From positions 1-64,000 of the forward strand of contig NZ_JABFOE010000005.1 of the NCBI RefSeq assembly GCF_013116745.1: a stretch of 64,000 nt of DNA, in the 5' to 3' direction. The stretch is from Arthrobacter sp. 260 (lineage in GTDB: Bacteria > Actinomycetota > Actinomycetes > Actinomycetales > Micrococcaceae). The notes under the pieces were generated by a model. That model made no database searches. It saw only the letters and a list, made by a program, of their open reading frames with translations, and was not told the DNA's origin. Both the position numbers and the translations under genes were made by a program. Position 1 is the stretch's first letter. Each line of letters begins with the position of its first letter. Below, in pieces: positions 1 to 64,000 of the stretch.

Positions 1-318
1 GGGTGGTGGTGGTGGGGGTCGGCACCGGTGTGGTCTCGGTTGGTGCGGGAACGGGCGTCGTGAGCGTCGGCGTAGGAACTGGGGTGGTCAACGTTGGTGT
101 AGGCACCGGGGTGGTCACCGTTGGTGTAGGCACCGGGGTGGTCACCGTAGGAGTGGGAACCGGCGTCGTCACCGTAGGTGTAGGCACCGGGGTGGTCACC
201 GTAGGAGTGGGAACCGGCGTCGTCACCGTCGGTGATGGCACCGGGGTTGTCGTCGTCGGTGATGGCACCGGGGTTGTCGTCGTCGGTGATGGGACGGGCG
301 TCGTCGTCGGCGGGACGG
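1..318 (-). repeat. 24-bp tandem repeats encoding a Thr-Pro-rich tail
   Basis: Imperfect 24-bp units encode TPVPTPTVT / TPVPSPTTT octads at the C-terminus of the ice-binding protein. Two synonymous versions alternate (ccg-gtg-cct-aca against ccg-gtt-ccc-act) so that neighbouring units differ in DNA while keeping the peptide. Such Pro/Thr linkers usually act as extended cell-wall spanners or stalks. The array continues past base 1, so its length is unknown. Confidence 0.9.
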
Positions 319-1071
319 TCGCCGTGATGCATTCCGAGCTGGTGAAGACGTTGTTGTTCAGGGTTACAGCACCATCGCGGGCCAGTGCACGCCCGTCGAT
401 AGTCGAAGCACTATTCACAGTGATCGAGGTCTGCGCCAGAATGGTCCCCGCAAAAGCTGAGCCGGAGCCAAGGGTCGCCGAGCTACCGACCTGCCAATAA
501 ACGTTGCAGGCCTGGGCCCCGTTGATGAACTGGACGCTGCTGCTCGAACCGGTGGTGAGGGTCGATCCGGCCTGGAAGATAAATACAGCGTTGGGGTTGC
601 CCTGGCCATTCAAGGTCAGCGCCCCATTGAGTCCGAGTGCCGTAGCGTTGGTATACACGCCTTCCACCAGGGTGAGCCCACCCAATTCCGCCGCCACGCT
701 GGCGGTGCTCGGTTCAAGGGCCGCGTTGTTGTAGACGGTGTCAAGGTCCGATTTTGCCTGGACGGCCGCAGGGTTCGCGATGTCTTCTCCGGCTGAGACA
801 GGGGCACCGGTGACTGACGTTCCCGGGCTCAGCCCGAGCCTGCGATTAAGGGTCGTCGCCCCGGTATTGGTGACCGTGGTGCCGGCAAGTACCGAATAGT
901 TTGCCGCGGTGCCCAGCAGAGGAGCGTCGGCCGCAAACGCAGCTGGCTGTCCGGTAAGTGCCCCCAGGAGCACCATGAACCCAGCGGTGGTGGCTGCGAC
1001 GACGCCGACCACAGCCCGCGTTTGTGGATTGCCAAGTTGCCATTTTTTCTGTGGGAATGACTAGTGCTCAT
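1..1071 (-). CDS. Ice-binding (DUF3494) secreted protein, C-terminus cut by window edge, start region frameshifted
   Basis: The minus-strand frame open from about position 1056 to base 1 encodes a hydrophobic segment ending PAAFA-AD (signal peptide), then a DUF3494-like domain (LLGTAANYSVLAG, NPNAVFIFQAGS, GSGSAFAGTILAQTSI, DGRALARDGAVTLNNN), then a Thr/Pro tail of TPVPTPTVT-type repeats running off the window. DUF3494 proteins are secreted ice-binding or ice-adhesion proteins. The best start is ATG at 1071, preceded by GAAAGG at good spacing, which reads MSTSHSHRK. It leaves the domain frame at a run of six A residues (plus-strand T at 1043-1048); one more A would restore it and give a normal positively charged signal-peptide start. 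The only in-frame canonical start is GTG at 1012, which lacks a charged n-region. It may be a real frameshift, slippage, or a sequencing error. Confidence 0.85.
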
Positions 1072-1373
1072 GTGGATGCCTTTCAGCAGCGAGAGTGCGC
1101 CCAAGAGCGCGACCCTCGCCATGGCCACATCCACAGCGAACGATCTCGATTTAGGTCACGAGAGAGAGTAGACACAATGCGAGATGATCAAGCGAGACTA
1201 GAGTCCGAAGGGCACTTGGCTCTTCGGCTCCTTCTGTCAGAGTAACCCCTACGAGCGTAAAAAGATCCTCAATCGCGAACATTTAGTTTATTTGTCAACC
1301 CCCTGTTATCTTTTCACCGCTACTTCCGGGGTTATGCCTTCATATTCGCCGTACCTGGCAGTAGGATTCCGGC
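1072..1373. other. Intergenic region between divergent ice-binding and VOC genes
   Basis: About 300 bases without a credible gene. It must hold the promoters of the two divergent genes. An AT-rich stretch at about 1275-1340, unusual for this DNA, is the likely promoter area of the VOC gene. A 6-bp inverted repeat (ccgaag/cttcgg) lies near 1205-1230. I could not assign convincing -35/-10 pairs. Confidence 0.5.
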
Positions 1374-1733
1374 ATGGCAATTGCGCGCTACCCCAGTGTG
1401 GTCATCGACTGTCCCGACGCCTCGTCGCTCGCAGCGTTCTACGGCGAAATCCTTGGTTGGCGCTCTGACGTCAATGACGGATGGGTGGATATCCGCCCGG
1501 ACGACGGAAGCAACTGCATCTCGTTCCAATCGGTGGAGAACTACCGTGCGCCGGAGTGGCCCGGGCAGGACGCGCCGCAGCAGATGCACCTCGACCTGAT
1601 GGTGCAGGACCTCGATCATGGCGAGTCAGTGGTGCTGGGGCTGGGTGGTACCAAGGCCGCCGTCCAGCCCGGAGAGACCTTCCGTGTCTACCTCGACCCC
1701 GCCGGGCATCCGTTCTGCCTGTGCCTGAGCTGA
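1374..1733 (+). CDS. VOC family (glyoxalase-like) protein
   Basis: A 119-residue protein with one glyoxalase/bleomycin-resistance fold. The opening strand and helix read PSVVIDCPDASSLAAFYGEI, followed by a second beta-alpha unit around MHLDLMVQDLD and a closing FCLCLS. Single-domain VOC proteins of this size act as dimers. Their substrates range from methylglyoxal adducts to antibiotics and cannot be predicted here. ATG at 1374 follows a weak AGGA. The DUF1801 gene starts 20 bases downstream on the same strand, so the two are probably co-transcribed. Confidence 0.85.
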   Translation: MAIARYPSVVIDCPDASSLAAFYGEILGWRSDVNDGWVDIRPDDGSNCISFQSVENYRAPEWPGQDAPQQMHLDLMVQDLDHGESVVLGLGGTKAAVQPGETFRVYLDPAGHPFCLCLS

Positions 1734-1753
1734 CCCGGTGGAAGCGATCACCG

Positions 1754-2185
1754 ATGGCTGATTCCCCCACTGGCCCGACGGGCGCAGACCCCACCGAGTT
1801 TGTCGCGGCCGTTGCACATCCCGTCCGGCGCAAGGACGCGGAGACCCTGCTGACGCTAATGGAGTCGGCAACCGGTCAGGTTCCCGTCATGTGGGGACCC
1901 ACAATGGTGGGCTTTGGGCACTACCACTACCGGTATGACTCGGGCCGGACCGGTGATGCGCTCGCCGTCGGATTCTCGCCGCGCTCAGCAAACCTGGTGC
2001 TGTACGGGCTCAGCTATGGCGATGACTCAGAACGATTGCTCGCCGAACTTGGCAAACACAAGCGGGGAAGTTCGTGCATCTATATCAACAAACTTGCCGA
2101 CGTTGATCTGGACATTCTGGCCCGCCTGGTCCGGGAGGGCTACGAATATTCGACGACTGTCAGGGACAGTTCCTCAGCTGACTGA
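1754..2185 (+). CDS. DUF1801 domain protein
   Basis: A 143-residue protein beginning MADSPTGPTG at ATG 1754; the open frame extends farther upstream, but there it is a shadow of the VOC gene. DUF1801 hallmarks are an early helix with RRKDAETLLTLM, the central PVMWGPTMVGFG followed by HYHYRYDSGR, and GFSPRSANLVLY before a C-terminal helix pair. The fold is small and cytosolic with no established biochemical role. It follows the VOC gene by 20 bases, so a shared transcript is likely. Confidence 0.85.
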   Translation: MADSPTGPTGADPTEFVAAVAHPVRRKDAETLLTLMESATGQVPVMWGPTMVGFGHYHYRYDSGRTGDALAVGFSPRSANLVLYGLSYGDDSERLLAELGKHKRGSSCIYINKLADVDLDILARLVREGYEYSTTVRDSSSAD

Positions 2186-2328
2186 TCGGTGAAATCCGGC
2201 CTCGAACCGGACGCCGTCAGAATCGCTGTATAACGGTTCGACCACGTAACCAAGTTGTGCTGTCAGATAGCGCGTCGCGTCTGTAATGTCCAAGACATCT
2301 ACTCACCGTCTCACTGAAAGCACCGCCC

Positions 2329-3024
2329 GTGAAGAAGCTCTCGCCCTTTTTTGCCCTGTCTATCTCCGCCCTCCTCCTGACGGGGTGCGCCGCCAACGTT
2401 GGGCCCGCGGCCGAGGCAACTGACTCAGACGCGAGCGCGTCCCCGACAGCGACGGCGACGGTGTCGCCAAGCACCGCATCGAGTCCAGAAGACTCCGCCG
2501 TTGCGGCACCGACCGCTGAGCCCGCAGCAGCTTCTCCCGCACCAACTACTGAGCCGACCACGCCAGAACCGACAGCTGAGGCTACTCCTGCTCCAATCAC
2601 CGAGCCGACCATGGAGGCTGAGCCAACCGAGGAGCCTAGCGAGGAGCCGATCACTGAAACCTCAGAGCCTCCGATTCCCGGGCTGTCGGGTAGCTATGAC
2701 GACCTGGAACTGGTTTCCACCTGGGATGGCCAGCGGGTAGTCCGCCATGTGGGTACCACCTGGAACATCGCCGGCTCGGGCTATGCGCCGGGGGCGGAGA
2801 TCAAGGTGATCTTCACACCCGTTCAGAGTGACTATTCGCTGATTGGTTACCCGGTTACCTACGCCGATGCCAACGGCAATTACACCTTCGAAATCAGCCT
2901 CGGAGCCGATCTTGAACCCGGGGACTACGGAGTGATGGCTGTCCCCGTGGGACTGAGCCCTGAGGACACCGAGGCAGCCAAACGGTATTCGATCATCGAA
3001 GTGGTCTCCACCTGGGCGCCCTAG
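2329..3024 (+). CDS. Putative secreted lipoprotein with Ser/Thr/Pro/Glu-rich linker
   Basis: A 231-residue protein from GTG 2329, preceded by GAAAG. The N-terminus MKKLSPFFALSISALLLTGC is a classic lipoprotein signal with lipobox LTGC, so Cys20 should be lipidated and anchored on the outer face of the membrane. Residues 21 to about 120 are a low-complexity linker of Ala, Pro, Thr, Ser and Glu. About residues 120-231 form a compact, probably beta-rich domain (WNIAGSGYAPGAEIKV, YTFEISLGADLEPGDYG) that resembles an Ig-like or cell-surface module. Function unknown. The last codons lie in a 13-bp inverted repeat shared with the convergent ABC operon. Confidence 0.8.
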   Translation: MKKLSPFFALSISALLLTGCAANVGPAAEATDSDASASPTATATVSPSTASSPEDSAVAAPTAEPAAASPAPTTEPTTPEPTAEATPAPITEPTMEAEPTEEPSEEPITETSEPPIPGLSGSYDDLELVSTWDGQRVVRHVGTTWNIAGSGYAPGAEIKVIFTPVQSDYSLIGYPVTYADANGNYTFEISLGADLEPGDYGVMAVPVGLSPEDTEAAKRYSIIEVVSTWAP

Positions 3025-3049
3025 CCGACCCGGCGAAGACCACTTCGAT
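2995..3049. terminator. 13-bp inverted repeat between convergent genes
   Basis: The arms atcgaagtggtct (2995-3007) and agaccacttcgat (3037-3049) are perfectly complementary with a 29-base loop. They straddle the lipoprotein stop codon (3022-3024) and end 14 bases before the stop of the convergent ABC permease gene. There is no T-tract, so it is not a textbook terminator, but the position fits a bidirectional transcription end. Confidence 0.45.
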
Positions 3050-3063
3050 TCCCTGACTGGCTA

Positions 3064-4311
3064 CTACTGTTCCAGCTTCATCGCCTTCCGTAGGCTCAGC
3101 GCTCCGCCACCCTGCATGACTGCCCGGCGGTAGATCTTCTCGCCGAGGTGAAGCAGTGCGACGGCCGCGGCCAGTGCGATCACCAGTGACAGCAAAGGTT
3201 CCCACAGTGCCACGGGAGAGTTCAGCACCCGGATCGGCATTGCGACTGAAGACACCACCGGGATGTAGGAGGCGATCACCAGGAACTGGCCCGAGGCGAA
3301 CAACCCGACAAAGAGTGCACCAAAGATCAGTGCCATCACCGGAGTCGAATTGTTGTTCAGGTCCTCGGGCCGGCTCGCCAGGGACCCGAGTACTGCCCAG
3401 ATGGCGGCGAGGATCAGGAACCCAAAGAGGAAGAACACGAGGAACCAGCCGGAGGCAGGGATAATGCTGCCGACCAGGTCAGCGGTGTCCGTGAGGTTGA
3501 GCGCCAGCAACGCGGCGCCGCCGTAGAGGGCCAGCTGGACCATGGCCAGGATCGTGTTGCCCAATACCTTTCCATACAGCAGCTGACGGATCGGGATGGC
3601 GGTGGCCAGGATCTCCACGACCCGGTTCTGCTTCTCCTCGACCACCGAGTTGGCGATCGCCATGCCGAAGATGATCGACGCCATGTAGAACAGGAAACTG
3701 AAAACGAAGCCGGCGATGGTGGCAAGCAACTGGTTTTCAGCGCTGCCCTCCAGCAGTATCTGTTCCAGCTCGGCGCCGGAGAGCAGCTGCTCGGCTGTCG
3801 TGCCGACAGCTGCGGCATTGCTTTCCAGGACAAACGCGTTCAGCGCCTCGCCCACAAGCTGGGTGATTCCTGAGTCGATCTCGGTTTTCCCGGTGAGCTG
3901 CCAGGCGCCGTCGGACCCCTGCAGCAGCGCCGCATCGGCTTCCTCGGCCCGTACCAGTTCTACTGCGGCGTCATCGGAGTCCGCCTCGACGGCGGTGAAG
4001 GTGACGTTGCCGTCGTTGGCCTGACCCGCCTCATCGGCGAGCTGGACCACTGCTGTGGCGGAATCCGACTGGACCGCAACAGAGAAGTCGTCGCCACGGT
4101 TCATCATGAAGGCGTTGAAGACCACACCGCCAACAATCAACACCAGGGTGACCAGGGTGCTGATCGCATAACTGCGGTCCCTGACCTTGATCATGACTTC
4201 CCGCAGGGTCACGATCAGCCAGGGCGGCTGCGTCCCCGTGGACCGGGGGCGCGCATCCTGCGATGAAGGTGCGCTCCCGTCACGATCCTTGACACGTGTT
4301 TCGGTGCTCAT
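3064..4311 (-). CDS. ABC-2 type transporter permease (NatB-like)
   Basis: A 415-residue integral membrane protein. After a basic, Ser/Pro-rich cytosolic start there is one transmembrane helix (about residues 45-65). A large extracytoplasmic loop of about 140 residues follows, then five helices between about 200 and 400, including FVFSFLFYMASIIFGMAIAN and the VVEEKQNRVVEIL coupling segment typical of NatB/YhaP-type exporters. It should form the membrane channel for the ATPase whose stop overlaps its ATG by four bases (ATGA), implying translational coupling. The substrate is unknown; relatives export sodium, drugs or peptides. Confidence 0.9.
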   Translation of the reverse strand: MSTETRVKDRDGSAPSSQDARPRSTGTQPPWLIVTLREVMIKVRDRSYAISTLVTLVLIVGGVVFNAFMMNRGDDFSVAVQSDSATAVVQLADEAGQANDGNVTFTAVEADSDDAAVELVRAEEADAALLQGSDGAWQLTGKTEIDSGITQLVGEALNAFVLESNAAAVGTTAEQLLSGAELEQILLEGSAENQLLATIAGFVFSFLFYMASIIFGMAIANSVVEEKQNRVVEILATAIPIRQLLYGKVLGNTILAMVQLALYGGAALLALNLTDTADLVGSIIPASGWFLVFFLFGFLILAAIWAVLGSLASRPEDLNNNSTPVMALIFGALFVGLFASGQFLVIASYIPVVSSVAMPIRVLNSPVALWEPLLSLVIALAAAVALLHLGEKIYRRAVMQGGGALSLRKAMKLEQ

Positions 4312-5189
4312 TGGGAAACCTCCCGGTAGATTTCGCTCAGGCTTGGTCTGATCCGGCTAAATTCGTGCACGCTCCCTCGGGTCATGGCTGTGGCGAGCAG
4401 GCGTTGCGCGGTGTCATCATTGTCGATTTCCACCACGGCATCCTGGCCGGCGACGTCGATGACCCGCACCCCTGCTTCCTCGCGGACCCACCCGGCGTCG
4501 GGGGTGACCGTCAGCCGGTGACGACGGGGTGCCGACGCCCGGAGCTCCTCGCCCGAGCCTGATGCGACAAGCCGGCCCTGCTGCAGGACCACCAGGTTGT
4601 CGCACAACCGGTCGACGAGATCCAGCTGGTGGCTGGAGAACAACACGGGGACGCCCTGGGCGGTGCGATCGCGGAGGAGCTCGACCATCGAGTCCACCGC
4701 GACCGGATCAAGTCCGGAGAACGGCTCATCGAGGATCAGGACTGTCGGCCGGTGCAGCAGCGATGCGGCAATCTGGACGCGCTGCTGGTTGCCGAGGGAG
4801 AGGGACTCAAGCTTGTCCTTCCCGCGGCCGCCGAGCTGGAACCGGTCCAGCAGGTCCTGCGCCTGGGCACGGGCGTCGGAGGGGGTCATCCGGTGCAACT
4901 GGCCGAGGTAGACCAGCTGGTCGAGGATCGGCTGTTTGGGATAGAGCCCGCGTTCTTCAGGCATGTAGCCAAAGGTGGACCGGTCACTGGCGGTGATGGG
5001 CTTGCCGTCCATCAGGACTTCGCCGCCGTGGGCGGTGAGCACCCCCATGATCATCCTCATGGTGGTGGTCTTGCCCGCCCCGTTGGCGCCGACAAAACCG
5101 GTCATCTTCCCGGACGGGATAGTGAAGCTCACGTCGTCAACGGCGAGATTCTCGCCGAAGCGCCGCGTGAGGTTCTGGACCTGCAGCAT
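4308..5189 (-). CDS. ABC transporter ATP-binding protein (NatA-like)
   Basis: A 293-residue nucleotide-binding subunit. Walker A is GANGAGKTTT near residues 34-43, the signature region is LSLGNQQRVQIAASLL, and Walker B is VLILDEPFSGLDP, followed by the H-loop FSSHQLDLV. The signature LSLGN replaces the usual LSGGQ but is common in this subfamily. A C-terminal domain of about 80 residues follows, as in NatA-type exporters. It sits 79 bases downstream of the response regulator and overlaps the permease gene, so the four genes from 7409 to 3064 read as one operon. Confidence 0.92.
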   Translation of the reverse strand: MLQVQNLTRRFGENLAVDDVSFTIPSGKMTGFVGANGAGKTTTMRMIMGVLTAHGGEVLMDGKPITASDRSTFGYMPEERGLYPKQPILDQLVYLGQLHRMTPSDARAQAQDLLDRFQLGGRGKDKLESLSLGNQQRVQIAASLLHRPTVLILDEPFSGLDPVAVDSMVELLRDRTAQGVPVLFSSHQLDLVDRLCDNLVVLQQGRLVASGSGEELRASAPRRHRLTVTPDAGWVREEAGVRVIDVAGQDAVVEIDNDDTAQRLLATAMTRGSVHEFSRIRPSLSEIYREVSQ

Positions 5190-5268
5190 TGTTTCCTCCT
5201 GGTTGTCTTCCTGGAGTCAAGCCTAGGCAGCAGGGCAACGCACCGGATGAGCCAAAAGGCTGAACCTG

Positions 5269-5955
5269 TTACTCCCCCGGACGGATGAGTCCGCTCTCGT
5301 AGGCGAAGACCACTGCCTGCACCCTGTCCCGCACCTGGACCTTCGCGAGGAGTGAGGAGACGTGGGACTTCACCGTGGCCTCAGCGAGGAAGAACTTGCT
5401 GGCGAGTTCGGCGTTGCTGAGGCCGGTGGCCAGGCTGGCGAGGATTTCTTTCTCCCGCTGGGTGAGGGAATCGAGGCGTTTACGGTGTTCGCTGCTCGGC
5501 TGGGCTGCCGGCGTCGTTCCTGCAGCCTCAAGGGATTTGGCGAAGCGCTCGATCACCCGGACGGTGACCTCGGGGGCGAGCAGCGCGTACCCTCCGGCGA
5601 CAGCCTGCACGGCGGCGATCAGGTCATCAGGGTCGGCGTTCTTCAGGAGAAAACCACTGGCACCGCCGCGGATCGCGTCGAACAGATAGTCCTCACGCTC
5701 GAAAGTAGTCAGGATGATGACCCTGCCCCGGTGCGCCCGGGTGATCAGCTCAGTAGCCTGGATGCCGTCCATCACCGGCATCTGGACGTCCATCAGGATG
5801 ACATCGACGTCGTGCTGGCTGGCGAAGTCCACGGCTTCCTGACCGTTGGTGACCTGTCCCACCACCTCAATGTCGTCCTCAATGGAGAGCATGGTGGCGA
5901 ACCCTGCCCGGACCAGGGCCTGGTCGTCGGCGAGCAGCACGCGGATGGAATCCAT
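5269..5955 (-). CDS. NarL/LuxR-family response regulator
   Basis: A 228-residue two-domain regulator. The receiver domain has the acidic pair Asp10-Asp11, phospho-acceptor Asp56 in VILMDVQMPVMDG and the conserved Lys in FLLKN. A linker near 135-155 leads to a LuxR-type helix-turn-helix (LTQREKEILASLATGLSNAE, then KSHVSSLLAKV). It should be phosphorylated by the histidine kinase encoded 41 bases upstream and probably controls the ABC exporter genes that follow, as in DesK/DesR- and LiaRS-like modules. Confidence 0.93.
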   Translation of the reverse strand: MDSIRVLLADDQALVRAGFATMLSIEDDIEVVGQVTNGQEAVDFASQHDVDVILMDVQMPVMDGIQATELITRAHRGRVIILTTFEREDYLFDAIRGGASGFLLKNADPDDLIAAVQAVAGGYALLAPEVTVRVIERFAKSLEAAGTTPAAQPSSEHRKRLDSLTQREKEILASLATGLSNAELASKFFLAEATVKSHVSSLLAKVQVRDRVQAVVFAYESGLIRPGE

Positions 5956-5996
5956 GGGTGTCCTTCAGCAGTTAATTCAGCACGTGGTACAGATGA

Positions 5997-7409
5997 TCAG
6001 TGGAGCAGGAATCTGGCGCGAACCCGCCAGCCGCCCTCCGAGCGCGGTCCGATTTCCGCGGTGCCCCGGTGAAGGGCCACCCGCTCACGGATTCCCTGCA
6101 GACCAAACCCGGACCCGGTTTCGGAAGTGGCGCGTGGCATCCCATTGTCCACTGTTTCGAGCTCCACCCACCGCTGCTCCCCCGCGCGTCCGGTCCGCAG
6201 GGTCATTACCGCTGACCCGGCAGTTGAATGCCGCCGCACATTGGTCAGGGATTCCTGGGCCGTGCGGAACAGCGAGAGGGCCAGCGGCGCCGAGATTTCG
6301 GCGAGCGCGCCGGGAATGTCCTCCACCCGGCCGAAGCTGACGGTGAGCCCCAGCTCCCGGTGCTGGCGGGCCAGCTCCTCGAGGTCGTCGAGTCCGGGCT
6401 CGGGACGCCGGCCCCCGTCATTCGCTGTGCCGGGCTCGGCGCTTTCAGAGCGGAGCACACCCAGGAGGTTGCGCATATCGGTCACCGCCTGGCGGCTGGC
6501 TTGTTCGATGGTGCGCAGTGACTCGACTGCAACGTCAGGGCGCTTGTCGATCACCCGGCGGGCGGCACCAGCCTGCACCCCGATCACCGAGACATGGTGC
6601 GCGACGACGTCGTGCAGTTCACGGGCGATGCGCAGGCGCTCCTCCACAACGGCCCGCCGTGCCAGTTCTTCCGCCTGCTCGCTGAGTAGCACTGCCTGTT
6701 CGGCCAGCTGGGTGCGCTGGAGCGCGTTGCGCCAGGAGGACATGCCCGCGAGGATGGCGCCGCCAAAATAGGCAAAGTTCACAACGAAGTTGTACAGCGC
6801 CACCGAGGTGAGTGGCTCGAAGATTCCGCCGGTGAACTCGGGGTTGTCCTCGTACTGGGCGAGGATGCCATCGAACGTGTTCGCCACCGTGAGGCCGAGG
6901 ATAATCCACAGGGTCATCGCAACCACCACTACGGTGGTGCAGATCCATAAGGTTCTCCGATCTCTGGCCCAGGCGACGGCTGAGTAGAGGGACGCAAAGT
7001 AGGCCACCTGATAGGAGAGCTGGAGCGACACCAGGGGCGAGAGCAGGCTTAGGAGGATGAACAGGGTGGACATCACCAGCATGACGATCACCGGGTACTT
7101 CCGGCGCAGCACCAGGGGCAGGATCATGCCCGCGAGCACCAGGTGCTGAACCCAGACCGGGTGGCTGTCCTCGGTGACCATCCCGAATCCGCGAGTCAGT
7201 TCGAGCGTGAAGGCGCTGACCAAAGCAAAGACGAGCACCCCGAGGACATCCCTGCGCAGCTCCTCCCGGGTGGGGCCGGGACGTTCCCACCGGTTGTCGT
7301 CACTGTCGACGGTGTGGAGCCTGAGCCATGCGAGGAGGTTCACCGGTCGCGCCTTCGCAGTATTGGGCGCACGGAATCGATCATGGATGCCAGTGTAGTC
7401 AGCGGGCAC
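5997..7409 (-). CDS. Sensor histidine kinase (HisKA_3 type)
   Basis: A 470-residue membrane kinase. Several hydrophobic segments between residues 55 and 225 make up the sensor and anchor, with no sizeable extracellular domain, so it probably senses the membrane state. A coiled linker leads to the phospho-acceptor His266 in ARELHDVVAHHVSV. The ATPase core has an N-box (LTNVRRHS), a G-box (ETVDNG) and GSGFGLQGIRERV. GTG at 7409 is the likely start; later starts are possible. First gene of the kinase-regulator-ABC operon and separated from the upstream amidase operon by a terminator-like hairpin. Confidence 0.9.
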   Translation of the reverse strand: MPADYTGIHDRFRAPNTAKARPVNLLAWLRLHTVDSDDNRWERPGPTREELRRDVLGVLVFALVSAFTLELTRGFGMVTEDSHPVWVQHLVLAGMILPLVLRRKYPVIVMLVMSTLFILLSLLSPLVSLQLSYQVAYFASLYSAVAWARDRRTLWICTTVVVVAMTLWIILGLTVANTFDGILAQYEDNPEFTGGIFEPLTSVALYNFVVNFAYFGGAILAGMSSWRNALQRTQLAEQAVLLSEQAEELARRAVVEERLRIARELHDVVAHHVSVIGVQAGAARRVIDKRPDVAVESLRTIEQASRQAVTDMRNLLGVLRSESAEPGTANDGGRRPEPGLDDLEELARQHRELGLTVSFGRVEDIPGALAEISAPLALSLFRTAQESLTNVRRHSTAGSAVMTLRTGRAGEQRWVELETVDNGMPRATSETGSGFGLQGIRERVALHRGTAEIGPRSEGGWRVRARFLLH

Positions 7410-7461
7410 GGGGGTCCGACTCCCCCGCCCGGTCTAGTCCGATCGGATGAGGCTTAAGACC

Positions 7462-7499
7462 GGCCCGCCTCCCCCCTTCGGATCGGGGCGAGGCGGGCC
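7462..7499 (-). terminator. Hairpin after the amidase operon
   Basis: The arms ggcccgcctc (7462-7471) and gaggcgggcc (7490-7499) pair perfectly over 10 bp around an 18-base loop that can pair further. It lies 16 bases after the amidase stop and before the kinase start. There is no T-run, so termination strength is uncertain. Confidence 0.6.
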
Positions 7500-7514
7500 T
7501 GCCGGACAGACGGA

Positions 7515-8927
7515 TCAGAGGGTTGGCGCCTGCTTCGCGTAACCAGTGGCCTGCTCGAACCCGTACGCCACCTGCAAGAGGTCAACATCCCTTCCGTGGG
7601 GCATCGTTAGCTGCAGACCAACCGGGAGCCCGGTGGTGCTGAAACCGGCGGGGACCGAGACCGCGGGAAGTCCCGTCGCCGAGATGAGGCAGGCGGACCG
7701 CATCCAGTCGAGGTAGGTTTCACACTCGACGCCCTCAACCGCTGTGGGGTAGCGCAGCGTGGCGTCGAAGGGCAACACCTGGGCCACCGGGCTGACGAAG
7801 ACATCGAACCTTGTGAAGAAGTCGGCCACCTTCCCGGCCAACCGGGTCCGGGCAAGCGCGGCATCGACCAGATCGCGGCCGGTCAACGCCTTGCCCTGTT
7901 CCACGTTCCACTGCACCTCGGGTTTGATTACCTCCCCGTGCTTCTCAAGGAGCGTCCCATAGGCCAGGAGGAAATCGAACGCCCGTGTGATGCCGAAGAC
8001 CTGATCAGCGTCCCGCAGGTCGGGCGCCGCCTCCTCGACGGTCGCGCCCAGGTCCACGAAGACCTGCAGCTGGGATTCCAGAACGCGCAGCACCTCTTTC
8101 TCCACGGGGACCCCCAACCCAAAGTCGGGCGACCAGCCGATCCTCAGGCCGGTGAGATCCCTGTGCAACGGGTCGCTGAACCGCTTGCTGCCCAGCGGAT
8201 AGGGGTAGGGAACATCAGGATGCGCGCCGGCGACCGCGCTCATCCCCAAGGCGATATCCTCGACGTCGCGGGCCATCAGCCCGGTCCGCCCCAGCCAGGC
8301 CCACGCGTTGCGGGTGGGCGACATCGGCAGGACGCCCACTGACGGCCTGAAGCCCACAATGTTGCAGAACGAAGCCGGGATGCGCAGCGACCCGCCCATG
8401 TCGCTGCCGTCGCTCAGCGGCTGGATGCGGGCCGCTATCGCGGCGGCGGCTCCCCCGCTGCTCCCTCCGGCGCTCACAGTGGCGTCATATGGGTTGGTGG
8501 TGGTCCCGAAGATCTCGTTGAACGTGTGCGATCCGGCGGCGAACTCCGGTACGTTCGTCTTCCCGGTGGTCACCACCCCGGCAGTCTTCAGCCGGCCGAT
8601 CAGCAGGTCGTCGAACGTCGGCACATGGTCCTTGAAGATCACTGACCCCTGGGTGGTTCGCATCCCCTTGGTGTTGTTGGTGTCCTTGTGGGTCATCGGC
8701 AGGCCGTGCAGTGGTGGCAGGTCGACCCCCGACGCCGTCAGCTCATCAGCTGCCGCGGCCAGCCGCTGTGCGCCGTCCCGGTCCTGGGTGATGACCGCAT
8801 TGATCTTCGCGTTTACCGCGTCGATCCGGGCGAAGTGCGCCTCGAGCGCCTCCCGGGCAGAGATGTCACGACGGCGGATCGCGCCGGTGAGCGCCGTCGC
8901 CGAGAGATCCATGGGTCCGCCGGTCAT
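7515..8927 (-). CDS. Amidase signature family enzyme
   Basis: A 470-residue cytosolic hydrolase of the amidase-signature superfamily, which cleaves carboxamide bonds through a Ser-cisSer-Lys triad. The triad is visible: Lys81 in LPMTHKDT, the serines of SAGGSSGGAAAA near 152-157, and the nucleophile Ser180 in SDMGGSLRIPAS. Length is normal for the family. Its ATG overlaps the stop of the M20 gene by four bases, and it is the last gene of a five-gene operon. Which amide it hydrolyses is unknown; the context suggests an amino-acid amide or an acylated amino acid derivative. Confidence 0.92.
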   Translation of the reverse strand: MTGGPMDLSATALTGAIRRRDISAREALEAHFARIDAVNAKINAVITQDRDGAQRLAAAADELTASGVDLPPLHGLPMTHKDTNNTKGMRTTQGSVIFKDHVPTFDDLLIGRLKTAGVVTTGKTNVPEFAAGSHTFNEIFGTTTNPYDATVSAGGSSGGAAAAIAARIQPLSDGSDMGGSLRIPASFCNIVGFRPSVGVLPMSPTRNAWAWLGRTGLMARDVEDIALGMSAVAGAHPDVPYPYPLGSKRFSDPLHRDLTGLRIGWSPDFGLGVPVEKEVLRVLESQLQVFVDLGATVEEAAPDLRDADQVFGITRAFDFLLAYGTLLEKHGEVIKPEVQWNVEQGKALTGRDLVDAALARTRLAGKVADFFTRFDVFVSPVAQVLPFDATLRYPTAVEGVECETYLDWMRSACLISATGLPAVSVPAGFSTTGLPVGLQLTMPHGRDVDLLQVAYGFEQATGYAKQAPTL

Positions 8928-10153
8928 CGCGCAACTTTCGAGAGGATGGCTGTCATGGCGGCACGGACGCCGGTGGTGAGGGTCGGTTCGATGTCGGGGG
9001 CGAAGTGCGGCGAGTGGTTGCCGGGAAGGGGCGTGTCGGCGTCGAGCCGTTCCTGGTTGTAGGCGCCGAACATCCAGTACACGGACGGCACCCCGATGGC
9101 CGTCGCGAACAAGCCGAAGTCCTCGCTGCCCATGACCGGCGGAACCTCGTTGACTGAGTCCTCGCCCAGCGTCAGGTGGAACTCTTTGATCAGCGCATCA
9201 GTGGTGTCGGGGTCGTTGTAGCACTCCGGGAAGCTGGAGATTTCCTCGATCGACGGCGCCGGGGCGCCGGATGCGTCGGCCTCCGCCTTGATGATGCGGC
9301 GGAGGGAATCAAGCACCCGCTCCCGCACCTCGGGGTCGAAGGTGCGCACGTTGACCGAGAACTCGGCGGTGTCAGGGATGATGTTCTCCTTCAGCCCGGC
9401 GTGGAAGGTGCCGATCGTGACGACCGCCGACTTCATCGGGTGCACTTCCCGGGCGACGATCGTCTGGATCCGCACCACCATGTGGGCGCCGAGCACGATC
9501 GGGTCGATCGACTGATCCGGCTGGGACCCGTGCGCCTGCCGGCCCTGGACGGTGATTTTCCAGGAGTCCGCCATGGCCATCGCGGTGCCGCGGCTGATGT
9601 TCACCGTCCCGGCGAGGCCCGGCCAGACGTGCTGGCCGTAGATCACCTCGGGTTTAGGTGCCTTGTCCCAGATTCCGTCCTCCACCATGGCTTTGGCCCC
9701 GGCGGCTGTTTCCTCACCCGGCTGGAAGATGAACACCACAGTGCCCGACCAGGTCTGAAGCCCCTCGCTGAGCAGCCTCGCCGCCGTCAGTGCTGCGGTG
9801 ATGTGCGTGTCATGACCGCACCCGTGCATCACCGGCACCTCGGTCCCGTCGGCGAGGTGCCCCCTCGCCTGGCTGGCGTAGTCAAGGCCGGTGTCCTCCT
9901 GCATGGGCAGGCCATCAGTATCGGCGCGGAAGCCGACCACCGGGCCTTCACCATTGCGGAGGACTCCGACGACGCCGGTTCCGCCGCACAGGTACGCTTC
10001 GATTCCCAGGTCGGTGAGTGCCTTCAGGATGAAATCGGCGGTCTGGGTTTCCTGCATGGACAGTTCCGGGTGGGCGTGCAGATGACGGTACAGCTCGTGC
10101 ATGGCCGTGCGGTGATCGGCGGACAGTTCGAGCGAGGTGGTCTCGGTGGTCAT
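8924..10153 (-). CDS. M20 family amidohydrolase (N-acyl amino acid / hippurate hydrolase type)
   Basis: A 409-residue metal-dependent hydrolase of the M20D type, related to hippurate and N-acyl-L-amino acid amidohydrolases. Metal-binding features are VMHGCGHDTH (Cys112, His114), FQPGEE (Glu147/148), GQHVWP and GSEDFG near the C-terminus. The lid domain begins near the SWKITVQGRQAHGSQP segment. Such enzymes release a free amino acid from an N-acyl conjugate. It lies between the putative transporter genes and the amidase gene (four-base overlap), so its product should act on the imported substrate. Confidence 0.93.
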   Translation of the reverse strand: MTTETTSLELSADHRTAMHELYRHLHAHPELSMQETQTADFILKALTDLGIEAYLCGGTGVVGVLRNGEGPVVGFRADTDGLPMQEDTGLDYASQARGHLADGTEVPVMHGCGHDTHITAALTAARLLSEGLQTWSGTVVFIFQPGEETAAGAKAMVEDGIWDKAPKPEVIYGQHVWPGLAGTVNISRGTAMAMADSWKITVQGRQAHGSQPDQSIDPIVLGAHMVVRIQTIVAREVHPMKSAVVTIGTFHAGLKENIIPDTAEFSVNVRTFDPEVRERVLDSLRRIIKAEADASGAPAPSIEEISSFPECYNDPDTTDALIKEFHLTLGEDSVNEVPPVMGSEDFGLFATAIGVPSVYWMFGAYNQERLDADTPLPGNHSPHFAPDIEPTLTTGVRAAMTAILSKVAR

Positions 10154-10191
10154 GGGGTTCCTATCGTGGAGGTGGTGGTGAGGACGGCGGA

Positions 10192-10923
10192 CTAGATGCC
10201 GGGGTGTTCCTGGACGGCGGCGGCGTCGGAGTTCCTGGACCGCAGGAACCAGGCGAGCACCGCGGTCAGCAGCACCACGATGCCAGTGGCTGGCTTCGCG
10301 AGGGCGGGAACGGCGGGCACCAGGACAAACAGGACGACGACGGCAACGACGACGGCGATCACCGTCACCCGGGGCTGCTTCATCGTCACGATGAGCTGCA
10401 CCAGGACGGCGCCGATGATGCTCGGGAAGATGTAGAGCCGCGCGACGTCGACAATATCGGTGGGAATGATACTGACCAGCCAGGTGCCAAGCACTCCGAC
10501 GAACAGGAGCATCGAGAAGACATGGACCATAGCGGCCCCACAGATGGCCATCAGAGCCGAGAACTCTCCGCGCTTGGTTCCTGCCTTTGCACCCACTGCG
10601 GCCTGGGCCACCAGGGCTGAGGGAAGCAGCTTGTTGGCGATATTGCCGATCATGAACGCCTGGTACATGGCGGCCGGGCCGAGGACCGGGTAGTAGGTGA
10701 TCGGCTCGACGAACCAGAGGACGAAGAACGCGGCAGCGACGGCGAAGAACGCCGTCCAGATCATCCCGGAGGTGATGCCCAGGTCGGTGAACAGGACCAG
10801 GTAGATGGGGGCGGCAAGGGAGAACACGAGCGCGATGATCATGGTGATGCGTCCCCAGCGGGACGTGGTGCGGTCAAACTGGTCGACGGCGGCGGTCTGT
10901 TCAGCAGTGGCTGTAAAGCTCAT
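10192..10923 (-). CDS. Multi-pass membrane protein, presumed partner of the DUF5058 protein
   Basis: A 243-residue protein with about six predicted helices, a short polar N-terminus and the conserved-looking core PITYYPVLGPAAMYQAFMIG followed by NIANKLLPSALVAQAA. From memory, relatives next to DUF5058 genes are often labelled small-conductance mechanosensitive channel, but nothing here supports an MscS fold. It follows the DUF5058 gene by 28 bases and precedes the M20 gene by 38 bases. I infer that the two membrane proteins form one transporter for the substrate of the hydrolases. Confidence 0.75.
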   Translation of the reverse strand: MSFTATAEQTAAVDQFDRTTSRWGRITMIIALVFSLAAPIYLVLFTDLGITSGMIWTAFFAVAAAFFVLWFVEPITYYPVLGPAAMYQAFMIGNIANKLLPSALVAQAAVGAKAGTKRGEFSALMAICGAAMVHVFSMLLFVGVLGTWLVSIIPTDIVDVARLYIFPSIIGAVLVQLIVTMKQPRVTVIAVVVAVVVLFVLVPAVPALAKPATGIVVLLTAVLAWFLRSRNSDAAAVQEHPGI

Positions 10924-10951
10924 GGCATGTTCCTTTCGTGGAGGGTGCTGC

Positions 10952-11707
10952 TCAGGCCGCTGCGGGAGCGAGGCCGGCGGTGTGGGCGAAATAGGCGACC
11001 GCGAGGCCCACCAGGATGGCGATGCCGAGGCCCCATTCCCGGAGCCAGGCGGCGGACAGCGTCTTGGCGAGGAAGAGGCAGATACCCATCACCAGGGCCG
11101 ACACGATCACGGTGATGATGTGCACCGGGGTTTTCCCGAGCTCGGCGATGCCCAGGCTGGCGAAGGCACCGATGAGCGCGGCGGCGGGCACGATGGCCAT
11201 CAGTGCCGGGTTGACATGCCGCAGTTTGGAGTCTCCCCGCTTCAGCAGCGGGGTGAGGGCGAGGGTGGCGATCATCCACATGGCGCCGGACATGCTCATG
11301 GCCATGAAAGCGACAACGAAGACCGCCTGCGTGTAGTCCGGACCGCCCAGCGTGGCATCCATGGTGGCCGCGGCGAGCGATGCCGACGCCGACTCGGTGG
11401 CAGCGGATCCCACCAGGCCGATCCGGACCAGTACTGCAGGGGTTCCGAACAGGGTCAGGAGCGCGACGCTGACCAGGACCACCGCGAGGGAGGGTCCGAT
11501 CGCTGCCACGGCGCCAGCCCTGAACGAGGTCTTCAGCTCGGCCTGCGAGATGTTGGCCGAGGGACCAGCCTTCTGGGCTGCGCGCATGTAGATCACTGAT
11601 TGAAGGATGATCGCTCCGAAAACACCGATCGCCAGGATCCACAGGATGGGAATGTTGGCGATGGCGAGGATATCGGTGGATCCTCCGGGCATGACTGCGG
11701 TTTTCAT
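10952..11707 (-). CDS. DUF5058 family membrane protein
   Basis: A 251-residue integral membrane protein with about six helices. The N-terminus matches DUF5058 as I recall it: ILAIANIPILWILAIG, a basic amphipathic stretch (AELKTSFRAGAVAAIGPSLA), then an Ala/Ser-rich helix (GSAATESASASLAAA). No ATP-binding site or porter signature is visible and the family has no characterised function. It sits 45 bases after the carbamoylase-type hydrolase and immediately before a second membrane protein, suggesting a two-subunit secondary transporter. Confidence 0.82.
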   Translation of the reverse strand: MKTAVMPGGSTDILAIANIPILWILAIGVFGAIILQSVIYMRAAQKAGPSANISQAELKTSFRAGAVAAIGPSLAVVLVSVALLTLFGTPAVLVRIGLVGSAATESASASLAAATMDATLGGPDYTQAVFVVAFMAMSMSGAMWMIATLALTPLLKRGDSKLRHVNPALMAIVPAAALIGAFASLGIAELGKTPVHIITVIVSALVMGICLFLAKTLSAAWLREWGLGIAILVGLAVAYFAHTAGLAPAAA

Positions 11708-11752
11708 GACTGCTCCAGGGGGAAAGGGGGACGGATCATTGGCGGGGATGGT

Positions 11753-13024
11753 CTAGGAATGGCCGGTGAGTGTTGTCTGGTCGAGGGCGATGAGTGTTTG
11801 GGTCAGGGCTGTCACACCCGTCGCGACATCGGCGAAGTCTGTCCATTCCTCGGGACAGTGGCTCTTGCCGGCTTTGGAGGGGATGAAGATCATGCCCATC
11901 GGCGCGAGGGTCGCCATGTGGACTGCGTCGTGAGTGGCGCCGCTGGGAACCGGCATCCAGGGGACGCCCAGGGTGTCGGCGACCCGCGCTGCGGTGTCGT
12001 GGACACCCGGGTGGGTGTGGACCACCTCGTTGTCAGTTGACCAGGTGAAGTCGACGTCCACACCGTGGTGGCTGGCCTGGCCGAGAATTTCCTGGGCGAG
12101 GCGGCCCTTCACGCCGGAGAGCCAGTCGGCGTCGACGCTTCGCACCTCGCTGGTCATCCTGACCAGTGAGGGAACCACGTTGGGTGAGCGGGACTCGGAT
12201 TCGAGGCGGGTGGTGGTGGCTACGCCGTGGGTGGGCGCTCCGCATCCTTCCCGTCGGACGGCAAGGACCGCTTCGGCAGCGGCAACCATGGCGTCGGCGC
12301 GGTCGGTCATCGGCCTGGTCCCGGCGTGGTCGGGTGAACCGGTGAAGACCGCGAGGAGCCGCTGGATTCCCGCGATGCCCGTCACTATCCCGAGGGGAAG
12401 CCCACGCTGCTCGAGGGTGGGGCCCTGTTCGATGTGCAGTTCGAGGAACGCGTGCAATCCGGTCCTGCGGGCCCAGTGGGAGTTCAGGGTGGCCGCCGGG
12501 TCGAGACCGAAGCGTGAATAGCTTTCACCGAGGGTGACTCCCCGGTAGTCGGTACGGTCCAGGTCCTGGGCGGTCAGCTCGCCGGCCGCAGCCCGGCTGC
12601 CGAGGCAGCTCAGTCCATAGGGGTTGGATTCCTCGCCGAAGAAATCGACCACCAGGAGGTCCCGGGTGAGTGAGGTGCCACCTTCCCGCAGCTGCCGTAC
12701 CGCGTCGAGCGCCCCCAAGACTCCGACAATTCCATCAAACCGGCCGCCGCCGTCGACCGTGTCCGTGTGGGAACCGGTGACGAGAGCGGGGGCATTGGGG
12801 TTGGTTCCGGGAAGCCGGCCCACGATGTTGCCGGCACCATCGGTGTGCACTTCGAGTCCGGCATCTTTCATGCGGTGAACTGTCCACTGCCGGGACTCGC
12901 GGTAGGCCTCGCTGAACACATCGCGGGTCCACCCCGGCCGTGAGGCCTCACGGTAGTCGGAGATCTCGGTAATTCCCGCTCCCAGCCGCTCGGCTGCCTC
13001 GATCGTGTGGCTCGAAGTGTGCAA
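11753..13024 (-). CDS. Zn-dependent hydrolase, N-carbamoyl-L-amino acid hydrolase / allantoate amidohydrolase family
   Basis: A 423-residue M20C-type enzyme related to HyuC and AllC, which remove the carbamoyl group from ureido compounds. Metal and substrate motifs are TGSHTDTVDGGGRFDG, FGEESNPYG, ELHIEQGP, SPDHAGTRPM and the C-terminal PSGATHDAVHMA. I chose TTG at 13024 because GAAAGG lies seven bases upstream; the frame runs on to ATG 13099, but that stretch is made of regulator palindromes. First gene of the operon, facing the LacI-type regulator. Exact substrate (N-carbamoyl amino acid, allantoate or ureidoglycine-like) is not decidable from sequence. Confidence 0.9.
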   Translation of the reverse strand: MHTSSHTIEAAERLGAGITEISDYREASRPGWTRDVFSEAYRESRQWTVHRMKDAGLEVHTDGAGNIVGRLPGTNPNAPALVTGSHTDTVDGGGRFDGIVGVLGALDAVRQLREGGTSLTRDLLVVDFFGEESNPYGLSCLGSRAAAGELTAQDLDRTDYRGVTLGESYSRFGLDPAATLNSHWARRTGLHAFLELHIEQGPTLEQRGLPLGIVTGIAGIQRLLAVFTGSPDHAGTRPMTDRADAMVAAAEAVLAVRREGCGAPTHGVATTTRLESESRSPNVVPSLVRMTSEVRSVDADWLSGVKGRLAQEILGQASHHGVDVDFTWSTDNEVVHTHPGVHDTAARVADTLGVPWMPVPSGATHDAVHMATLAPMGMIFIPSKAGKSHCPEEWTDFADVATGVTALTQTLIALDQTTLTGHS

Positions 13025-13070
13025 AGGAAGGCCTTTCGTCGATCTTGGTCGGTGGAATACGAACTGCTTG

Positions 13071-13094
13071 TGCAATCGTTTGCAAACCGTTGCA
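13071..13094. promoter_or_regulatory. Two overlapping LacI-type operator palindromes
   Basis: tgcaatcgtttgca (13071-13084) and tgcaaaccgttgca (13081-13094) overlap by four bases. Read on the appropriate strand, both fit GCAAACSRTTGC. They lie 47-70 bases upstream of the chosen hydrolase start, where a bound repressor would block the operon promoter. Confidence 0.7.
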
Positions 13095-13215
13095 AACACA
13101 TAACGCTCGTACGAATATGGTCTACATCACACTACTCAGGCCTCGTTACGTCAAGGTTTCGAGGGAATTAACTTCTCGCCCCTGATTCCTTCCGTTGCGC
13201 GTAGGGACAGGTTCG

Positions 13216-13229
13216 CGCAAACCATTGCG
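13216..13229. promoter_or_regulatory. Third copy of the LacI-type operator, upstream of the regulator gene
   Basis: cgcaaaccattgcg matches the core GCAAACCRTTGC of the two sites near the hydrolase gene. It lies 54-67 bases before the proposed regulator start, suggesting autoregulation or repression by looping between the two sites about 140 bases apart. Confidence 0.65.
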
Positions 13230-13283
13230 CTGACGACTGCACGTGGCCGTAGACTGCGCTATAGAAGTGAAAGGGGCAAAGCT

Positions 13284-14312
13284 ATCGCTGATCTGACAGG
13301 CGTTGAGCGCCAGAGACCGGTAACGCTGGCGACCGTTGCCCGGCATGCCCAGGTCCATGTATCAACCGTTTCGCGCGCCCTCAGCGAGGATCCCTCAGGG
13401 GTGGGGTCAGACACCGTCCGTCGGGTCCGGGAGCTGGCAGCGATGCTGGGGTACCACCGCGACGTCGGAGCGGCAGCGCTCCGCACCGGAAGTTCCCGAC
13501 TGATCGGGGTTCTGGTGCCCCGCCTGACCGACCTGGTCCTGGCCACCATCTACGAGAGCATTGACGCCGCGGCGGGCACTGCCGGGTACACCACTGTCGT
13601 CTCCAATACCCTTGATGACCCGGCTCGTCGGCGCGGCCGGCTGGATGCCCTGCTGTCCCGCCGGCTCGATGGCGTGATCATCGGAGACTCGCACATCGGA
13701 GACACCGCTGCCTTCGAGTTGCAGCAGCGAGGTGTGCCGTACGTCCTGGTGATGCGTAAACTCGAGGGCCATCTGTCAGTGACCACCGACGACCACCTCG
13801 GTGGCCGCCTTGCGGCCGAACACCTGCTGTCGCTGGGACACCAACGGGTGGGAGTGATCGCCGGTGACCTCCTGGCCAGCACCGGCTTGCAGCGGACCCA
13901 GGGCTTCCGGACCGCTTTCGAGGCTGCTGGGTACCCGATCGAGGACCACTACGTGGTGAACTCCGGTTTCGGTGCCCGGGCGGGGAGGCTCGCCGGGGAC
14001 CAGCTCATGAGCCTTGAGCACCCGCCGTCGGCAATCTTCGCTGTGGACGACCTGACAGCGGTTGGCGCCATGGGGGCCATTCGCGCCGTCGGGAAACACC
14101 TGCGGGAGGATGTGGCCCTGGTGGGCTACAACGACGTCGATCTGGCCGCCAACCTGCCGGTTCCGTTGACCTCCGTCCGCTCGGCGCTCACCGAGATGGG
14201 AGAGCTCAGCTTCGCCGCGCTGCAACGGCGGATCAATGGTGAGGAGACCGAATCGGTCCTCCTGAAGCCGGTGCTCATCCCCCGCGCAACGACTGTGGAA
14301 CGGTGGGAGTAG
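13284..14312 (+). CDS. LacI family transcriptional regulator with non-canonical ATC start
   Basis: The frame encodes a full LacI regulator. The N-terminal helix-turn-helix reads TLATVARHAQVHVSTVSRAL with hinge GYHRDVGAAAL, followed by a periplasmic-binding-like effector domain (SRLIGVLVPRLTDLVLATI, AIFAVDDLTAVGAM, ALVGYNDVDLA). The first canonical in-frame start is GTG 13401, which would delete the DNA-binding helices, and no ATG, GTG or TTG lies between the upstream stop at 13101 and 13401. ATC at 13284 follows GAAAGGGG by seven bases and would give a normal N-terminus, (M)ADLTGVERQRPV. It should repress the divergent hydrolase operon in response to an operon substrate. Confidence 0.88.
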   Translation: MADLTGVERQRPVTLATVARHAQVHVSTVSRALSEDPSGVGSDTVRRVRELAAMLGYHRDVGAAALRTGSSRLIGVLVPRLTDLVLATIYESIDAAAGTAGYTTVVSNTLDDPARRRGRLDALLSRRLDGVIIGDSHIGDTAAFELQQRGVPYVLVMRKLEGHLSVTTDDHLGGRLAAEHLLSLGHQRVGVIAGDLLASTGLQRTQGFRTAFEAAGYPIEDHYVVNSGFGARAGRLAGDQLMSLEHPPSAIFAVDDLTAVGAMGAIRAVGKHLREDVALVGYNDVDLAANLPVPLTSVRSALTEMGELSFAALQRRINGEETESVLLKPVLIPRATTVERWE

Positions 14313-15007
14313 GGTCTGTCGCGACGGTGTTCGCGGGAATTGCTGCGGCCATCACACCGTCTGCGGGCACCCGGCGCACCTTGGTGGGCATCGACGGGGT
14401 GGACGGCGCGGGAAAGACCACCTTCGCCGATGTGCTTGCGGAGTACCTGCGATTGCAGGGCCAGACCGTGGCGCGGGTCAGTCTGGACAACTTCCACCAC
14501 CGCCGGGGTCTTCGGTATCGGCTCGGACCCTCGTCCCCTGACGGGTTCTGGCTCGATTCCTATGACTACCGGAGCCTCCACGAGCGTGTGCTTGACCCTT
14601 TGGCCCCCGGCGGCTCGGGATGGTTCCGTCCTGCCGCCCACGACCTTCTCTCCGATGCACCGGTCACCCCGCCCTGCGAGTTCGCCCCACCGGGTTCCAT
14701 CGTCATCCTGGACGGTCTGTTCCTGCACCGCGATGAGGTGGTGCGCTCCTGGGACTTTTCGGTGTTCCTCGATGTCCCCTTCCAGGTAACGGCCCGGCGG
14801 ATGGCAGTCCGCGATGGCTCCCCTGCCGATCCCGGCCACCCGGGGATGCGACGATACGTAGGTGGCCAGGAGATCTATTTCGCGCTGTGCAATCCCGCGG
14901 CCAGGGCAACCCTCGTGATCGACAACACCGATCCGGAATCACCGGCGGTGATCACCGCCGACGCCGCTTCCTACGTCCTACCGTCAGGGCTCACCCCTGA
15001 CGGGTGA
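14303..15007 (+). CDS. Uridine kinase-like P-loop protein
   Basis: A 234-residue nucleoside-kinase-like protein. Walker A is GIDGVDGAGKTTFAD near residues 29-43. A substrate-loop segment VSLDNFHHRRGLRYRLG follows, then DSYDYRSLHERVLDPL and a Walker-B-like SIVILDGLFLHR, all in the order seen in uridine kinases and phosphoribulokinase-fold proteins. It probably phosphorylates a nucleoside or related small hydroxyl compound. GTG 14303 overlaps the end of the regulator gene by ten bases; GTG 14327 is an alternative start with GGGAGTAGGG upstream. Probably co-transcribed with the regulator. Confidence 0.85.
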   Translation: MGVGSVATVFAGIAAAITPSAGTRRTLVGIDGVDGAGKTTFADVLAEYLRLQGQTVARVSLDNFHHRRGLRYRLGPSSPDGFWLDSYDYRSLHERVLDPLAPGGSGWFRPAAHDLLSDAPVTPPCEFAPPGSIVILDGLFLHRDEVVRSWDFSVFLDVPFQVTARRMAVRDGSPADPGHPGMRRYVGGQEIYFALCNPAARATLVIDNTDPESPAVITADAASYVLPSGLTPDG

Positions 15008-15010
15008 GCC
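14981..15010 (+). terminator. Overlapping alternative hairpins at the kinase gene end
   Basis: ggctcaccc (14988-14996) pairs perfectly with gggtgagcc (15002-15010) across the stop codon. A competing stem uses cgtcagg and cctgacg in the same interval, so the two folds are mutually exclusive. No T-tract follows. It is probably the end of the regulator-kinase transcript. Confidence 0.45.
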
Positions 15011-15056
15011 TTGACCTGACCAGCCCGTGGTGAGATGAGGCCGGAAAGGTGGACTC

Positions 15057-15887
15057 ATGTGCCGTTGGATTGCCTACTCCGGAACACCCGTCAATCTGGA
15101 GGACCTGCTGTACAAACCCGAGCGTTCCCTGGTGATGCAGAGCAAGCATTCGCGACTGGGAGCGGAAGCGATCAACGGGGACGGCTTCGGCATCGGTTGG
15201 TATTCAACGCTCCCCCGCCCAGGCCTCTTCCACAGCACCGATCCCGCGTGGAACAACATCAACCTGCGCGAACTCTCAGCTCTTGCGTGGTCGGGCCGGG
15301 TTTTTGCGCACATCCGGGCCTCAACCGGTACCGCGGTCCAGCAGACCAACTGCCACCCGTTCCGCTACGACCGGTGGCTGTGGATGCACAACGGGCTGAT
15401 CAACGACTTCCCGAAGATCAAGCGTGACATGACCCTGGACATCGCTCCGGAGCTTTTCCCCCTGATCGAGGGGTCCACCGATTCCGAGCTGTTCTTCTAC
15501 CTTGCGCTGACCTTTGGGCTCACTGACGACCCTCCCCGGGCTGTGGCACGAGCGGTCCACCGGATCGAGGAGATCGGCCGGAGTTACGTCGTTGAGCATC
15601 CCCTGCAGATGACGGTCGCGGTGACGGACGGTGAAACGACGTGGGCTTTCCGGTACTCCACCGAGGGGAGGTCGCGTTCGCTCTTCAGAAGCACCGACAT
15701 GTCGGCGCTTCGTGCCCTCCATCCGACCCACGAACTGCTGCAAGGCCTGTCCGACGACGCCCGCCTGATAGTGTCCGAACCGTTGGGAGACCTTGAGGGC
15801 GCGTGGCAGGAGGTCCCTGAATCCTCCTACCTTGTGGTGCACGGTGCCGACGCCGACATTTACCCGTTCTCGCCTGCTCCCGCCTAG
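15057..15887 (+). CDS. Class II glutamine amidotransferase domain protein
   Basis: A 276-residue protein starting MCRWIAYSG. Cys2 becomes the N-terminal nucleophile after Met removal, as in Ntn-type glutaminases. Further Gn_AT_II features are NGDGFGIGWYS, FAHIRASTGTAVQQTNCHPF and WMHNGLINDF. Related stand-alone proteins include EgtC, which removes glutamyl groups in ergothioneine synthesis, but no other egt gene is present, so the substrate is open. ATG 15057 has GAAAGGTGG upstream. The 3' end overlaps the convergent permease gene by four bases. Confidence 0.9.
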   Translation: MCRWIAYSGTPVNLEDLLYKPERSLVMQSKHSRLGAEAINGDGFGIGWYSTLPRPGLFHSTDPAWNNINLRELSALAWSGRVFAHIRASTGTAVQQTNCHPFRYDRWLWMHNGLINDFPKIKRDMTLDIAPELFPLIEGSTDSELFFYLALTFGLTDDPPRAVARAVHRIEEIGRSYVVEHPLQMTVAVTDGETTWAFRYSTEGRSRSLFRSTDMSALRALHPTHELLQGLSDDARLIVSEPLGDLEGAWQEVPESSYLVVHGADADIYPFSPAPA

Positions 15888-17047
15888 TGGGCGTTTTGCC
15901 GCGGAACCACCACGCGGCGAACGATCAGGGTGATCGCCGCTGCCACTGGGGTCGCGATGAGCGCCCCGATGAACCCCATCAGCACGGCCCCGGCGGTGGC
16001 CGAGATCAGCACGGTAGCCCCTGGAATGTGCAGCGCCTTACCCATCGCCTTCGGCGTCAGGATGTACGCCTCGACCTGCATGTACACCAGCATCGCTACC
16101 AGCACGATCAGGCCCGAGACGGGCGAACTGAGGAACGCGAAGATGCTCATGAAAACGGTTGTTACCACCGTGCCGATCAGGGGAATCAGCGTGATGAAGA
16201 ACGCCGCAAACGAGATGAGACCTGCGTAGGGAACCCTGGTGAGGGTCAGGATGATCAGGCTGAACCCGGCGTTGATCGCAGCGAGCACCACCATGCCGCC
16301 TAGGTAGCGTCCGATGGAGTCGGTGATCTGTTCGGTGAGGTAGATGGTGGTATGGCGTTTGGACCGGCTGACCAGCGAGTAGAAACCCCGCTTCATACTT
16401 TTGAGCGAGGCCAGGAAGTACAGGGTAAGCACGGCGGTGAAGAACGCGGAAGACACCCCGCCGGCAATGCCTCCGCCGATCGCCAACGCGCCGCCGGCGA
16501 CGACGGCCCAGAACGAGGGTTGACCGACCAGCTCGTTGAGCCAGTCAATCGCAGCATCGGCACCACCGTTGGTCAAGGTATTCAGGCTCTGTACCACGGG
16601 CTGGTCCGCCAACCTGTCGATACTGCCCGGCAGTGCACGGGCCAGCGCGAGTGCCTGCCGGATCAATGGGGGCAGCACGAGGACCAGCGTGGTGCCGGCA
16701 AGCAGGGCAAATCCCAGGGCGACGACGAAGATCGCCCTGCCCCTCGATTGGCCCGCCCGCGTCAGCAGGTTGACCAGCGGGTTGAGGGCCAGTGCGATGA
16801 ACAGTGCGGCGAAGACGGTGAACACCACTGACGACATCGCCACCAGCGACATCACCAGACCCAGCGCAACAATTGCGCCGAGGGTTACCGAAAACCCCAG
16901 CGCGAACGGCGACAGGGGCTGACGGTTCCGGCGCTGCGCGTCCCGCCGTGTGGAAGGCACCTCCCCCGTCGACGGTGGGACGGGCGTGCTGAGGTTGGGG
17001 CGACCCGGCTCGCCGACAAGGTCCTTACCCGGTTGCGCGTTCATCAT
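15884..17047 (-). CDS. AI-2E family transporter (PerM-like)
   Basis: A 387-residue membrane protein with a Pro/Arg-rich cytosolic start of about 45 residues, then eight predicted helices. The family hallmarks are present: the FAALFIALALNPLVNLL segment, the central amphipathic region before SIGRYLGGMVVLAAINAGFS, and the FFITLIPLIGTVVTTVFMS and FIGALIATPVAAAITLIVR helices. Members export autoinducer-2 or act as Na+/H+ antiporters; this one cannot be assigned. It stands alone on the minus strand, diverging from the ClC-type gene by about 100 bases. Confidence 0.9.
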   Translation of the reverse strand: MMNAQPGKDLVGEPGRPNLSTPVPPSTGEVPSTRRDAQRRNRQPLSPFALGFSVTLGAIVALGLVMSLVAMSSVVFTVFAALFIALALNPLVNLLTRAGQSRGRAIFVVALGFALLAGTTLVLVLPPLIRQALALARALPGSIDRLADQPVVQSLNTLTNGGADAAIDWLNELVGQPSFWAVVAGGALAIGGGIAGGVSSAFFTAVLTLYFLASLKSMKRGFYSLVSRSKRHTTIYLTEQITDSIGRYLGGMVVLAAINAGFSLIILTLTRVPYAGLISFAAFFITLIPLIGTVVTTVFMSIFAFLSSPVSGLIVLVAMLVYMQVEAYILTPKAMGKALHIPGATVLISATAGAVLMGFIGALIATPVAAAITLIVRRVVVPRQNAH

Positions 17048-17150
17048 GACTCGATCCGTTGCCGGTGCGTCCTACGCCTACTGTCCCTCCCCTGCTTCAG
17101 GCACGGGATCACCCGCGCAGGGTGATTTGGCCTCCAACGCCCTGAGGAGA

Positions 17151-18437
17151 ATGGCAGATGTGGACGGACAAGGGGAACCAGCAATCCGGACGCTCCTGGG
17201 CCTCTCACTCCCCGCGGCCGCAGTAGGTGTCGTCGCAGCCCTCGGACTATTCCTCGTCGAGGAAGCCGCCCACCTGCTCGAACACGTCCTCTGGGTTGAC
17301 CTTCCGGGCGCCTGGGGCCTCTCCCCCGATTCCGGCTGGTGGATTTTCACCGTCCTCACCGCAACCGGGCTGGCGATCGGACTCATCCTGTCCTTTGTCC
17401 CCGGTCACGGCGGTCGGGATACGGCGACGGTCGAGCTCATCGCGCCGCCGCTGGCGCTCGCCGTCGTTCCCGGGCTTCTCCTGGTGACGGTCCTGATGCT
17501 GGCGGGCGGAGTCAGCCTGGGCCCCGAGTCCCCGATCATCGCAATCAATACCGCTGTCATCGTGGCCCTCGTCGGAAGGCTATGGCCACAGATCGGCGTG
17601 GAACTGGTGGTCATGGTGACAGCAGCGGGAACCATCGGGGCACTCTTCGGTACGCCCGTTGCCGCGGCCCTGGTGTTCACCGGGGTGGTCGCCGCAGCGA
17701 AGTCCGGCGGCGCGCTGTGGGACCGGCTTTTCCTCCCCCTCCTTGCGGCGGCCGCCGGATCACTGACGATGAGGGTGATCGATGGGCCCCAGTTTGGCGC
17801 GACGGGCATTCCCGCACTGGGGGCGCCACGGTTGTCGGATCTGCTGGCCGCCGGTGTTGTGGCCAGCGTTGCGGCGCTAATCATCCTGCTGGGCGCGATC
17901 ATCTTCCGGCCGCTCCATGCCGTCTTCAGAAAATGGGGGAAACCATGGATCTACACCACCGTTGGCGGGATGATCCTCGGCGTGCTGGGAGCGGTCGGAG
18001 GCTCGGTCACGCTGTTCAAGGGTGGTCAACAGATGGCGGACCTCATCCGGGGCGCGGAGGACTACTCAGCGACCCAGCTGGTCTTCATTATCGCTGTCAA
18101 GCTCGCAGCGTTGCTGGTGGCCGCTACTGCTGGCTTCCGGGGTGGACGGATCTTTCCCGCAGTCTTCATCGGGGCTGCGGTGGGTCTCCTGGCTCAGTCC
18201 CTCCTCCCCGGCATCCCTCTCGGTCTGGCCCTTGCCAGCGGAGTTCTTGGGGCTGTGCTCGCGGAATGCCGTGACGGGTGGATTGCCCTGTTCATCGCGA
18301 TCATCGTGGTCGGTGATATTTCCCTGCTCGCCGTCTTGTGCCTGGCCGTGCTGCCCGTGTGGCTTCTGGTGGCCCGCGCACCGAAGATGATTGTGTATTC
18401 GGCGGACCGTGGCCACGTCCCGGGGGCAAGCGTCTAA
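17151..18437 (+). CDS. ClC-type chloride channel / ion channel protein
   Basis: A 428-residue membrane protein with about ten helices. The selectivity segment GGVSLGPESP matches the ClC GxSxGPE motif, and GFRGGRIFPAVFIGAAVG corresponds to the conserved GxFxP region. No C-terminal CBS domains are present, as in the smaller bacterial members. I chose ATG 17151, although GAGGAG is very close to it; GTG 17160 has better spacing. The frame is open farther upstream without a good start. It probably moves chloride or another small anion, perhaps coupled to protons. Confidence 0.85.
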   Translation: MADVDGQGEPAIRTLLGLSLPAAAVGVVAALGLFLVEEAAHLLEHVLWVDLPGAWGLSPDSGWWIFTVLTATGLAIGLILSFVPGHGGRDTATVELIAPPLALAVVPGLLLVTVLMLAGGVSLGPESPIIAINTAVIVALVGRLWPQIGVELVVMVTAAGTIGALFGTPVAAALVFTGVVAAAKSGGALWDRLFLPLLAAAAGSLTMRVIDGPQFGATGIPALGAPRLSDLLAAGVVASVAALIILLGAIIFRPLHAVFRKWGKPWIYTTVGGMILGVLGAVGGSVTLFKGGQQMADLIRGAEDYSATQLVFIIAVKLAALLVAATAGFRGGRIFPAVFIGAAVGLLAQSLLPGIPLGLALASGVLGAVLAECRDGWIALFIAIIVVGDISLLAVLCLAVLPVWLLVARAPKMIVYSADRGHVPGASV

Positions 18438-18471
18438 TCCACCGCGACTCTGTCGGCCGGCCAGGCCGCGA

Positions 18472-19026
18472 TCAGGGGTTCTCCGTGCAGCCGTCCGGTT
18501 CCGAGTTCCCACTCACGACAAAGTCCTCACAGGTATGGAAGACCGAATGGTTTACCCCGAGGGCGTAGGCGGTAGCGGCGATGGAAGCCACTGCGGCGAT
18601 CACCAGGGCCCGTCGCACCAGGGGCTGGTCGGAGCCCAATGCGGGCCAGACAACCCTGGCCAGCACCCACATGGTCGCCGGTATACCCACGATGGCGATG
18701 GCATTCCCCAGGAGGTCGGTCAGTACATCCAGCGGGCTCCCGTCGTCCCTGCCGACAATGACGAGGATCAGCCACACCGTGGGCAGGAAGAGGGCGATCG
18801 CCCGGCGCAACCGATACCGTTCTCCATCCCGGCGGAAGATGACAACGAGGAGGGCCGCGGTCGCCGCAGCCCAGACCGTAAGGACCTGATCAAAAAACAG
18901 CCGGCCCCAGGCACCGAGGGTGAACGAGGGCCACCAGACCGCAACACACATGCCGACTGCGATCACGCCCTGGGTATGCGCGGGTGCGGTCGCGGCGGCC
19001 GGTCCCTGGCCGTCTGGTGTTTCCAT
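18472..19026 (-). CDS. Hypothetical membrane protein
   Basis: A 184-residue protein with a polar N-terminus and about five hydrophobic helices (around residues 20-38, 48-63, 78-92, 108-128 and 141-158). It ends in a polar tail with two cysteines, HTCEDFVVSG and DGCTENP, probably outside the membrane and able to form a disulfide. I do not recognise the family. It is encoded convergent with the ClC-type gene and 38 bases downstream of the first SHOCT gene on the same strand. Confidence 0.7.
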   Translation of the reverse strand: METPDGQGPAAATAPAHTQGVIAVGMCVAVWWPSFTLGAWGRLFFDQVLTVWAAATAALLVVIFRRDGERYRLRRAIALFLPTVWLILVIVGRDDGSPLDVLTDLLGNAIAIVGIPATMWVLARVVWPALGSDQPLVRRALVIAAVASIAATAYALGVNHSVFHTCEDFVVSGNSEPDGCTENP

Positions 19027-19064
19027 GCCCGGTGACGCCTTCTGCCCGCCGAAGCAGTTCCCTC

Positions 19065-19454
19065 CTAGGCGCTGAGTGCCTTCTGCTTGATCAGGGTGTA
19101 CTCCTCATCAGTGATGGTGCCGGCGTCGAGCAGTGCCCGTGCCTTATTGATTTCGTCGCTGAGGCTGACACCTGAGACCGAGCGGATGTACGCCGATTGG
19201 GCGTCCTGACGGGCGATCGCCTGCTCCTGGTTCCGGGTTGCCATTCCATCGCCCCGAACAATCAAGTACACGAGGATTGACAGGAAAGGAAGGAAAACCA
19301 GGCCGATGAGCCACACCGCCTTGTGCCAGCCCTTGAGGGCCTTGTCGCGGAAGAGATCGGCGATGACCGAGAAGAGGATCGTAACGAAGGCCAGTACCGC
19401 GTAGATCCAGAAGAGGAACCAGAAGATGTTCCAAAAACTGGTCCAAAAATCCAT
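19065..19454 (-). CDS. PLDc_N/SHOCT-domain membrane protein (copy 1)
   Basis: A 129-residue protein with two N-terminal helices, the first very Trp/Phe-rich (FWTSFWNIFWFLFWIYAV), separated by ADLFRDKALKGWHKAVW as in phospholipase-D-N-terminal-like membrane proteins. The C-terminal 30 residues form a SHOCT domain (DEINKARALLDAGTITDEEY). It is a close tandem paralogue of the gene at 19528-19917. The role of such proteins is unknown; SHOCT domains are thought to mediate oligomerisation. Confidence 0.85.
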   Translation of the reverse strand: MDFWTSFWNIFWFLFWIYAVLAFVTILFSVIADLFRDKALKGWHKAVWLIGLVFLPFLSILVYLIVRGDGMATRNQEQAIARQDAQSAYIRSVSGVSLSDEINKARALLDAGTITDEEYTLIKQKALSA

Positions 19455-19527
19455 TGCTACTCCTAAGTGAGTGAAACTTGGTGGATGAATTCCCCGGGTG
19501 GGGTCATTCCTGGGGTCATTTAGCTGA

Positions 19528-19917
19528 CTACTGTGCGAGCGTCTGCCGCTTGATCAGCTCGTACTCTTCCGAACTGATGGTCCCGGCGTCGAGCAGAGCC
19601 CGGGCCTTTGCAATCTCATCGCTGAGGCTCGCCCCCGAGACGGACCTGATGTAGGCGGCTTGCTCCTCGCGACGTTCGTCGGCAAACCGCTGCCCGCGCG
19701 TCGCCATGCCATCGCCCCGGGCGATGAGATACACGAGAATCGATAGGAAGGGGACGAAGACGAGGAAGACCAGCCAGACTGCCTTAAGCCAGCCGCTCAG
19801 ATTCCCATCCCGGAACAGGTCGGTGATGACCGAAAAGAGCAGGGTCAGAAACGCGATCAGGGCGTAGATCCAGATCAGTAGCCAGAAGAAATCCCAGACT
19901 CTCGACAGAATTTCCAT
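19528..19917 (-). CDS. PLDc_N/SHOCT-domain membrane protein (copy 2)
   Basis: A 129-residue protein of exactly the same length and layout as its neighbour: hydrophobic segments at about 8-30 and 42-62, a charged linker (GDGMATRGQRFADERREEQ), then AAYIRSVSGASLSDEI and a C-terminal SHOCT domain ending LIKRQTLAQ. The two copies share most positions, indicating a recent tandem duplication. It lies 45 bases downstream of the small lipoprotein gene, and the minus-strand run 20388-18472 may be one operon. Confidence 0.85.
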   Translation of the reverse strand: MEILSRVWDFFWLLIWIYALIAFLTLLFSVITDLFRDGNLSGWLKAVWLVFLVFVPFLSILVYLIARGDGMATRGQRFADERREEQAAYIRSVSGASLSDEIAKARALLDAGTISSEEYELIKRQTLAQ

Positions 19918-19962
19918 TTTTCACTCCTTTGGGCGACATGCACTGGTGGTCGGGGACGTGGG

Positions 19963-20388
19963 TTAGCACGTCAGGTCGGACTCAAGATCGTCAAGGGATG
20001 ATCCGACGTCGGATGCTTCGCTGCGCAGGTCCTCGACGGCGTCCGGCAGCGCCGTATCTTCGGGCACGTCGTCGACCGCCGATCGGAATTCCATGACACT
20101 GGCCTCCAGGTCGTCCATCCGGTCCTGGGCCACATCCTGTGCCTCTGCCATGAGCGTTTCATAGGCATCGACGACGGCGTCCCGTGCCGACCGGACTTCC
20201 TCGACCGTGGATTCGGCCGTCAGCGCTGTACGGAAGTCCTCGACCGCCGTGGCCAAGGCTTCGGCCTCGGTGCAGGCCTGCGACACATTTTCTTCAGGGG
20301 TGGGGGAACTGCACCCGGTCAGGGCAAGAGAAATCGCTATAACTCCGGCGGCTGCGAAACCCCCGAACCGGAGAGATCTGCGCTCCAT
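19963..20388 (-). CDS. Small helical lipoprotein
   Basis: A 141-residue protein with signal MERRSLRFGGFAAAG, a hydrophobic stretch and lipobox ALTGC (lipidated Cys about residue 26). The mature part is acidic and Ala/Glu/Asp-rich with heptad-like spacing, so probably one or two long helices. It keeps one Cys near the start (SQACTEAEA) and one as the last residue (DLTC), possibly a disulfide closing a helical hairpin. No family recognised. It is the first gene of the minus-strand run with the SHOCT pair. Confidence 0.75.
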   Translation of the reverse strand: MERRSLRFGGFAAAGVIAISLALTGCSSPTPEENVSQACTEAEALATAVEDFRTALTAESTVEEVRSARDAVVDAYETLMAEAQDVAQDRMDDLEASVMEFRSAVDDVPEDTALPDAVEDLRSEASDVGSSLDDLESDLTC

Positions 20389-20576
20389 GATGCTCCTTCA
20401 TCGAACGACTCCCAACACCGCAGGCGGCGATGGATGCTTATACTCCGCCAGTGTCCTGCGGCAAGATTCCTGTCGCATCACCCAGACAGGATGAACCCTG
20501 ACCGGGGATCTGCTGTAGGTTGTCCATAAGTCGTGCCAAGAAGCGTATTGGTTGGCTTCCGAACAGCAAGGTCAAC

Positions 20577-21617
20577 ATGTCATCAACCCGAGGTAGTGCC
20601 TCGCCGGGCAGCGTTGCCAGCTTCCTGAAGTGGATGCAGCGGACCCGTCCCTTCCCGTACTCGCGGGAGGTTTCGGCTGCCGCGATGGCCCTGTTCTATT
20701 TGGTCGGGGGCGTGACGATGTTGCTGGTGCTGTTGTTCCCCCATCCGCCGACTCTCAATAACGCACTCCTGGCGGGTCTGGGAGTGCCGCTCGTCCTCGC
20801 TGGCATCACTATTCTCCTGCTGCGTCACCGGATTCCCGCCGCGGCTCAACCCTGGCTGCTGGCGACCGGCACGGTCGTCGTCACTATCTTGACGGCTACC
20901 GGGGGAAGTACCTCGGGGGTGGTTTCTTTCAGCTTCTTCTACCTATGGATCGTCATCTACGCCCTGCTGTTCCTCAATCCCCTGGTAGCGGCACTCCAGA
21001 TAGGGTTTGCCGCCGTCACCTATCTGGGGGTGACTGTCCTCTTGGTCCGGGATGAAGCCACTCACCTGACGGTCTTCGAACCGATTGCCCTGATCACCGT
21101 GATCTCGACGACGGGCGGTGTCATCATGTGGCTGTCCCAAGCCCGCGAACAGAGCGAAATCGACCCGTTGACCCTGATCATCAATCGTCGGGGCCTGGAC
21201 CGAATTCTTCACGCCGCGCTGAGCGGGGATGGCACGCCGCGCCGTTCCCTGGTGGCGGGGCTGATCGACGTCGACCATTTCAAGGAGGTGAACGATCTTC
21301 AGGGCCACGCAGCTGGAGATCAGCTTCTTGAGGAACTCACCAGTAAGTGGCAGCAGGCGCTGCGGGCGGAAGACACCCTCGGCAGGCTCGGAGGCGACGA
21401 GTTCGTGGTTCTGCTGCCCGGTTGCGCCCCCGCAGACGCGGACCTGATCCTGGAGCGCCTCCGTTCCGTTGCCTTGCAATTCAAAGTCTCCTGCTCAGTG
21501 GGGGCAGCGCTGGCCGAACCCGGCGATAGCGCGTCAATGCTTCTTGGCCGGGCGGATACCGCCCTCTACCAGGCGAAGAACCTGGGTCGTAACCAGGTCG
21601 CCTGGGCGGCGAGCTAG
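20577..21617 (+). CDS. Membrane-bound GGDEF diguanylate cyclase
   Basis: A protein of about 346 residues that makes the second messenger c-di-GMP. The N-terminal 180 residues hold about six hydrophobic helices forming a membrane sensor. The C-terminal GGDEF domain has the substrate helix DPLTLIINRRGLDRIL, GLIDVDHFKEVND, the intact GGDEF signature (LGRLGGDEFVVLLPG, about residue 272) and YQAKNLGRNQV. No RxxD inhibitory site precedes GGDEF. I prefer ATG 20577 with AAGG upstream over the open frame from TTG 20520. No EAL phosphodiesterase is nearby. Confidence 0.88.
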   Translation: MSSTRGSASPGSVASFLKWMQRTRPFPYSREVSAAAMALFYLVGGVTMLLVLLFPHPPTLNNALLAGLGVPLVLAGITILLLRHRIPAAAQPWLLATGTVVVTILTATGGSTSGVVSFSFFYLWIVIYALLFLNPLVAALQIGFAAVTYLGVTVLLVRDEATHLTVFEPIALITVISTTGGVIMWLSQAREQSEIDPLTLIINRRGLDRILHAALSGDGTPRRSLVAGLIDVDHFKEVNDLQGHAAGDQLLEELTSKWQQALRAEDTLGRLGGDEFVVLLPGCAPADADLILERLRSVALQFKVSCSVGAALAEPGDSASMLLGRADTALYQAKNLGRNQVAWAAS

Positions 21618-21688
21618 CAGGTTCGCTACCGAAACGTGACAGACCTGTTGCGGTTTTGTGCTCCCCCGCCAAATACTCCCGCGCCACA

Positions 21689-21982
21689 ATGGGCCCCATG
21701 AGACTGGTGAACGGATTCGTTGGGACATCCTGGCAGTGGCTTCGCATCAATCCAGGTGCCCTGCCCTCCATCATCGCGCTGGTTGCCGTCACCGTGTTCT
21801 GGGTCGTCGGTCTCGCTGGTGGGATGTCCTTGCTCAGAGAACATCAACCCCCTCTGACCACGCTGATCGGGTTGTATCTCATGCTCGCGCTGGCCGCCTT
21901 CTCGATCATCATCGCTGTACTCGCTGCTTCCGATCTCGCCGGCCGCCTGGCCGGGAAAAGGCGTGGATACCGTCGGATCTAA
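21689..21982 (+). CDS. Small hypothetical membrane protein
   Basis: About 97 residues with two transmembrane helices (about 25-45 and 52-75) and a basic C-terminus (GRLAGKRRGYRRI) that should be cytosolic. No family recognised. ATG 21689 and ATG 21698 are both possible and neither has a Shine-Dalgarno sequence. The AT-rich aaatact about 15 bases upstream could be a -10 element, which would make the transcript nearly leaderless. Confidence 0.55.
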   Translation: MGPMRLVNGFVGTSWQWLRINPGALPSIIALVAVTVFWVVGLAGGMSLLREHQPPLTTLIGLYLMLALAAFSIIIAVLAASDLAGRLAGKRRGYRRI

Positions 21983-22093
21983 GGATCCATTCGATCGGCC
22001 CACTTGGTCATATACTCAGTGCATGCCGATCACCAGCCTGACCTATGGCTTCCGCGCCCTGCACCCCTCCACGTTCCAGTGTGGGGGCGCCCT

Positions 22094-23113
22094 GTGAGCG
22101 GCGGTCTTGTCGCACTGCTCGACGATGTCGCGGCCCTCGCCCGGATTGCTGCCGCGTCCGTGGATGATGTCGCAGCCGGCGCTGCCAAGGCGGGAGCCAA
22201 AGCAGCGGGCGTAGTGATCGACGACGCCGCAGTAACGCCTCAGTACATGTCCGGGGCCGACCCATCCCGCGAACTGCCAATGATCAAGCGAATCTTCTGG
22301 GGCTCCCTGCGGAACAAGCTATTGATCATCCTTCCCGCGCTGCTACTGATCAGCGCCTTCATCCCGTGGATCATCCCGTTCATCCTCATGGCGGGTGGCA
22401 CGTACCTCTGCTACGAGGGTGCGGAGAAGGTCTGGCACAAGCTCCGTGGCCAGCATGCGGCCGAGAAAACTCCCGCTGTCGACCGCGGTCCTGAAGCGGA
22501 GGCGAAGGTCACCAAGGGTGCCATCACCACCGACTTCATCCTGTCGTGCGAGATCATGGTGATTTCCATGAACGAGGTGGCCGACGAGTCGATCTGGGTC
22601 CGGGCGATTATCCTGGTCGTCGTGGCGATCGCCATTACCGTCATCGTGTACGGAGCGGTTGCACTGATCGTCAAGATGGACGATATCGGCCTGCACCTGA
22701 CGACCAAGGATTCCGCAGGGTCCAAGCGTTTCGGTGAAATGCTGGTCAAAGGAATGCCGTCGGTCCTGGCCACGATCACGCTGATCGGGACCGTTGCCAT
22801 GCTGTGGGTTGGTGGTCACATCATGTTGCAGGGTGCCTACGACCTCGGCTGGCACGCCCCCTATGATCTGGTGCATGTCCTTGAGGCGCCCTTCGCTGGA
22901 ATCGCCGTCGTCGGCGGTTTCCTGGCCTGGCTTGTGAACACCCTGTGCTCAGCGGTCCTCGGACTCATCTGGGGCCTCATCGTGATGGCCATCGTGCACC
23001 CGGTCATTAAGGCGCTGCCGTTCGGCAAGAACAAGGGTGGCCACGAAGAAGGCGACCTCCGCGCCGCGATCGCTGGACACCGGCCGAAGCACGACTCGGA
23101 GCGGGCCTCCTAG
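22094..23113 (+). CDS. DUF808 family membrane protein (YedI-like)
   Basis: A 339-residue protein that matches DUF808 closely at the start: GGLVALLDDVAALARIAAAS, then AAGVVIDDAAVTPQYM and RELPMIKRIFWGSLRNKLLI. Six or more helices follow. The family is widespread and conserved but has no proven activity; transport has been suggested. I chose GTG 22094 because family members begin MSGG/MAGG at this point; the frame upstream is an unsupported extension. Confidence 0.9.
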   Translation: MSGGLVALLDDVAALARIAAASVDDVAAGAAKAGAKAAGVVIDDAAVTPQYMSGADPSRELPMIKRIFWGSLRNKLLIILPALLLISAFIPWIIPFILMAGGTYLCYEGAEKVWHKLRGQHAAEKTPAVDRGPEAEAKVTKGAITTDFILSCEIMVISMNEVADESIWVRAIILVVVAIAITVIVYGAVALIVKMDDIGLHLTTKDSAGSKRFGEMLVKGMPSVLATITLIGTVAMLWVGGHIMLQGAYDLGWHAPYDLVHVLEAPFAGIAVVGGFLAWLVNTLCSAVLGLIWGLIVMAIVHPVIKALPFGKNKGGHEEGDLRAAIAGHRPKHDSERAS

Positions 23114-23146
23114 GTTCGGTCACCCACCCCGCACGACCATCACCCC

Positions 23147-23608
23147 TCAGTCGGCACGGCTGTCGGCAGGGGCGACGATGGCGCTTTCCGGCTCAGTGGC
23201 CAACGCCAGCTGCCGCTCGCGCTTGGCCGCAGAACGGTCCGCTAGATACCCAGCGAAGATTAGGAACGCGGTGCCGACAGCCATCCACAGACGCGGCTGC
23301 TGGGCTCCGAACTGGCGGAGCTTCCGCTCCAGCCGTCGATCGATTGCCTCGCTCGTAGCAGCGAAGCGAAGCGCCGCACCACCTGTGGCGAGCCCTGTCA
23401 GGACCCTCAGGGGAAGTTGTTTACCTCCTGAGGTGACTCCCACGTAGAAACCCGACACAACGGCGGATACCACCCGCATCGTGCGGCGGTCCCGATCATT
23501 CAGCTTCGCATCGTCAACAAGCGTCAGCCCTCCCATAACGCCAACAGAAGCTATGCCAAAGACCGGCGATGCCGGGTCCGTCAACGCACTACGCAAGTGG
23601 ATCGTCAC
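23147..23608 (-). CDS. Hypothetical protein with hydrophobic segments
   Basis: A 153-residue protein with a Gly/Val-rich hydrophobic stretch (FGIASVGVMGGLTLV), a second (VVSAVVSGFYVGVTSGG) and a clear helix near 108-122 (WMAVGTAFLIFAGYLA), followed by a basic segment. Arg/Lys residues dominate between the hydrophobic parts. Family not recognised. It lies ten bases downstream of the next minus-strand gene, and the pair is probably co-transcribed. Confidence 0.65.
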   Translation of the reverse strand: MTIHLRSALTDPASPVFGIASVGVMGGLTLVDDAKLNDRDRRTMRVVSAVVSGFYVGVTSGGKQLPLRVLTGLATGGAALRFAATSEAIDRRLERKLRQFGAQQPRLWMAVGTAFLIFAGYLADRSAAKRERQLALATEPESAIVAPADSRAD

Positions 23609-23617
23609 GAATTGTCC

Positions 23618-24232
23618 TCACATGTCGCCGGAGACAAGAGCTGGCTCCGTATCTTTCAGAAACCTTTGGGTCTTGCGGAAGTGCCAGATCATCACAACGA
23701 GCAGGCAAGCCGAAACGAGTGCGAGGAGCGCCCAGAATAGCCGGAACGTAGAACCAAGGTAGATTCCGCCGGCGAATATCATCAGCTGGCCGTTAGCGAT
23801 CGAGAGTTGCAGCGCCAACCCCTGCAGCATCTGAATGGCGACTCCGCGGGCTACCACTACCTGATCATCCTGAACCGGTGCGGCTCCATTGATCTGCTTC
23901 CTAATACTCCGGGAGTCGTCCTTATGGAGCAAAATGTTCACCGATGCACGATCAGGCGTGACCAGCGGATTCACCTTCTTGCTGGCGTAGACAAACCCGT
24001 AGACCAGGGTCAAAATACCCGATACCTGCAGCGCGCCGGATGCTGTGGTGGTCCAGGCTACGGGTTCGTCGAAGACCAGGACCACGATTACGGCGACGGC
24101 GACGCCGATCAGCAGGATCACTGGGGTGACCGTGGTGTAGTAGCGGCGAACGGCTACGCCCACTCCTCCGTCGGCGAGGCCAAGGGCAGCCCGTTCCGCG
24201 CGGGCCCACTTCGTCGATCGATCATCGGTCAC
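23618..24232 (-). CDS. Hypothetical membrane protein
   Basis: About 204 residues from GTG 24232; GTG 24244 is an alternative. Two adjacent helices (TPVILLIGVAVAVIVVLVF and SGILTLVYGFVYA) are followed by a cytosolic segment of about 50 residues, then two C-terminal helices (GQLMIFAGGIYLGS; FWALLALVSACLLVVMIW). The longer open frame upstream runs through the terminator and tRNA gene and is not real. Family not recognised. Nucleotide composition is slightly less GC-rich than the housekeeping genes. Confidence 0.65.
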   Translation of the reverse strand: MTDDRSTKWARAERAALGLADGGVGVAVRRYYTTVTPVILLIGVAVAVIVVLVFDEPVAWTTTASGALQVSGILTLVYGFVYASKKVNPLVTPDRASVNILLHKDDSRSIRKQINGAAPVQDDQVVVARGVAIQMLQGLALQLSIANGQLMIFAGGIYLGSTFRLFWALLALVSACLLVVMIWHFRKTQRFLKDTEPALVSGDM

Positions 24233-24350
24233 TGTTTCCCCCACGCCGTCCGTTCTCAACGCATTGCTTGTATCGTACGTGCGGCGGGAGACTTTGGCGG
24301 CGCAGTCGGGGGGTGAACTGCACGTACAACCAGCAGTGGGTCGGCGGGGT

Positions 24351-24399
24351 AAAGAAAAATCCGCTGGGACGACGGCTACAAGCCGTTGTCCCAGCGGAT
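24351..24399 (-). terminator. Rho-independent terminator of tRNA-Ala
   Basis: A 19-bp stem with one G-U position (24359-24377 with 24381-24399) and a three-base loop. On the minus strand the stem is followed at once by TTTTTCTTT. It lies four bases after the tRNA 3' end, a textbook intrinsic terminator. Confidence 0.92.
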
Positions 24400-24402
24400 C
24401 AT

Positions 24403-24478
24403 TGGTGGAGCTAAGGGGATTCGAACCCCTGACCCCCTGCATGCCATGCAGGTGCGCTACCAGCTGCGCCATAGCCCC
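24403..24478 (-). tRNA. tRNA-Ala (anticodon GGC)
   Basis: A 76-base cloverleaf on the minus strand. The acceptor GGGGCTA pairs with TAGCTCC. The D-arm contains GCGCAGCTGGTAGCGC, the anticodon stem CCTGC/GCAGG encloses loop ATGGCAT with anticodon GGC, and the T-arm has GGTTCGAATCC. The 3' CCA is encoded. It decodes GCC/GCU alanine codons, which are heavily used in this GC-rich genome. Confidence 0.97.
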
Positions 24479-24585
24479 AATTCCTTGGTGCCACCCCGCC
24501 GAACCGGCCGGAGCAACTTGTTTAGTTTAGTCAACAATCGGCCCCCTGCAAAATCGGCCGGTTTCTGGCCGGTCAGTAAGGGCAT

Positions 24586-25266
24586 CTAGCCTTCCAGCGG
24601 CGTGGATGGCATCGATGCCAACCCCACATTGTGCTCGGTCAGCTGCCACTTGTTTCGGGCTTCCGGACCCTGATCCAGCTCCTCGAGAACCGACCAATGG
24701 CAGTTGGAGACCCCCGACAGGGACGCCCAGAGTTCCGGTGGCAGTCCCATCAGCGCAGCAAGCCCCGCCCGGATCGATCCGCCGTGGCTCGTCACCACCA
24801 GGGTCTGCCCAGGGCCAAGATCCGCCACGGCCTCGAGGGTACCTTCAGCCATTCGCCGGCCCACGTCCAGACGGCTCTCGCCGCCCCCGGCAAGCATGGT
24901 GGGGTCCCCGCCATGCCACGCGGCCTGATCTGCAGGAAACCGTGACGCAATCTCGGCGAAGGACAACCCCTGCCACTGCCCCGCGTAGGTCTCCCGCAAC
25001 CGGGGATCCAGCTCCACGGTGACGCCGGTCAACGACGCCAGCTCATTCGCGGTGGCAACAGTTCGGGCAAGGTCGGAGGAGTAGATACGCGAAGGCGCCA
25101 GGTACACCAGTTCAGCAGCGGCCTCCCGTGCCTGCTGTTGACCCAGCTCGTCGAGCGGGATGTCCTCCTGCCCCTGGAACAATCCCCGGGCATTCCAGTC
25201 GGTCCGCCCGTGCCGCCAGAACACGATCCTCCGGGCGCCCGCCGATCCGGCGGCGTTGAACCTCAC
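24586..25266 (-). CDS. Histidine phosphatase family protein (phosphoglycerate mutase-like)
   Basis: A 226-residue enzyme. The catalytic RHGRT motif (FWRHGRTDWNARG, about residues 18-22) is followed by DLARTVATA, the acidic RLRETYAGQWQG segment and the second catalytic His in VTSHGGSIR. This is the broad-specificity cobC/GpmB-type branch rather than a glycolytic mutase. GTG 25266 overlaps the rsfS stop by four bases, so the two are translationally coupled, a usual arrangement in this group. Substrate unknown. Confidence 0.9.
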   Translation of the reverse strand: MRFNAAGSAGARRIVFWRHGRTDWNARGLFQGQEDIPLDELGQQQAREAAAELVYLAPSRIYSSDLARTVATANELASLTGVTVELDPRLRETYAGQWQGLSFAEIASRFPADQAAWHGGDPTMLAGGGESRLDVGRRMAEGTLEAVADLGPGQTLVVTSHGGSIRAGLAALMGLPPELWASLSGVSNCHWSVLEELDQGPEARNKWQLTEHNVGLASMPSTPLEG

Positions 25267-25703
25267 CCGGCGTCAGGAGAGGTGGCGTCGTTGGCCAATG
25301 AAGGACCTGCTGCAGGTGTTGACGACGTCGACGCTGCGGGCGCGTCTTCCAGCTGCAGGTCAATGACCGGGCAGTCACCCCATAGGCGCTCCAGCGCATA
25401 GAAGACACGGTCCTCTTCATGCTGGACGTGAATTACGACATCCAGGTAATCCAGCAGAACCCAGCGGCCTTCGCTGCGTCCCTCCCGGCGGACGGGCTTG
25501 AGATCCCGCTTGGCCAGTTCCTCTTCGATGCCATCGACAATCGAATTGACCTGCCGTTCGCTGGATGCCGAAGCAACCAGGAAGACATCGGTAATCGCCA
25601 GCCGTTCGCTGACGTCAATAGCCACAATGTCCTGGCCAATTTTGTCCGAGGCTGCATGTGCAGCCGCCCGGGCAATTGCGATGGACGTTTCGTTAGCGCT
25701 CAC
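25263..25703 (-). CDS. rsfS: Ribosome silencing factor RsfS
   Basis: A 146-residue protein of the RsfS/Iojap family, which binds ribosomal protein L14 on the 50S subunit and blocks subunit joining when nutrients are short. Family features are IVAIDVSERLAITDVFLVAS, SIVDGIEEELAK, GRWVLLDYLDVVIHV and FYALERLWGDCPVIDL. The C-terminal 30 residues (Ala/Ser/Pro-rich) extend past the usual end. It lies downstream of nadD, the standard bacterial neighbour. Confidence 0.95.
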   Translation of the reverse strand: MSANETSIAIARAAAHAASDKIGQDIVAIDVSERLAITDVFLVASASSERQVNSIVDGIEEELAKRDLKPVRREGRSEGRWVLLDYLDVVIHVQHEEDRVFYALERLWGDCPVIDLQLEDAPAASTSSTPAAGPSLANDATSPDAG

Positions 25704-25734
25704 GTATCTCCTTGTGTGTAGTCAGCCGTCAGGT

Positions 25735-26406
25735 TCAATTGAAGACCCCGGTGATCATAATGACCCCGGTGATCAGCGCCAGGGCGCCCAGACTGACAAT
25801 CGAATATTGCAATAGCTGCAGGCGCTTGACCCGCCCCAGCCCCGCCGTCATGGCATCGAGTGGTTCGAGACCGTGCGCAGTGCGTGCGCCGATCGGATCG
25901 GCCCGCTCCGGGGCGGCGTTCCCGGGTTCCGGCGTCGTCATTGACGTGGAACCGGGCGTCGTCGCGCCTGGTGGTTGGAAGGCAGCGACCGGCAGCCCGA
26001 CGAACCTGCCGGACGAGAAGATCGAAAGGTTGTGGGCGGCCGTCGGGTCGTCAACGCCCGGCTCGGAGCCGAGACCCACCAGGGCGTGCTGCGTTTCCTC
26101 GATGGAAGGTTGCTGCACCGTCAGGGCGCGCGTGTTCAGGGCTGCCGCCCGGTCCGCGAGGGCTTTTTGCTGCTTCAGAACTTCCGGGTCTACCGCAAAG
26201 GGATCATCGTCCCCGGACTCCTGCAGCAGGGCGACATGCTCCTGCGCCTGAGCCTGGATGGAGGGTTCGTCACTACGACGACGGCGGTCCCGCCTTCCTC
26301 CTTCACGGACCGGTCCAAGACCGGTCACGGGACGGTCGACGTCGGCGTTCGTCCCGCGCAGATCCCGTCGCTTCCGCTCGTGCGCGGAATCGTTGCCGTT
26401 CGTCAT
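25735..26406 (-). CDS. Hypothetical protein with C-terminal membrane anchor
   Basis: A 223-residue protein between nadD and rsfS. The first 60 residues are strongly charged (HERKRRDLRG, RRDRRRRSDE), the middle is helical then Pro/Thr-rich, and the last 25 residues form one transmembrane helix (YSIVSLGALALITGVIMITG). It should be a tail-anchored cytosolic protein. No enzyme motif is visible. Spacing to nadD is seven bases, so it is part of the operon. Confidence 0.75.
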   Translation of the reverse strand: MTNGNDSAHERKRRDLRGTNADVDRPVTGLGPVREGGRRDRRRRSDEPSIQAQAQEHVALLQESGDDDPFAVDPEVLKQQKALADRAAALNTRALTVQQPSIEETQHALVGLGSEPGVDDPTAAHNLSIFSSGRFVGLPVAAFQPPGATTPGSTSMTTPEPGNAAPERADPIGARTAHGLEPLDAMTAGLGRVKRLQLLQYSIVSLGALALITGVIMITGVFN

Positions 26407-26413
26407 TGGTTTC

Positions 26414-27088
26414 TCACCCAGTAGTAGATTTCAGTTCGTTGTGTCGGACGGGATGTTCCAGACGCTGCCCGGCCACTGCCTCATCCCGGTAAAGACCGTG
26501 CTTGGCAATGTACTGGACCACGCCGTCGGGCACCAGGTACCAGACCGGATCCCCGGCAGCCACCCGCAGCCGGCAATCCGTCGAGGAAATGGCCATGGCT
26601 GGCACTTCCAGCAAACTCACGTCCCTGCCTCCCCCATCGAGTTCGTGGCCTGGTCGGGTGACCCCTACGAAATGGGCGAGGGACCACAGTTCGTCGGCGT
26701 TCTTCCAGGACAGGATCTGAGCCATGGCATCGGCGCCGGTGATGAAGAACAGTTCAGCCTCGGGCCGGGCCGCCTTCAGGTCGCGCAGCGTATCGATGGT
26801 GTAGGTGGGACCGGGGCGGTCAATATCCACGCGGCTCACCGTGAAGTTCGGGTTGGACGCCGTCGCCACGACCGTCATCAGGTAGCGATGCTCAGCCGGG
26901 CTGACTGCCCGTTCCGCTTTTTGCCACGGCTGCCCGGTGGGCACGAACACTACCTCGTCGAGGTTGAAGACTGCAGCCACTTCGCTGGCTGCGACAAGGT
27001 GCCCATGGTGGATGGGGTCGAAGGTACCGCCCATCACCCCAAGTCGCCACGGGCGGCCGTCCGCGTGTGCCCTATCGGCTGGATTCAC
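26414..27088 (-). CDS. nadD: Nicotinate-nucleotide adenylyltransferase
   Basis: A 224-residue enzyme that adenylates nicotinic acid mononucleotide, the penultimate step of NAD synthesis. It has the nucleotidyltransferase signature [20 protein letters not shown], a PTGQPWQK substrate loop, and the C-terminal [20 protein letters not shown] motif (ISSTxxR type). GTG 27088 is the start. It lies nine bases downstream of the small membrane protein gene and seven upstream of the tail-anchored protein. Confidence 0.96.
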
Positions 27089-27097
27089 GTCCCGTGG

Positions 27098-27343
27098 CTA
27101 GCGGCGCGTGGCTTCGCCGTGGTCATGCTTGTTAGGGTGCTGCTTGTGCGGGTCAGCGTGCTCCTCAACGGCGTCGTGACGGTTCCCGAGGCTGGTGAAG
27201 GCCAGGGTGATGAACATCAGCGCCAGCAGCGCTCCCATGATGATGACCCCGTACAGTACGGGATCCATCGGAAGTTCGACGTGTACCGCGTGTCCGCCGG
27301 TCTCGGCAGCGACAACTGCGGCATCGAGAAACTGAGAAAGCAT
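27098..27343 (-). CDS. Small hypothetical membrane protein
   Basis: About 81 residues starting MLSQFLDAAVVAA at ATG 27343 (ATG 27364 is possible). One strong transmembrane helix (VLYGVIIMGALLALMFITLAF) is followed by a His/Asp/Lys-rich tail (EEHADPHKQHPNKHDHGEA) that could bind metal. Family not named by me, but a short one-helix protein between proA and nadD fits this operon type. Confidence rests on tight spacing and coding-like composition. Confidence 0.7.
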   Translation of the reverse strand: MLSQFLDAAVVAAETGGHAVHVELPMDPVLYGVIIMGALLALMFITLAFTSLGNRHDAVEEHADPHKQHPNKHDHGEATRR

Positions 27344-27436
27344 AAATTCTCCCCTTGAAATCAAGTTAGTACGTGGCCGGTCAGCACAAACCGGCGGATA
27401 GGTTCCCTACCATGTTACGCGCATTGGGGCACTGTC

Positions 27437-28720
27437 CTAGGCCCGGACCTGCCCATCGCCCTGAAGGATCCATTTGGTAGTAGTCAGCTCACGCAATCCC
27501 ATTGGCCCGCGCGCATGCATCTTCTGGGTGGAGATTCCCACCTCGGCGCCTAGTCCCAGCTCTGCCCCATCGGTGAACCGGGTCGAGGCGTTGACGATCA
27601 CTGCCGCCGAATCGATACCGGCGATGAACTGCTCAGCGTTGCCCAGGTCGTTGGTGACGATCGCTTCGGTGTGGCCGGTGGTCCACCGTCGAATGTGCGC
27701 CATGGCCTCATCCAGGGAATCCACTGTCGCCACCGCGAGGTCCAGGTCCATGTACTCCCTGGCCCAGTCATCGTCGGTGGCCAGGATGGCGCTGACGCCG
27801 TCGGGCAACGCGTCGAGGGTCCGTTGGTCCGCGTGGATGCGCACCCCGGCTGCCACGAGCGCCCGCAGCACGTCGCCGGTGGCGACGGCGTCGCGGTGCA
27901 CCAGCAGGGTCTCGACGGTGTTACAGACACTGGGGCGTTGGGTTTTCGCATTGAGGAGGATGTCCACGGCCATTTTAGGGTCGGCACTGCGATCAACGTA
28001 GATGTGCACGTTGCCCTCCCCGGTCTCGATCACCGGTACTGCCGAGTTGGTGACAACCGTCTGGATCAGGTCGTGGCCACCACGGGGAATCAGCACGTCC
28101 ACCCGCCCGCGCGCCTTCATCAGAACGTTGGCGCCCTCACGTCCATACTCGTCGACGCTCTGCACGGCGTCGGCCGGCAGGCCCGAGGTCACCAGCGCGC
28201 CCCGGATGATGTCAAGCAGCGCCAAGTTGGTGTGTGCGGCGGCGCTGCCACCACGGAGGATGACCGCGTTGCCGCTCTTGAGCGCCAGCCCGGCGATGTC
28301 GACGGTCACGTTGGGCCTGGCCTCGTAGATCGCGGCGACGACGCCGAGGGGTACATGGACCTGGCGCATCCGGACACCGTTGGGCAGAGTCTGTCCGCGC
28401 TCAAGTGAGCCCACAGGATCGGGAAGTCCCGCGAGGTTCGTCAGGGCTGCCGCCAGCCCCTCAATGCGTTCATTGGAGAGGCTAAGACGGTCAAGGAGCG
28501 CCTTCGAGGTGCCGTTCGCGTGCCCTGCCTCAACATCGAGTGCGTTGGCGGCGAGGATCCCGGCACCGTTGGCTACCAGGGCCTCACCGATCGCGAGGAG
28601 TGCCTGGTCCTTGGCGGCCCGGTTGGCGGCGGCTAGCTGCCGTGCCGCCACGCGCGAGCGGTCAGCGATGGCGTGCACCGCAGTGGTCACATCTGTCTGC
28701 TGTTCGGTCACGGAAGTCAT
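27437..28720 (-). CDS. proA: Gamma-glutamyl phosphate reductase
   Basis: A 427-residue aldehyde-dehydrogenase-fold enzyme that reduces gamma-glutamyl phosphate to glutamate semialdehyde in proline synthesis. Visible features are GVVAAIYEARPNVTVD, NAVILRGGSAA, the catalytic Cys in KTQRPSVCNTVETLL and TRFTDGAELGLGAEVGIST. Its ATG follows the proB stop by nine bases on the same strand. Length is typical. Confidence 0.97.
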   Translation of the reverse strand: MTSVTEQQTDVTTAVHAIADRSRVAARQLAAANRAAKDQALLAIGEALVANGAGILAANALDVEAGHANGTSKALLDRLSLSNERIEGLAAALTNLAGLPDPVGSLERGQTLPNGVRMRQVHVPLGVVAAIYEARPNVTVDIAGLALKSGNAVILRGGSAAAHTNLALLDIIRGALVTSGLPADAVQSVDEYGREGANVLMKARGRVDVLIPRGGHDLIQTVVTNSAVPVIETGEGNVHIYVDRSADPKMAVDILLNAKTQRPSVCNTVETLLVHRDAVATGDVLRALVAAGVRIHADQRTLDALPDGVSAILATDDDWAREYMDLDLAVATVDSLDEAMAHIRRWTTGHTEAIVTNDLGNAEQFIAGIDSAAVIVNASTRFTDGAELGLGAEVGISTQKMHARGPMGLRELTTTKWILQGDGQVRA

Positions 28721-28729
28721 TGACCCAGT

Positions 28730-29863
28730 CTAGCGAAGCACCACGAGGTCGTTGACGTGGACCACTGAACGCTCATATTCGCGGCCCAGCTCCTTGGAGA
28801 GCTCACGGGTGGTCCGGCCCAACATCCTGGGCAGTTCGAAGGAACTGTAGTTGACCAGTCCATGTGCGACGACGCCGCCCTGCGGGTCCAGCATGGCCAC
28901 CGGGTCGCCGGCTTCGAAGTCGCCTCCGACCGAGACAATGCCGGCGGGCAGCAGGGAGCGCCGCCGTTCGCCGACGGCTTTCGCTGCGCCGTCGTCGAGG
29001 GTCAGGGTGCCCCGGATGTCTGCCAGGTGGGCCAGCCACAGGAGGCGAATCGGCTTGCGTCGGCCGTTGGTGCTGAACCAGGTGCCGACGTCGGCGCCGG
29101 CCAGTGCTGCCGCCGCGTTGTCGGTTGATGTGACCAGCGCAGGGATTCCGGAGCTCGCGGCAATGGTCGCCGCCTCCACCTTGGTCACCATGCCACCGGT
29201 ACCGACCCCGGCCTTGCCGGTGCGCCCGATCTCGACGCCCTCGAGGTCCTGTGGACCGCTGACCTCGGGAATCCGCTGGGCGTCGTCCTTGGGCGGTCCG
29301 TCGTACAGGGAGTCGACGTCGGAGAGCAGCACCAGCGCGTCAGCCTTTACGAGGTGCGCCACCAGGGCGGCCAGGCGGTCGTTGTCACCAAACCGGATCT
29401 CGTGGCTGGCGACGGTGTCGTTCTCGTTGACGATGGGAACAACACCGAAATTCAGCAGCCGCTCCATAGCCCGATGGGCGTTGGCGTAGTGGCCGCGGCG
29501 GATCAGATCCTCGGCGGTAAGCAGTACCTGGCTGACCGTGACGCCATGGGCACCGAACGCGGCCGTGTACCGGGCCATCAGCAGGCCCTGGCCAACACTC
29601 GCGGCGGCCTGCTGGGAGGACAGCTGGTTGGGCCGTCGTTTCAGCCCGAGCGGCGCCAGGCCGGCCGCGATGGCACCGCTGGACACCAGGATCACCTCGG
29701 TGCCCTCGTTGCGGCGGGCGGCGAGGACGTCGGACAGGCCTACCAGAGCTTCCTCGGACAGACCACCGGAGATGGAGGTCAGCGAGGATGATCCCACCTT
29801 CACGACAATCCGCTTCGCCTTTGCGAGGCCCGAACGGGTTCTCAGGGGACGTTTAGCCGTCAT
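28730..29863 (-). CDS. proB: Glutamate 5-kinase
   Basis: A 377-residue enzyme for the first step of proline synthesis. The amino-acid kinase domain (VVKVGSSSLTS, VSSGAIAAGL, NENDTV with FGDNDRLAALVA, TGGMVTKVEAA) is followed by a PUA domain at about residues 280-377, so it is the long form. ATG 29863 begins MTAKRPLRTRSG; GTG 29869 is an alternative. The frame upstream of this lies within obg and is not coding. It starts a few bases after the obg stop. Confidence 0.96.
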   Translation of the reverse strand: MTAKRPLRTRSGLAKAKRIVVKVGSSSLTSISGGLSEEALVGLSDVLAARRNEGTEVILVSSGAIAAGLAPLGLKRRPNQLSSQQAAASVGQGLLMARYTAAFGAHGVTVSQVLLTAEDLIRRGHYANAHRAMERLLNFGVVPIVNENDTVASHEIRFGDNDRLAALVAHLVKADALVLLSDVDSLYDGPPKDDAQRIPEVSGPQDLEGVEIGRTGKAGVGTGGMVTKVEAATIAASSGIPALVTSTDNAAAALAGADVGTWFSTNGRRKPIRLLWLAHLADIRGTLTLDDGAAKAVGERRRSLLPAGIVSVGGDFEAGDPVAMLDPQGGVVAHGLVNYSSFELPRMLGRTTRELSKELGREYERSVVHVNDLVVLR

Positions 29864-29870
29864 CGTCACC

Positions 29871-31490
29871 TCAGTGTCCGGTTTTTTCGTCATCCGCTGC
29901 TGGTGCCGGCTCATCAACCTGCGGCTGATCAGGATCGGCCCCCGGTCCGGTACGGGTCTTGTAGTTGACCGATTCAGTCCAGATCCCGGCCTTGCGCTCG
30001 GTCTCCAGATCGGCCCGGGCCGCGGCGCGTGCATCCTTGCGGTCCTGGTAGTCCTCGCGCTTTTCATCGCGGGTGGGTCGCACGAACTCCGCCAGGCGGA
30101 TATCGGTGCCACGCGGTGACGCGAGCAGCTCCGCGCCGCCCATCATGGTTGGCTCCCAGTCGAAGACGACGCCGTCGTCCTCGCCGATCACCACAGTGTC
30201 GCCGGGCTTGGCGCCGCTCTTGAACAGCTGTTCCTCGACACCGAGCTTCGCCAGCCGGTCCGCCAGGTAGCCGACGGCTTCGTCGTTGTTGAAGTCGGTC
30301 TGCTTGACCCAGCGCTCGGGCTTCTCACCGATGACACGGAACAGCGGCAGGAGGTTTTTCTCCTCGTTCCGGATGATGAAACCGCGGGAGTTGACGGCGC
30401 GGGGGCGGAGCACGGGCGGGGTGATCTTCGGCGGGGTGGCCTTGAGCTCGGCGCGGGCGGCGGTCACGATCTCGCCCATCGCGAAGCCGAGCTGCCGGAG
30501 CCCCTCGTGGCTGGAAGCCGACACCTCGAAGACGCGGTACCCGCGTGCCTCGAGTTCGGGCCGGACGAAGGACGCCATGTCCTTGCCATCGGGGACATCG
30601 ACCTTGTTCAGGGCAATCAGTTTGGGGCGCTGGTTCAGCGGGACGACGTCGCCGTCGGGGCCCGCGAAGCTCATGTCGACCGCGTACTTTTCGAGCTCGC
30701 GCTCGATGATGTCAAGGTCATTGAGCGGGTTGCGGTCGGACTCAAGCGTGGCGCAGTCCAGGACGTGGACCAGCGCGGCACAGCGCTCGACGTGGCGCAG
30801 GAAGTTGTGGCCGAGGCCCTTGCCCTCGCTGGCACCCTCGATCAAGCCGGGCACGTCGGCGATCGTGTACCGGACATCGCCGGACTCCACGACGCCAAGG
30901 TTCGGCACCAGCGTGGTGAAGGGGTAGTCAGCAATCTTGGGGCGGGCCGCGGACATGGCTGCGACGAGGCTGGACTTGCCGGCGGAGGGGAAACCAACCA
31001 GCGCGATATCGGCAATGGACTTCAGTTCCAGCACAATGTCGCGGGCGTCGCCGGGGATACCGAGCAGCGCGAAGCCGGGTGCCTTGCGCTTCTGGGAGGA
31101 GAGCGAGGAGTTGCCGAGTCCGCCCTGGCCACCGGAGGCAGCGACGAATTCGGCGCCTTCCCCGACCAGATCGGCGAGCACTTCGCCGTCCTTGGTCTTG
31201 ACGACGGTGCCGTCAGGCATGGGGAGGATCAGGGTCTCGCCCTGCTTGCCTCCGCGCCAGTCGCCCATCCCGTTGCCGCCGTTGGTGGCGTGACGGTGCG
31301 GGGCGTGGTGGTAGTCCAGGAGGGTGGTGGTCTGCGAACTAACGCGCAGGATCACGCTTCCGCCGTCGCCACCGTTGCCACCATCGGGCCCGCCCAGCGG
31401 CTTGAACTTTTCACGCTTGACGGAAACGCAGCCATGACCGCCGGTACCGCCCGACACATGCAGAACCACCCGGTCAACGAAGCTTGCCAC
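29871..31490 (-). CDS. obgE: Obg family GTPase
   Basis: A 539-residue ribosome-associated GTPase needed for 50S assembly and stress control. The Gly-rich Obg domain covers residues 1-160 ([25 protein letters not shown]). The G domain has [25 protein letters not shown] and SASSHEGL. An OCT domain lies near 340-420, and a charged C-terminal tail of about 100 residues makes it longer than the E. coli protein, as is usual in actinobacteria. A strong terminator separates it from rpmA, so it needs its own promoter or read-through. Confidence 0.97.
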
Positions 31491-31540
31491 GTTGAACTCC
31501 TTCAGAATTTTTGGATTTGGTGCCGAGTGTATCCCGGCTT

Positions 31541-31578
31541 AAAAAGAAAGTGGGGCGAGCCGGATCGGCTCACCCCAC
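31541..31578 (-). terminator. Rho-independent terminator after rplU-rpmA
   Basis: A 13-bp stem with one G-U pair (31550-31562 with 31566-31578) and a three-base loop. On the minus strand it is followed by TTTCTTTTT. It lies 31 bases after the rpmA stop and 51 bases before the obg start. Confidence 0.92.
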
Positions 31579-31608
31579 CTCACTGCCTAATGCTTGGTTG
31601 CGCAGAAA

Positions 31609-31869
31609 CTACTCTGCGACTGCGCCGACGATGTTGACGACGCGGCGTCCACGACGGCTACCGAACTCTACCGAGCCGGCCTCCAGTGCGAACAGCGTGT
31701 CGTCTCCGCCGCGGCCAACGCCAGCGCCGGGGTGGAAGTGGGTGCCACGCTGGCGGACGATGATCTCGCCGGCCTTGACAACCTGTCCACCGAACCGCTT
31801 GACGCCGAGGTACTGGGCGTTCGAATCGCGACCGTTGCGAGTGGAACTCGCACCCTTCTTATGTGCCAT
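31609..31869 (-). CDS. rpmA: 50S ribosomal protein L27
   Basis: An 86-residue protein starting [16 protein letters not shown], with the L27 core [20 protein letters not shown] and GTHFHPG. The N-terminal extension reaches the peptidyl-transferase centre of the 50S subunit. No Firmicutes-type N-terminal cleavage sequence is present. It lies 35 bases downstream of rplU, and the pair ends at the strong terminator. Confidence 0.98.
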
Positions 31870-31904
31870 CTGCTTTGCCTACCTTTTGATAAAGAACGAA
31901 GAGG

Positions 31905-32213
31905 TTACTTGATGCCTGTGATCTTGACGCGGGTCAGTTCCGAACGGTGACCCTGGCGCTTCTTGTAGCCGGTCTTGTTCTTGAACTTCTGGATGACAAT
32001 CTTCGGTCCACGAAGATTCTCAATGATCTCGGCAGTGACAGCGACCTTGGCCAGGTCATCTGCTGCTGAGGTTACCTTGTCGCCGTCGACCAGGAGGAGG
32101 GCGGGCAGCTGAAAGCTGCTGCCGGCCTTACCGGTGACGCGGTCAAGGGTTACGAGGTCTCCCACGGAAACCTTTTCTTGCCGGCCGCCTGCGCGGACAA
32201 TCGCGTACACCAC
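31905..32213 (-). CDS. rplU: 50S ribosomal protein L21
   Basis: About 102 residues from GTG 32213, giving (M)[18 protein letters not shown], the standard L21 start; the TTG at 32237 adds residues not seen in the family. The C-terminal RNA-binding part reads [20 protein letters not shown]. It binds 23S rRNA in the 50S subunit. First gene of the rplU-rpmA unit, with a purine-rich AGAGAAGTGAG before the start. Confidence 0.97.
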
Positions 32214-32450
32214 TTGGGAACTCACTTCTCTCGACAACTATGCTTGGAAAACTACTGTGTGCGTACTTACACCGGTAAACCATACTATTTGGTCCTACCG
32301 CTGACGCTGTGCATCGACGCCCCGGATAACCGGTTAGAAGGCGAACGCACCGAAGATCAAGATTACGCCAGAGCGGCGGTTTCCTGCAAATCCTCCCAGG
32401 GTGGGCGAGTCGCGGGAACCTCCGAACCGGGACGAGCCGCTCCCCCACCC

Positions 32451-32474
32451 CTGGCCCTCCCGTGGGAGGGCCAG
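32451..32474 (-). terminator. GC-rich hairpin after RNase E gene
   Basis: ctggccctccc (32451-32461) and gggagggccag (32464-32474) pair perfectly over 11 bp with a two-base loop; in practice the loop would open to four or more bases. It lies 22 bases after the rne stop. No T-tract follows, so it may stabilise the mRNA end rather than terminate by itself. Confidence 0.6.
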
Positions 32475-32495
32475 CGGCACGGGAGCAGCCCACCG

Positions 32496-35400
32496 CTACA
32501 ACTCGGAGGCGGGAACCCCTACCCCAAGGATCATTGGCTCATCCTTGGCTGGCACTGCTGCCGGGGACTTTCGGGGTGCCACGGCGGTTGCGACGAACCG
32601 TGCCACCGGCTGCTCGGCGATCTCTGCGGCATCGGGCTGCTTCCGCTCGATGGTGGCGGTCGCGGCAGTCCCCTGGGGGCTGCCGGCACGCCGGCGGTTA
32701 CGGCGGGGGCTGCGAGGCTCCTCTGCAGGGCTCACCGGTTGCTGCGTGGGACCGGACGATCCGGTCTCACGCGACACAGCACGCGCCGGCTGCTGGGCGG
32801 CGGCAGTCCGTTCGTTGGTCGACTGCCGGGACCGTCGTCCACTGGCCGGCTGTTCGTTGCCCGGCCGTTCAGAAACCGGCTGTTCGGATGAGGGTTGTTC
32901 GGACACCGGCTGATCATTAGTCGGCTGTTCGGACGTGGGCTTGCGGTCGAACGCCTGGGTGAGGCTGTCGAGGGTCAGGCGACGTGCTTCCTGGACCTCG
33001 GCGTCGCTGCTCTCCGCGCGGGGGAGGCTTACCGTTTCCCCGTTGATGGTGAGCACCACTTCGGCGGCCTCGTCAGCCGCAGGGTGGCCCTGAGCCTCAT
33101 GGGCGGCGTGGGTGGCTGCGGCGATGCTCGCGAGGGCCACCCGGGCCGCTTCAGCCCGTGCCTGCCGCTCGGCGTCGTTCTGCGGCGCCTCGGGAGCCTG
33201 CTGCTCCTCGTCGGCAGGTGAGGAGGACCGGCTCCGGTTGCGCTTGCGCTCGCTCCGGGACACCTTCTCCTGCCGGAGGTGCTGCTGGTGGTTGTCCGGC
33301 GAGACAACATGCCGTTTGTGTTCCACCGGCTCGTCGTGGGTGACGACTCCGCGCCCACCACAGTGCTCGCAGTTCTCACCGAAGACCTCCAGCAGGCCGG
33401 TGCCCATCCGCTTCCGGGTCATCTGGACCAGCCCCAGCGAGGTAACTTCGGCAACCTGATGCTTGGTGCGGTCACGGCCCAGGCACTCGACCATCCTACG
33501 GAGCACCAGGTCCCGGTTGGCTTCCAGGACCATGTCGATGAAGTCAATGACGATGATCCCGCCAATGTCGCGCAGGCGCAGCTGGCGGACCACTTCCTCC
33601 GCCGCCTCCAGGTTGTTCTTGGTGACGGTCTCCTCGAGGTTTCCACCGCTGCCGGTGAACTTGCCCGTGTTGACGTCAACAACCGTCATCGCCTCGGTGC
33701 GGTCAATCACGAGTGACCCGCCGGAGGGGAGGAACACCTTCCGGTCGAGTGCCTTGTGGATCTGTTCATCGATCCGGCTGGCGAAGAAGATATCCTCGTT
33801 GCCGGTCCACTTCTCCAGGCGGCCCACCAGGTCCGGGGCCACGTACATGACGTAGGCCTCGATGGTGTCCCAGGCTTCATCACCGGAGACGATCAGTTTG
33901 GAGAAGTCCTCGTTGAAGACGTCGCGGACCACCTTGATGGTCAGGTCCGGTTCCCCGTAGAGCAGCTCGGGTGCGAGCGACTTGGTGGAGCCGGACTTGG
34001 CCTCGATGTTCTCCCACTGCGACCGCAGCCGGTTGATGTCATGCGTCAGCTCTTCCTCGCTGGCACCCTCCGCAGCGGTGCGCACGATTACCCCGGCATT
34101 GTCGGGGAGGCGATCCTTGAGGATGCGCTTGAGCCGGTTGCGTTCCACATCGGGAAGCTTGCGGGAGATTCCGGTCATGGAGCCGCCCGGCACGTACACC
34201 AGGTAGCGCCCGGGCAGGGAAATCTGGCTGGTCAGGCGTGCACCCTTATGGCCGACGGGGTCCTTGGTGACCTGCACCAGGACGGTGTCGCCGGACTTCA
34301 GGGCAAGCTCGATCCGGCGGGGCTGGCCGTCGAGGCGGGAGGCATCCCAATTGACCTCGCCGGCGTACAGGACGGCGTTGCGGCCGCGGCCAATGTCGAC
34401 GAACGCTGCCTCCATGCTCGGCAGCACGTTCTGGACCTTGCCCAGGTAAACGTTGCCGATCAGGGAGTCCTGCTGGGTCTTCGACACGAAGTGCTCGGCC
34501 AGCAAACCGTCTTCGAGGACAGCGATCTGGATCCTGTCGTCGCGCTGCCTGACGATCATCTGCCGGTCCACCGATTCCCGGCGTGCCAGGAATTCCGCTT
34601 CGGTGATCACCTGGCGACGGCGCCCGGTGTCGCGGGATTCGCGCCGGCGCTGCTTCTTGGCTTCCAGCCGGGTGGAGCCCTTGACGCTGGTGACCTTGTT
34701 CGAGGGTGCAGTTTCCTGGACCTGCCGGGGTGCTCGCACCCGGGTCACGGTGTTGGGTGGGTCATCATCCTGGCCGCCGGTGAGTTCAAGGTCCTGATCT
34801 CCGCGGCGGCGACGACGACGGCGCCGTGAGGTCACTCCCTCGTCGCTGTCGCTGTCCGAGCCATTATCGGCAGCCGGGCCGTTGTCGTTGCTGCCGACGT
34901 CCTGGTCGGCGCGGCCCTTGCCCCGGCTTCGGCGGTTACGACGACGGCGGCGCCCACCGGTCTCGGTGTCACCATCCTCGTCGTCCTCGGTGGTGTCCTC
35001 GTCGGTGGAGGATGGTGCGGGAGCGGTCTTGCGGGCGGGAGCTGCAACAGCCTGCAGGTCGGGAGCGTGGAACAGCGACGCGGGGATGGCAAAGGGGTCC
35101 GCTGCCGACAGGGTCGGTGGGACCTCGGGGGTTTCGGGCACCTGGACCGCTTCGGGGGTTTCCGCAGCGTCCTGCACGGCCTCGCTGGAGGCATACTGGG
35201 CCGTGGCTTCCTGGGCAGCCTCTTCCACCGCTGGGGTGGCCTGCGCGGCTGCAGCCTCCTCGGCCGCGGCTTTCTTCTGGGCTACGGTGAGCCGGCGGCG
35301 CGGGGCCTTCTTGACAGGGGTCAGCACAGCGTCTGCCGGTGACGTACCTGCCTCGGCATCTCCACTCGCAGCGTCTCCATTCGCAGCGTCGTCGCTGGGT

Positions 35401-35798
35401 GCGGTGATCGCGGCGTCAGCCTTGCGGGTGGACCGGCGGCGGGCCGGTGCCTTTGCCTTCGGCGCGTCGGCTGGGTCTGCAGGATCAGCGGCTGCCGAGT
35501 CCGGCGTCGTCGAACCGGTGGGTGGGGTAGACGGCGCGTCGGGGAGGACGATATCGCTGGTGGTTGCCTTGCGGCTGCGCGAGGCACGACGCTTCGGCGC
35601 AACTGGCTCGTCGACTGCCGCAATGTCGGTGGCTGCGGTGTCAATAACCGCTGCGTCGGTGGGTGACTCCTGCGGGGTCTCGGCTGCGGGCTCCACCTTC
35701 TTGCGGCGGGTCCTCGGAGCCTTCTTCAATGGAACATCGAGCTGTTCCTGCGTGGGGTCTGACGGATTCTGCTCTGTAGGGTTCTGCTGAGTATCCAT
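32496..35798 (-). CDS. rne: Ribonuclease E/G family protein
   Basis: A protein of about 1100 residues, the main endoribonuclease of RNA decay and rRNA processing in actinobacteria. Residues 1 to about 400 are a low-complexity Ala/Pro/Thr region with basic RTRRKK and RRRRNRRSRG blocks. The catalytic core follows: an S1 domain (LIGNVYLGKVQNVLPSMEAA), then the DNase-I-like site (VVDVNTGKFTGSGGNLEETV, GGIIVIDFIDMV) and the Zn-link CEHCGG. The C-terminal 250 residues are disordered and include SEQP repeats. ATG 35798 (MDTQQNPTEQ) is the start; the upstream open frame lies in a structured leader. Confidence 0.95.
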   Translation of the reverse strand: MDTQQNPTEQNPSDPTQEQLDVPLKKAPRTRRKKVEPAAETPQESPTDAAVIDTAATDIAAVDEPVAPKRRASRSRKATTSDIVLPDAPSTPPTGSTTPDSAAADPADPADAPKAKAPARRRSTRKADAAITAPSDDAANGDAASGDAEAGTSPADAVLTPVKKAPRRRLTVAQKKAAAEEAAAAQATPAVEEAAQEATAQYASSEAVQDAAETPEAVQVPETPEVPPTLSAADPFAIPASLFHAPDLQAVAAPARKTAPAPSSTDEDTTEDDEDGDTETGGRRRRRNRRSRGKGRADQDVGSNDNGPAADNGSDSDSDEGVTSRRRRRRRRGDQDLELTGGQDDDPPNTVTRVRAPRQVQETAPSNKVTSVKGSTRLEAKKQRRRESRDTGRRRQVITEAEFLARRESVDRQMIVRQRDDRIQIAVLEDGLLAEHFVSKTQQDSLIGNVYLGKVQNVLPSMEAAFVDIGRGRNAVLYAGEVNWDASRLDGQPRRIELALKSGDTVLVQVTKDPVGHKGARLTSQISLPGRYLVYVPGGSMTGISRKLPDVERNRLKRILKDRLPDNAGVIVRTAAEGASEEELTHDINRLRSQWENIEAKSGSTKSLAPELLYGEPDLTIKVVRDVFNEDFSKLIVSGDEAWDTIEAYVMYVAPDLVGRLEKWTGNEDIFFASRIDEQIHKALDRKVFLPSGGSLVIDRTEAMTVVDVNTGKFTGSGGNLEETVTKNNLEAAEEVVRQLRLRDIGGIIVIDFIDMVLEANRDLVLRRMVECLGRDRTKHQVAEVTSLGLVQMTRKRMGTGLLEVFGENCEHCGGRGVVTHDEPVEHKRHVVSPDNHQQHLRQEKVSRSERKRNRSRSSSPADEEQQAPEAPQNDAERQARAEAARVALASIAAATHAAHEAQGHPAADEAAEVVLTINGETVSLPRAESSDAEVQEARRLTLDSLTQAFDRKPTSEQPTNDQPVSEQPSSEQPVSERPGNEQPASGRRSRQSTNERTAAAQQPARAVSRETGSSGPTQQPVSPAEEPRSPRRNRRRAGSPQGTAATATIERKQPDAAEIAEQPVARFVATAVAPRKSPAAVPAKDEPMILGVGVPASEL
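32842..32938 (-). repeat. 15-bp repeats encoding SEQPx pentapeptides in RNase E tail
   Basis: About six degenerate 15-bp units encode TSEQP, TNDQP, VSEQP, SSEQP, VSERP and GNEQP in the disordered C-terminal region. Such low-complexity tails can be protein-docking or phase-separating segments. The repeat number probably varies between strains. Confidence 0.8.
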
Positions 35799-36173
35799 AT
35801 GGTGTTTTGCTCCAGCGCCCCTGCGGCGTCGGCCACATTCCGACGCCCCCGGGGGCAGTATGTCGGTTGTTCGCGGACCTTGGCGCCTCGCGTTTACCGG
35901 AAGTCGTCTAAGTGAGCTTCGAGGTCGCACCATCCGTGGGGTGCGGCATCACTCGAAGACCAGTGGCGCTTTTCCTTATCCGCTGCTTTCCCAACGGGTG
36001 GCCTGCACAGCGGATTCCCGGCACCCCATCCGTCAGGATGTTTTCACGATGCACGCGGAAGCGTCGCCGGCAGAGCCGGAAGCCTGTCACTGGACCGGCC
36101 GGGGAATGTGGTTCCCCTGCCAGCCACGTTCATTGTCTCACAGACTGTTTCTGACACTCCGCTTTTCGGCGGC
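35799..36173. other. Intergenic region between dxs and rne
   Basis: About 375 bases with no credible gene; the short open frames here lack family features. It holds the promoter and 5' leader of rne and the 3' end of dxs. A hairpin (ggggaa/ttcccc with an extended mismatched stem) lies near 36104-36122, and the structured rne leader lies at 35817-35856. Confidence 0.6.
35817..35856 (-). promoter_or_regulatory. Stem-loop in the RNase E mRNA leader
   Basis: ggcgtcgg (35825-35832) pairs with ccgacgcc (35840-35847), and an outer gcccc/ggggc pair (35817-35821, 35852-35856) extends it across a small internal loop. It ends 19 bases before the rne ATG. E. coli RNase E autoregulates through its own leader hairpins; a similar role here is only an inference. 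Confidence 0.5.
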
Positions 36174-38147
36174 CTAGAGTTTGGGCAGCTGCCCCGTGAC
36201 CGGTGAATCCTGACCGGGGAGCGGGCGTGCGACGGGAACACGGGTGCCCAGCACCTGTTCGACCACGTCCTGTGCCACCTTGCGCGCGGTCAATCCGACG
36301 CGTTCGAGCACCTCGCTGCGGGTGCCGTGGTCGAGGAACTCAACCGGCAGTCCTACCTCGTTCAATGCGGTGTCCACACCGACGGCACGCATTTCCTGCC
36401 GGATCCGTGACCCGACTCCACCCGCCCTGACACCGTCCTCGATCACGATGACAATCCGGTGCTCAGCGGCCATGTCGATGACCGAGCGGCGGACGGGGAG
36501 GACCCACCGCGGATCGATGACCGTCGAGCTGATCCCCTGGGCACCCAACCGGTTGGCGACGTCCAGGGCGAGTTCGCTCATCGCGCCGACGCTAACAATG
36601 AGGACGTCGTTGCTGCTCGACCCGGTCGGGCGACGAAGCAGCACTTCGACGCCGTCGTCGAGCCGTTCAATGGCTAGCACCTCGGCGCCCACCGCTCCCT
36701 TGGAGTAGCGGACCACACTGGGGGCGTCGCCGATGGCGACAGCCTCCCGAAGCTCCTCACGCAGCCGGGTAGCGTCACGGGGAGCGGCCAGGTGCAGCCC
36801 GGGAATGATCTGGAGCATGGCCATGTCCCACATCCCGTGGTGGCTTGCGCCGTCGGGGCCGGTGACCCCGGAGCGATCCAGGACCACAGTGACCCCCGCC
36901 TTGTGCAGTGCGACATCCATCAGGAGCTGGTCGAAGCCGCGGCCCAGGAAGGTGGCGTACAGGGCAACCACCGGGTGCAGTCCGCCAAACGCCATCCCGG
37001 CGGCGCTGGTGAGCGCATGCTGCTCGGCGATTCCGACGTCGAACACGCGTTCCGGGTATTTCTCAGCGAACTTGTGCAGCCCCACAGGGATGAGCATGGC
37101 GCCGGTGATCCCGACGATGTCCTTGCGCTCGTCAGCGATCGCCGTGATCTCGTCGGCGAAGACCGAGGTCCAGGACTGCGGTCCGGCGGCGCCGACCGGC
37201 TGACCGGTTTCGGGATCGATGATGCCCACCGCGTGGAACTGGTCGTCGACGTGGGCGCGGGCCGGCGCGTAGCCGTATCCCTTCTCGGTCATCGCATGCA
37301 CGATCACCGGGCCCTCATAGTTGCGTGCCTGGTGCAGTGCGTGCTCGACGGCTGCCATGTCGTGGCCGTTGATCGGGCCGATGTATTTCATCCCGAGGTC
37401 CTCGAACAACCCCTGGGGTGCCCACCAGTCCTTGATGCCCTTTTTCGTGGCGTGCAGGCTCTTGTAGGCGAAACGGCCCAGGGGGCCGCCGTTCTGGAGG
37501 CGACGCTTGGACCAGTCGAGGGTGCCCTCGTAGACGGGATGGGTGCGGACGGTGTCGAGGGTGGGCCGCAGCGAGGCCAGGTAGTCGGCAACTCCCCCGA
37601 TGGTCGGCGCGTAGGACCTGCCGTTGTCGTTGACGACGATCACCACGCGGCGTCGTTTGTCGGCGGCAATGTTGTTGATGGCCTCCCAGGCCATCCCGCC
37701 GGTCAGGGCGCCGTCGCCCACCATCACGACTGTGTACCTGTCGCCTTCACCGGCGATCACCCGGGCGCGGGAAATGCCGTCGGCCCAGGACAGGGAGGAG
37801 GACGCGTGGGAGCTCTCGACGACGTCGTGCTCGGATTCCGCGCGGGACGGGTACCCGGACAGTCCACCCTGCTGGCGGAGGGTGCTGAAGTCCTGGCGGC
37901 CGGTGAGGAGTTTATGCACGTAGGACTGGTGTCCCGTGTCGAAGATCATCGCGTCGCGCGGCGAGTCGAAGACCCTGTGCATCCCAAGGGTCAGTTCGAC
38001 GACCCCCAGGTTGGGACCGAGGTGCCCTCCGGTCCGGGACACGTTGGTGATCAGGAAGTCACGGATCTCCCCTGCCAGGCGCACCAGCTGGTCGTTGGTG
38101 AGCCGGCTAAGGTCCTGGGGGTGGCGGATGGTTTCCAAGAGTCCCAT
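36174..38147 (-). CDS. dxs: 1-deoxy-D-xylulose-5-phosphate synthase
   Basis: A 657-residue thiamine-diphosphate enzyme that condenses pyruvate and glyceraldehyde-3-phosphate at the start of the MEP isoprenoid pathway. It has the opening [15 protein letters not shown], the thiamine motif [35 protein letters not shown], and the transketolase pyrimidine and C-terminal domains ([33 protein letters not shown]). ATG 38147 follows AAGGAGG by six bases, so the longer open frame is rejected. C-terminal length is slightly above average. Confidence 0.97.
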
Positions 38148-38315
38148 CGGTGCCTCCTTGCGTTGGTCAATCCCGCCGGACGTCCACCCGCGGGTCATTA
38201 ACTCTAACGCGGGATCTCCGCCAAGGGTGCCCGCCGCCAAAACGCCACGGCACCCGGCGGCGTCCCGGAAGACCGGCCGGGAGCACCGTTTCAGGTGGCC
38301 GACCGGTCATCGGAC

Positions 38316-39629
38316 CTAGCCGGCAACCGGGCGCAGCACCGCGAAGGACTCCATATGATGCGTGTGCGGGTACAGGTCGAACACGCGCAGGGTGTCCAGT
38401 TCCCAGCCGGCCTGCTGGAAGTATCCGACGTCGCGGGCAAACGATGCCGGGTCGCAGGACACGTACCCGACTGCCCGCGGACCGGCGGCGATCACCTCGG
38501 TGATCGCTGCCTGACCGGCGCCGGCACGCGGCGGATCCAGCACCACCACATCGAGTGAGGGTTTCCGCTCCTGGAGCACCCGGTCCACCTTGCCCTGCAC
38601 GATGTCGACCTGGGTGCGGCCGTGCAGGTTGCGCTTTGCGTCGCGGGACGCGCCGGGAGACCCCTCAACCGCGAGGACACTGCCCGTGTCGCGCACAGCG
38701 TCGGCGATCGGCGCCGTGAAGAGCCCGGCCCCCGCGTAGAGATCGGCGGCCCGCTCCCCCGGCTGGATGGCCAGGCCATCCAGGACGGCGCCCATCAGCA
38801 GCTCCGGGGCACCCCGGTGAATCTGCCAGAACCCGTCGCCGGTAATCCGGTAGGTGTTGTCCCGCACCGTCTCAGCGAGCCAGGTCTTGCCGCGGACCCG
38901 CTCCACTGTCCCCTTTTCGGGGTCCCAGAAGGCCACTGCTGGTCCGTCGAACTGGTGGACGACTGCCGCGGTTTGTTTGCGCCGCGCGCCGGGTGCGGGG
39001 ACCAGCAGCACGAGGGGCGGTCCGCCCGCTGAGCCGACCGCCACCTCGACCCGCTGGATGCCGGTGAAGTCGATGGTCCACAGCTGGAGCTCGTTGATCG
39101 CATCGATGGCCAGGGGCATCTCGGCGACCGGGATCAGTTCGTTGGACCGGTGGGCGTGCATGGCGAGGTGTCCGTCGGGTGCGACGGCGAAGCTTGCCCG
39201 GGTGCGCCACCGCAGACCGTCCGGGGATTCGCCGGGAACCGGTTCCACCTCGACCGTGCGCTTCACTCCTGCCAGCCGGCTGAGCTGTTCGCTGAAGACA
39301 GTCCCCTTGAGCTCGCGCTGGGCGGGCAGGGCGATGTGCCCAAACTCGGCACCACCCACGGGCGCGGCCCCCCGCTGGGCGGCCAGCAGCGCGTCGGCGA
39401 GGGGCCACGGGTGGTTGACCCGGTGCTCGGATGCCTCCAGCACCTCGACCACGTCCGCACGCCAGAATTTCGCGCCGTCGTCGTGCTCAGTGAGCCTGAC
39501 GCGCACCCTTTCGCCGGGCAGCGCATGGCGCACAAAGATCACCCGACCCTCATGGCGCGCCACGCAGTGGCCACCGTGGGCCACCGGGCCGATGGTGAGG
39601 TCGAGGGTGGCTGACGGCTGGTCTGTCAC
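38316..39629 (-). CDS. TRAM-domain class I SAM-dependent RNA methyltransferase
   Basis: A 437-residue enzyme of the TrmA/RlmC/RlmD family that methylates uridine C5 in tRNA or rRNA. An N-terminal TRAM domain (IGPVAHGGHCVARHEGRVI) is followed by the SAM motif DLYAGAGLFTAPIAD, the DPPRAGAG loop and catalytic Cys in GYVSCDPASFARDVGYF. The cysteine cluster that holds an Fe-S centre in E. coli RlmD is absent. Whether the target is tRNA U54 or 23S rRNA cannot be told. It starts 69 bases downstream of the KimA-like gene end on the same strand. Confidence 0.92.
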   Translation of the reverse strand: MTDQPSATLDLTIGPVAHGGHCVARHEGRVIFVRHALPGERVRVRLTEHDDGAKFWRADVVEVLEASEHRVNHPWPLADALLAAQRGAAPVGGAEFGHIALPAQRELKGTVFSEQLSRLAGVKRTVEVEPVPGESPDGLRWRTRASFAVAPDGHLAMHAHRSNELIPVAEMPLAIDAINELQLWTIDFTGIQRVEVAVGSAGGPPLVLLVPAPGARRKQTAAVVHQFDGPAVAFWDPEKGTVERVRGKTWLAETVRDNTYRITGDGFWQIHRGAPELLMGAVLDGLAIQPGERAADLYAGAGLFTAPIADAVRDTGSVLAVEGSPGASRDAKRNLHGRTQVDIVQGKVDRVLQERKPSLDVVVLDPPRAGAGQAAITEVIAAGPRAVGYVSCDPASFARDVGYFQQAGWELDTLRVFDLYPHTHHMESFAVLRPVAG

Positions 39630-39698
39630 TGTGGGTCCTTAATTACTGCTGGGATAAATACTGCTGTGGATCTGCGGAACTGGTGTTTCCCTGAAAGG

Positions 39699-41675
39699 TC
39701 ATTGCAGGTCCTGGAATTTTCGTGCGGCGTCGGAGGATGCGAGCTGCCAGGGGACACTTGCCACCATAACCCCCGGTTCGAAGTGCAGCCGGGTCTTGAT
39801 GCGGAGGGCGGTCTGATTGTGAACCAGCTGCTCCCACCATCGGCCCACCACATACTCGGGGATGTAGACGACAATCAGGTCCCGTGGGGAGTCGCTGCGG
39901 ATACTCCTGATGTACTCCATGATCGGGAGGATGGTGTCCCGGTAGGGCGACGCCAGCACCGTGATCGGCACCGGAATCTCGTACCGGTCCCAGTCGCGCA
40001 GCGTCCGCTCCGTCTCCTCCGGATCCACATCCACCACGATCGCGTCCAGCTTGGACGGCCGGGACGCGCGGGCAAAGGCGAGGGCGCGCAGCACCGGCTT
40101 GCGGACGTGGGAGACCAGAATGACCGCGTGGACGCGGGACGGCAGCGCACGGGAGAAGGTGGAGTCGTCGAGGGCCAGTTCGCTGGCCACCTGGTCGTAG
40201 TGCCGCTTGATGCTGTGCATGACGGCGAACAGGACCACCATCGCCAGCACGGCCACCCATGCTCCGTACTCGAACTTGGTCACCAGGACCACCACCAGCA
40301 CCGCGGCGGTAAGCACGAAACCGACAGTGTTGATGGCCCGGGACTTCTTCATCCGCCACCGCCGCTTTTTGTCGGCGGTGCTGCGCAGCTCGCGGGTCCA
40401 GTGTTTGATCAGTGCGGCCTGGCTCGCGGTGAAGGACACAAACACGCCGACAATATAGAGCTGAACCAGCTGGGTGACATCGGCGCGGAAGACAAAGATC
40501 AACAGGATGGCTCCCGCGCCGAGGGCGAGGATGCCGTTGCTGAAGGTCAGCCGGTCCCCGCGAGTGCGCAGCTGGCGCGGCAGATACCCGTCCTTGGCGA
40601 GGATTGAGGCAAGCACTGGAAAACCGTTGAACGCGGCGTGACCGGCCAGGACCAGGATGAGGGCGGTGGCGCCCACCACCAGGATGAAGGGTATCGCCGC
40701 GTCGCTGAAGATGGTGCGGGCCAGCTGGCTGACCACCGGGTTCTGAATGTAGTCCTCGGACACGGGGTTGCCGTCCAGCAGCAGTTGCTCCTGCGGGTTC
40801 TGCACCACGTGCACCTTCACCGCGTTGGCGAGGTAGATCACCCCGGCCATCATGGCCGACGCGACGACGCCGAGAATGAGCAGGCTGGACGCTGCGTTGC
40901 GGCTACGGGGAGCCTGGAAGCTCGGCACGTTGGCGCTGGGGACCTCGACACCCGTGAGGGCTGCCGCCCCGGCGGAGAAGGCGCGGAGAATCAGCAGCGC
41001 ACCCGCAAGGCCCACCAGCCCGGCGTCGAGCGCGGGGTCGGGGATGATCTCGAACCGGGCGCTGGGCGCCTCCCCCAGCGTTCCGTTGAGGCGCTGGATG
41101 ATGCCGACGGCGCACATGCCAAGGATCGCGGCCAGGAAGACATAGGTGGGAATGGCAAGGGCCAGGGTGTTCCGGGACACGCCGCGCAGGTTCAGCAACA
41201 CCAGGACGACGACGCCGGCCACCGCCATCACCGTCTGGCCGCCCGCGAGCCCCGGCGCGAGGGCAATGAGGTAGTGGGCAGCGGCGGACACCGAAACGGC
41301 GACGGTCAACACGTAGTCCACCATCAGGGCGGACGCCACGGTCAGTCCGGCCGAGCTTCCCAGGTTGCGGCGGGCGATCTCGTAGTCGCCACCCCCGGTG
41401 GGGTACGCGTGGACGGCCTGCCGGTAGGAGGCGATCACTACCAGCAGCACCACCAGGACGGCCAACCCCACCCAGGGCGACACCGACACGGCAGCCAGCC
41501 CGGCCAGGGCCAGGGTGAGGAGAATTTCGTCGGGTGCGTAGGCCACCGAGGACAGGGCGTTGGCCGAGAACACCGGCATCGCGATCCGCTTGGGCAGGGT
41601 CTGATGCCGCAGCCGGTCGTTGCGGAACGGTTTGCCCACCAGCACCCGCTTGACGGCTTCAAAGAAAGTCAGCAC
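39699..41675 (-). CDS. KimA-like APC-superfamily potassium transporter
   Basis: A 658-residue permease. About 12 helices fill residues 30-490, and the sequence follows Bacillus KimA (YdaO) closely as I recall it: FSANALSSVAYAPDEILL, ASYRQAVHAYPTGGGDYEIA, LRAFSAGAAALTGVEV, TRGDRLTFSNGILALG. A cytosolic C-terminal domain of about 160 residues (VHAVILVSHVRKPVLRAL, DLIVVYIPEYVVGRWWEQL) has a USP-like pattern; in KimA that domain binds c-di-AMP. General databases would call it an amino acid permease. GTG 41675 is the likely start. It faces two RCK-type regulators, supporting a potassium role. Confidence 0.85.
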   Translation of the reverse strand: MLTFFEAVKRVLVGKPFRNDRLRHQTLPKRIAMPVFSANALSSVAYAPDEILLTLALAGLAAVSVSPWVGLAVLVVLLVVIASYRQAVHAYPTGGGDYEIARRNLGSSAGLTVASALMVDYVLTVAVSVSAAAHYLIALAPGLAGGQTVMAVAGVVVLVLLNLRGVSRNTLALAIPTYVFLAAILGMCAVGIIQRLNGTLGEAPSARFEIIPDPALDAGLVGLAGALLILRAFSAGAAALTGVEVPSANVPSFQAPRSRNAASSLLILGVVASAMMAGVIYLANAVKVHVVQNPQEQLLLDGNPVSEDYIQNPVVSQLARTIFSDAAIPFILVVGATALILVLAGHAAFNGFPVLASILAKDGYLPRQLRTRGDRLTFSNGILALGAGAILLIFVFRADVTQLVQLYIVGVFVSFTASQAALIKHWTRELRSTADKKRRWRMKKSRAINTVGFVLTAAVLVVVLVTKFEYGAWVAVLAMVVLFAVMHSIKRHYDQVASELALDDSTFSRALPSRVHAVILVSHVRKPVLRALAFARASRPSKLDAIVVDVDPEETERTLRDWDRYEIPVPITVLASPYRDTILPIMEYIRSIRSDSPRDLIVVYIPEYVVGRWWEQLVHNQTALRIKTRLHFEPGVMVASVPWQLASSDAARKFQDLQ

Positions 41676-41802
41676 AGCCCACAGACTAGCGCGTTTGTTG
41701 CTGCCACACTCCATTAGGCTGGGTGCAGCGGACGCAGGCCCCCAGCGAGTGGAGCGCGTTGACACGTAGGTTGGCAATCGGTTGGAACGGCAGGTGGCGC
41801 GA

Positions 41803-42477
41803 GTGGCGCATTTTGTAATTATGGGGTGCGGCCGGGTGGGCGTCAGCCTCGCCCATACCCTCGACGAGTCGGGGCACACGGTGGCCATCATCGACCAGGA
41901 CGACCGCGCATTCCGCCGGCTCAGGGGCTCGTTCGGTGGCCGGAAGGTCACCGGCGTCGGTTTCGACCGGGACACGCTGAAGAACGCAGATATTGAGAAC
42001 GCCTACGCCTTCGCAGCGGTGTCCAGCGGTGACAACTCGAACATCCTGGCTACCCGGGTGGCCCGTGAGATCTTCCACGTGCCGCACGTGGTGGCACGTA
42101 TCTACGACCCCGGACGAGCTGAGATCTATCAGCGTCTGGGCATTCCCACGGTTGCCGCGGTCCGGTGGAGCGCCGACCAGGTGCTGCGCCGCATCCTGCC
42201 CGAACAGAGCATCAACGGGGATTTCCGGGAGACCTCGGGACGGCTGATCCTTGGCGAGCTCACTCTGCACGACGGCTGGCTGGGGCGGTCGCTTGCCGAT
42301 ATCGAGGCCGCGTCGGGGATCCGCGTCGCCTATCTCACGCGGTTCGGTGAGGGCATGCTGCCCACCTCGGAGACCAGCTACCAGGAAGGCGACATTGTGC
42401 ACGCCATGATGAAGACCTCCGCCACGGACGAGATAGGGCGTATCCTCGCCAAGAAACCTGTGGAGGAGTCGGAGTGA
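41803..42477 (+). CDS. TrkA family potassium uptake regulator (first RCK protein)
   Basis: About 224 residues from GTG 41803, giving (M)AHFVIMGCGRVGVSLAHTLD. The N-terminal Rossmann RCK domain has the GxGxxG dinucleotide site (GCGRVG) and acidic IIDQDD at strand 2; a TrkA-C domain covers about 130-215. Such proteins bind NAD(H) or nucleotides and gate K+ channels or transporters. GTG 41794 and TTG 41782 are alternative starts. It overlaps the second RCK gene by four bases, so the two are translationally coupled and may form hetero-oligomers. Confidence 0.93.
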   Translation: MAHFVIMGCGRVGVSLAHTLDESGHTVAIIDQDDRAFRRLRGSFGGRKVTGVGFDRDTLKNADIENAYAFAAVSSGDNSNILATRVAREIFHVPHVVARIYDPGRAEIYQRLGIPTVAAVRWSADQVLRRILPEQSINGDFRETSGRLILGELTLHDGWLGRSLADIEAASGIRVAYLTRFGEGMLPTSETSYQEGDIVHAMMKTSATDEIGRILAKKPVEESE

Positions 42478-43184
42478 GAGTAGTCATAGCGGGCGCAGGC
42501 AGCGTGGGATCCTCGATCGCCAAGGAGCTGCTCTCGAACAACCACGAAATCCTGCTGATCGATGAGAAGCCCGAGGTGATCGGCCGCAGCGGGCTCAAGG
42601 GAGCCAAATGGCTGATCGGTGACGCCTGTGAGCTGACCACCCTCAAGGACGCCCGGCTGGATGAGGCTGACGTGGTGGTCTCCGCGACCGGGGACGACAA
42701 GGTCAACCTGGTGGTGTCCCTGCTGGCGAAGAGCGAGTTCGGGGTGGGCCGGACGGTGGGCCGGGTCAACAACCCGAAGAACGACTGGATGTTCGACGAC
42801 TCGTGGGGTGTTGACGTGGCCGTGAACACTCCCCGGCTGATGACGGCGTTGGTGGAAGAGGCAGTCGAGATTGGTGACCTGGTCCGGCTGCTCACCCTGC
42901 AGAGCGGTGTCACATCGATCGTCGAGTTCACCGTGCCCCAGGAATCACCGATCGTGGGCCGCACCCTTGGTTCGCTGATCCTGCCGGAGGACTGCACGGT
43001 GGTGGCAATCCTGCGGGACGACGCGTCGATTACGCCCAGCCCCGACGACGTGGTGGAACCGGGCGACGAGCTGTTCCTGATCGCAGCGATCGCCGCCGAG
43101 GACGCGCTCCGCAGCGTGCTCCTCGCCGTTCCTACTGACGACGACGACACCGGTGCGCCCGTGGACGCGCCGGGCCTGCCCTGA
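42474..43184 (+). CDS. TrkA family potassium uptake regulator (second RCK protein)
   Basis: A 236-residue paralogue of the upstream gene, starting at a GTG that overlaps its stop (GTGA). The RCK-N domain begins RVVIAGAGSVGSSIAKELL with GxGxxG and LLIDEKPEV, and a TrkA-C domain follows near residues 140-215 (VPQESPIVGRTLGSL, DDVVEPGDELFLI). The last 20 residues are acidic and Pro-rich. No Trk/Ktr membrane subunit is encoded nearby; the KimA-like permease is the only candidate partner in the window. It converges with the DUF3159 gene, four bases apart. Confidence 0.93.
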   Translation: MRVVIAGAGSVGSSIAKELLSNNHEILLIDEKPEVIGRSGLKGAKWLIGDACELTTLKDARLDEADVVVSATGDDKVNLVVSLLAKSEFGVGRTVGRVNNPKNDWMFDDSWGVDVAVNTPRLMTALVEEAVEIGDLVRLLTLQSGVTSIVEFTVPQESPIVGRTLGSLILPEDCTVVAILRDDASITPSPDDVVEPGDELFLIAAIAAEDALRSVLLAVPTDDDDTGAPVDAPGLP

Positions 43185-43188
43185 CCGG

Positions 43189-43920
43189 CTACCTGTCTGT
43201 CGCGCCGGCTGGGAGCTGGGCGGGCGGGCGGGACACGAGCCACGCGAGCCACAGCCCAAGTGCGTAAAGCGGGAGTCCCATAATCAGTCGGGTGGTCCCG
43301 AGCGCCACGAAGTTCTCGGCGAAGTACAGGGGCATTTGAACGGCCAGCCTTAGCCCGAGGACCGTCACGATGATCCAGGTGGCAATGGTGTACGCCTTGA
43401 CCCGCAAAGGGTCCTTCCGCCATTCGACACCCTCACCCCTGATGAAGCCGAAGAGCAGTCCGGCGATCGGCCACCGCGCCGCGATGGAGATGACCATCGC
43501 GATGATGTAGGCGCCGTTCGTGAAGAACCCGGGGACGAAAAAGTCTTCGGCATTGCCGGTGCGGTTGGCTACAAAAGCGCAGATCGCCACACCGATCAGG
43601 CCCGATAGCGCCTGCGTGAGGGGGGTCCTGGAGACGAGCCGGATGACGGTGAAGATGGCGGCGACACCCAGTGCGGCGATGAGTGAACTCGCCAGGTCCC
43701 GGTTGATGGTGAAGACCACAGTGAAGATCAGGCCGGGCAGGATGCTCTCGGCGAGCCCTCTGACCCCGCCAATCGACTGCAGGACATCGATCTGGCCGTT
43801 CTCCGAGCGTTGCATGCCGGACCGGGCGGCGTACTGTTCCGCCAGTTCGGCGGCAGTGGGTCCCTGGCGCTGAGCCGGATCGGGCTCAGGCTCGGTGCTG
43901 GGTGGTGGGGGGGTGCTCAC
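43189..43920 (-). CDS. DUF3159 family membrane protein
   Basis: A 243-residue protein with a cytosolic, charged N-terminus of about 45 residues then six helices. DUF3159 features are IDVLQSIGGVRGLAESILPG, FTVVFTINRDLASSLIAA, GVAICAFVANRTGNAEDFF and a C-terminal LRLAVQMPLYFAENFVALG. The family is confined to actinobacteria and has no known function. Its start overlaps the OB-fold gene stop by four bases, and it closes the dut-DUF3710-OB-fold-DUF3159 series. Confidence 0.93.
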   Translation of the reverse strand: MSTPPPPSTEPEPDPAQRQGPTAAELAEQYAARSGMQRSENGQIDVLQSIGGVRGLAESILPGLIFTVVFTINRDLASSLIAALGVAAIFTVIRLVSRTPLTQALSGLIGVAICAFVANRTGNAEDFFVPGFFTNGAYIIAMVISIAARWPIAGLLFGFIRGEGVEWRKDPLRVKAYTIATWIIVTVLGLRLAVQMPLYFAENFVALGTTRLIMGLPLYALGLWLAWLVSRPPAQLPAGATDR

Positions 43921-44297
43921 TGCTGTGCCTCCGGACGGCCGATGATTTCGTAACGAGGATTGTAGATCGTTGGCATCCCGTCCACCGGGCTGACCATACC
44001 TTCAAAAGCTATCTGGGTTCCCGCTTCGATGCCCGGCACCCGCCGCTGTCCAATCCAGACCAGCCGTACCTGGGCCCGTAGGCGGGCCACACTGTCGCGG
44101 CGGTCGGATCCGGTGGTCACCGGCGGGGCGTCGTCGGACACGACCGCGGCGAACTGGGGTGCTGAGCTGCGGGGCAGGACGGTGATTCGCGAGATGTAGC
44201 CCCGCGCCCTGGCCCGCCCACGGGTGGGCAGCCCACCGACAGTTGAAGCGGCGCCGGGGTGCACCCCGGCGCTGTCCACTCCCGGTCGGTCAGCCAA
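43917..44297 (-). CDS. OB-fold nucleic acid binding domain protein
   Basis: A 126-residue protein. The N-terminal 35 residues are Gly/Arg-rich; the rest forms a single OB-fold: GYISRITVLPRSSAPQFAAV, RLRAQVRLVWIGQRRVPGIE, GTQIAFEGMVSPVDG, TIYNPRYEII. Such short actinobacterial proteins always sit between DUF3710 and DUF3159 genes in my experience, but their ligand is unproven. It overlaps both neighbours (8 and 4 bases), which points to tight co-translation. Confidence 0.9.
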   Translation of the reverse strand: MADRPGVDSAGVHPGAASTVGGLPTRGRARARGYISRITVLPRSSAPQFAAVVSDDAPPVTTGSDRRDSVARLRAQVRLVWIGQRRVPGIEAGTQIAFEGMVSPVDGMPTIYNPRYEIIGRPEAQQ

Positions 44298-45213
44298 TGT
44301 GGGTGATCTCGGGACCGCGCTTCAGCGGATCGGTGAGATCAGGAGCCGGTGGCACGGGCTCGGTGGGGCGGGCCGACGCCGATTCCTTGGGCAGCCGGAG
44401 CTGCAGTAGTTCACGTGGCGGCAGCGGGTGGTCTCCCCTGACCACGACGACCTTGCGGAAGAGTTCCTCGATCGGTGCGGCCGCTTCCTTGTTGATTGCC
44501 GCGGGTCCGCCGATGACACCGCGGAGGAACCAGCGGGGGCCGTCGACGCCGAGGAACCGGGCCACCCGGAAGCCGGGCTGCCCGTCCGCCGTTTTGGCGG
44601 GGAGCTTGGCTACCAGTTCGGTGCCGAAGGTGCCGACACGATCCTGGACCGTGCCACCCTGCGAGCCGACGGAGACGCCGATCTGGGCCCGGATTTCGTC
44701 CCACAACCCATCGGTGCGGGGTGCGGCAAACGCCTGCAGTTGCAGGTTGGATCCGTTCAGGTCGAGGGTCACGGCGATGACCCGCTTGGTCTTCTCTTCC
44801 ACTTCGAGGCGAAGCTGGAGACCCTCGGCTGCTCCGATGCGTAGCGCACCGAGGTCGATGTAGCCGGCGTCGGAGTCGTGTTCCGAGACGTCGAACGGCC
44901 CGTTGTCACGGGAGACGACCACGCCCGGGGCCGGGGCCGCGGGTGTTGAGGGGGCAGCGGGGGTTGGCTCGGCGTCGTCGTCGGCTGCGACTGGCGCGTC
45001 GGTGCCATCAGCGGCCGTTGCGGGTTCCGGGGCATCAGTGGGGGTGGTCGCCCCCTCAGGGGTGGGATCCGCGGCGGTCGTGTCCTCGGTGGTCGTATTC
45101 TCGGTCGCAGCGGCTGACGCTGGTGCAACCTGTTCCTCGACCGGGCTGGCGGCGGGTGTCGCCTCTTCTGCCGGGAGGTTCTCTTGCTTCTTCTTCAGGC
45201 GCCCAAAAACCAT
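44290..45213 (-). CDS. DUF3710 family protein
   Basis: A 307-residue cytosolic protein from ATG 45213, preceded by AAGGAAAGGAA. Residues 10-100 are a low-complexity Ala/Thr/Pro/Glu linker. The DUF3710 domain covers about 105-275 (DNGPFDVSEHD, GYIDLGALRIGAAEGLQLRL, GLWDEIRAQIGVSVGSQGG, DGPRWFLRGVIGGPAA). The C-terminus is Pro-rich. Function unknown; the family tracks with dut in actinobacteria. The open frame upstream of 45213 overlaps dut in another frame and is not real. Confidence 0.93.
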   Translation of the reverse strand: MVFGRLKKKQENLPAEEATPAASPVEEQVAPASAAATENTTTEDTTAADPTPEGATTPTDAPEPATAADGTDAPVAADDDAEPTPAAPSTPAAPAPGVVVSRDNGPFDVSEHDSDAGYIDLGALRIGAAEGLQLRLEVEEKTKRVIAVTLDLNGSNLQLQAFAAPRTDGLWDEIRAQIGVSVGSQGGTVQDRVGTFGTELVAKLPAKTADGQPGFRVARFLGVDGPRWFLRGVIGGPAAINKEAAAPIEELFRKVVVVRGDHPLPPRELLQLRLPKESASARPTEPVPPAPDLTDPLKRGPEITHIG

Positions 45214-45238
45214 GATTGGGTTCCTTTCCTTGGTGTGT

Positions 45239-45260
45239 GGGACCCGTCGTGCCGGGTCCC
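45239..45260 (-). terminator. 8-bp hairpin between dut and DUF3710 genes
   Basis: gggacccg (45239-45246) pairs perfectly with cgggtccc (45253-45260) around a six-base loop. It lies 20 bases after the dut stop and 25 bases before the DUF3710 start. With no T-tract it could be a weak terminator, an mRNA processing or stability element, or an attenuator. Confidence 0.4.
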
Positions 45261-45280
45261 GTAGCTGGATATCCTCTAGG

Positions 45281-45769
45281 TTATGCGTGGGTTGGATGCG
45301 CTGTGGGTTCGATGCTGTAACCCCCGGTGGATCCGAAGCCCGCAGCGCCGCGCACCGATTCCGGAAGCTCCTCCACCACTGTGAAGTCAGCCTGTTCCAC
45401 CTGCTGGATGACCAGCTGGGCGATCCGGTCACCCCGTTTGAAGCTCAGTGACTCAGTTGTGTCGGTATTCAGCAGGGTGACGGCAATTTCCCCCCGGTAG
45501 CCGGAGTCGATGGTCCCCGGTGCGTTGACCACTGTCACCCCGTGCTTCGTCGCCAGACCGGACCGCGGATGGACCAGGCCCACATATCCTTCCGGAAGGG
45601 CAATGGCCACGCCGGTGGGCACCAGGGCCCGCTCCCCCGGTGCCAGCCGAAAATCGATGCGGGTCCGCAGGTCTGCGCCAGCATCACCCGGCTGGGCGTA
45701 CGCCGGGGGTGTCATCGCGTCGTCGAGCAGTTTGATCTGCACGGGAAGTCTCCGCTGTGGGTCCAGCAC
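45281..45769 (-). CDS. dut: Deoxyuridine 5'-triphosphate nucleotidohydrolase
   Basis: A 162-residue trimeric dUTPase that hydrolyses dUTP to dUMP, protecting DNA from uracil and feeding thymidylate synthesis. All five motifs are visible: PGDAGADLRT, VHPRSGLATKHG, GTIDSGYRGEIAV, RGDRIAQLVI and the C-terminal GFGSTGGY. GTG 45769 with GGAG seven bases upstream is the likely start. Thymidine kinase, another dTTP-supply enzyme, is encoded about 3 kb away. Confidence 0.96.
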   Translation of the reverse strand: MLDPQRRLPVQIKLLDDAMTPPAYAQPGDAGADLRTRIDFRLAPGERALVPTGVAIALPEGYVGLVHPRSGLATKHGVTVVNAPGTIDSGYRGEIAVTLLNTDTTESLSFKRGDRIAQLVIQQVEQADFTVVEELPESVRGAAGFGSTGGYSIEPTAHPTHA

Positions 45770-45902
45770 GTTCTTACTCCAGCTGCGTCGTGGGTGATCG
45801 GGGTAGGCCTTCACTCTAGCGCCTTAACCTTTGTGGCTGCCGGGTGCCGACGATGCCGCGTGCTGGGATGAAGTACCCCGAAAAATCTGTCAGGGTAGGG
45901 GT

Positions 45903-46367
45903 ATGTCAACCCCCGCTCCAGCACCATCCACCAGCCCCGTCATCTACGAGGAGCGGCTGTGGCCTGCACCGTGGATCTGGCTGGTTGCGGCCGGCGCGGC
46001 GGGAGCCTCAGTGGTCACGTTCGCCCCCATCAACCTGACCACCGGGTTCATTGCGGCCACCGTCGTCGCAGTGGTGCTGGTCACGCTCCTGGTGTTGTCC
46101 ACGCCGCGCATCGTAGTGACGTCGTCGCACCTGACCGTGGGACGGGCCACCATTGAGCGGCAGTTCCTCGGGGAGGTGACGGCGTACACCGGTGAGGACG
46201 CGACCGCCCAGCGCGGGCCGCAGCTGAATGCGACCGCGTACCTGTGTATCAGGGGCTGGATTTCCCCGGTGGTCCGGGTGGCAATCACCGACCCGGCGGA
46301 TCCCACTCCCTACTGGTTGACCTCCACCCGTCGCCCCGAGCAGCTCGTCGCGGCCCTGGCCAGCTGA
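45903..46367 (+). CDS. DUF3093 family membrane protein
   Basis: A 154-residue protein from ATG 45903 (MSTPAPAPS). Two helices (WIWLVAAGAAGASVVTFAPI and GFIAATVVAVVLVTLLVLS) precede a beta-rich soluble domain (RIVVTSSHLTVGRATIERQF, GPQLNATAYLCIRGWI, YWLTSTRRPEQLVAAL). DUF3093 proteins are actinobacterial, of unknown function, and are commonly encoded next to dut as here. Divergent from dut, with about 130 bases between them. Confidence 0.92.
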   Translation: MSTPAPAPSTSPVIYEERLWPAPWIWLVAAGAAGASVVTFAPINLTTGFIAATVVAVVLVTLLVLSTPRIVVTSSHLTVGRATIERQFLGEVTAYTGEDATAQRGPQLNATAYLCIRGWISPVVRVAITDPADPTPYWLTSTRRPEQLVAALAS

Positions 46368-46382
46368 CCAGGTCCTGACGAC

Positions 46383-46682
46383 CTACCCCTCGCAGTCGCT
46401 GCAGTAGGCCAGTGCACCGGCCTGACGGGCGATCTGGGATCGGTGACGCACCAGGAAACAGGAGGCGCAGGTGAATTCATCGGCCTGGGCGGGGAGGATC
46501 CGCACCTGGATTTCCTCGCCTGAGAGGTCGGCTCCGGGCAGTTCGAACCCGTCAGCCGCTTCTATTTCGTCCTCGTCGATCACCGGGGACTGGTGGTCGG
46601 GTCGTTGCGCTTTCAACTCGTCGATCGAGTCAGCGTCCGAGTCGTCCTGGGTGGTGCGCGGCGTATCGTAATCGGTCGCCAT
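46383..46682 (-). CDS. DUF4193 zinc-ribbon protein
   Basis: A 99-residue protein. The N-terminal half is acidic (DDSDADSIDEL, IDEDEIEAADGFELPGADL), and the C-terminal part carries two Cys pairs (FTCASC and YCSDCEG) spaced as in a zinc ribbon. DUF4193 is an actinobacterial family related in layout to small RNA-polymerase-associated proteins, but its role is unproven. It converges with the DUF3093 gene and diverges from sepH. Confidence 0.93.
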   Translation of the reverse strand: MATDYDTPRTTQDDSDADSIDELKAQRPDHQSPVIDEDEIEAADGFELPGADLSGEEIQVRILPAQADEFTCASCFLVRHRSQIARQAGALAYCSDCEG

Positions 46683-46722
46683 AATCGGTTGTTCACTCTC
46701 CGGTGTTCTGTGGTTGTGCTAC

Positions 46723-46773
46723 TCGAAACTGTCCAACGTTCACGTCGAAACTGTTCAACGTCGAGTCCAACGC
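46723..46773. repeat. 22-bp direct repeats between DUF4193 and sepH genes
   Basis: tcgaaactgtccaacgt (46723-46739) recurs as tcgaaactgttcaacgt (46745-46761), 16 of 17 identical with a 22-bp period. A third, shortened copy (tcga-gtccaacg) follows at 46761-46772. Two helical turns of spacing suggests protein binding. It lies in the divergent intergenic region of 279 bases, closer to the DUF4193 gene. Confidence 0.6.
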
Positions 46774-46961
46774 TGACTGACCGCAGTTTGTGCCCGTACG
46801 CCAGCGATTGTTGCCCACGCCGCCGGGATAGTCCAATTCCGCGTCGTCCTGGCCCGTCCGACGGCGAAAGTTCCGCGCCACACCACGGGTGTAGTAGGCA
46901 TGTGGGCCAACAGGTGGCAAAGTTTCACGGTAAGGAAGCAATGTCGGCTCGGAGGATTTTC

Positions 46962-48212
46962 ATGCAGGAACTACGGCTGGTAGGTGTTCACGAGGACGGC
47001 GGACACCTGCACTTGAACGGCGAGGACGGCTCGAATTACAGCCTGCCGGTCAACGAGGCGCTCCGCATGGCGGTTTCCCGCCCCATGGAACAGCACAAGA
47101 TCACCACCCCACCGCCTCCCGCGGGCAAGCCGGTGGTGCCGTTGTCGCCCCGGGACATCCAGGCGAGGATCCGCAGCGGCGCAACGGCCCAGGACATCGT
47201 TGACGAGACCGGCCAGGAACTGGCACACGTGCTCCGCTATGAGGGTCCGGTCCGCGCCGAACGCGACTACATGGCCATCCTGGCCCAGCGCGTCGAGGTG
47301 TCCTCTCCCCTGCCGTCCCACGATGGCTACCGGTCAGCGTTTGGCGAGAACCCGGCACAGCTGGGAGAAATGGTCGATTACCGGCTGCAGGCCTACGGGG
47401 TGGATCCGAGCGGCGTCGAATGGGACGCCTGGCGCCGGCCGGACGGACTGTGGAATGTCGTCGCCCGATTTGAACTGGCATCCGACGCCCGTGTGAGTGT
47501 GGGCGAGGAGCCACCGGCCCAGTGGACGTTCAACCCCAGCCGCAAGACAGTCCTCAACACCAACCGGTGGGCCCAGCTGCTCAGCGAGCTTGAACCTCTT
47601 GACGGCCCTCTGCCGACGCGCCGGCTCAGCGCCGTGGCCGATCACGTCTTCGACTTCGAGGCCCAGAAGGCGCCCGAGGTTGCCGCCGAAGAGGCCTCCG
47701 ACAACCTGTTGGACGTGCTCCGGTCCCGCCGCGGGCAGCGTCTCGGAGTGGATGAGGAGGGCGACGACGCCCTCGCGCATCTGCTGGCCAAGGGCAGTAT
47801 CCCCGCGGCCCACCCCCGCCCCACCGAGGGGGACGAAGAGGCGGACGCCATCGGTTCCGCCGAGAGCATGGACGACGCCGAGGAACCGCAGCGGTTCGCT
47901 GGTCTCAGTCTGGCCCCGTCGATGCGACCCGACGACGAGGACCAGGAGCACCAGACCTACAGCGATGGCTCACCCCGCCTCTCCGAGGATGTGAGCACTG
48001 ACACCCGTGAGATCAGCATCTTCGCCCGGCCCGGGCGCCCGGCACAGCCCTCTGCCGAACCGGCTGAGGCTACAGATGACCGCCCGGAGCAGGACCCGGT
48101 CCCCGCACGTTCACCGAAGGTGGCCGACGAGCCCACAGATCGCAAGATCCGGCCGAAGCGGTCCAGCGTCCCCAGCTGGGATGAGATCGTCTTCGGTACC
48201 AAGAGCGACTAG
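46962..48212 (+). CDS. sepH: Septation protein SepH
   Basis: A 416-residue protein of the SepH (DUF3071) family, which binds FtsZ and promotes its assembly at division sites in actinobacteria. The N-terminal domain reads MQELRLVGVHEDGGHLHLNG, with an HTH-like segment SPRDIQARIRSGATAQDIVD. A second domain covers about residues 115-190 (YRLQAYGVDPSGVEWDAWR). The rest is acidic and disordered, ending KRSSVPSWDEIVFGTKSD, a conserved tail. ATG 46962 has GGAGG at ideal spacing and was preferred to ATG 46941. Confidence 0.95.
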   Translation: MQELRLVGVHEDGGHLHLNGEDGSNYSLPVNEALRMAVSRPMEQHKITTPPPPAGKPVVPLSPRDIQARIRSGATAQDIVDETGQELAHVLRYEGPVRAERDYMAILAQRVEVSSPLPSHDGYRSAFGENPAQLGEMVDYRLQAYGVDPSGVEWDAWRRPDGLWNVVARFELASDARVSVGEEPPAQWTFNPSRKTVLNTNRWAQLLSELEPLDGPLPTRRLSAVADHVFDFEAQKAPEVAAEEASDNLLDVLRSRRGQRLGVDEEGDDALAHLLAKGSIPAAHPRPTEGDEEADAIGSAESMDDAEEPQRFAGLSLAPSMRPDDEDQEHQTYSDGSPRLSEDVSTDTREISIFARPGRPAQPSAEPAEATDDRPEQDPVPARSPKVADEPTDRKIRPKRSSVPSWDEIVFGTKSD

Positions 48213-48271
48213 CCGACCTGAGACAAGCCGGTGTCCTGGGAAAGCCAAGCGTCGGCACACCAGTTCCTGCC

Positions 48272-48988
48272 CTAGGGCGAGAACGGCAGCAGCATTTCGT
48301 TGCTCTTCATCGCGTTGGCCGTCCGCAGGGTAACCCGCCGGGTGTGATGGCGCCGGCACAGGGTTTCGTAACCCGTCACCGGCGGGTGGGGAGCGTCGTC
48401 TGCGGCTCCTTCGGCAATCGGCAGTTCGGGCTGCAGCGGGTCCCGCTGCACCTGCTGGAGTTCCACATCGCCTACCACCACCTGGTCACCCTCGACCACC
48501 ATGACACCGTCGATGGTCCGCGCATTGTGGGTTGCCCGGCGGCCGCACCAGCAGAGCGCCTCCACCTGGAGCACCTGGACCCGGTCCGCGAGTTCGATGA
48601 GCCGCTGCGAGCCAGGAAAGAGCCTGGTTCTGAAATCCGAGGTGATCCCGAATGCAAACACGTCGACGTCCATCTCATCGACAATGCGGGCCAGCTGGTC
48701 GATCTGCTCGCCCGTGTAGAACTGGGCCTCGTCGCAGATCAGGTAATCGACGCGCTCGGCGGCCGTGCGACGTCGGACAATCTCGGCCCAGAAGTCGGTG
48801 CTGTCGGTAACCTCCACCGCTCCCGTCTGAAGGCCCAGCCGGCTGGAGATCATTGCCTCGCCCGCCCGGTCGTGGGAGCTGAAGAGCAGGCCAGCCCGGC
48901 CCCTGGCCCGATGGTTGTGATCCATCTGCAGGGCCAGGGTCGATTTGCCGCAGTCCATGGTGCCGGAAAAGAAGATCAGTTCAGCCAC
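48272..48988 (-). CDS. tdk: Thymidine kinase
   Basis: A 238-residue type II thymidine kinase that salvages thymidine to dTMP. Walker A is FSGTMDCGKST (residues 8-17), Walker B is the DEAQFY motif, and the lasso region is ITSDFRTRLFPGSQRL. Zinc ligands are the Cys pair in ALCWCGRR and Cys/His in ETLCRRHH. The first Cys pair is spaced by one residue instead of two. The protein is longer than E. coli TK owing to an acidic insert near 190. Its start overlaps the upstream phosphatase-like gene by eight bases. Confidence 0.94.
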   Translation of the reverse strand: MAELIFFSGTMDCGKSTLALQMDHNHRARGRAGLLFSSHDRAGEAMISSRLGLQTGAVEVTDSTDFWAEIVRRRTAAERVDYLICDEAQFYTGEQIDQLARIVDEMDVDVFAFGITSDFRTRLFPGSQRLIELADRVQVLQVEALCWCGRRATHNARTIDGVMVVEGDQVVVGDVELQQVQRDPLQPELPIAEGAADDAPHPPVTGYETLCRRHHTRRVTLRTANAMKSNEMLLPFSP

Positions 48989-50177
48989 GGGAGACCTTCC
49001 CGCCTGGGCGGCCCAGCGTCAGCAACGGCACTTCGCGTTCGGCGCGGGTCAGGGACCCATGCTGCCCCACAACTTCCATCGCTGATTCGCTGGTGCGGCG
49101 GCGGTCGTACAGCGCGATGGGTTCCCGTGCCGCGACCAGGAGGTCACCTATGCGGGGCAGGACCCGCTCGTCGACCTGGCCGAACAGCCCTGCCTCGATG
49201 GCCTGCTCGCGGGTAAGGATCCACGCGTACTGCCCGTAGGCCGCCTGCCAGGCCGCGATGAGGCTCTCGCGCCGGTCGGTGGACAGGCCGGGTTCCAGGT
49301 ACAGGTGCAGCATCCGCGGCTCGCCGGCTGTGTGGGCGACTCCGTCGATCAGCGTGGGGTCGGTCGAGAAGTCGTAGCGGTGCGCCTCGTCGACGTCGAC
49401 CATCCCGTGGTCGGCAGTCAGCAGCAGGAGGGTGTCGGAGGGCACGCGGGCGGCGAGCGTTTTGACGGCACCGTCGACATCCTCGAGCTGGGTTCCCCAC
49501 TGGGAGGAACCGCAGCCGAACCGGTGGCCGGCCTTGTCCATCTCGTTGAGATAGAGGTACACGAGGGACCGCTTCGTCGCGGCGAGCTGTTCGTGTGCAC
49601 TGCGCACCCGCGCTTGAAGGGTTCCGGCTGCCAGGTAGCTGCCGCCCCTGAGCGCGGCGCGGGTCATGGCGGAATCGGCGAACTTCGGGAGGGACACACT
49701 CACCACGGGGACCTGGGCGGAAACCTGTTCAAAGACCGACGGATAGGGCTGCCACCGTTGGGGGTCCACTTTCGCGTCCCAGCCGCCGAGCATGTTCACC
49801 ACCTTGTCCTGCTCGGGGTCCAGGACGTCGTAGCCCACCAGGCCATGCCTGCCGGGAGGCAGGCCGGTGCCAAGGCTGGCCAGTGACGCGGCGGTCGTTG
49901 ACGGGAACGCCGATCCGATGGTGCGGGCGCTGTCCAGGTGCCGGCGCAGGAACGGCGCGTGCCCCCCTCGTTTCTTCAGCAGCGCCGACCCGAGCCCGTC
50001 GACCACCACCACGCAGATACGGGACGCGGCCGGCAGGCCGAGGGCGTTGTCGAAGGGGCCGGTGGTGGAGGTGAGGTCCAGGGCCGCGGCAGCGCTGGTG
50101 AACACCTCGGCGATGGTGCTGCGGCCATAGGCGGGTGCCGCCGGAAGAGGCTCCCGGTGTCCGGTGATCTGATCCAC
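48981..50177 (-). CDS. Alkaline phosphatase superfamily protein (nucleotide pyrophosphatase-like)
   Basis: A 398-residue metal-dependent hydrolase. Metal ligands and nucleophile are recognisable: VVVVDGLGSALL (Asp), FPSTTAASLASLGTG with the nucleophilic Thr, YLNEMDKAGHRFG, TADHGMVDV and VAHTAGEPR (His). The layout matches NPP/type I phosphodiesterases. No signal peptide is visible, so it should act in the cytosol. It is encoded between DUF5998 (six bases away) and thymidine kinase (overlap), a conserved actinobacterial order. Substrate unknown. Confidence 0.9.
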   Translation of the reverse strand: MDQITGHREPLPAAPAYGRSTIAEVFTSAAAALDLTSTTGPFDNALGLPAASRICVVVVDGLGSALLKKRGGHAPFLRRHLDSARTIGSAFPSTTAASLASLGTGLPPGRHGLVGYDVLDPEQDKVVNMLGGWDAKVDPQRWQPYPSVFEQVSAQVPVVSVSLPKFADSAMTRAALRGGSYLAAGTLQARVRSAHEQLAATKRSLVYLYLNEMDKAGHRFGCGSSQWGTQLEDVDGAVKTLAARVPSDTLLLLTADHGMVDVDEAHRYDFSTDPTLIDGVAHTAGEPRMLHLYLEPGLSTDRRESLIAAWQAAYGQYAWILTREQAIEAGLFGQVDERVLPRIGDLLVAAREPIALYDRRRTSESAMEVVGQHGSLTRAEREVPLLTLGRPGGKVSRG

Positions 50178-50183
50178 TGAGGG

Positions 50184-50861
50184 CTAGCCCTGGTGGTGGG
50201 TCCGGCTGAACCGCGCACCGAGACCTGGCTGCCTGCGCGGCGCCGGAGCCAGCGTGCCGGCGGCGACGGGCGTGACCGGGTTGGCCGTGTTGACCTTCCG
50301 CAGGGCGCGGGCAAAGGACTTCGCGTTCTGGACTGCCTGCATGCCGTCGGCCTCGGCACTGACGCGCAGCACAATGTCCTCCTGCGAAATGGTGCCGGTG
50401 TAGCCGTGGTCGGCGTCGCACTGCGGGTCGCTGCAGCCGGCTGGCCCCATGTCCAGACGCTGACCGCCGGACCAGGCAATTGCCAGGGTGAGCTCACGGG
50501 CCTGGTCGGAGGGTTTGTAGTCCTGCGGCTGGGCGTACAGGTAGCTGAGCACCACCGACCGGATCTGGATGACCGGGACGGATTCGGTGGAGACCTGGGC
50601 CATCATCTGCTGCCCGTCCTCATCCAGCTGCTGGTCGTCGACGTGGGTGATCACCAGCATGTCCTCGGTGAGGACCAGCACAGTGATGTGGCGGTGCACC
50701 TCGTTCCGCTCGAAGTGGGTCTCCAGGTGCACCACATGGGAGAGCGGTTCCCTGCCGTCGAGGGCATCGTGCACCGTGTCGGCGACCAGGCGAGGGTAGA
50801 AACCAGCCCGTTCCAGGGAGGCGTCGAGGCTGCGGCGTTCAGCGGAGAGCGATGAGGTCAT
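50184..50861 (-). CDS. DUF5998 family protein
   Basis: A 225-residue cytosolic protein with a PH-like beta pattern: the conserved DALDGREPLSHVVHLETHFE, then EVHRHITVLVLTEDMLVITH, VVLSYLYAQPQDY and SGGQRLDMGPAGCSDPQCD. A Cys pair and His (CSDPQCDADH) may bind metal. The C-terminus is basic. The family is actinobacterial and uncharacterised. It precedes the phosphatase-superfamily gene by six bases and follows the acyl-CoA synthetase gene by 44. Confidence 0.88.
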   Translation of the reverse strand: MTSSLSAERRSLDASLERAGFYPRLVADTVHDALDGREPLSHVVHLETHFERNEVHRHITVLVLTEDMLVITHVDDQQLDEDGQQMMAQVSTESVPVIQIRSVVLSYLYAQPQDYKPSDQARELTLAIAWSGGQRLDMGPAGCSDPQCDADHGYTGTISQEDIVLRVSAEADGMQAVQNAKSFARALRKVNTANPVTPVAAGTLAPAPRRQPGLGARFSRTHHQG

Positions 50862-50905
50862 ACATCCAGTTTCCCTTATTCGGGCGCCCGCCGCCTAACC
50901 CGGTG

Positions 50906-53608
50906 TCAGTCCCGCATGGCGCGCCGGGCGCTGTCGGTCCGCCGCTGCGGGTTGCCCACCAGGATGTCGGTGCTCAGGATGACCAGCCCGCCCGCCGAGA
51001 CCAGCACGGGGTTGAACTCCAGCAGTGCGATCTCGGGGTGGCGGTCCTTCAGGACGGCCACCCGTTTGATCAGGTTCTCGATGGCCGCGATATCGGTAGC
51101 CGGAAGACCCTGGTACCCGAACAATTTGCGGGAGGCCCGGGGTGCACGGACCAGGTCCGAGACGTCAACGGTGGAGAGCGGCGGAATGCTGTGCGCCCAG
51201 TCGTCGAGGAGGTCGACGGCGTCGCCCGCCAGCCCGAAGGACAGCACCGGCCCCAGCAGGGGGTCCTCGATGGCACGGAGGGTGCACGCCTGACCGGAGG
51301 GTGCCATCGTTTGCACTTCCATCCCGCTGACCCCGAAGGGCGCCAGCACCTTCTCCATCTGGGCGATGTTCAGCCGGAGCGAGTCGGCATCCTCGATGTT
51401 CAGCCGGACGCCCCCGAGGTCGAGCCGGTGCCGGAGGTGCTCGTCAACGGTCTTGATGACCACCGGCCAGCCCAGCCGGTCGGCGGCCGCCACCGCCTCG
51501 TCGGCGGTGGTGAACCGGACGGCGGGAAGCAGGGTGATGCCGTAGTGGTCCAGCAGGGTGGCAGCTTCGCCCGGGTCCAGACGGGTCAGCCCGTCGCCGT
51601 CGACCCGTTCCAGCGCCTGATGGAGCAGCCCCGACGCGGCGTCCGGATCGATGTCCGCCGGCTCGTCGAACCCGCCGTTGTCCCGTGCCCGCCACCGGGC
51701 GTACGTCACGACTGCTCCCAGCGCGGCGACCGCCGCTCCTGGGCCCGAGTAGCACGGGATTCCCCGCTGGCCGGTGGACTCCCCCATCGGATTGTCGGGG
51801 ACAGCGAGCAGCCCCTCGGAGCGCACCATCGGATCCAGAATGCCGGCGAAGGAAGCGACCAGCGGCTTGTTGGCCGTTTCGGCGCAGTCCCTGAGACAGG
51901 CCGCGATGGCATCGACTGTCAGGCCCGGGGAGGGCAGCAGGGCAACCACCGCCGAGTGCACCTCCTCATCCGCTAACGCCTCCAGGACCGCCGCGCGGAG
52001 GACGGGCAGCGCAACCGACTGTCCGGTGTCCAGTTCGATGTCGGTGACCAGGCGACGCACGTCCAGGGACTGGGCGGCAGCCGCGTCGGCCACCACCTTG
52101 CCCAGCGCCAGGGAGTTGCTGAACACCGCGAGGCTGGGACCTGCGGGCAGCGGCTGGCTGACGAGGATCTGGGCAATGTCCACCAGCTGGGCGGTGGTCT
52201 CGACCCGGATCACCCCCGACTGTTTGAGCATCGCATCGAGCGCACCCGACGGCGCCTGGGTGGTGCGCACTGCGTGTCCCGGGGGCAGCTGAAGGCCCAT
52301 CACATCGGACTTCGCCACGATAACGGGTTTTGTCTTGGACAGGCGGCGGGCAATCCGGGAGAACTTGCGGGGGTTGCCGACCGATTCGAGGTACAGCCCG
52401 ACGGCCCGGGTGGAGGGATCGTCCTCCCAGTACTGCATGGCGTCATTACCGGAGATATCAGCCCGGTTCCCGGCGGAGACGAAGGAGCTCAGTCCCAGCC
52501 CGCGCCGCCCGGCGGCCGCGTAGAGCAGGACGCCGATCGCCGCCGACTGGCTGAACAGGCCCAGGGCGCCGGCAGCGGGCAGGGCGGGAGCCATTGAGGC
52601 GTTGAGTCTGATCGCTGGGTCGGTGTTCACCAGTCCGAGCGACGCCGGTCCCACCACCCGCATCCCGTAGGCCCGAGCCCGGTGCACGAGGGTTCGCTGC
52701 CGGGCCAGGCCTGCGGCGCCGTCGTCGGCAAATCCGGCGGTGGCGACGAGCAGTCCCTTGACGCCAGCCTCCCCGCACTGGTCAACCACCGTTGCCACCT
52801 GGTCGTAGGGCACGGCGATGACCGCAAGGTCGACTGGCCCCGGCACCTCAGCGATCGATGCGAAGGAAATCATTCCCGCCAGTTCGAAGGCCTCGGGGTT
52901 CACCGCGTACACGTCGCCGGTGTAGCCGCCGTCAATGATGTGTTCCAGGAAGGAGTACCCGACGGTCCCCCACTCGCGGCTGGCGCCGATCACTGCCACC
53001 GACGACGGCGAGAGCAGGTCGGCGACGCTGCGGGCCTCAGCACGGTGCTCGCGGGATTCCATCACGGCCCGGGATTTCTCGGTGGGGTCGATGTTGAACT
53101 GCAGCATCACCACGCCGTCGTCGAAGCGGCGCTGCACCTCATACCCGGCCTCGGCGAAAACGGTGATCATCTTCCGGTTCTCCGGGAGGACCTCGGCGGA
53201 GAACCGGCTGATTCCGTTCTCCCGGGCCGCTGCCGCCAGGTGCTCCAGCAGGATGGACCCCAGCCCCCGGCCCTGATGGGCGTCGGCAATGTTGAAGGCG
53301 ACCTCCGCCTCGGTCGGGTCATCGAGCCGGTCGTACCGTCCGATGCCCAGGATGTCGGTGCCCCGGGTGATCACGAAGGCGACCCGGTCGCGGTGGTCCA
53401 CCTCGGTGAACCGTTTGAGCTCTTTGGTGCTCAGCGACGACTTGTAGGTGAAGAACCGCAGGTAGATGGAGTTCTCGGACTGCTGCATGTGAAAGTGCTG
53501 GACAGCGTCCGCGTCGTCGGGCGAAATGGGCCGCAAATGTGCGGTGGCGCCGTCCCGCAACACGACGTCGGCCTCCCAATATTCCGGGTAATGTCCGCCA
53601 GCAGCCAT
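50906..53608 (-). CDS. GNAT acetyltransferase fused to NDP-forming acyl-CoA synthetase (Pat-like)
   Basis: A 900-residue fusion. Residues 1-170 are a GNAT domain (VAFNIADAHQGRGLGSILLEHLA is the acetyl-CoA loop). A CoA-binding domain covers about 190-300 (SVAVIGASREWGTVG), succinyl-CoA-ligase-like domains about 330-610 (GALGLFSQSAAIGVLL), and an ATP-grasp domain the last 250 residues. This resembles PatZ-type lysine acetyltransferases, where the synthetase half senses acetyl-CoA, but with GNAT at the N-terminus. It may acetylate metabolic enzymes such as acetyl-CoA synthetase. It diverges from parC by about 80 bases. Confidence 0.92.
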   Translation of the reverse strand: MAAGGHYPEYWEADVVLRDGATAHLRPISPDDADAVQHFHMQQSENSIYLRFFTYKSSLSTKELKRFTEVDHRDRVAFVITRGTDILGIGRYDRLDDPTEAEVAFNIADAHQGRGLGSILLEHLAAAARENGISRFSAEVLPENRKMITVFAEAGYEVQRRFDDGVVMLQFNIDPTEKSRAVMESREHRAEARSVADLLSPSSVAVIGASREWGTVGYSFLEHIIDGGYTGDVYAVNPEAFELAGMISFASIAEVPGPVDLAVIAVPYDQVATVVDQCGEAGVKGLLVATAGFADDGAAGLARQRTLVHRARAYGMRVVGPASLGLVNTDPAIRLNASMAPALPAAGALGLFSQSAAIGVLLYAAAGRRGLGLSSFVSAGNRADISGNDAMQYWEDDPSTRAVGLYLESVGNPRKFSRIARRLSKTKPVIVAKSDVMGLQLPPGHAVRTTQAPSGALDAMLKQSGVIRVETTAQLVDIAQILVSQPLPAGPSLAVFSNSLALGKVVADAAAAQSLDVRRLVTDIELDTGQSVALPVLRAAVLEALADEEVHSAVVALLPSPGLTVDAIAACLRDCAETANKPLVASFAGILDPMVRSEGLLAVPDNPMGESTGQRGIPCYSGPGAAVAALGAVVTYARWRARDNGGFDEPADIDPDAASGLLHQALERVDGDGLTRLDPGEAATLLDHYGITLLPAVRFTTADEAVAAADRLGWPVVIKTVDEHLRHRLDLGGVRLNIEDADSLRLNIAQMEKVLAPFGVSGMEVQTMAPSGQACTLRAIEDPLLGPVLSFGLAGDAVDLLDDWAHSIPPLSTVDVSDLVRAPRASRKLFGYQGLPATDIAAIENLIKRVAVLKDRHPEIALLEFNPVLVSAGGLVILSTDILVGNPQRRTDSARRAMRD

Positions 53609-53690
53609 AGACTCACCCTAGTGGGCGTTCGGCGCCCACGTCATTACTGTTGGCAGCACACCCCCTTCACGACCCGAGGACCACCCGATC

Positions 53691-56171
53691 ATGGCCAGGC
53701 GCCAAACCACAGCAGCCCCGGTGGATTACACCGAGAACATCATCGATATCGACGTCACGTCCGAGATGGAACACTCGTTCCTGGAATACGCCTATTCGGT
53801 GATTTACTCCCGGGCCCTGCCCGACGCGCGGGACGGGCTCAAGCCCGTCCAACGGCGCATCCTCTACATGATGACCGACATGGGTCTGCGGCCGGACCGC
53901 GGGCATGTGAAGTCCGCCCGTGTGGTGGGCGAGGTGATGGGAAAACTCCACCCCCACGGTGATGCGGCAATCTACGACGCGATGGTGCGCATGGCCCAGG
54001 ACTTCTCCCTGCGCCTGCCCCTGATCGACGGTCACGGAAACTTTGGCTCGCTCGACGACGGCCCGGCCGCCCCCCGGTACACCGAGGCCCGGCTCGCCGC
54101 CGCGGCGCTCACCATGACTGACCACCTGGACGAAGACGTGGTGGATTTCGTCCCGAACTACGACAACCAGCTGCTGCAGCCCGAGGTACTCCCGGCCGCG
54201 TTCCCCAACCTGCTGGTCAACGGCGCCACGGGCATCGCCGTCGGCATGGCCACCAACATGGCACCCCACAACCTCGGCGAGGTGATCGCCGCCGCCCGGC
54301 ACCTGATCAGCAACCCGGATGCGGGTCTTGATGACCTGATGCGTTTCATTCCCGGCCCGGACCTCCCGAGTGGCGGCAAAATTGTCGGTCTCGACGGGGT
54401 GCGCGACGCGTACGCCACCGGCCGGGGGTCGTTCAAGACCCGCGCCACGGTAGGTATCGAGCAGCTCTCCGCCCGGCGGACCGGCCTGGTGGTGACCGAG
54501 CTTCCCTACACGGTGGGCCCGGAAAAGATCATCGAGAAGATCAAGGATGCCGTCACTTCCAAGAAGCTGCAGGGCATTTCCGACATCGTGGACCTGACCG
54601 ACCGACGCCACGGGCTCCGGCTGGTCATCGAACTGAAGAACGGTTTCAACCCGAACGCGGTGCTCGCCCAGCTGTACCGGTACACGCCGATGGAGGATTC
54701 CTTCGGGATCAACAATGTGACCCTGGTGGACGGGCAGCCCAGGACGCTCGGCCTGGTCGAGCTGCTGCAGGTCTACATCAAGCACCGGCTCTCGGTGGTC
54801 CGCCGGCGCACCACCTACCGGCTGGGCCGCAAGAAGGACCGGCTGCACCTGGTCGAGGGCCTGCTCATCGCGATAGTTGATATCGACGAAGTCATCCAGA
54901 TCATCCGCTCCTCCGACGAGTCGGCGCAGGCCAGGGAACGCCTGATGTCGATCTACGACCTGTCCGAGCTGCAGGCCAACTACATCCTCGAACTGCGCCT
55001 GCGCCAGCTGACCAAGTACTCACGGATCGAGCTGGAGAAGGAACAGGACGAGCTGCGCCGCGAGATTGCGCTGCTGGAAGAGCTGCTCGGCTCCGAGGAA
55101 CGGCTGCGGGCTCTCCTGTCGGAGGAACTTGCCCAGGTGGCAGAGAAATTCGCGACGCCGCGGCGAACGGTCCTTCTGGAGTCCGAGTCCAGCTCCCCGC
55201 TGAAGGGCACGGTCATGCCGGCGGCTGTGGCAACCGGCGGTAAGGCGGCTCCCCTGCCCCTCGAGATCGCTGACGACCCCTGCTGGGTCATTCTCTCCAC
55301 GTCAGGTCAATTGGCGCGCACCTCCAGCCAGGATCCTTTCGGTGAGGCAGGGCAGCGGGTCAAGCACGATGTGTTCCGCTCGGTGCTCCCCTCCACCGCC
55401 CGGGCAGAGGTAGGTGCGGTGACGTCCGCCGGCCGGATGCTGCGCCTGCAGGTGATGGACATGCCGGCGCTGGCCCCCACCGCCGGCATTCCGAACCTGG
55501 CCGGTGGAGTCCCCGCGCAGGAGTTCATGACGCTGCTCCCGGGCGAGGTACTGGTGGGGTTGGCGCCCCTGGACACCGTGATCGCCCTGGGCACCGCGCA
55601 GGGCGTGGTGAAGCGAGTGGCTCCTGAGTACCCGCTCAACCGGGACGAGTGGGAGGTCATTTCCCTCAAGCCCAAGGACAAGCTGGTGGGTCTGGCGACG
55701 GCCGCTGACCACGATGCCCTGGTCTTCATCACCGCGCAGGCACAGCTGCTCCGTTTCCCCGCGTCGACGGTCCGGCCGCAGGGCCGCACCGCTGGCGGGA
55801 TGGCAGGCATCAAGCTGGGAACGGGCGACTCGGTCATTCACTTCGGTGCCGTGACTGCCGACGACCCGGCAGCCGTCGTCGTCACCGTCGCAGCAGCGAG
55901 CGGGGCGCTGCCCGGCACCTCCGCGGGTTCGGTGAAGGTCACCGAGTTCGCCGAGTACCCGGCGAAGGGCAGGGCCACTGCTGGCGTGCGTGCCCACCGG
56001 TTCCTCAAGGATGAGGACGGGCTGGTGGTCGCCTGGGCCGGTCACGGACCGGCGAAGGCGGCCTCCTCGAGCGGCGTGTCCCGGGCGCTGCCCACTGAAC
56101 ACGGCCGGCGGGACGGTTCAGGAGTGGCGCTCAACCAGACAGTGGAGGCGATCGGGCCCAGCCCGGTTTGA
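53691..56171 (+). CDS. parC: DNA topoisomerase IV / gyrase-like subunit A
   Basis: An 826-residue type II topoisomerase A subunit that breaks and rejoins DNA through Tyr130 in [12 protein letters not shown]. The winged-helix/tower region ([36 protein letters not shown]), a coiled-coil ([20 protein letters not shown]) and a C-terminal beta-pinwheel follow. It partners the parE-type gene 2.5 kb downstream, so topoisomerase IV-type is preferred over gyrase. In the quinolone region the usual Ser is Ala92, with Asp96 retained. ATG 53691 is the start. The stop is two bases from the convergent GNAT gene. Confidence 0.95.
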
Positions 56172-56173
56172 GG

Positions 56174-57160
56174 CTAGATCGCCAGTTCGTAGACCCTAGT
56201 CCGGTGGGTGGGTTCGTAGCCGAGGCGTTCGTACAGCCCGAGCGCCCCTGACGGGTTCTCGGTGTCCACGCCCAGCCCGGCGTTCTCGATGCCATCCGCT
56301 GCGAACCGTCGCATCGCCTCGACAAGCAGCGCCGGGGCCAGACGGAGCCCCCGCCAGTTCCGGCGCACCCCAAGCAGATCGGTGTAGGCCTCCGTGTATC
56401 CCAGGATCTCCTTCGAGCCGGGGTCGAAGCTGGCCAGCTGGTAGGCGGCCACCTCACCGGTTTCCTCGTCGACCACCGCCAGGCTCCAGTCAGGTCTGAA
56501 CTCGGGGTGCGTCACCGTGTACCGCCAGGATTCCTCGTCCCGCGGCTCACTGCCCCAGTGGTCCTGGAACGCCTCGTTGTGGGCCAGCCGCACCGCCTCG
56601 GAGAGTTCCTCAGAAAACGTTGCGATCCGCAGTCCGGCAGGGATCTGGACCGCCGGGATCTCCGTCCCCAGGGGGCGGGTCATCTCGGTGAAGTACCGCA
56701 CCACAGTGTTCCCGGTCGCATCCATCAGGGCCAGCTGGGAGGGAACCCGCTCCTCCGCGTAGGTGCGCAGCACCCCTTCCGCTGCGCCGTCCTCATCGAG
56801 GCGCCGTCGGGCGCGCGCCGCCTGCCAGCCGTACAGTGCGGTCCCGATGCCGCGGCGCCGCCAGGCCGGATCCACCCCACCCATCGTGTGGATCAGGGTC
56901 GAGCCATGATTCTTCTGGATGGCTCCGACCGCGCGGGGGACGCCGTCGGCGTCCAGCCCCAGGATGGTGTCCTTCTCCGGGTCTGTCTTTGACGATTCAA
57001 GGATCTGCTCCAGGTCGGCGCGTTCCTCAACCCAGTCCGGCTTGTCCTCCTCGGCCATGCGCTTGATGAGCTCCAGCCACTGCCCGATATCGTCCGGCGT
57101 GATAGGCCGCCACTGCAGGGGCGTACCGGTGGGAAAGTAGTCCGTCACTGACTTAGTCAT
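56174..57160 (-). CDS. Tandem-GNAT N-acetyltransferase
   Basis: About 328 residues from ATG 57160 (MTKSVTDYFPTG). Two GNAT modules are visible: the first near 90-130 (MGGVDPAWRRRGIGTALYGW) and a second near 260-300 (YTDLLGVRRNWRGLRLAPAL, GVDTENPSGALGLYERLGY). This double layout resembles mycothiol synthase-like enzymes, but other actinobacterial paralogues share it and no mycothiol gene is nearby, so the substrate is open. It diverges from the BlaI-type regulator across 134 bases that contain its operator. Confidence 0.9.
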   Translation of the reverse strand: MTKSVTDYFPTGTPLQWRPITPDDIGQWLELIKRMAEEDKPDWVEERADLEQILESSKTDPEKDTILGLDADGVPRAVGAIQKNHGSTLIHTMGGVDPAWRRRGIGTALYGWQAARARRRLDEDGAAEGVLRTYAEERVPSQLALMDATGNTVVRYFTEMTRPLGTEIPAVQIPAGLRIATFSEELSEAVRLAHNEAFQDHWGSEPRDEESWRYTVTHPEFRPDWSLAVVDEETGEVAAYQLASFDPGSKEILGYTEAYTDLLGVRRNWRGLRLAPALLVEAMRRFAADGIENAGLGVDTENPSGALGLYERLGYEPTHRTRVYELAI

Positions 57161-57216
57161 GGCAAAAGAGTATGGCACGCGGTCGGGTGAAGCATTTCGC
57201 CGTCGCCGATGTGACC

Positions 57217-57237
57217 TGTTCTACCGCATGTAGAACA
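57217..57237. promoter_or_regulatory. BlaI/MecI-type operator
   Basis: tgttctac (57217-57224) and gtagaaca (57230-57237) form a perfect 8-bp inverted repeat with a five-base spacer, the TACA/TGTA style recognised by BlaI-family repressors. It lies 58-78 bases upstream of the regulator ATG, where a bound dimer would block the promoter of the BlaI-M56 pair and perhaps the divergent GNAT gene. Confidence 0.75.
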
Positions 57238-57294
57238 TTGCCCAAAAAGGGAGTAGATTTGTTTAGTAACTCACAACTGAAATGAAGGACTTGC

Positions 57295-57660
57295 ATGGCC
57301 ACCCTCGGAGAACTCGAACGCACAGTGATGGACCTGCTGTGGGGCACCCCCGGGGCTTTGACAGCCAACGCGCTGCGCGATCAGCTGGCCCTGGCCACGC
57401 ACGACGCCGTCGGCAAGGAACTCGCTGTCACCACGGTCCTGACCGTCCTGTCACGCTTGGAGAAAAAGGGCCTGGTGGAGCGGGAACGCGAAACCCGCCC
57501 GCACCGCTACCGGGCCATCACCAGCCGTGAGGAACACACCGCCGAGCTGATGCACGAGGTCCTGGTCACCGCTCCGGACCGGGAGGCCGTCCTGGCACGG
57601 TTCATCGGAAGCGTATCGGACAGCGAGGCACAGGCGCTGCGTAAACTGCTCGGCAGCTGA
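57295..57660 (+). CDS. BlaI/MecI/CopY family transcriptional repressor
   Basis: A 121-residue winged-helix repressor. The N-terminal domain reads GELERTVMDLLWGTPGALTA, the recognition helix segment VTTVLTVLSRLEKKGLVERE, and the wing PHRYRAITSREEH; a short dimerisation helix bundle follows. ATG 57295 has GAAGGA six bases upstream. Relatives are cleaved or released after a signal from the partner M56 protease, which is encoded four bases downstream. No beta-lactamase or penicillin-binding protein gene is nearby. Confidence 0.95.
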   Translation: MATLGELERTVMDLLWGTPGALTANALRDQLALATHDAVGKELAVTTVLTVLSRLEKKGLVERERETRPHRYRAITSREEHTAELMHEVLVTAPDREAVLARFIGSVSDSEAQALRKLLGS

Positions 57661-57664
57661 ACGG

Positions 57665-58642
57665 ATGTTTTGGGCCGCCCATCTGCTGGCCGGGCTCGCC
57701 GTCGTTCTTGCCTGGCCAGCACCGGTAGCGCTATCGCGGGCGAAGTGGCCCACCCGGGCACCCGCTACCGCGATGATTCTCTGGCAGGCCATTGCCCTGG
57801 CCGGTGGGCTCTCGATGATCGGGGCCATGCTGGTGTGGGGGCTCGATCCGCTGGGAGACAACCTAGTGGAGGCCCTGGGCCGGCTAGGCACGATGGCCAT
57901 CAGCAACGAGCCTGCCGCTGAGCTGGGTCTGGTGCATGTGTTCGCGCTCAGCGCCGCGGGGCTGCTCAGCGCCCACCTGATCTTCACGCTGCTGTTGACC
58001 TACGCCAAGATCCAGGGCCAGCGTCGGCGCCACCGGGACATGCTGAACCTGCTCAGTTCACCCGCCGCGAACCGTCCGGCCACCCTGGTGATCAACCACC
58101 CCACCCCCGTCGCGTACTGTCTGCCGGGCGGTGCCCGCTCAGTCACTGTTCTGTCGGACGGGTTGTTGGATCTCCTGACCGCTCAGGAGCTCGACGCCGT
58201 CCTGGTGCACGAGCGTGCCCACCTCCACCAACGCCACCACCTGCTCCTGTGGGCATTCGCCGCCTGGCGGTCGGCGCTGCCGTGGTTGCCGACCTCCCAG
58301 CTGGCACAGCGCGCAGTCAACGAACTGATCGAGATGCTGGCCGACGACGAGGCGCTGAAGACGGTCCGCGAGCCGGTTCTCGCCCGGGCGATCGCCATTG
58401 TGGCATCCGGGCCGCTGGCCGACTCTGACGGGGTCTACCCATCCGACGCGCTGTCCACCACCACGCTGACGCCCGGTTCCCCGAGCGGGCAGGACACCGG
58501 GTCCACGGTGAACCGGATCCACCGGCTCCTTACCCCGCAGCCAACCCTTTCGCCGGTGCAGCAGGGCGCAGCCCTCGGCACCTCTGGCCTGCTGCTGGTG
58601 GCCCCGACCCTGCTCCTGATCGCCCCCTGGATGCTGGGCTGA
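57665..58642 (+). CDS. M56 family membrane metallopeptidase
   Basis: A 325-residue membrane protein with helices near 4-22, 37-58, 92-115, 195-210 and 295-320. The zinc-binding HExxH is HERAH in AVLVHERAHLHQRHH, preceded by AYCLPGGARSVTVLSDGLLD, as in BlaR1/MecR1-type proteases. No extracellular penicillin-binding sensor domain is attached, so the signal is not a beta-lactam bound in the BlaR1 manner. It probably cleaves the BlaI-type repressor encoded just upstream to relieve its own operon. Confidence 0.93.
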   Translation: MFWAAHLLAGLAVVLAWPAPVALSRAKWPTRAPATAMILWQAIALAGGLSMIGAMLVWGLDPLGDNLVEALGRLGTMAISNEPAAELGLVHVFALSAAGLLSAHLIFTLLLTYAKIQGQRRRHRDMLNLLSSPAANRPATLVINHPTPVAYCLPGGARSVTVLSDGLLDLLTAQELDAVLVHERAHLHQRHHLLLWAFAAWRSALPWLPTSQLAQRAVNELIEMLADDEALKTVREPVLARAIAIVASGPLADSDGVYPSDALSTTTLTPGSPSGQDTGSTVNRIHRLLTPQPTLSPVQQGAALGTSGLLLVAPTLLLIAPWMLG

Positions 58643-58677
58643 CACATCGCGCCAGGAGCCGCCGTGGTGCCCGCCGG

Positions 58678-60786
58678 TCAGGCGTCGATCTGCTCCCGGT
58701 CCAGGGACGCGGCGCCCGCCACGATGAAGTCCTTGCGCGGGGCAACGTCACTGCCCATCAGCAGGTCGAACACCCGCTCAGCTGACTCGGCTTCTTGGAT
58801 CCGGACCCTCCGGAGGGTCCGGTGCCGCGGGTCCATGGTGGTTTCAGCCAGCTGCTCGGCGTCCATCTCCCCCAGGCCCTTGTAGCGCTGGATGGGTTCC
58901 TTGTACCGCTTGCCCTGCTTCTCCAGGGCGGCCAGGAGCCGGTTCAGTTCCTGCTCCGAGTAGGTGTAGATCGTCTCATTGGCCTTGGACCCGTGGTTGA
59001 CCACCTCCACCCGGTGCAGCGGCGGTACCGCAGCAAAAACCCGTCCCGCGTCGACCAGCGGACGCATGTACCTGAAGAACAGTGTGAGCAGCAGAGTCCG
59101 GATGTGGGCGCCGTCGACGTCGGCGTCGGTCATCAGGATCACTTTCCCGTAGCGGGCGGCGTCCAACTGGAAGCTGCGGCCGGAGCCTGCGCCCACCACC
59201 TGGATCAGGGCACCGCACTCGGCGTTGGCGAGCATGTCCCCCACCGAGGCCTTCTGGACGTTCAGAATCTTCCCGCGAATGGGAAGCAGTGCCTGGTAGT
59301 CGGATGAGCGTGCCAGCTTCGCGGTGCCAAGAGCACTGTCACCCTCGACGATGAACAGTTCGGAGCGCTCGACATCGTCAATCCGGCAGTCAGCCAGCTT
59401 GGACGGCATCGACGAGGTCTCGAGGGCGTTCTTCCGTCGCTGCGTTTCCTTGTGAACCCGCGCGGAGATGCGGGACTTCATCTCAGCGACAACCTTTTCC
59501 AGCAGCAGCGCGCTCTGCGCCTTGTCGCCGCGGGCCGTCGAGTTGAGCTTGGCGAGGATTTCCTTCTCGACCACCTTCGCCACAATGGCCCGGACCGCGG
59601 ACGTGCCGAGGATTTCCTTGGTCTGTCCCTCGAACTGGGGTTCCGCCAGCCGCACCGTCAGGACGGCTGTCAGTCCAGCGAACACGTCGTCCTTTTCGAT
59701 CTTGTCGCTGCCGGCCTTGAGCTTCCGGGCGTTCGCCTCGATCACCTTCCGGAAGGATTTCAGGAGGGACTGTTCGAAGCCGCTCTGGTGGGTACCACCC
59801 TTGGGCGTCGCGATGATGTTCACGAAACTCTTCACTGTGGTGTCATAACCGATTCCCCAACGCAGGGCAATGTCGACCTCGCAGTCGCGTTCCACCTCGG
59901 CAATCTCGCTGTGCCCGTTTTCGCCGAGCACCGGCACCGATTCCTTGAACCGACCTGAGCCGTGCAGGCGCCACACATCGGTCACCGCGCTGTCGGCGGC
60001 GAGGAAGGTGGTGAACTCGGAGATCCCGCCGTCGTGCTGGAATACTTCCTCCACTGGACCGGCCTCGGCGGCGGTGCCAGCGAGGCGGCGTTCGTCGCGT
60101 AGGGTGATCCGCAGACCGGGAACCAGGAAGGACGTCTGGCGGGCCCGGGACTGCAACTCCTCGTAGGAGAATTTCGCGTCGGGGGTGAAGATCTGGCGGT
60201 CAGCCCAGTAACGGATCCGGGTACCGGTGACACCGCGCTTGGTGGTGCCGACCACCTCGAGCCGGGAGCTTTCGAGGAACGGCTCGAACTTTGCGGTGGG
60301 CGAGGGGGTCTTGGCGTCGAGGAACCGGCCGGGCTCACCGCGTCTGAAGGACATCTGATAGGTCTTGCTACCGCGGTCCACCTGAACATCCAGCCGGGCG
60401 GACAGCGCATTCACCACACTCGCGCCCACACCGTGCAACCCGCCGGACGCCGTGTAGGAGCCGCCGCCGAACTTTCCGCCAGCGTGCAGCTTGGTGAACA
60501 CCACCTCTACACCGCTGAGTCCGGTTTTTGGTTCGGCGTCGACGGGAATGCCCCGGCCGTCGTCGTGAATCTCGACCGACCCGTCAGGGTGAAGGATGAC
60601 CTTGATGCTCTGGCCGTGCCCGGCGAGGGCCTCATCCACCGAGTTGTCGATGATCTCCCAGAGGCAGTGCATCAACCCGCGGGAATCCGTGGAGCCGATG
60701 TACATGCCCGGCCGTTTGCGGACAGCTTCGAGGCCTTCCAGGACGGAGAGGTGGCGGGCGTTGTATTCGGTGCTTGGTGGCGCCAC
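58678..60786 (-). CDS. parE: DNA topoisomerase IV / gyrase-like subunit B
   Basis: A 702-residue ATPase subunit. The GHKL ATP site has EIIDNSVDEALAG, HDDGRGIPVD and GLHGVGASVVNALS. The transducer domain follows, then the TOPRIM catalytic part with EGDSALGTAKLARSSDYQ, PIRGKILNVQKAS and the metal-binding MTDADVDGAHIRTL. GTG 60786 with AAGGAG 11 bases upstream is the start; upstream codons are not family-like. It should pair with the ParC-type subunit, with the GNAT and BlaI-M56 genes lying between them. Confidence 0.95.
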   Translation of the reverse strand: MAPPSTEYNARHLSVLEGLEAVRKRPGMYIGSTDSRGLMHCLWEIIDNSVDEALAGHGQSIKVILHPDGSVEIHDDGRGIPVDAEPKTGLSGVEVVFTKLHAGGKFGGGSYTASGGLHGVGASVVNALSARLDVQVDRGSKTYQMSFRRGEPGRFLDAKTPSPTAKFEPFLESSRLEVVGTTKRGVTGTRIRYWADRQIFTPDAKFSYEELQSRARQTSFLVPGLRITLRDERRLAGTAAEAGPVEEVFQHDGGISEFTTFLAADSAVTDVWRLHGSGRFKESVPVLGENGHSEIAEVERDCEVDIALRWGIGYDTTVKSFVNIIATPKGGTHQSGFEQSLLKSFRKVIEANARKLKAGSDKIEKDDVFAGLTAVLTVRLAEPQFEGQTKEILGTSAVRAIVAKVVEKEILAKLNSTARGDKAQSALLLEKVVAEMKSRISARVHKETQRRKNALETSSMPSKLADCRIDDVERSELFIVEGDSALGTAKLARSSDYQALLPIRGKILNVQKASVGDMLANAECGALIQVVGAGSGRSFQLDAARYGKVILMTDADVDGAHIRTLLLTLFFRYMRPLVDAGRVFAAVPPLHRVEVVNHGSKANETIYTYSEQELNRLLAALEKQGKRYKEPIQRYKGLGEMDAEQLAETTMDPRHRTLRRVRIQEAESAERVFDLLMGSDVAPRKDFIVAGAASLDREQIDA

Positions 60787-61004
60787 GTTGGGTGAAACTC
60801 CTTGGCAGGTAGGACAGGGTGGAGGCGTCACCGGTAGCCGGGCGCCGCGCCGGGGACCTCCGGCCGCATTCTTCCAGCATATTCCCCCGGCCTGACGGTT
60901 CGGCGTAGGCGGGCCGCACGGTCCGGCACCAAAGGTGTGACGGCGTCGGACTATGCTACGCGCTCAGCGAAAGAACACCCAGCTTGCGATGGATCGGCAA
61001 CGAA

Positions 61005-61034
61005 TAGTGGTTATATGAACTACAGGAACCACTA
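61005..61034. promoter_or_regulatory. Inverted repeat upstream of DUF7455 gene
   Basis: tagtggtt (61005-61012) and aaccacta (61027-61034) are perfect 8-bp complements with a 14-base spacer. The right arm touches the AAGGAGG ribosome site. The spacer and left arm contain ttatat, a possible -10. It could be an operator over the promoter or, if transcribed, a leader hairpin next to the ribosome site. Confidence 0.5.
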
Positions 61035-61045
61035 AGGAGGCAATT

Positions 61046-61270
61046 ATGACAACAGCAGTAGCAACCCGCGAAATGACCGCGCTGGACCGCTGTGACCGCT
61101 GCGGAGCCCAGGCCTATGTGCGCGCAGTACTTCAGTCCTCCGGTGGTGAGCTGCTCTTTTGTGGCCACCACGCGCGTTCCGTTGAGTCGAATCTGAGGCC
61201 GCTGACGTCCGAGTGGCAGGATGAGACCAACCGTCTGCATGCAGCACCCGGACCGGTAAGCGAAGACTAG
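61046..61270 (+). CDS. DUF7455 small zinc-ribbon-like protein
   Basis: A 74-residue protein from ATG 61046 with AAGGAGG six bases upstream, a very strong ribosome site. It has CDRCGAQAYVRAVL near the N-terminus and LLFCGHHAR about 20 residues later, so two Cys plus Cys/His probably hold one zinc. Small proteins of this type are conserved beside sigma factor genes in actinobacteria; function unknown. It ends at the shared bidirectional terminator. Confidence 0.92.
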   Translation: MTTAVATREMTALDRCDRCGAQAYVRAVLQSSGGELLFCGHHARSVESNLRPLTSEWQDETNRLHAAPGPVSED

Positions 61271-61308
61271 AAGCGTCACCCGGGCCGCCAATAGCGGCCT
61301 GAAATTAG

Positions 61309-61343
61309 AAAGGACCCCCACACCTGAGGTGTGGGGGTCCTTT
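61309..61343. terminator. Bidirectional terminator between DUF7455 and sigA
   Basis: A perfect 16-bp stem (61309-61324 with 61328-61343) and three-base loop. The A-run on the left arm and T-run on the right give U-rich ends in both directions, with TTTCT on the plus strand and TTTCTAATTT on the minus strand. A smaller ggccgc/gcggcc hairpin precedes it at 61283-61299. Confidence 0.92.
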
Positions 61344-61379
61344 CTGGTTGGAGCCGGTGTTCGGAGGCCCCAGGGCTTG

Positions 61380-62627
61380 CTAGTCGAGGTAGTCGCGCAG
61401 CACCTGCGACCGGGACGGGTGACGCAGCTTGGACATTGTCTTCGATTCGATCTGGCGGATCCGCTCGCGGGTCACACCGTAGACCTTACCGATTTCGTCT
61501 AACGTCTTCGGCTGTCCGTCAGTGAGGCCGAAGCGCATTGCGACGACGCCCGCCTCCCGTTCCGACAGCGTGTCGAGCACCGAGTGCAACTGTTCCTGCA
61601 GCAGCGTGAAGCTAACGGCGTCGGCGGGTACCACGGCTTCGGAGTCCTCGATCAGGTCACCGAACTCCGAGTCGCCGTCTTCACCCAGCGGGGTATGCAG
61701 CGAGATGGGCTCGCGACCGTACTTCTGGACCTCGACAACCTTCTCGGGTGTCATGTCCAGTTCGAGCGCGAGTTCCTCAGGCGTGGGTTCGCGACCCAGG
61801 TCCTGAAGCATCTGCCGCTGTACCCGGGCCAGCTTGTTGATGACCTCGACCATGTGGACAGGGATGCGGATGGTCCGTGCCTGGTCGGCCATGGCACGGG
61901 TGATGGCCTGGCGGATCCACCAGGTGGCGTAGGTGGAGAACTTGAAGCCCTTGGTGTAGTCGAACTTCTCGACCGCGCGGATCAAGCCCAGGTTCCCCTC
62001 CTGGATGAGGTCAAGGAACAGCATGCCGCGGCCGGTGTAACGCTTGGCCAGGGAAACCACCAGACGGAGGTTCGCTTCCAGCAGGTGGTTCTTGGCGCGC
62101 TTGCCGTCGTGGATGACCCATTCCAGTTCACGGCGCAGTTTCGGATCCAGCGGCTTCGCGGCGTCCTTGTCTGCAGCGAGCTTTTCCTCGGCGAAGAGGC
62201 CAGCCTCGATGCGGAGGGCAAGATCGACTTCCTGCTCCGCGTTCAGCAGAGCCACCTTGCCGATCTGCTTCAGGTAGTCCTTGACGGGGTCCGCGGTCGC
62301 GCCGGCAGAGATAACCTGCTGGGCGGGGGCGTCGTCGTCGTCGGCGTCCGAGTAGACGAAGCCTGAGCCGGCCTTGGTTTCAGCCTCGGCGGCTGCGCGC
62401 TCGGTGGTTTCAGCGGGCTCGACGGGGTTTCCCGCGGCGTCGATCTCCGGGCTGTCGTCTTCAACCTCAGCGGCGGCGGCGTTCTGCGCTGCCGCCTTCG
62501 CGGCCCGTGCTGACAAGGGCTTCACAGCAGCGGTCTTCGGTGCCGCCTTCTTGGGGGCGGCCCGGCGTTTGGTGGTCGTTGCCCCGGGTTCTGTTACATC
62601 CGGTGCAGTTGTCTTCTTGGCCGACAC
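61380..62627 (-). CDS. sigA: Primary RNA polymerase sigma factor SigA/RpoD
   Basis: A 415-residue principal sigma factor. Residues 1-110 are Lys/Ala-rich then acidic, typical of actinobacteria. Region 1.2 begins [16 protein letters not shown], region 2 contains [20 protein letters not shown] and [16 protein letters not shown], region 3 [16 protein letters not shown], and region 4.2 [23 protein letters not shown] 62627 with GAAAGG six bases upstream is preferred to TTG 62663. It shares the terminator with the convergent DUF7455 gene. Confidence 0.97.
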
Positions 62628-62911
62628 AGAGAACCTTTCATACGGCGTCTGTGATGCTGCCAAGGGGGCAACACCACTATGACCCTGTCAAGTCCGTGAT
62701 TGAATTCAAGGAGATTGACGGGGCTTTCCTCATTGAAGAGGAACCGTCCCGCCGCCTGCACTATTCCCCAACCATCCAGCAAAGGATGGCCGGTTGAGAT
62801 ACAGAACACTTCTTGACACACGAACCCGACCGGGTCTCGACTCCCATTGTCGCACGATTCGCGGGCTTCGATAAATCCTCTGCCCATCCGAAACCGCCCT
62901 CGCGCCACCGC

Positions 62912-64000
62912 TTAGGGGGCAGATGGGTTGCCGTTCCGCCACGCCAGATCCTTGTCCCTTGACCATTCTGCGAGCATGCCCCGCGCCACCACCTCCTCCA
63001 GCAGTTCAGCGAGCCTGTAGCCGGGTTCGACCGTCAACGCCCGCTGGAAATAGAGGTGCGCCCGGGAGCCCCTGCCGCGTGCCCACTCGATCCACCCGAG
63101 CATGGTCAGCAGGGCGGCAAGCGGCTCCCCCTCGGCAACGGCGGACAACTGGGTCAGATGGTGGTGTGCTGCATCAATGCGTTGCCATTGCAGCTGGCCA
63201 CGGTACTGGCCGATCAGGACACTGCAGTAGTTGTCGGCGGCTGCCCGCTCGGGTGCGTCCCGGTCGGCGTCGGCCTGGGCTGTACCGGCGAGCCCAGTAC
63301 CCCTGAGGAGACCGAGCCCGGATGCCCCCTGCAGGGCCATTGACTTCCCCAGCCCCGTGAGCACCAGTACTGAGTCCCGCAGGGTGCGGCAGGTGAGCGA
63401 TGCCAGGAGGTGAGTGGTCGTTTCGAGGTCCGGGGTGGATTCCCCGGTGTGATCCTCCAGGAGGTGGTCCGCGGGCGCGGGGGGCGACGGCGCCGCAGGA
63501 ACTGCAGATTTGGTGGTGAGCAACTCCTCCCAGAGCGCGAGGGTGGCAGTGAATTGGGAGGTATTCCGCCACCGCCGTCGCAGACGGGATTCCTCGGCCC
63601 GCCACCGGCAGGTGAGGTCCGCCCGATCCGTCCACGGTTCGTGGCCGCCAACTCCGACGGCGGCGGTCAACGAGTCAGCATAACTGCTCCCCCGGTAGAC
63701 CAGTTCCGCGTTCAGCGGGCTGTCCTGGACGCTTGCCAGGGGGTGCCCCGGCCAGGGGCAGCACTTCGGGTCCTCACAGAAGTAGTCGCGCCAGCAGGTC
63801 TCGTTCACCAGCCAGCCATCGCGCAGGGCCAGCCCCACCTCGTCGAGTGACTGCCTGAGGCGGCCGACGATCTCGTAGTGGGGTGGTGGCCCGTGCCGGT
63901 CCCACGGCTCCCCCGTGTAAAGGATCATCAGCGTGCCGTCCGCGGAGGTGTCGGCGGTAAGAATTGAGCAAAGGCCCGACGCATAGGCAACCGGGTCAGC
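62912..64000 (-). CDS. DUF4192 domain protein, N-terminus cut by window edge
   Basis: At least 362 residues, open to the right edge. The frame continues past the internal ATG 63928 with ADPVAYASGLCSILTADTSA, which matches the DUF4192 N-terminal half, so the true start lies outside. Other features are LMILYTGEPWDRHGPPPHYE, DGWLVNETCWRDYFCEDP with CCPWPGHPL (Cys-rich), and a C-terminal helical part with LAALLTMLGWIEWARGRGSR. Actinobacterial family with no proven function. It is encoded upstream of sigA on the same strand, about 280 bases away; that gap holds the sigA promoter. Confidence 0.92.
   Translation of the reverse strand, partial: ADPVAYASGLCSILTADTSADGTLMILYTGEPWDRHGPPPHYEIVGRLRQSLDEVGLALRDGWLVNETCWRDYFCEDPKCCPWPGHPLASVQDSPLNAELVYRGSSYADSLTAAVGVGGHEPWTDRADLTCRWRAEESRLRRRWRNTSQFTATLALWEELLTTKSAVPAAPSPPAPADHLLEDHTGESTPDLETTTHLLASLTCRTLRDSVLVLTGLGKSMALQGASGLGLLRGTGLAGTAQADADRDAPERAAADNYCSVLIGQYRGQLQWQRIDAAHHHLTQLSAVAEGEPLAALLTMLGWIEWARGRGSRAHLYFQRALTVEPGYRLAELLEEVVARGMLAEWSRDKDLAWRNGNPSAP

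Follow-up and report, generated by a model that had tools for sequence, protein, structure and literature searches.

The locus analysed here, which lies in a 64,000-nucleotide stretch of DNA from the soil bacterium Arthrobacter sp. 260 (hereafter the window), is best explained as a unit for the uptake and hydrolysis of N-acylated amino acids, in which the DUF5058 protein and a second membrane protein (MP2) would import the substrate and an M20 aminoacylase would split it. We hold this reading to be somewhat probable: from the computed gene content, the strict pairing of the two membrane proteins, the catalytic and carboxylate-binding residues, the operators, the linkage with glycine genes and the charge pattern, we infer transport, its direction, the substrate and the inducer. 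On our best reading, at least some members of the family would take N-acylglycines as substrates.

In the proposed mechanism, DUF5058 and MP2 would form one transporter from two subunits of near-equal size, each with six transmembrane (TM) segments and opposite in orientation, that imports an amino acid acylated on its nitrogen and free at its carboxylate. In the cytosol, the M20 aminoacylase would then convert the conjugate into a carboxylic acid and an amino acid. The amino acid released is probably glycine in haloarchaea, Rhodococcus and several Micrococcales lineages; it would pass to the glycine cleavage system, with an onward step by a serine dehydratase likely in one genome. In the Arthrobacter-type lineage of the window, the core would have gained an amidase and a carbamoylase, with its range probably widened to N-carbamoyl and amide derivatives, under the control of a LacI-type repressor that substrate or product would release.

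The operon and its regulator

The operon is a minus-strand run of five genes, separated by 45, 28 and 38 bases and then overlapping by 4 bases, in the order carbamoylase-type hydrolase, DUF5058, MP2, M20 amidohydrolase and amidase; a divergent LacI-type regulator lies on the plus strand. The features are as follows:

7462..7499, minus strand: hairpin 3' of the operon, without a T-run (folding energy)
7515..8927, minus strand: amidase-signature hydrolase, encoded last in the operon (PF01425, 319 bits)
8924..10153, minus strand: M20 aminoacylase (M20AH), a relative of N-alpha-acyl-glutamine aminoacylase (TIGR01891, 287 bits)
10192..10923, minus strand: MP2, second membrane subunit, 243 aa (six predicted TM segments, N-in/C-in)
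10952..11707, minus strand: DUF5058 membrane subunit, 251 aa (PF16481; six predicted TM segments, N-out/C-out)
11753..13024, minus strand: N-carbamoyl amino acid/allantoate-type hydrolase (HyuC; TIGR01879; start inferred)
13070..13100, no strand: two overlapping predicted LacI-type operators (GCAANNNNTTGC at 13072 and 13082; sequence match)
13215..13232, no strand: third predicted LacI-type operator (GCAANNNNTTGC at 13217; sequence match)
13284..14312, plus strand: LacI-type regulator (PF00356, PF13377; start region compared)

Gene families, spacing and operators all agree with the five-gene operon facing a LacI-type regulator that the original prediction had described. The motif GCAANNNNTTGC occurs three times in the window, and all 16 related loci with the same LacI gene have one or two copies in the corresponding gap. 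The palindromes noticed earlier at the regulator are conserved in relatives as predicted operators, and by this measure the operon is LacI-regulated. Since the open frame of the carbamoylase reaches 13099, where a start would overlap the operator, the real start probably lies lower, at a TTG at 13024 according to our reading of the sequence. Likewise, the LacI gene has to start before the GTG at 13401, because its HTH domain begins at about 13323, and the start codon is apparently an ATC at 13284. The hairpin at which the operon was said to end is real (an 87-nt stretch, -50.4 kcal/mol, z -3.8), but its role as an intrinsic terminator is not supported, as it has no T-run and was not among the matches of a consensus terminator scan. 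The operon DNA had no near match in a plasmid collection.

The DUF5058–MP2 pair

DUF5058 reaches 197.3 bits against PF16481 (Pfam gathering score: 28.2), its sole Pfam match at E 0.001, while MP2 matched no Pfam or NCBIfam family (Pfam E up to 10). Among the 396 genomes of the order, MP2 was present in 42, which are exactly those with DUF5058 above the cut-off, and the two genes were adjacent and on the same strand in 45 of 45 copies. DUF5058 and MP2 are a strict pair, and this adjacency upholds the earlier claim that they belong together. Taxonomically, DUF5058 and its partner family were seen in Actinobacteria, haloarchaea and Proteobacteria, and few genomes of a phylum sample have them (3 of 396 above the cut-off). 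DUF5058 also matched an uncharacterised PHROG family, but this match was discarded, as the phage collection contained no supporting record.

The two proteins are close in length and in TM count (see the list above), and Lys and Arg fall on opposite loop sets in all rows (106/106 for DUF5058 and for MP2). DUF5058 and MP2 are of like size and, as predicted from charge and hydropathy, inserted in opposite orientations. This suggests that the transporter has a split inverted topology; if this holds, it would be a natural transporter built from two separately encoded inverted halves. The proposal that the two proteins together form a transporter is a sound deduction, in which transport itself stays putative. 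Sequence homology between the two subunits was rejected, both by profile comparison (probabilities of 0.8% and 0.5%) and by profile alignment (a score of 17.9, as compared with 17.5 +/- 2.0 when 60 window-shuffled profiles were used and 19.7 when the profile was reversed). Modelled singly with AlphaFold, the subunits gave poor structures (pLDDT: 67.3 and 66.9), too weak for a comparison of the two folds, and with these poor models Foldseek returned nothing at E <= 0.001 and matched no solved fold; searches by sequence for solved relatives of either protein gave none, save one chance match at E 6.8. A tentative extension, which we regard as possible rather than probable, is that the pair is a split elevator-type transporter, to which DUF5058 and MP2 contribute one inverted half each, with a shared site for conjugates of the N-acylglycine type and one conserved re-entrant hairpin per subunit (predicted at about 88–105 in DUF5058, entering from the outside, and at about 79–107 in MP2, from the inside). 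If true, this would be an archaeal and bacterial transporter family so far without an assigned function.

The M20 aminoacylase and the link to glycine

The neighbourhood of the pair was studied in 33 first loci (window included), 80 wider loci and 20 further loci; the last set overlaps the 80 (the rows of at least L136, L138 and L142 are the same as those of L050, L085 and L105), and the glycine-gene loci L125, L131 and L133 are not among these duplicates. A co-occurrence check set beforehand found M20 in 74 and an amidase in 54 of the 80 wider loci, so that the association of DUF5058 with both holds. The six wider loci in which M20AH was not found are L042 and L112, which end too early, L108, where a remnant is left, and L094, L097 and L113, which are without the gene. 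It was present in 32 of the 33 first loci, one of these being the window itself (the copy of L002 is only 30% identical), and was not found in four of the 20 further loci (L126, L133, L139, L140); divergent M20 proteins adjoin the pair in L133 and L139. The sole miss in the first set, L004, rested on a DUF5058 below the cut-off. Beyond these families, a census of 71 neighbouring proteins, chosen from 206 non-redundant candidates, yielded mostly scattered families, with MFS transporters in 7.

M20AH scores 287 bits against TIGR01891 (curated cut-off: 153.75), a broad subfamily of amidohydrolases that includes hippurate hydrolases, and is identical at 162 of 376 aligned positions (43%) to the Corynebacterium striatum N-acyl-glutamine aminoacylase (PDB 6slf). 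The window enzyme conserves C112, H114, E147, E148, H175, H380, N257 and R270, and the 6slf residues C105, E140, E141, H168, H370, N251 and R264 are invariant across all 80 sequences compared, whereas H107 is kept in 79. Using the functional roles given for 6slf in PMC7209930, the zinc ligands and carboxylate binders (C112, H114, E148, H175, H380, N257, R270) are, by alignment, all identical in the window. In contrast, the glutamine side-chain pocket is not retained: the glutamine-binding D301 of 6slf corresponds to S306 and N191 to S197 in the window, while the position matching D301 is Tyr in 46 of the 72 actinobacterial members. Since the window has Ser where most members have Tyr, the amino acid released by its enzyme may differ. 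From this Tyr/Ser difference, L125-type enzymes would be predicted to favour glycine, and the window enzyme to have a different or broader preference.

The wider context, unseen by the original prediction, points to glycine as a product. Glycine cleavage genes lie within about 10 kb of the module in 5 of the 6 haloarchaeal plasmid loci, in L072, L118 and L082 of the 80 wider loci and in L125, L131 and L133 of the 20 further ones. No such genes were detected close to it in the other 77 wider loci, all 16 LacI-type loci included, and gcvP lies on another contig in the genome of the window. L125 has a PF03458 Gly_transporter gene and an AsnC regulator, then DUF5058-MP2-M20-GcvP-GcvT-GcvH-serine dehydratase on the same strand. 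With a single gcvP copy in 18 of 20 genomes, simple arithmetic puts the chance of such proximity at about 0.6% per locus. Moreover, the glycine label needs 7 changes over all 106 rows of a DUF5058+MP2 tree (2 in the group table, which leaves out 57 unlabelled rows), which argues against the linkage being one inherited accident, within the limits of a quick tree that has several long branches and of a count that does not separate gain from loss.

Genes of the TRIC/UPF0126 type, two names that we take to designate the same family, are found nearby in L037, L041, L122 and L123, and as PF03458 in L125. These genes share the setting of the module at some glycine-linked loci, but each is a separate gene beside the pair, and neither DUF5058 nor MP2 matches PF03458. 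PMC12173739 reports an important role of the TRIC-type family in the use of glycine by 11 bacteria. Growth of the window strain on the benzoyl moiety of hippurate is unsupported, as neither benzoate 1,2-dioxygenase nor actinobacterial catechol 1,2-dioxygenase was detectable in its genome.

Alternative readings and known systems

The link to glycine genes would fit equally well if DUF5058-MP2 moved the product, i.e., glycine or another free amino acid, as an exporter or an importer, with the M20 substrate entering otherwise, and the five loci with a TRIC/UPF0126-type gene nearby also speak for this. We nevertheless consider it unlikely, as M20AH is by far the commoner companion of the pair (74/80 vs 3/80 for glycine cleavage genes), and such a carrier would be redundant where a glycine-transporter-type gene already adjoins the pair. 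More improbable is an N-carbamoyl-centred pathway of hydantoin or purine type, towards which the original prediction leaned, with the carbamoylase as the key enzyme and the others processing by-products. The first gene of the operon is a carbamoylase (TIGR01879 hydantoinase/carbamoylase: 316 bits, curated cut-off 204), of which the best NCBIfam match is NF058540 (ErtE, N-carbamyl-L-glutamate amidohydrolase; 487.9 bits, below the cut-off of 520), and a different subfamily occurs in 4 Cryobacterium loci. However, beyond these 4, a carbamoylase is present in just 16 of the 80 loci, and none was detected in four haloarchaeal loci (L036, L037, L040 and L041) or in Paracoccus L039. It is an occasional addition rather than the core member that had been supposed, which makes a pathway centred on it unlikely for the family.

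The amidase, a frequent addition to the core, scores 319 bits against PF01425 and has Ser-Ser-Lys residues at about K81, S156/S157 and S180, presumably the catalytic triad positions. Slightly less probable again than the N-carbamoyl pathway is that the pair transports the substrates of this enzyme (amides, malonamate-like acids), M20 being accessory and the acid going, in a second arrangement, to a type III CoA-transferase and to a carboxyltransferase in which AccD and AccA are fused. This would account for L094, L097, L113 and L126, which keep the pair and the amidase without M20AH, and for the 14 of 80 loci, plus L127 and L130 of the 20, that have both the CoA-transferase and the carboxyltransferase, yet an amidase went undetected in 26 of the 80 loci, and M20 is present with no amidase found in the same four haloarchaeal loci and L039. 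That the three hydrolases act as one catabolic unit is plausible in the lineage of the window, but only there.

Should the uptake and hydrolysis of N-acylated amino acids be confirmed as the role of the module, DUF5058 and its unnamed partner family would gain a function, and bacteria a concrete candidate for the missing uptake step of N-acyl amino acids, e.g., glycine conjugates. The reviews PMC7209930 and PMC12609316 state that it is not known which importer takes up the odour precursors that the related C. striatum enzyme cleaves. A literature search on DUF5058 found no paper. One on the transport of hippurate, N-acylglycines or N-acyl amino acids found work on liver, and in broader searches no such bacterial transporter appeared in the titles and abstract openings. 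Among the closest known parallels is abgA-abgB-abgT of E. coli, which ensures the uptake of p-aminobenzoyl-glutamate and its hydrolysis by M20 enzymes. As in that system, an M20 hydrolase acting on an N-acyl amino acid is paired with a dedicated, here putative, transporter; unlike AbgT, which is a single protein of another Pfam family, DUF5058 matches PF16481 only and MP2 no family. M20AH itself also matches 3io1, an aminobenzoyl-glutamate utilization protein, at 80 bits.

Operon of the window and its control

The locus is best read as a unit that would take up N-acylated amino acids and hydrolyse them; the window would carry an extended, LacI-controlled version of it. The five genes, their order, their spacing (gaps of 45, 28 and 38 bases plus one 4-base overlap) and the divergent regulator are all as the original prediction described:

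Carbamoylase/allantoate-type hydrolase, minus strand (TIGR01879, 316 bits)
DUF5058 membrane protein, minus strand (PF16481, 197 bits)
MP2, the second membrane protein, minus strand (no Pfam family match, even at E 10)
M20 amidohydrolase (with its homologues, M20AH), minus strand (TIGR01891, 287 bits)
Amidase, minus strand (PF01425, 319 bits)
LacI-type regulator, divergent from the five-gene operon

The matching palindromes were also recovered: GCAANNNNTTGC occurs three times in the 64 kb, always between the divergent LacI gene and the operon, and every one of the 16 related loci that carry this LacI gene has it once or twice in the corresponding intergenic gap. It is a strong candidate for the operator of the regulator. 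The hairpin predicted to end the operon does fold well beyond shuffled sequences, but it lacks a T-run and is absent from the terminator-scan list.

In the window's LacI gene, no in-frame ATG, GTG or TTG is found before 13401, and the HTH domain begins at about 13323, ahead of that position. A purine-rich Shine-Dalgarno-like stretch followed by a common ATC-GC(T/A) is seen in the window (13284) and in three related loci (L063, L043 and L051), while the LacI gene of four others (L054, L046, L047 and L044) has an in-frame ATG slightly upstream of the ATC position. ATC is probably the start codon in the window and in the former three loci.

The DUF5058-MP2 pair and its partner genes

DUF5058 occurs sporadically: matches over the Pfam cut-off turned up in 3 genomes of the phylum sample and in 42 of the order sample, each sample comprising 396 genomes. 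Searched across the latter with its own profile, MP2 matches the identical 42 genomes and lies directly downstream, on the same strand, of every DUF5058 copy (45/45). Of 12 DUF5058-bearing plasmid records, 10 gave an MP2 match by tblastn, and in the remaining two MP2 is present in the locus itself (L038 and L123). The core of the unit is the DUF5058-MP2 pair. In L038, from a Vibrio diabolicus plasmid, DUF5058 is interrupted by a stop codon and insertion-sequence genes flank both sides.

A genome scan confirmed 253 relatives, and partner genes were counted in the best 80 of these. MP2 is present in 79, the one exception being a locus that stops short of it; M20AH was found in 74 and the amidase in 54. 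Two queries for AsnC-type regulators matched in 39 and 4 loci; LacI and carbamoylase occur in 16 each, and another carbamoylase subfamily in 4. M20AH is missing from six, two of which end too early (L042, L112) and one of which retains a short remnant (L108); it was looked for and is absent in L094, L097 and L113. In 20 further loci, it was not found in four (L126, L133, L139, L140), with a divergent M20 protein occupying its place in L133 and L139. These counts make the five-gene LacI operon the form that a smaller unit takes in a single lineage. All 80 loci are labelled actinobacterial except L044, labelled Vibrio cholerae strain 35D, whose operon is Arthrobacter-like (DUF5058, MP2, M20 and amidase 77-88% identical to the window); this assembly looks mislabelled or contaminated.

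The other ARRANGEMENTS features a type III CoA-transferase and a fused AccD-AccA-type carboxyltransferase, in 14 of the best 80 loci and in 2 of the 20 further ones (L127, L130). The best models for the former are succinate-glutarate and oxalate CoA-transferases, both below cut-offs, as are the model scores of the latter. These genes suggest that, in such species, the released acid may be activated, then carboxylated or decarboxylated. A recurrent cluster (AsnC regulator, amidase, DUF5058, MP2, M20, type III CoA-transferase, fused carboxyltransferase) was observed in L076, L077, L083, L084, L086, L092, L102, L120 and others.

A putative two-gene transporter

Averaged hydropathy delineates six segments in each membrane protein. 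In DUF5058, Lys+Arg residues are found mostly in loops 1, 3 and 5 (mean 11.7 vs. 2.8); in MP2, they are found mostly in loops 2 and 4 and at both termini (11.2 vs. 1.0). This pattern holds for each protein in 106/106 rows, haloarchaea and Paracoccus included. The positive-inside rule thus predicts opposite orientations for the two proteins. In both, strong conservation marks the end of segment 2 together with loop 2, where the single-chain AlphaFold models also have their lowest certainty (DUF5058 81-100, MP2 80-98). Opposite orientation and conserved stretches fit what would be expected of two subunits forming one transporter with opposed hairpins, and the transporter originally proposed for the pair stands as an inference. 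No homology was found between DUF5058 and MP2, nor any fold match for their single-chain models. As a two-gene transporter, the pair would take up an N-acylated amino acid, which, once imported, would be split by hydrolysis. The unit presumably works like the abgABT system, from which it differs in that the sequences of its putative two-gene transporter show no relation to known families.

Substrate of the M20 enzyme and link to glycine

Among solved structures, M20AH is closest to the N-alpha-acyl-glutamine aminoacylase of Corynebacterium striatum (6slf, 310 bits), with which the window's enzyme shares 162 identical residues over 376 aligned positions; the residues of 6slf that bind zinc, free carboxylate, glutamine side chain and acyl group were taken from PMC7209930. 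When 80 members of the family are aligned, N251, R264 and the zinc ligands are kept in all 80, save for the ligand H107 (79/80), as in the C. striatum enzyme. Unlike the latter, actinobacterial members mostly lack the glutamine contact D301, replaced by Tyr (46/72), Ser (15/72; also in the window) or Thr (8/72), and have Ser for N191 (58/72); haloarchaeal members have Gly and Arg, respectively. Because the former residues are kept but D301 and N191 replaced, M20AH members are very probably aminoacylases for free-carboxylate substrates, not specific for glutamine. The original substrate guess is only partly supported: N-acylated amino acids fit, but a carbamoylase occurs in just 16 (+4) of 80 loci.

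For the family, glycine conjugates are the best-supported substrate class. Five of the six haloarchaeal plasmid loci have glycine cleavage genes about 10 kb or less from genes ordered DUF5058-MP2-amidohydrolase (none were found near the sixth), with serine hydroxymethyltransferase and lipoyl synthase in 3/6 and a TRIC-type gene in 4/6. In Actinobacteria, the link appears in two Rhodococcus and one Arthrobacter subterraneus among the best 80 of 253 loci, and in 3 of the 20 further ones (L125, L131, L133). In L125, DUF5058, MP2, M20AH, GcvP, GcvT, GcvH and serine dehydratase run on a single strand, preceded by an AsnC regulator and a gene of the PF03458 glycine-transporter family, and this gcvP is the genome's only one. 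Since gcvP is single-copy in 18/20 genomes, its chance presence in a neighbourhood of this size is about 0.6% by our own arithmetic. On a quick DUF5058+MP2 tree of 106 rows, some of them present in both sets, seven changes are needed to account for the glycine label across all rows. The link thus recurs, even if most actinobacterial loci do not show it. It was seen in 0/16 LacI-type loci, and the window's own genome has gcvP on a different contig.

A side-chain pocket with Tyr at the D301 position would fit a small amino acid, glycine for example. Among the three glycine-linked Micrococcales loci of the further 20, this position is Tyr in L125 and Asn in L131 (L133 has no M20AH); given this Asn and the haloarchaeal Gly, it is no clean marker of glycine linkage. 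Two genes near the module of L065, one resembling sarcosine oxidase (scores below model cut-offs) and one resembling GcvT (32% identity), are a possible further hint of N-methylglycine or glycine.
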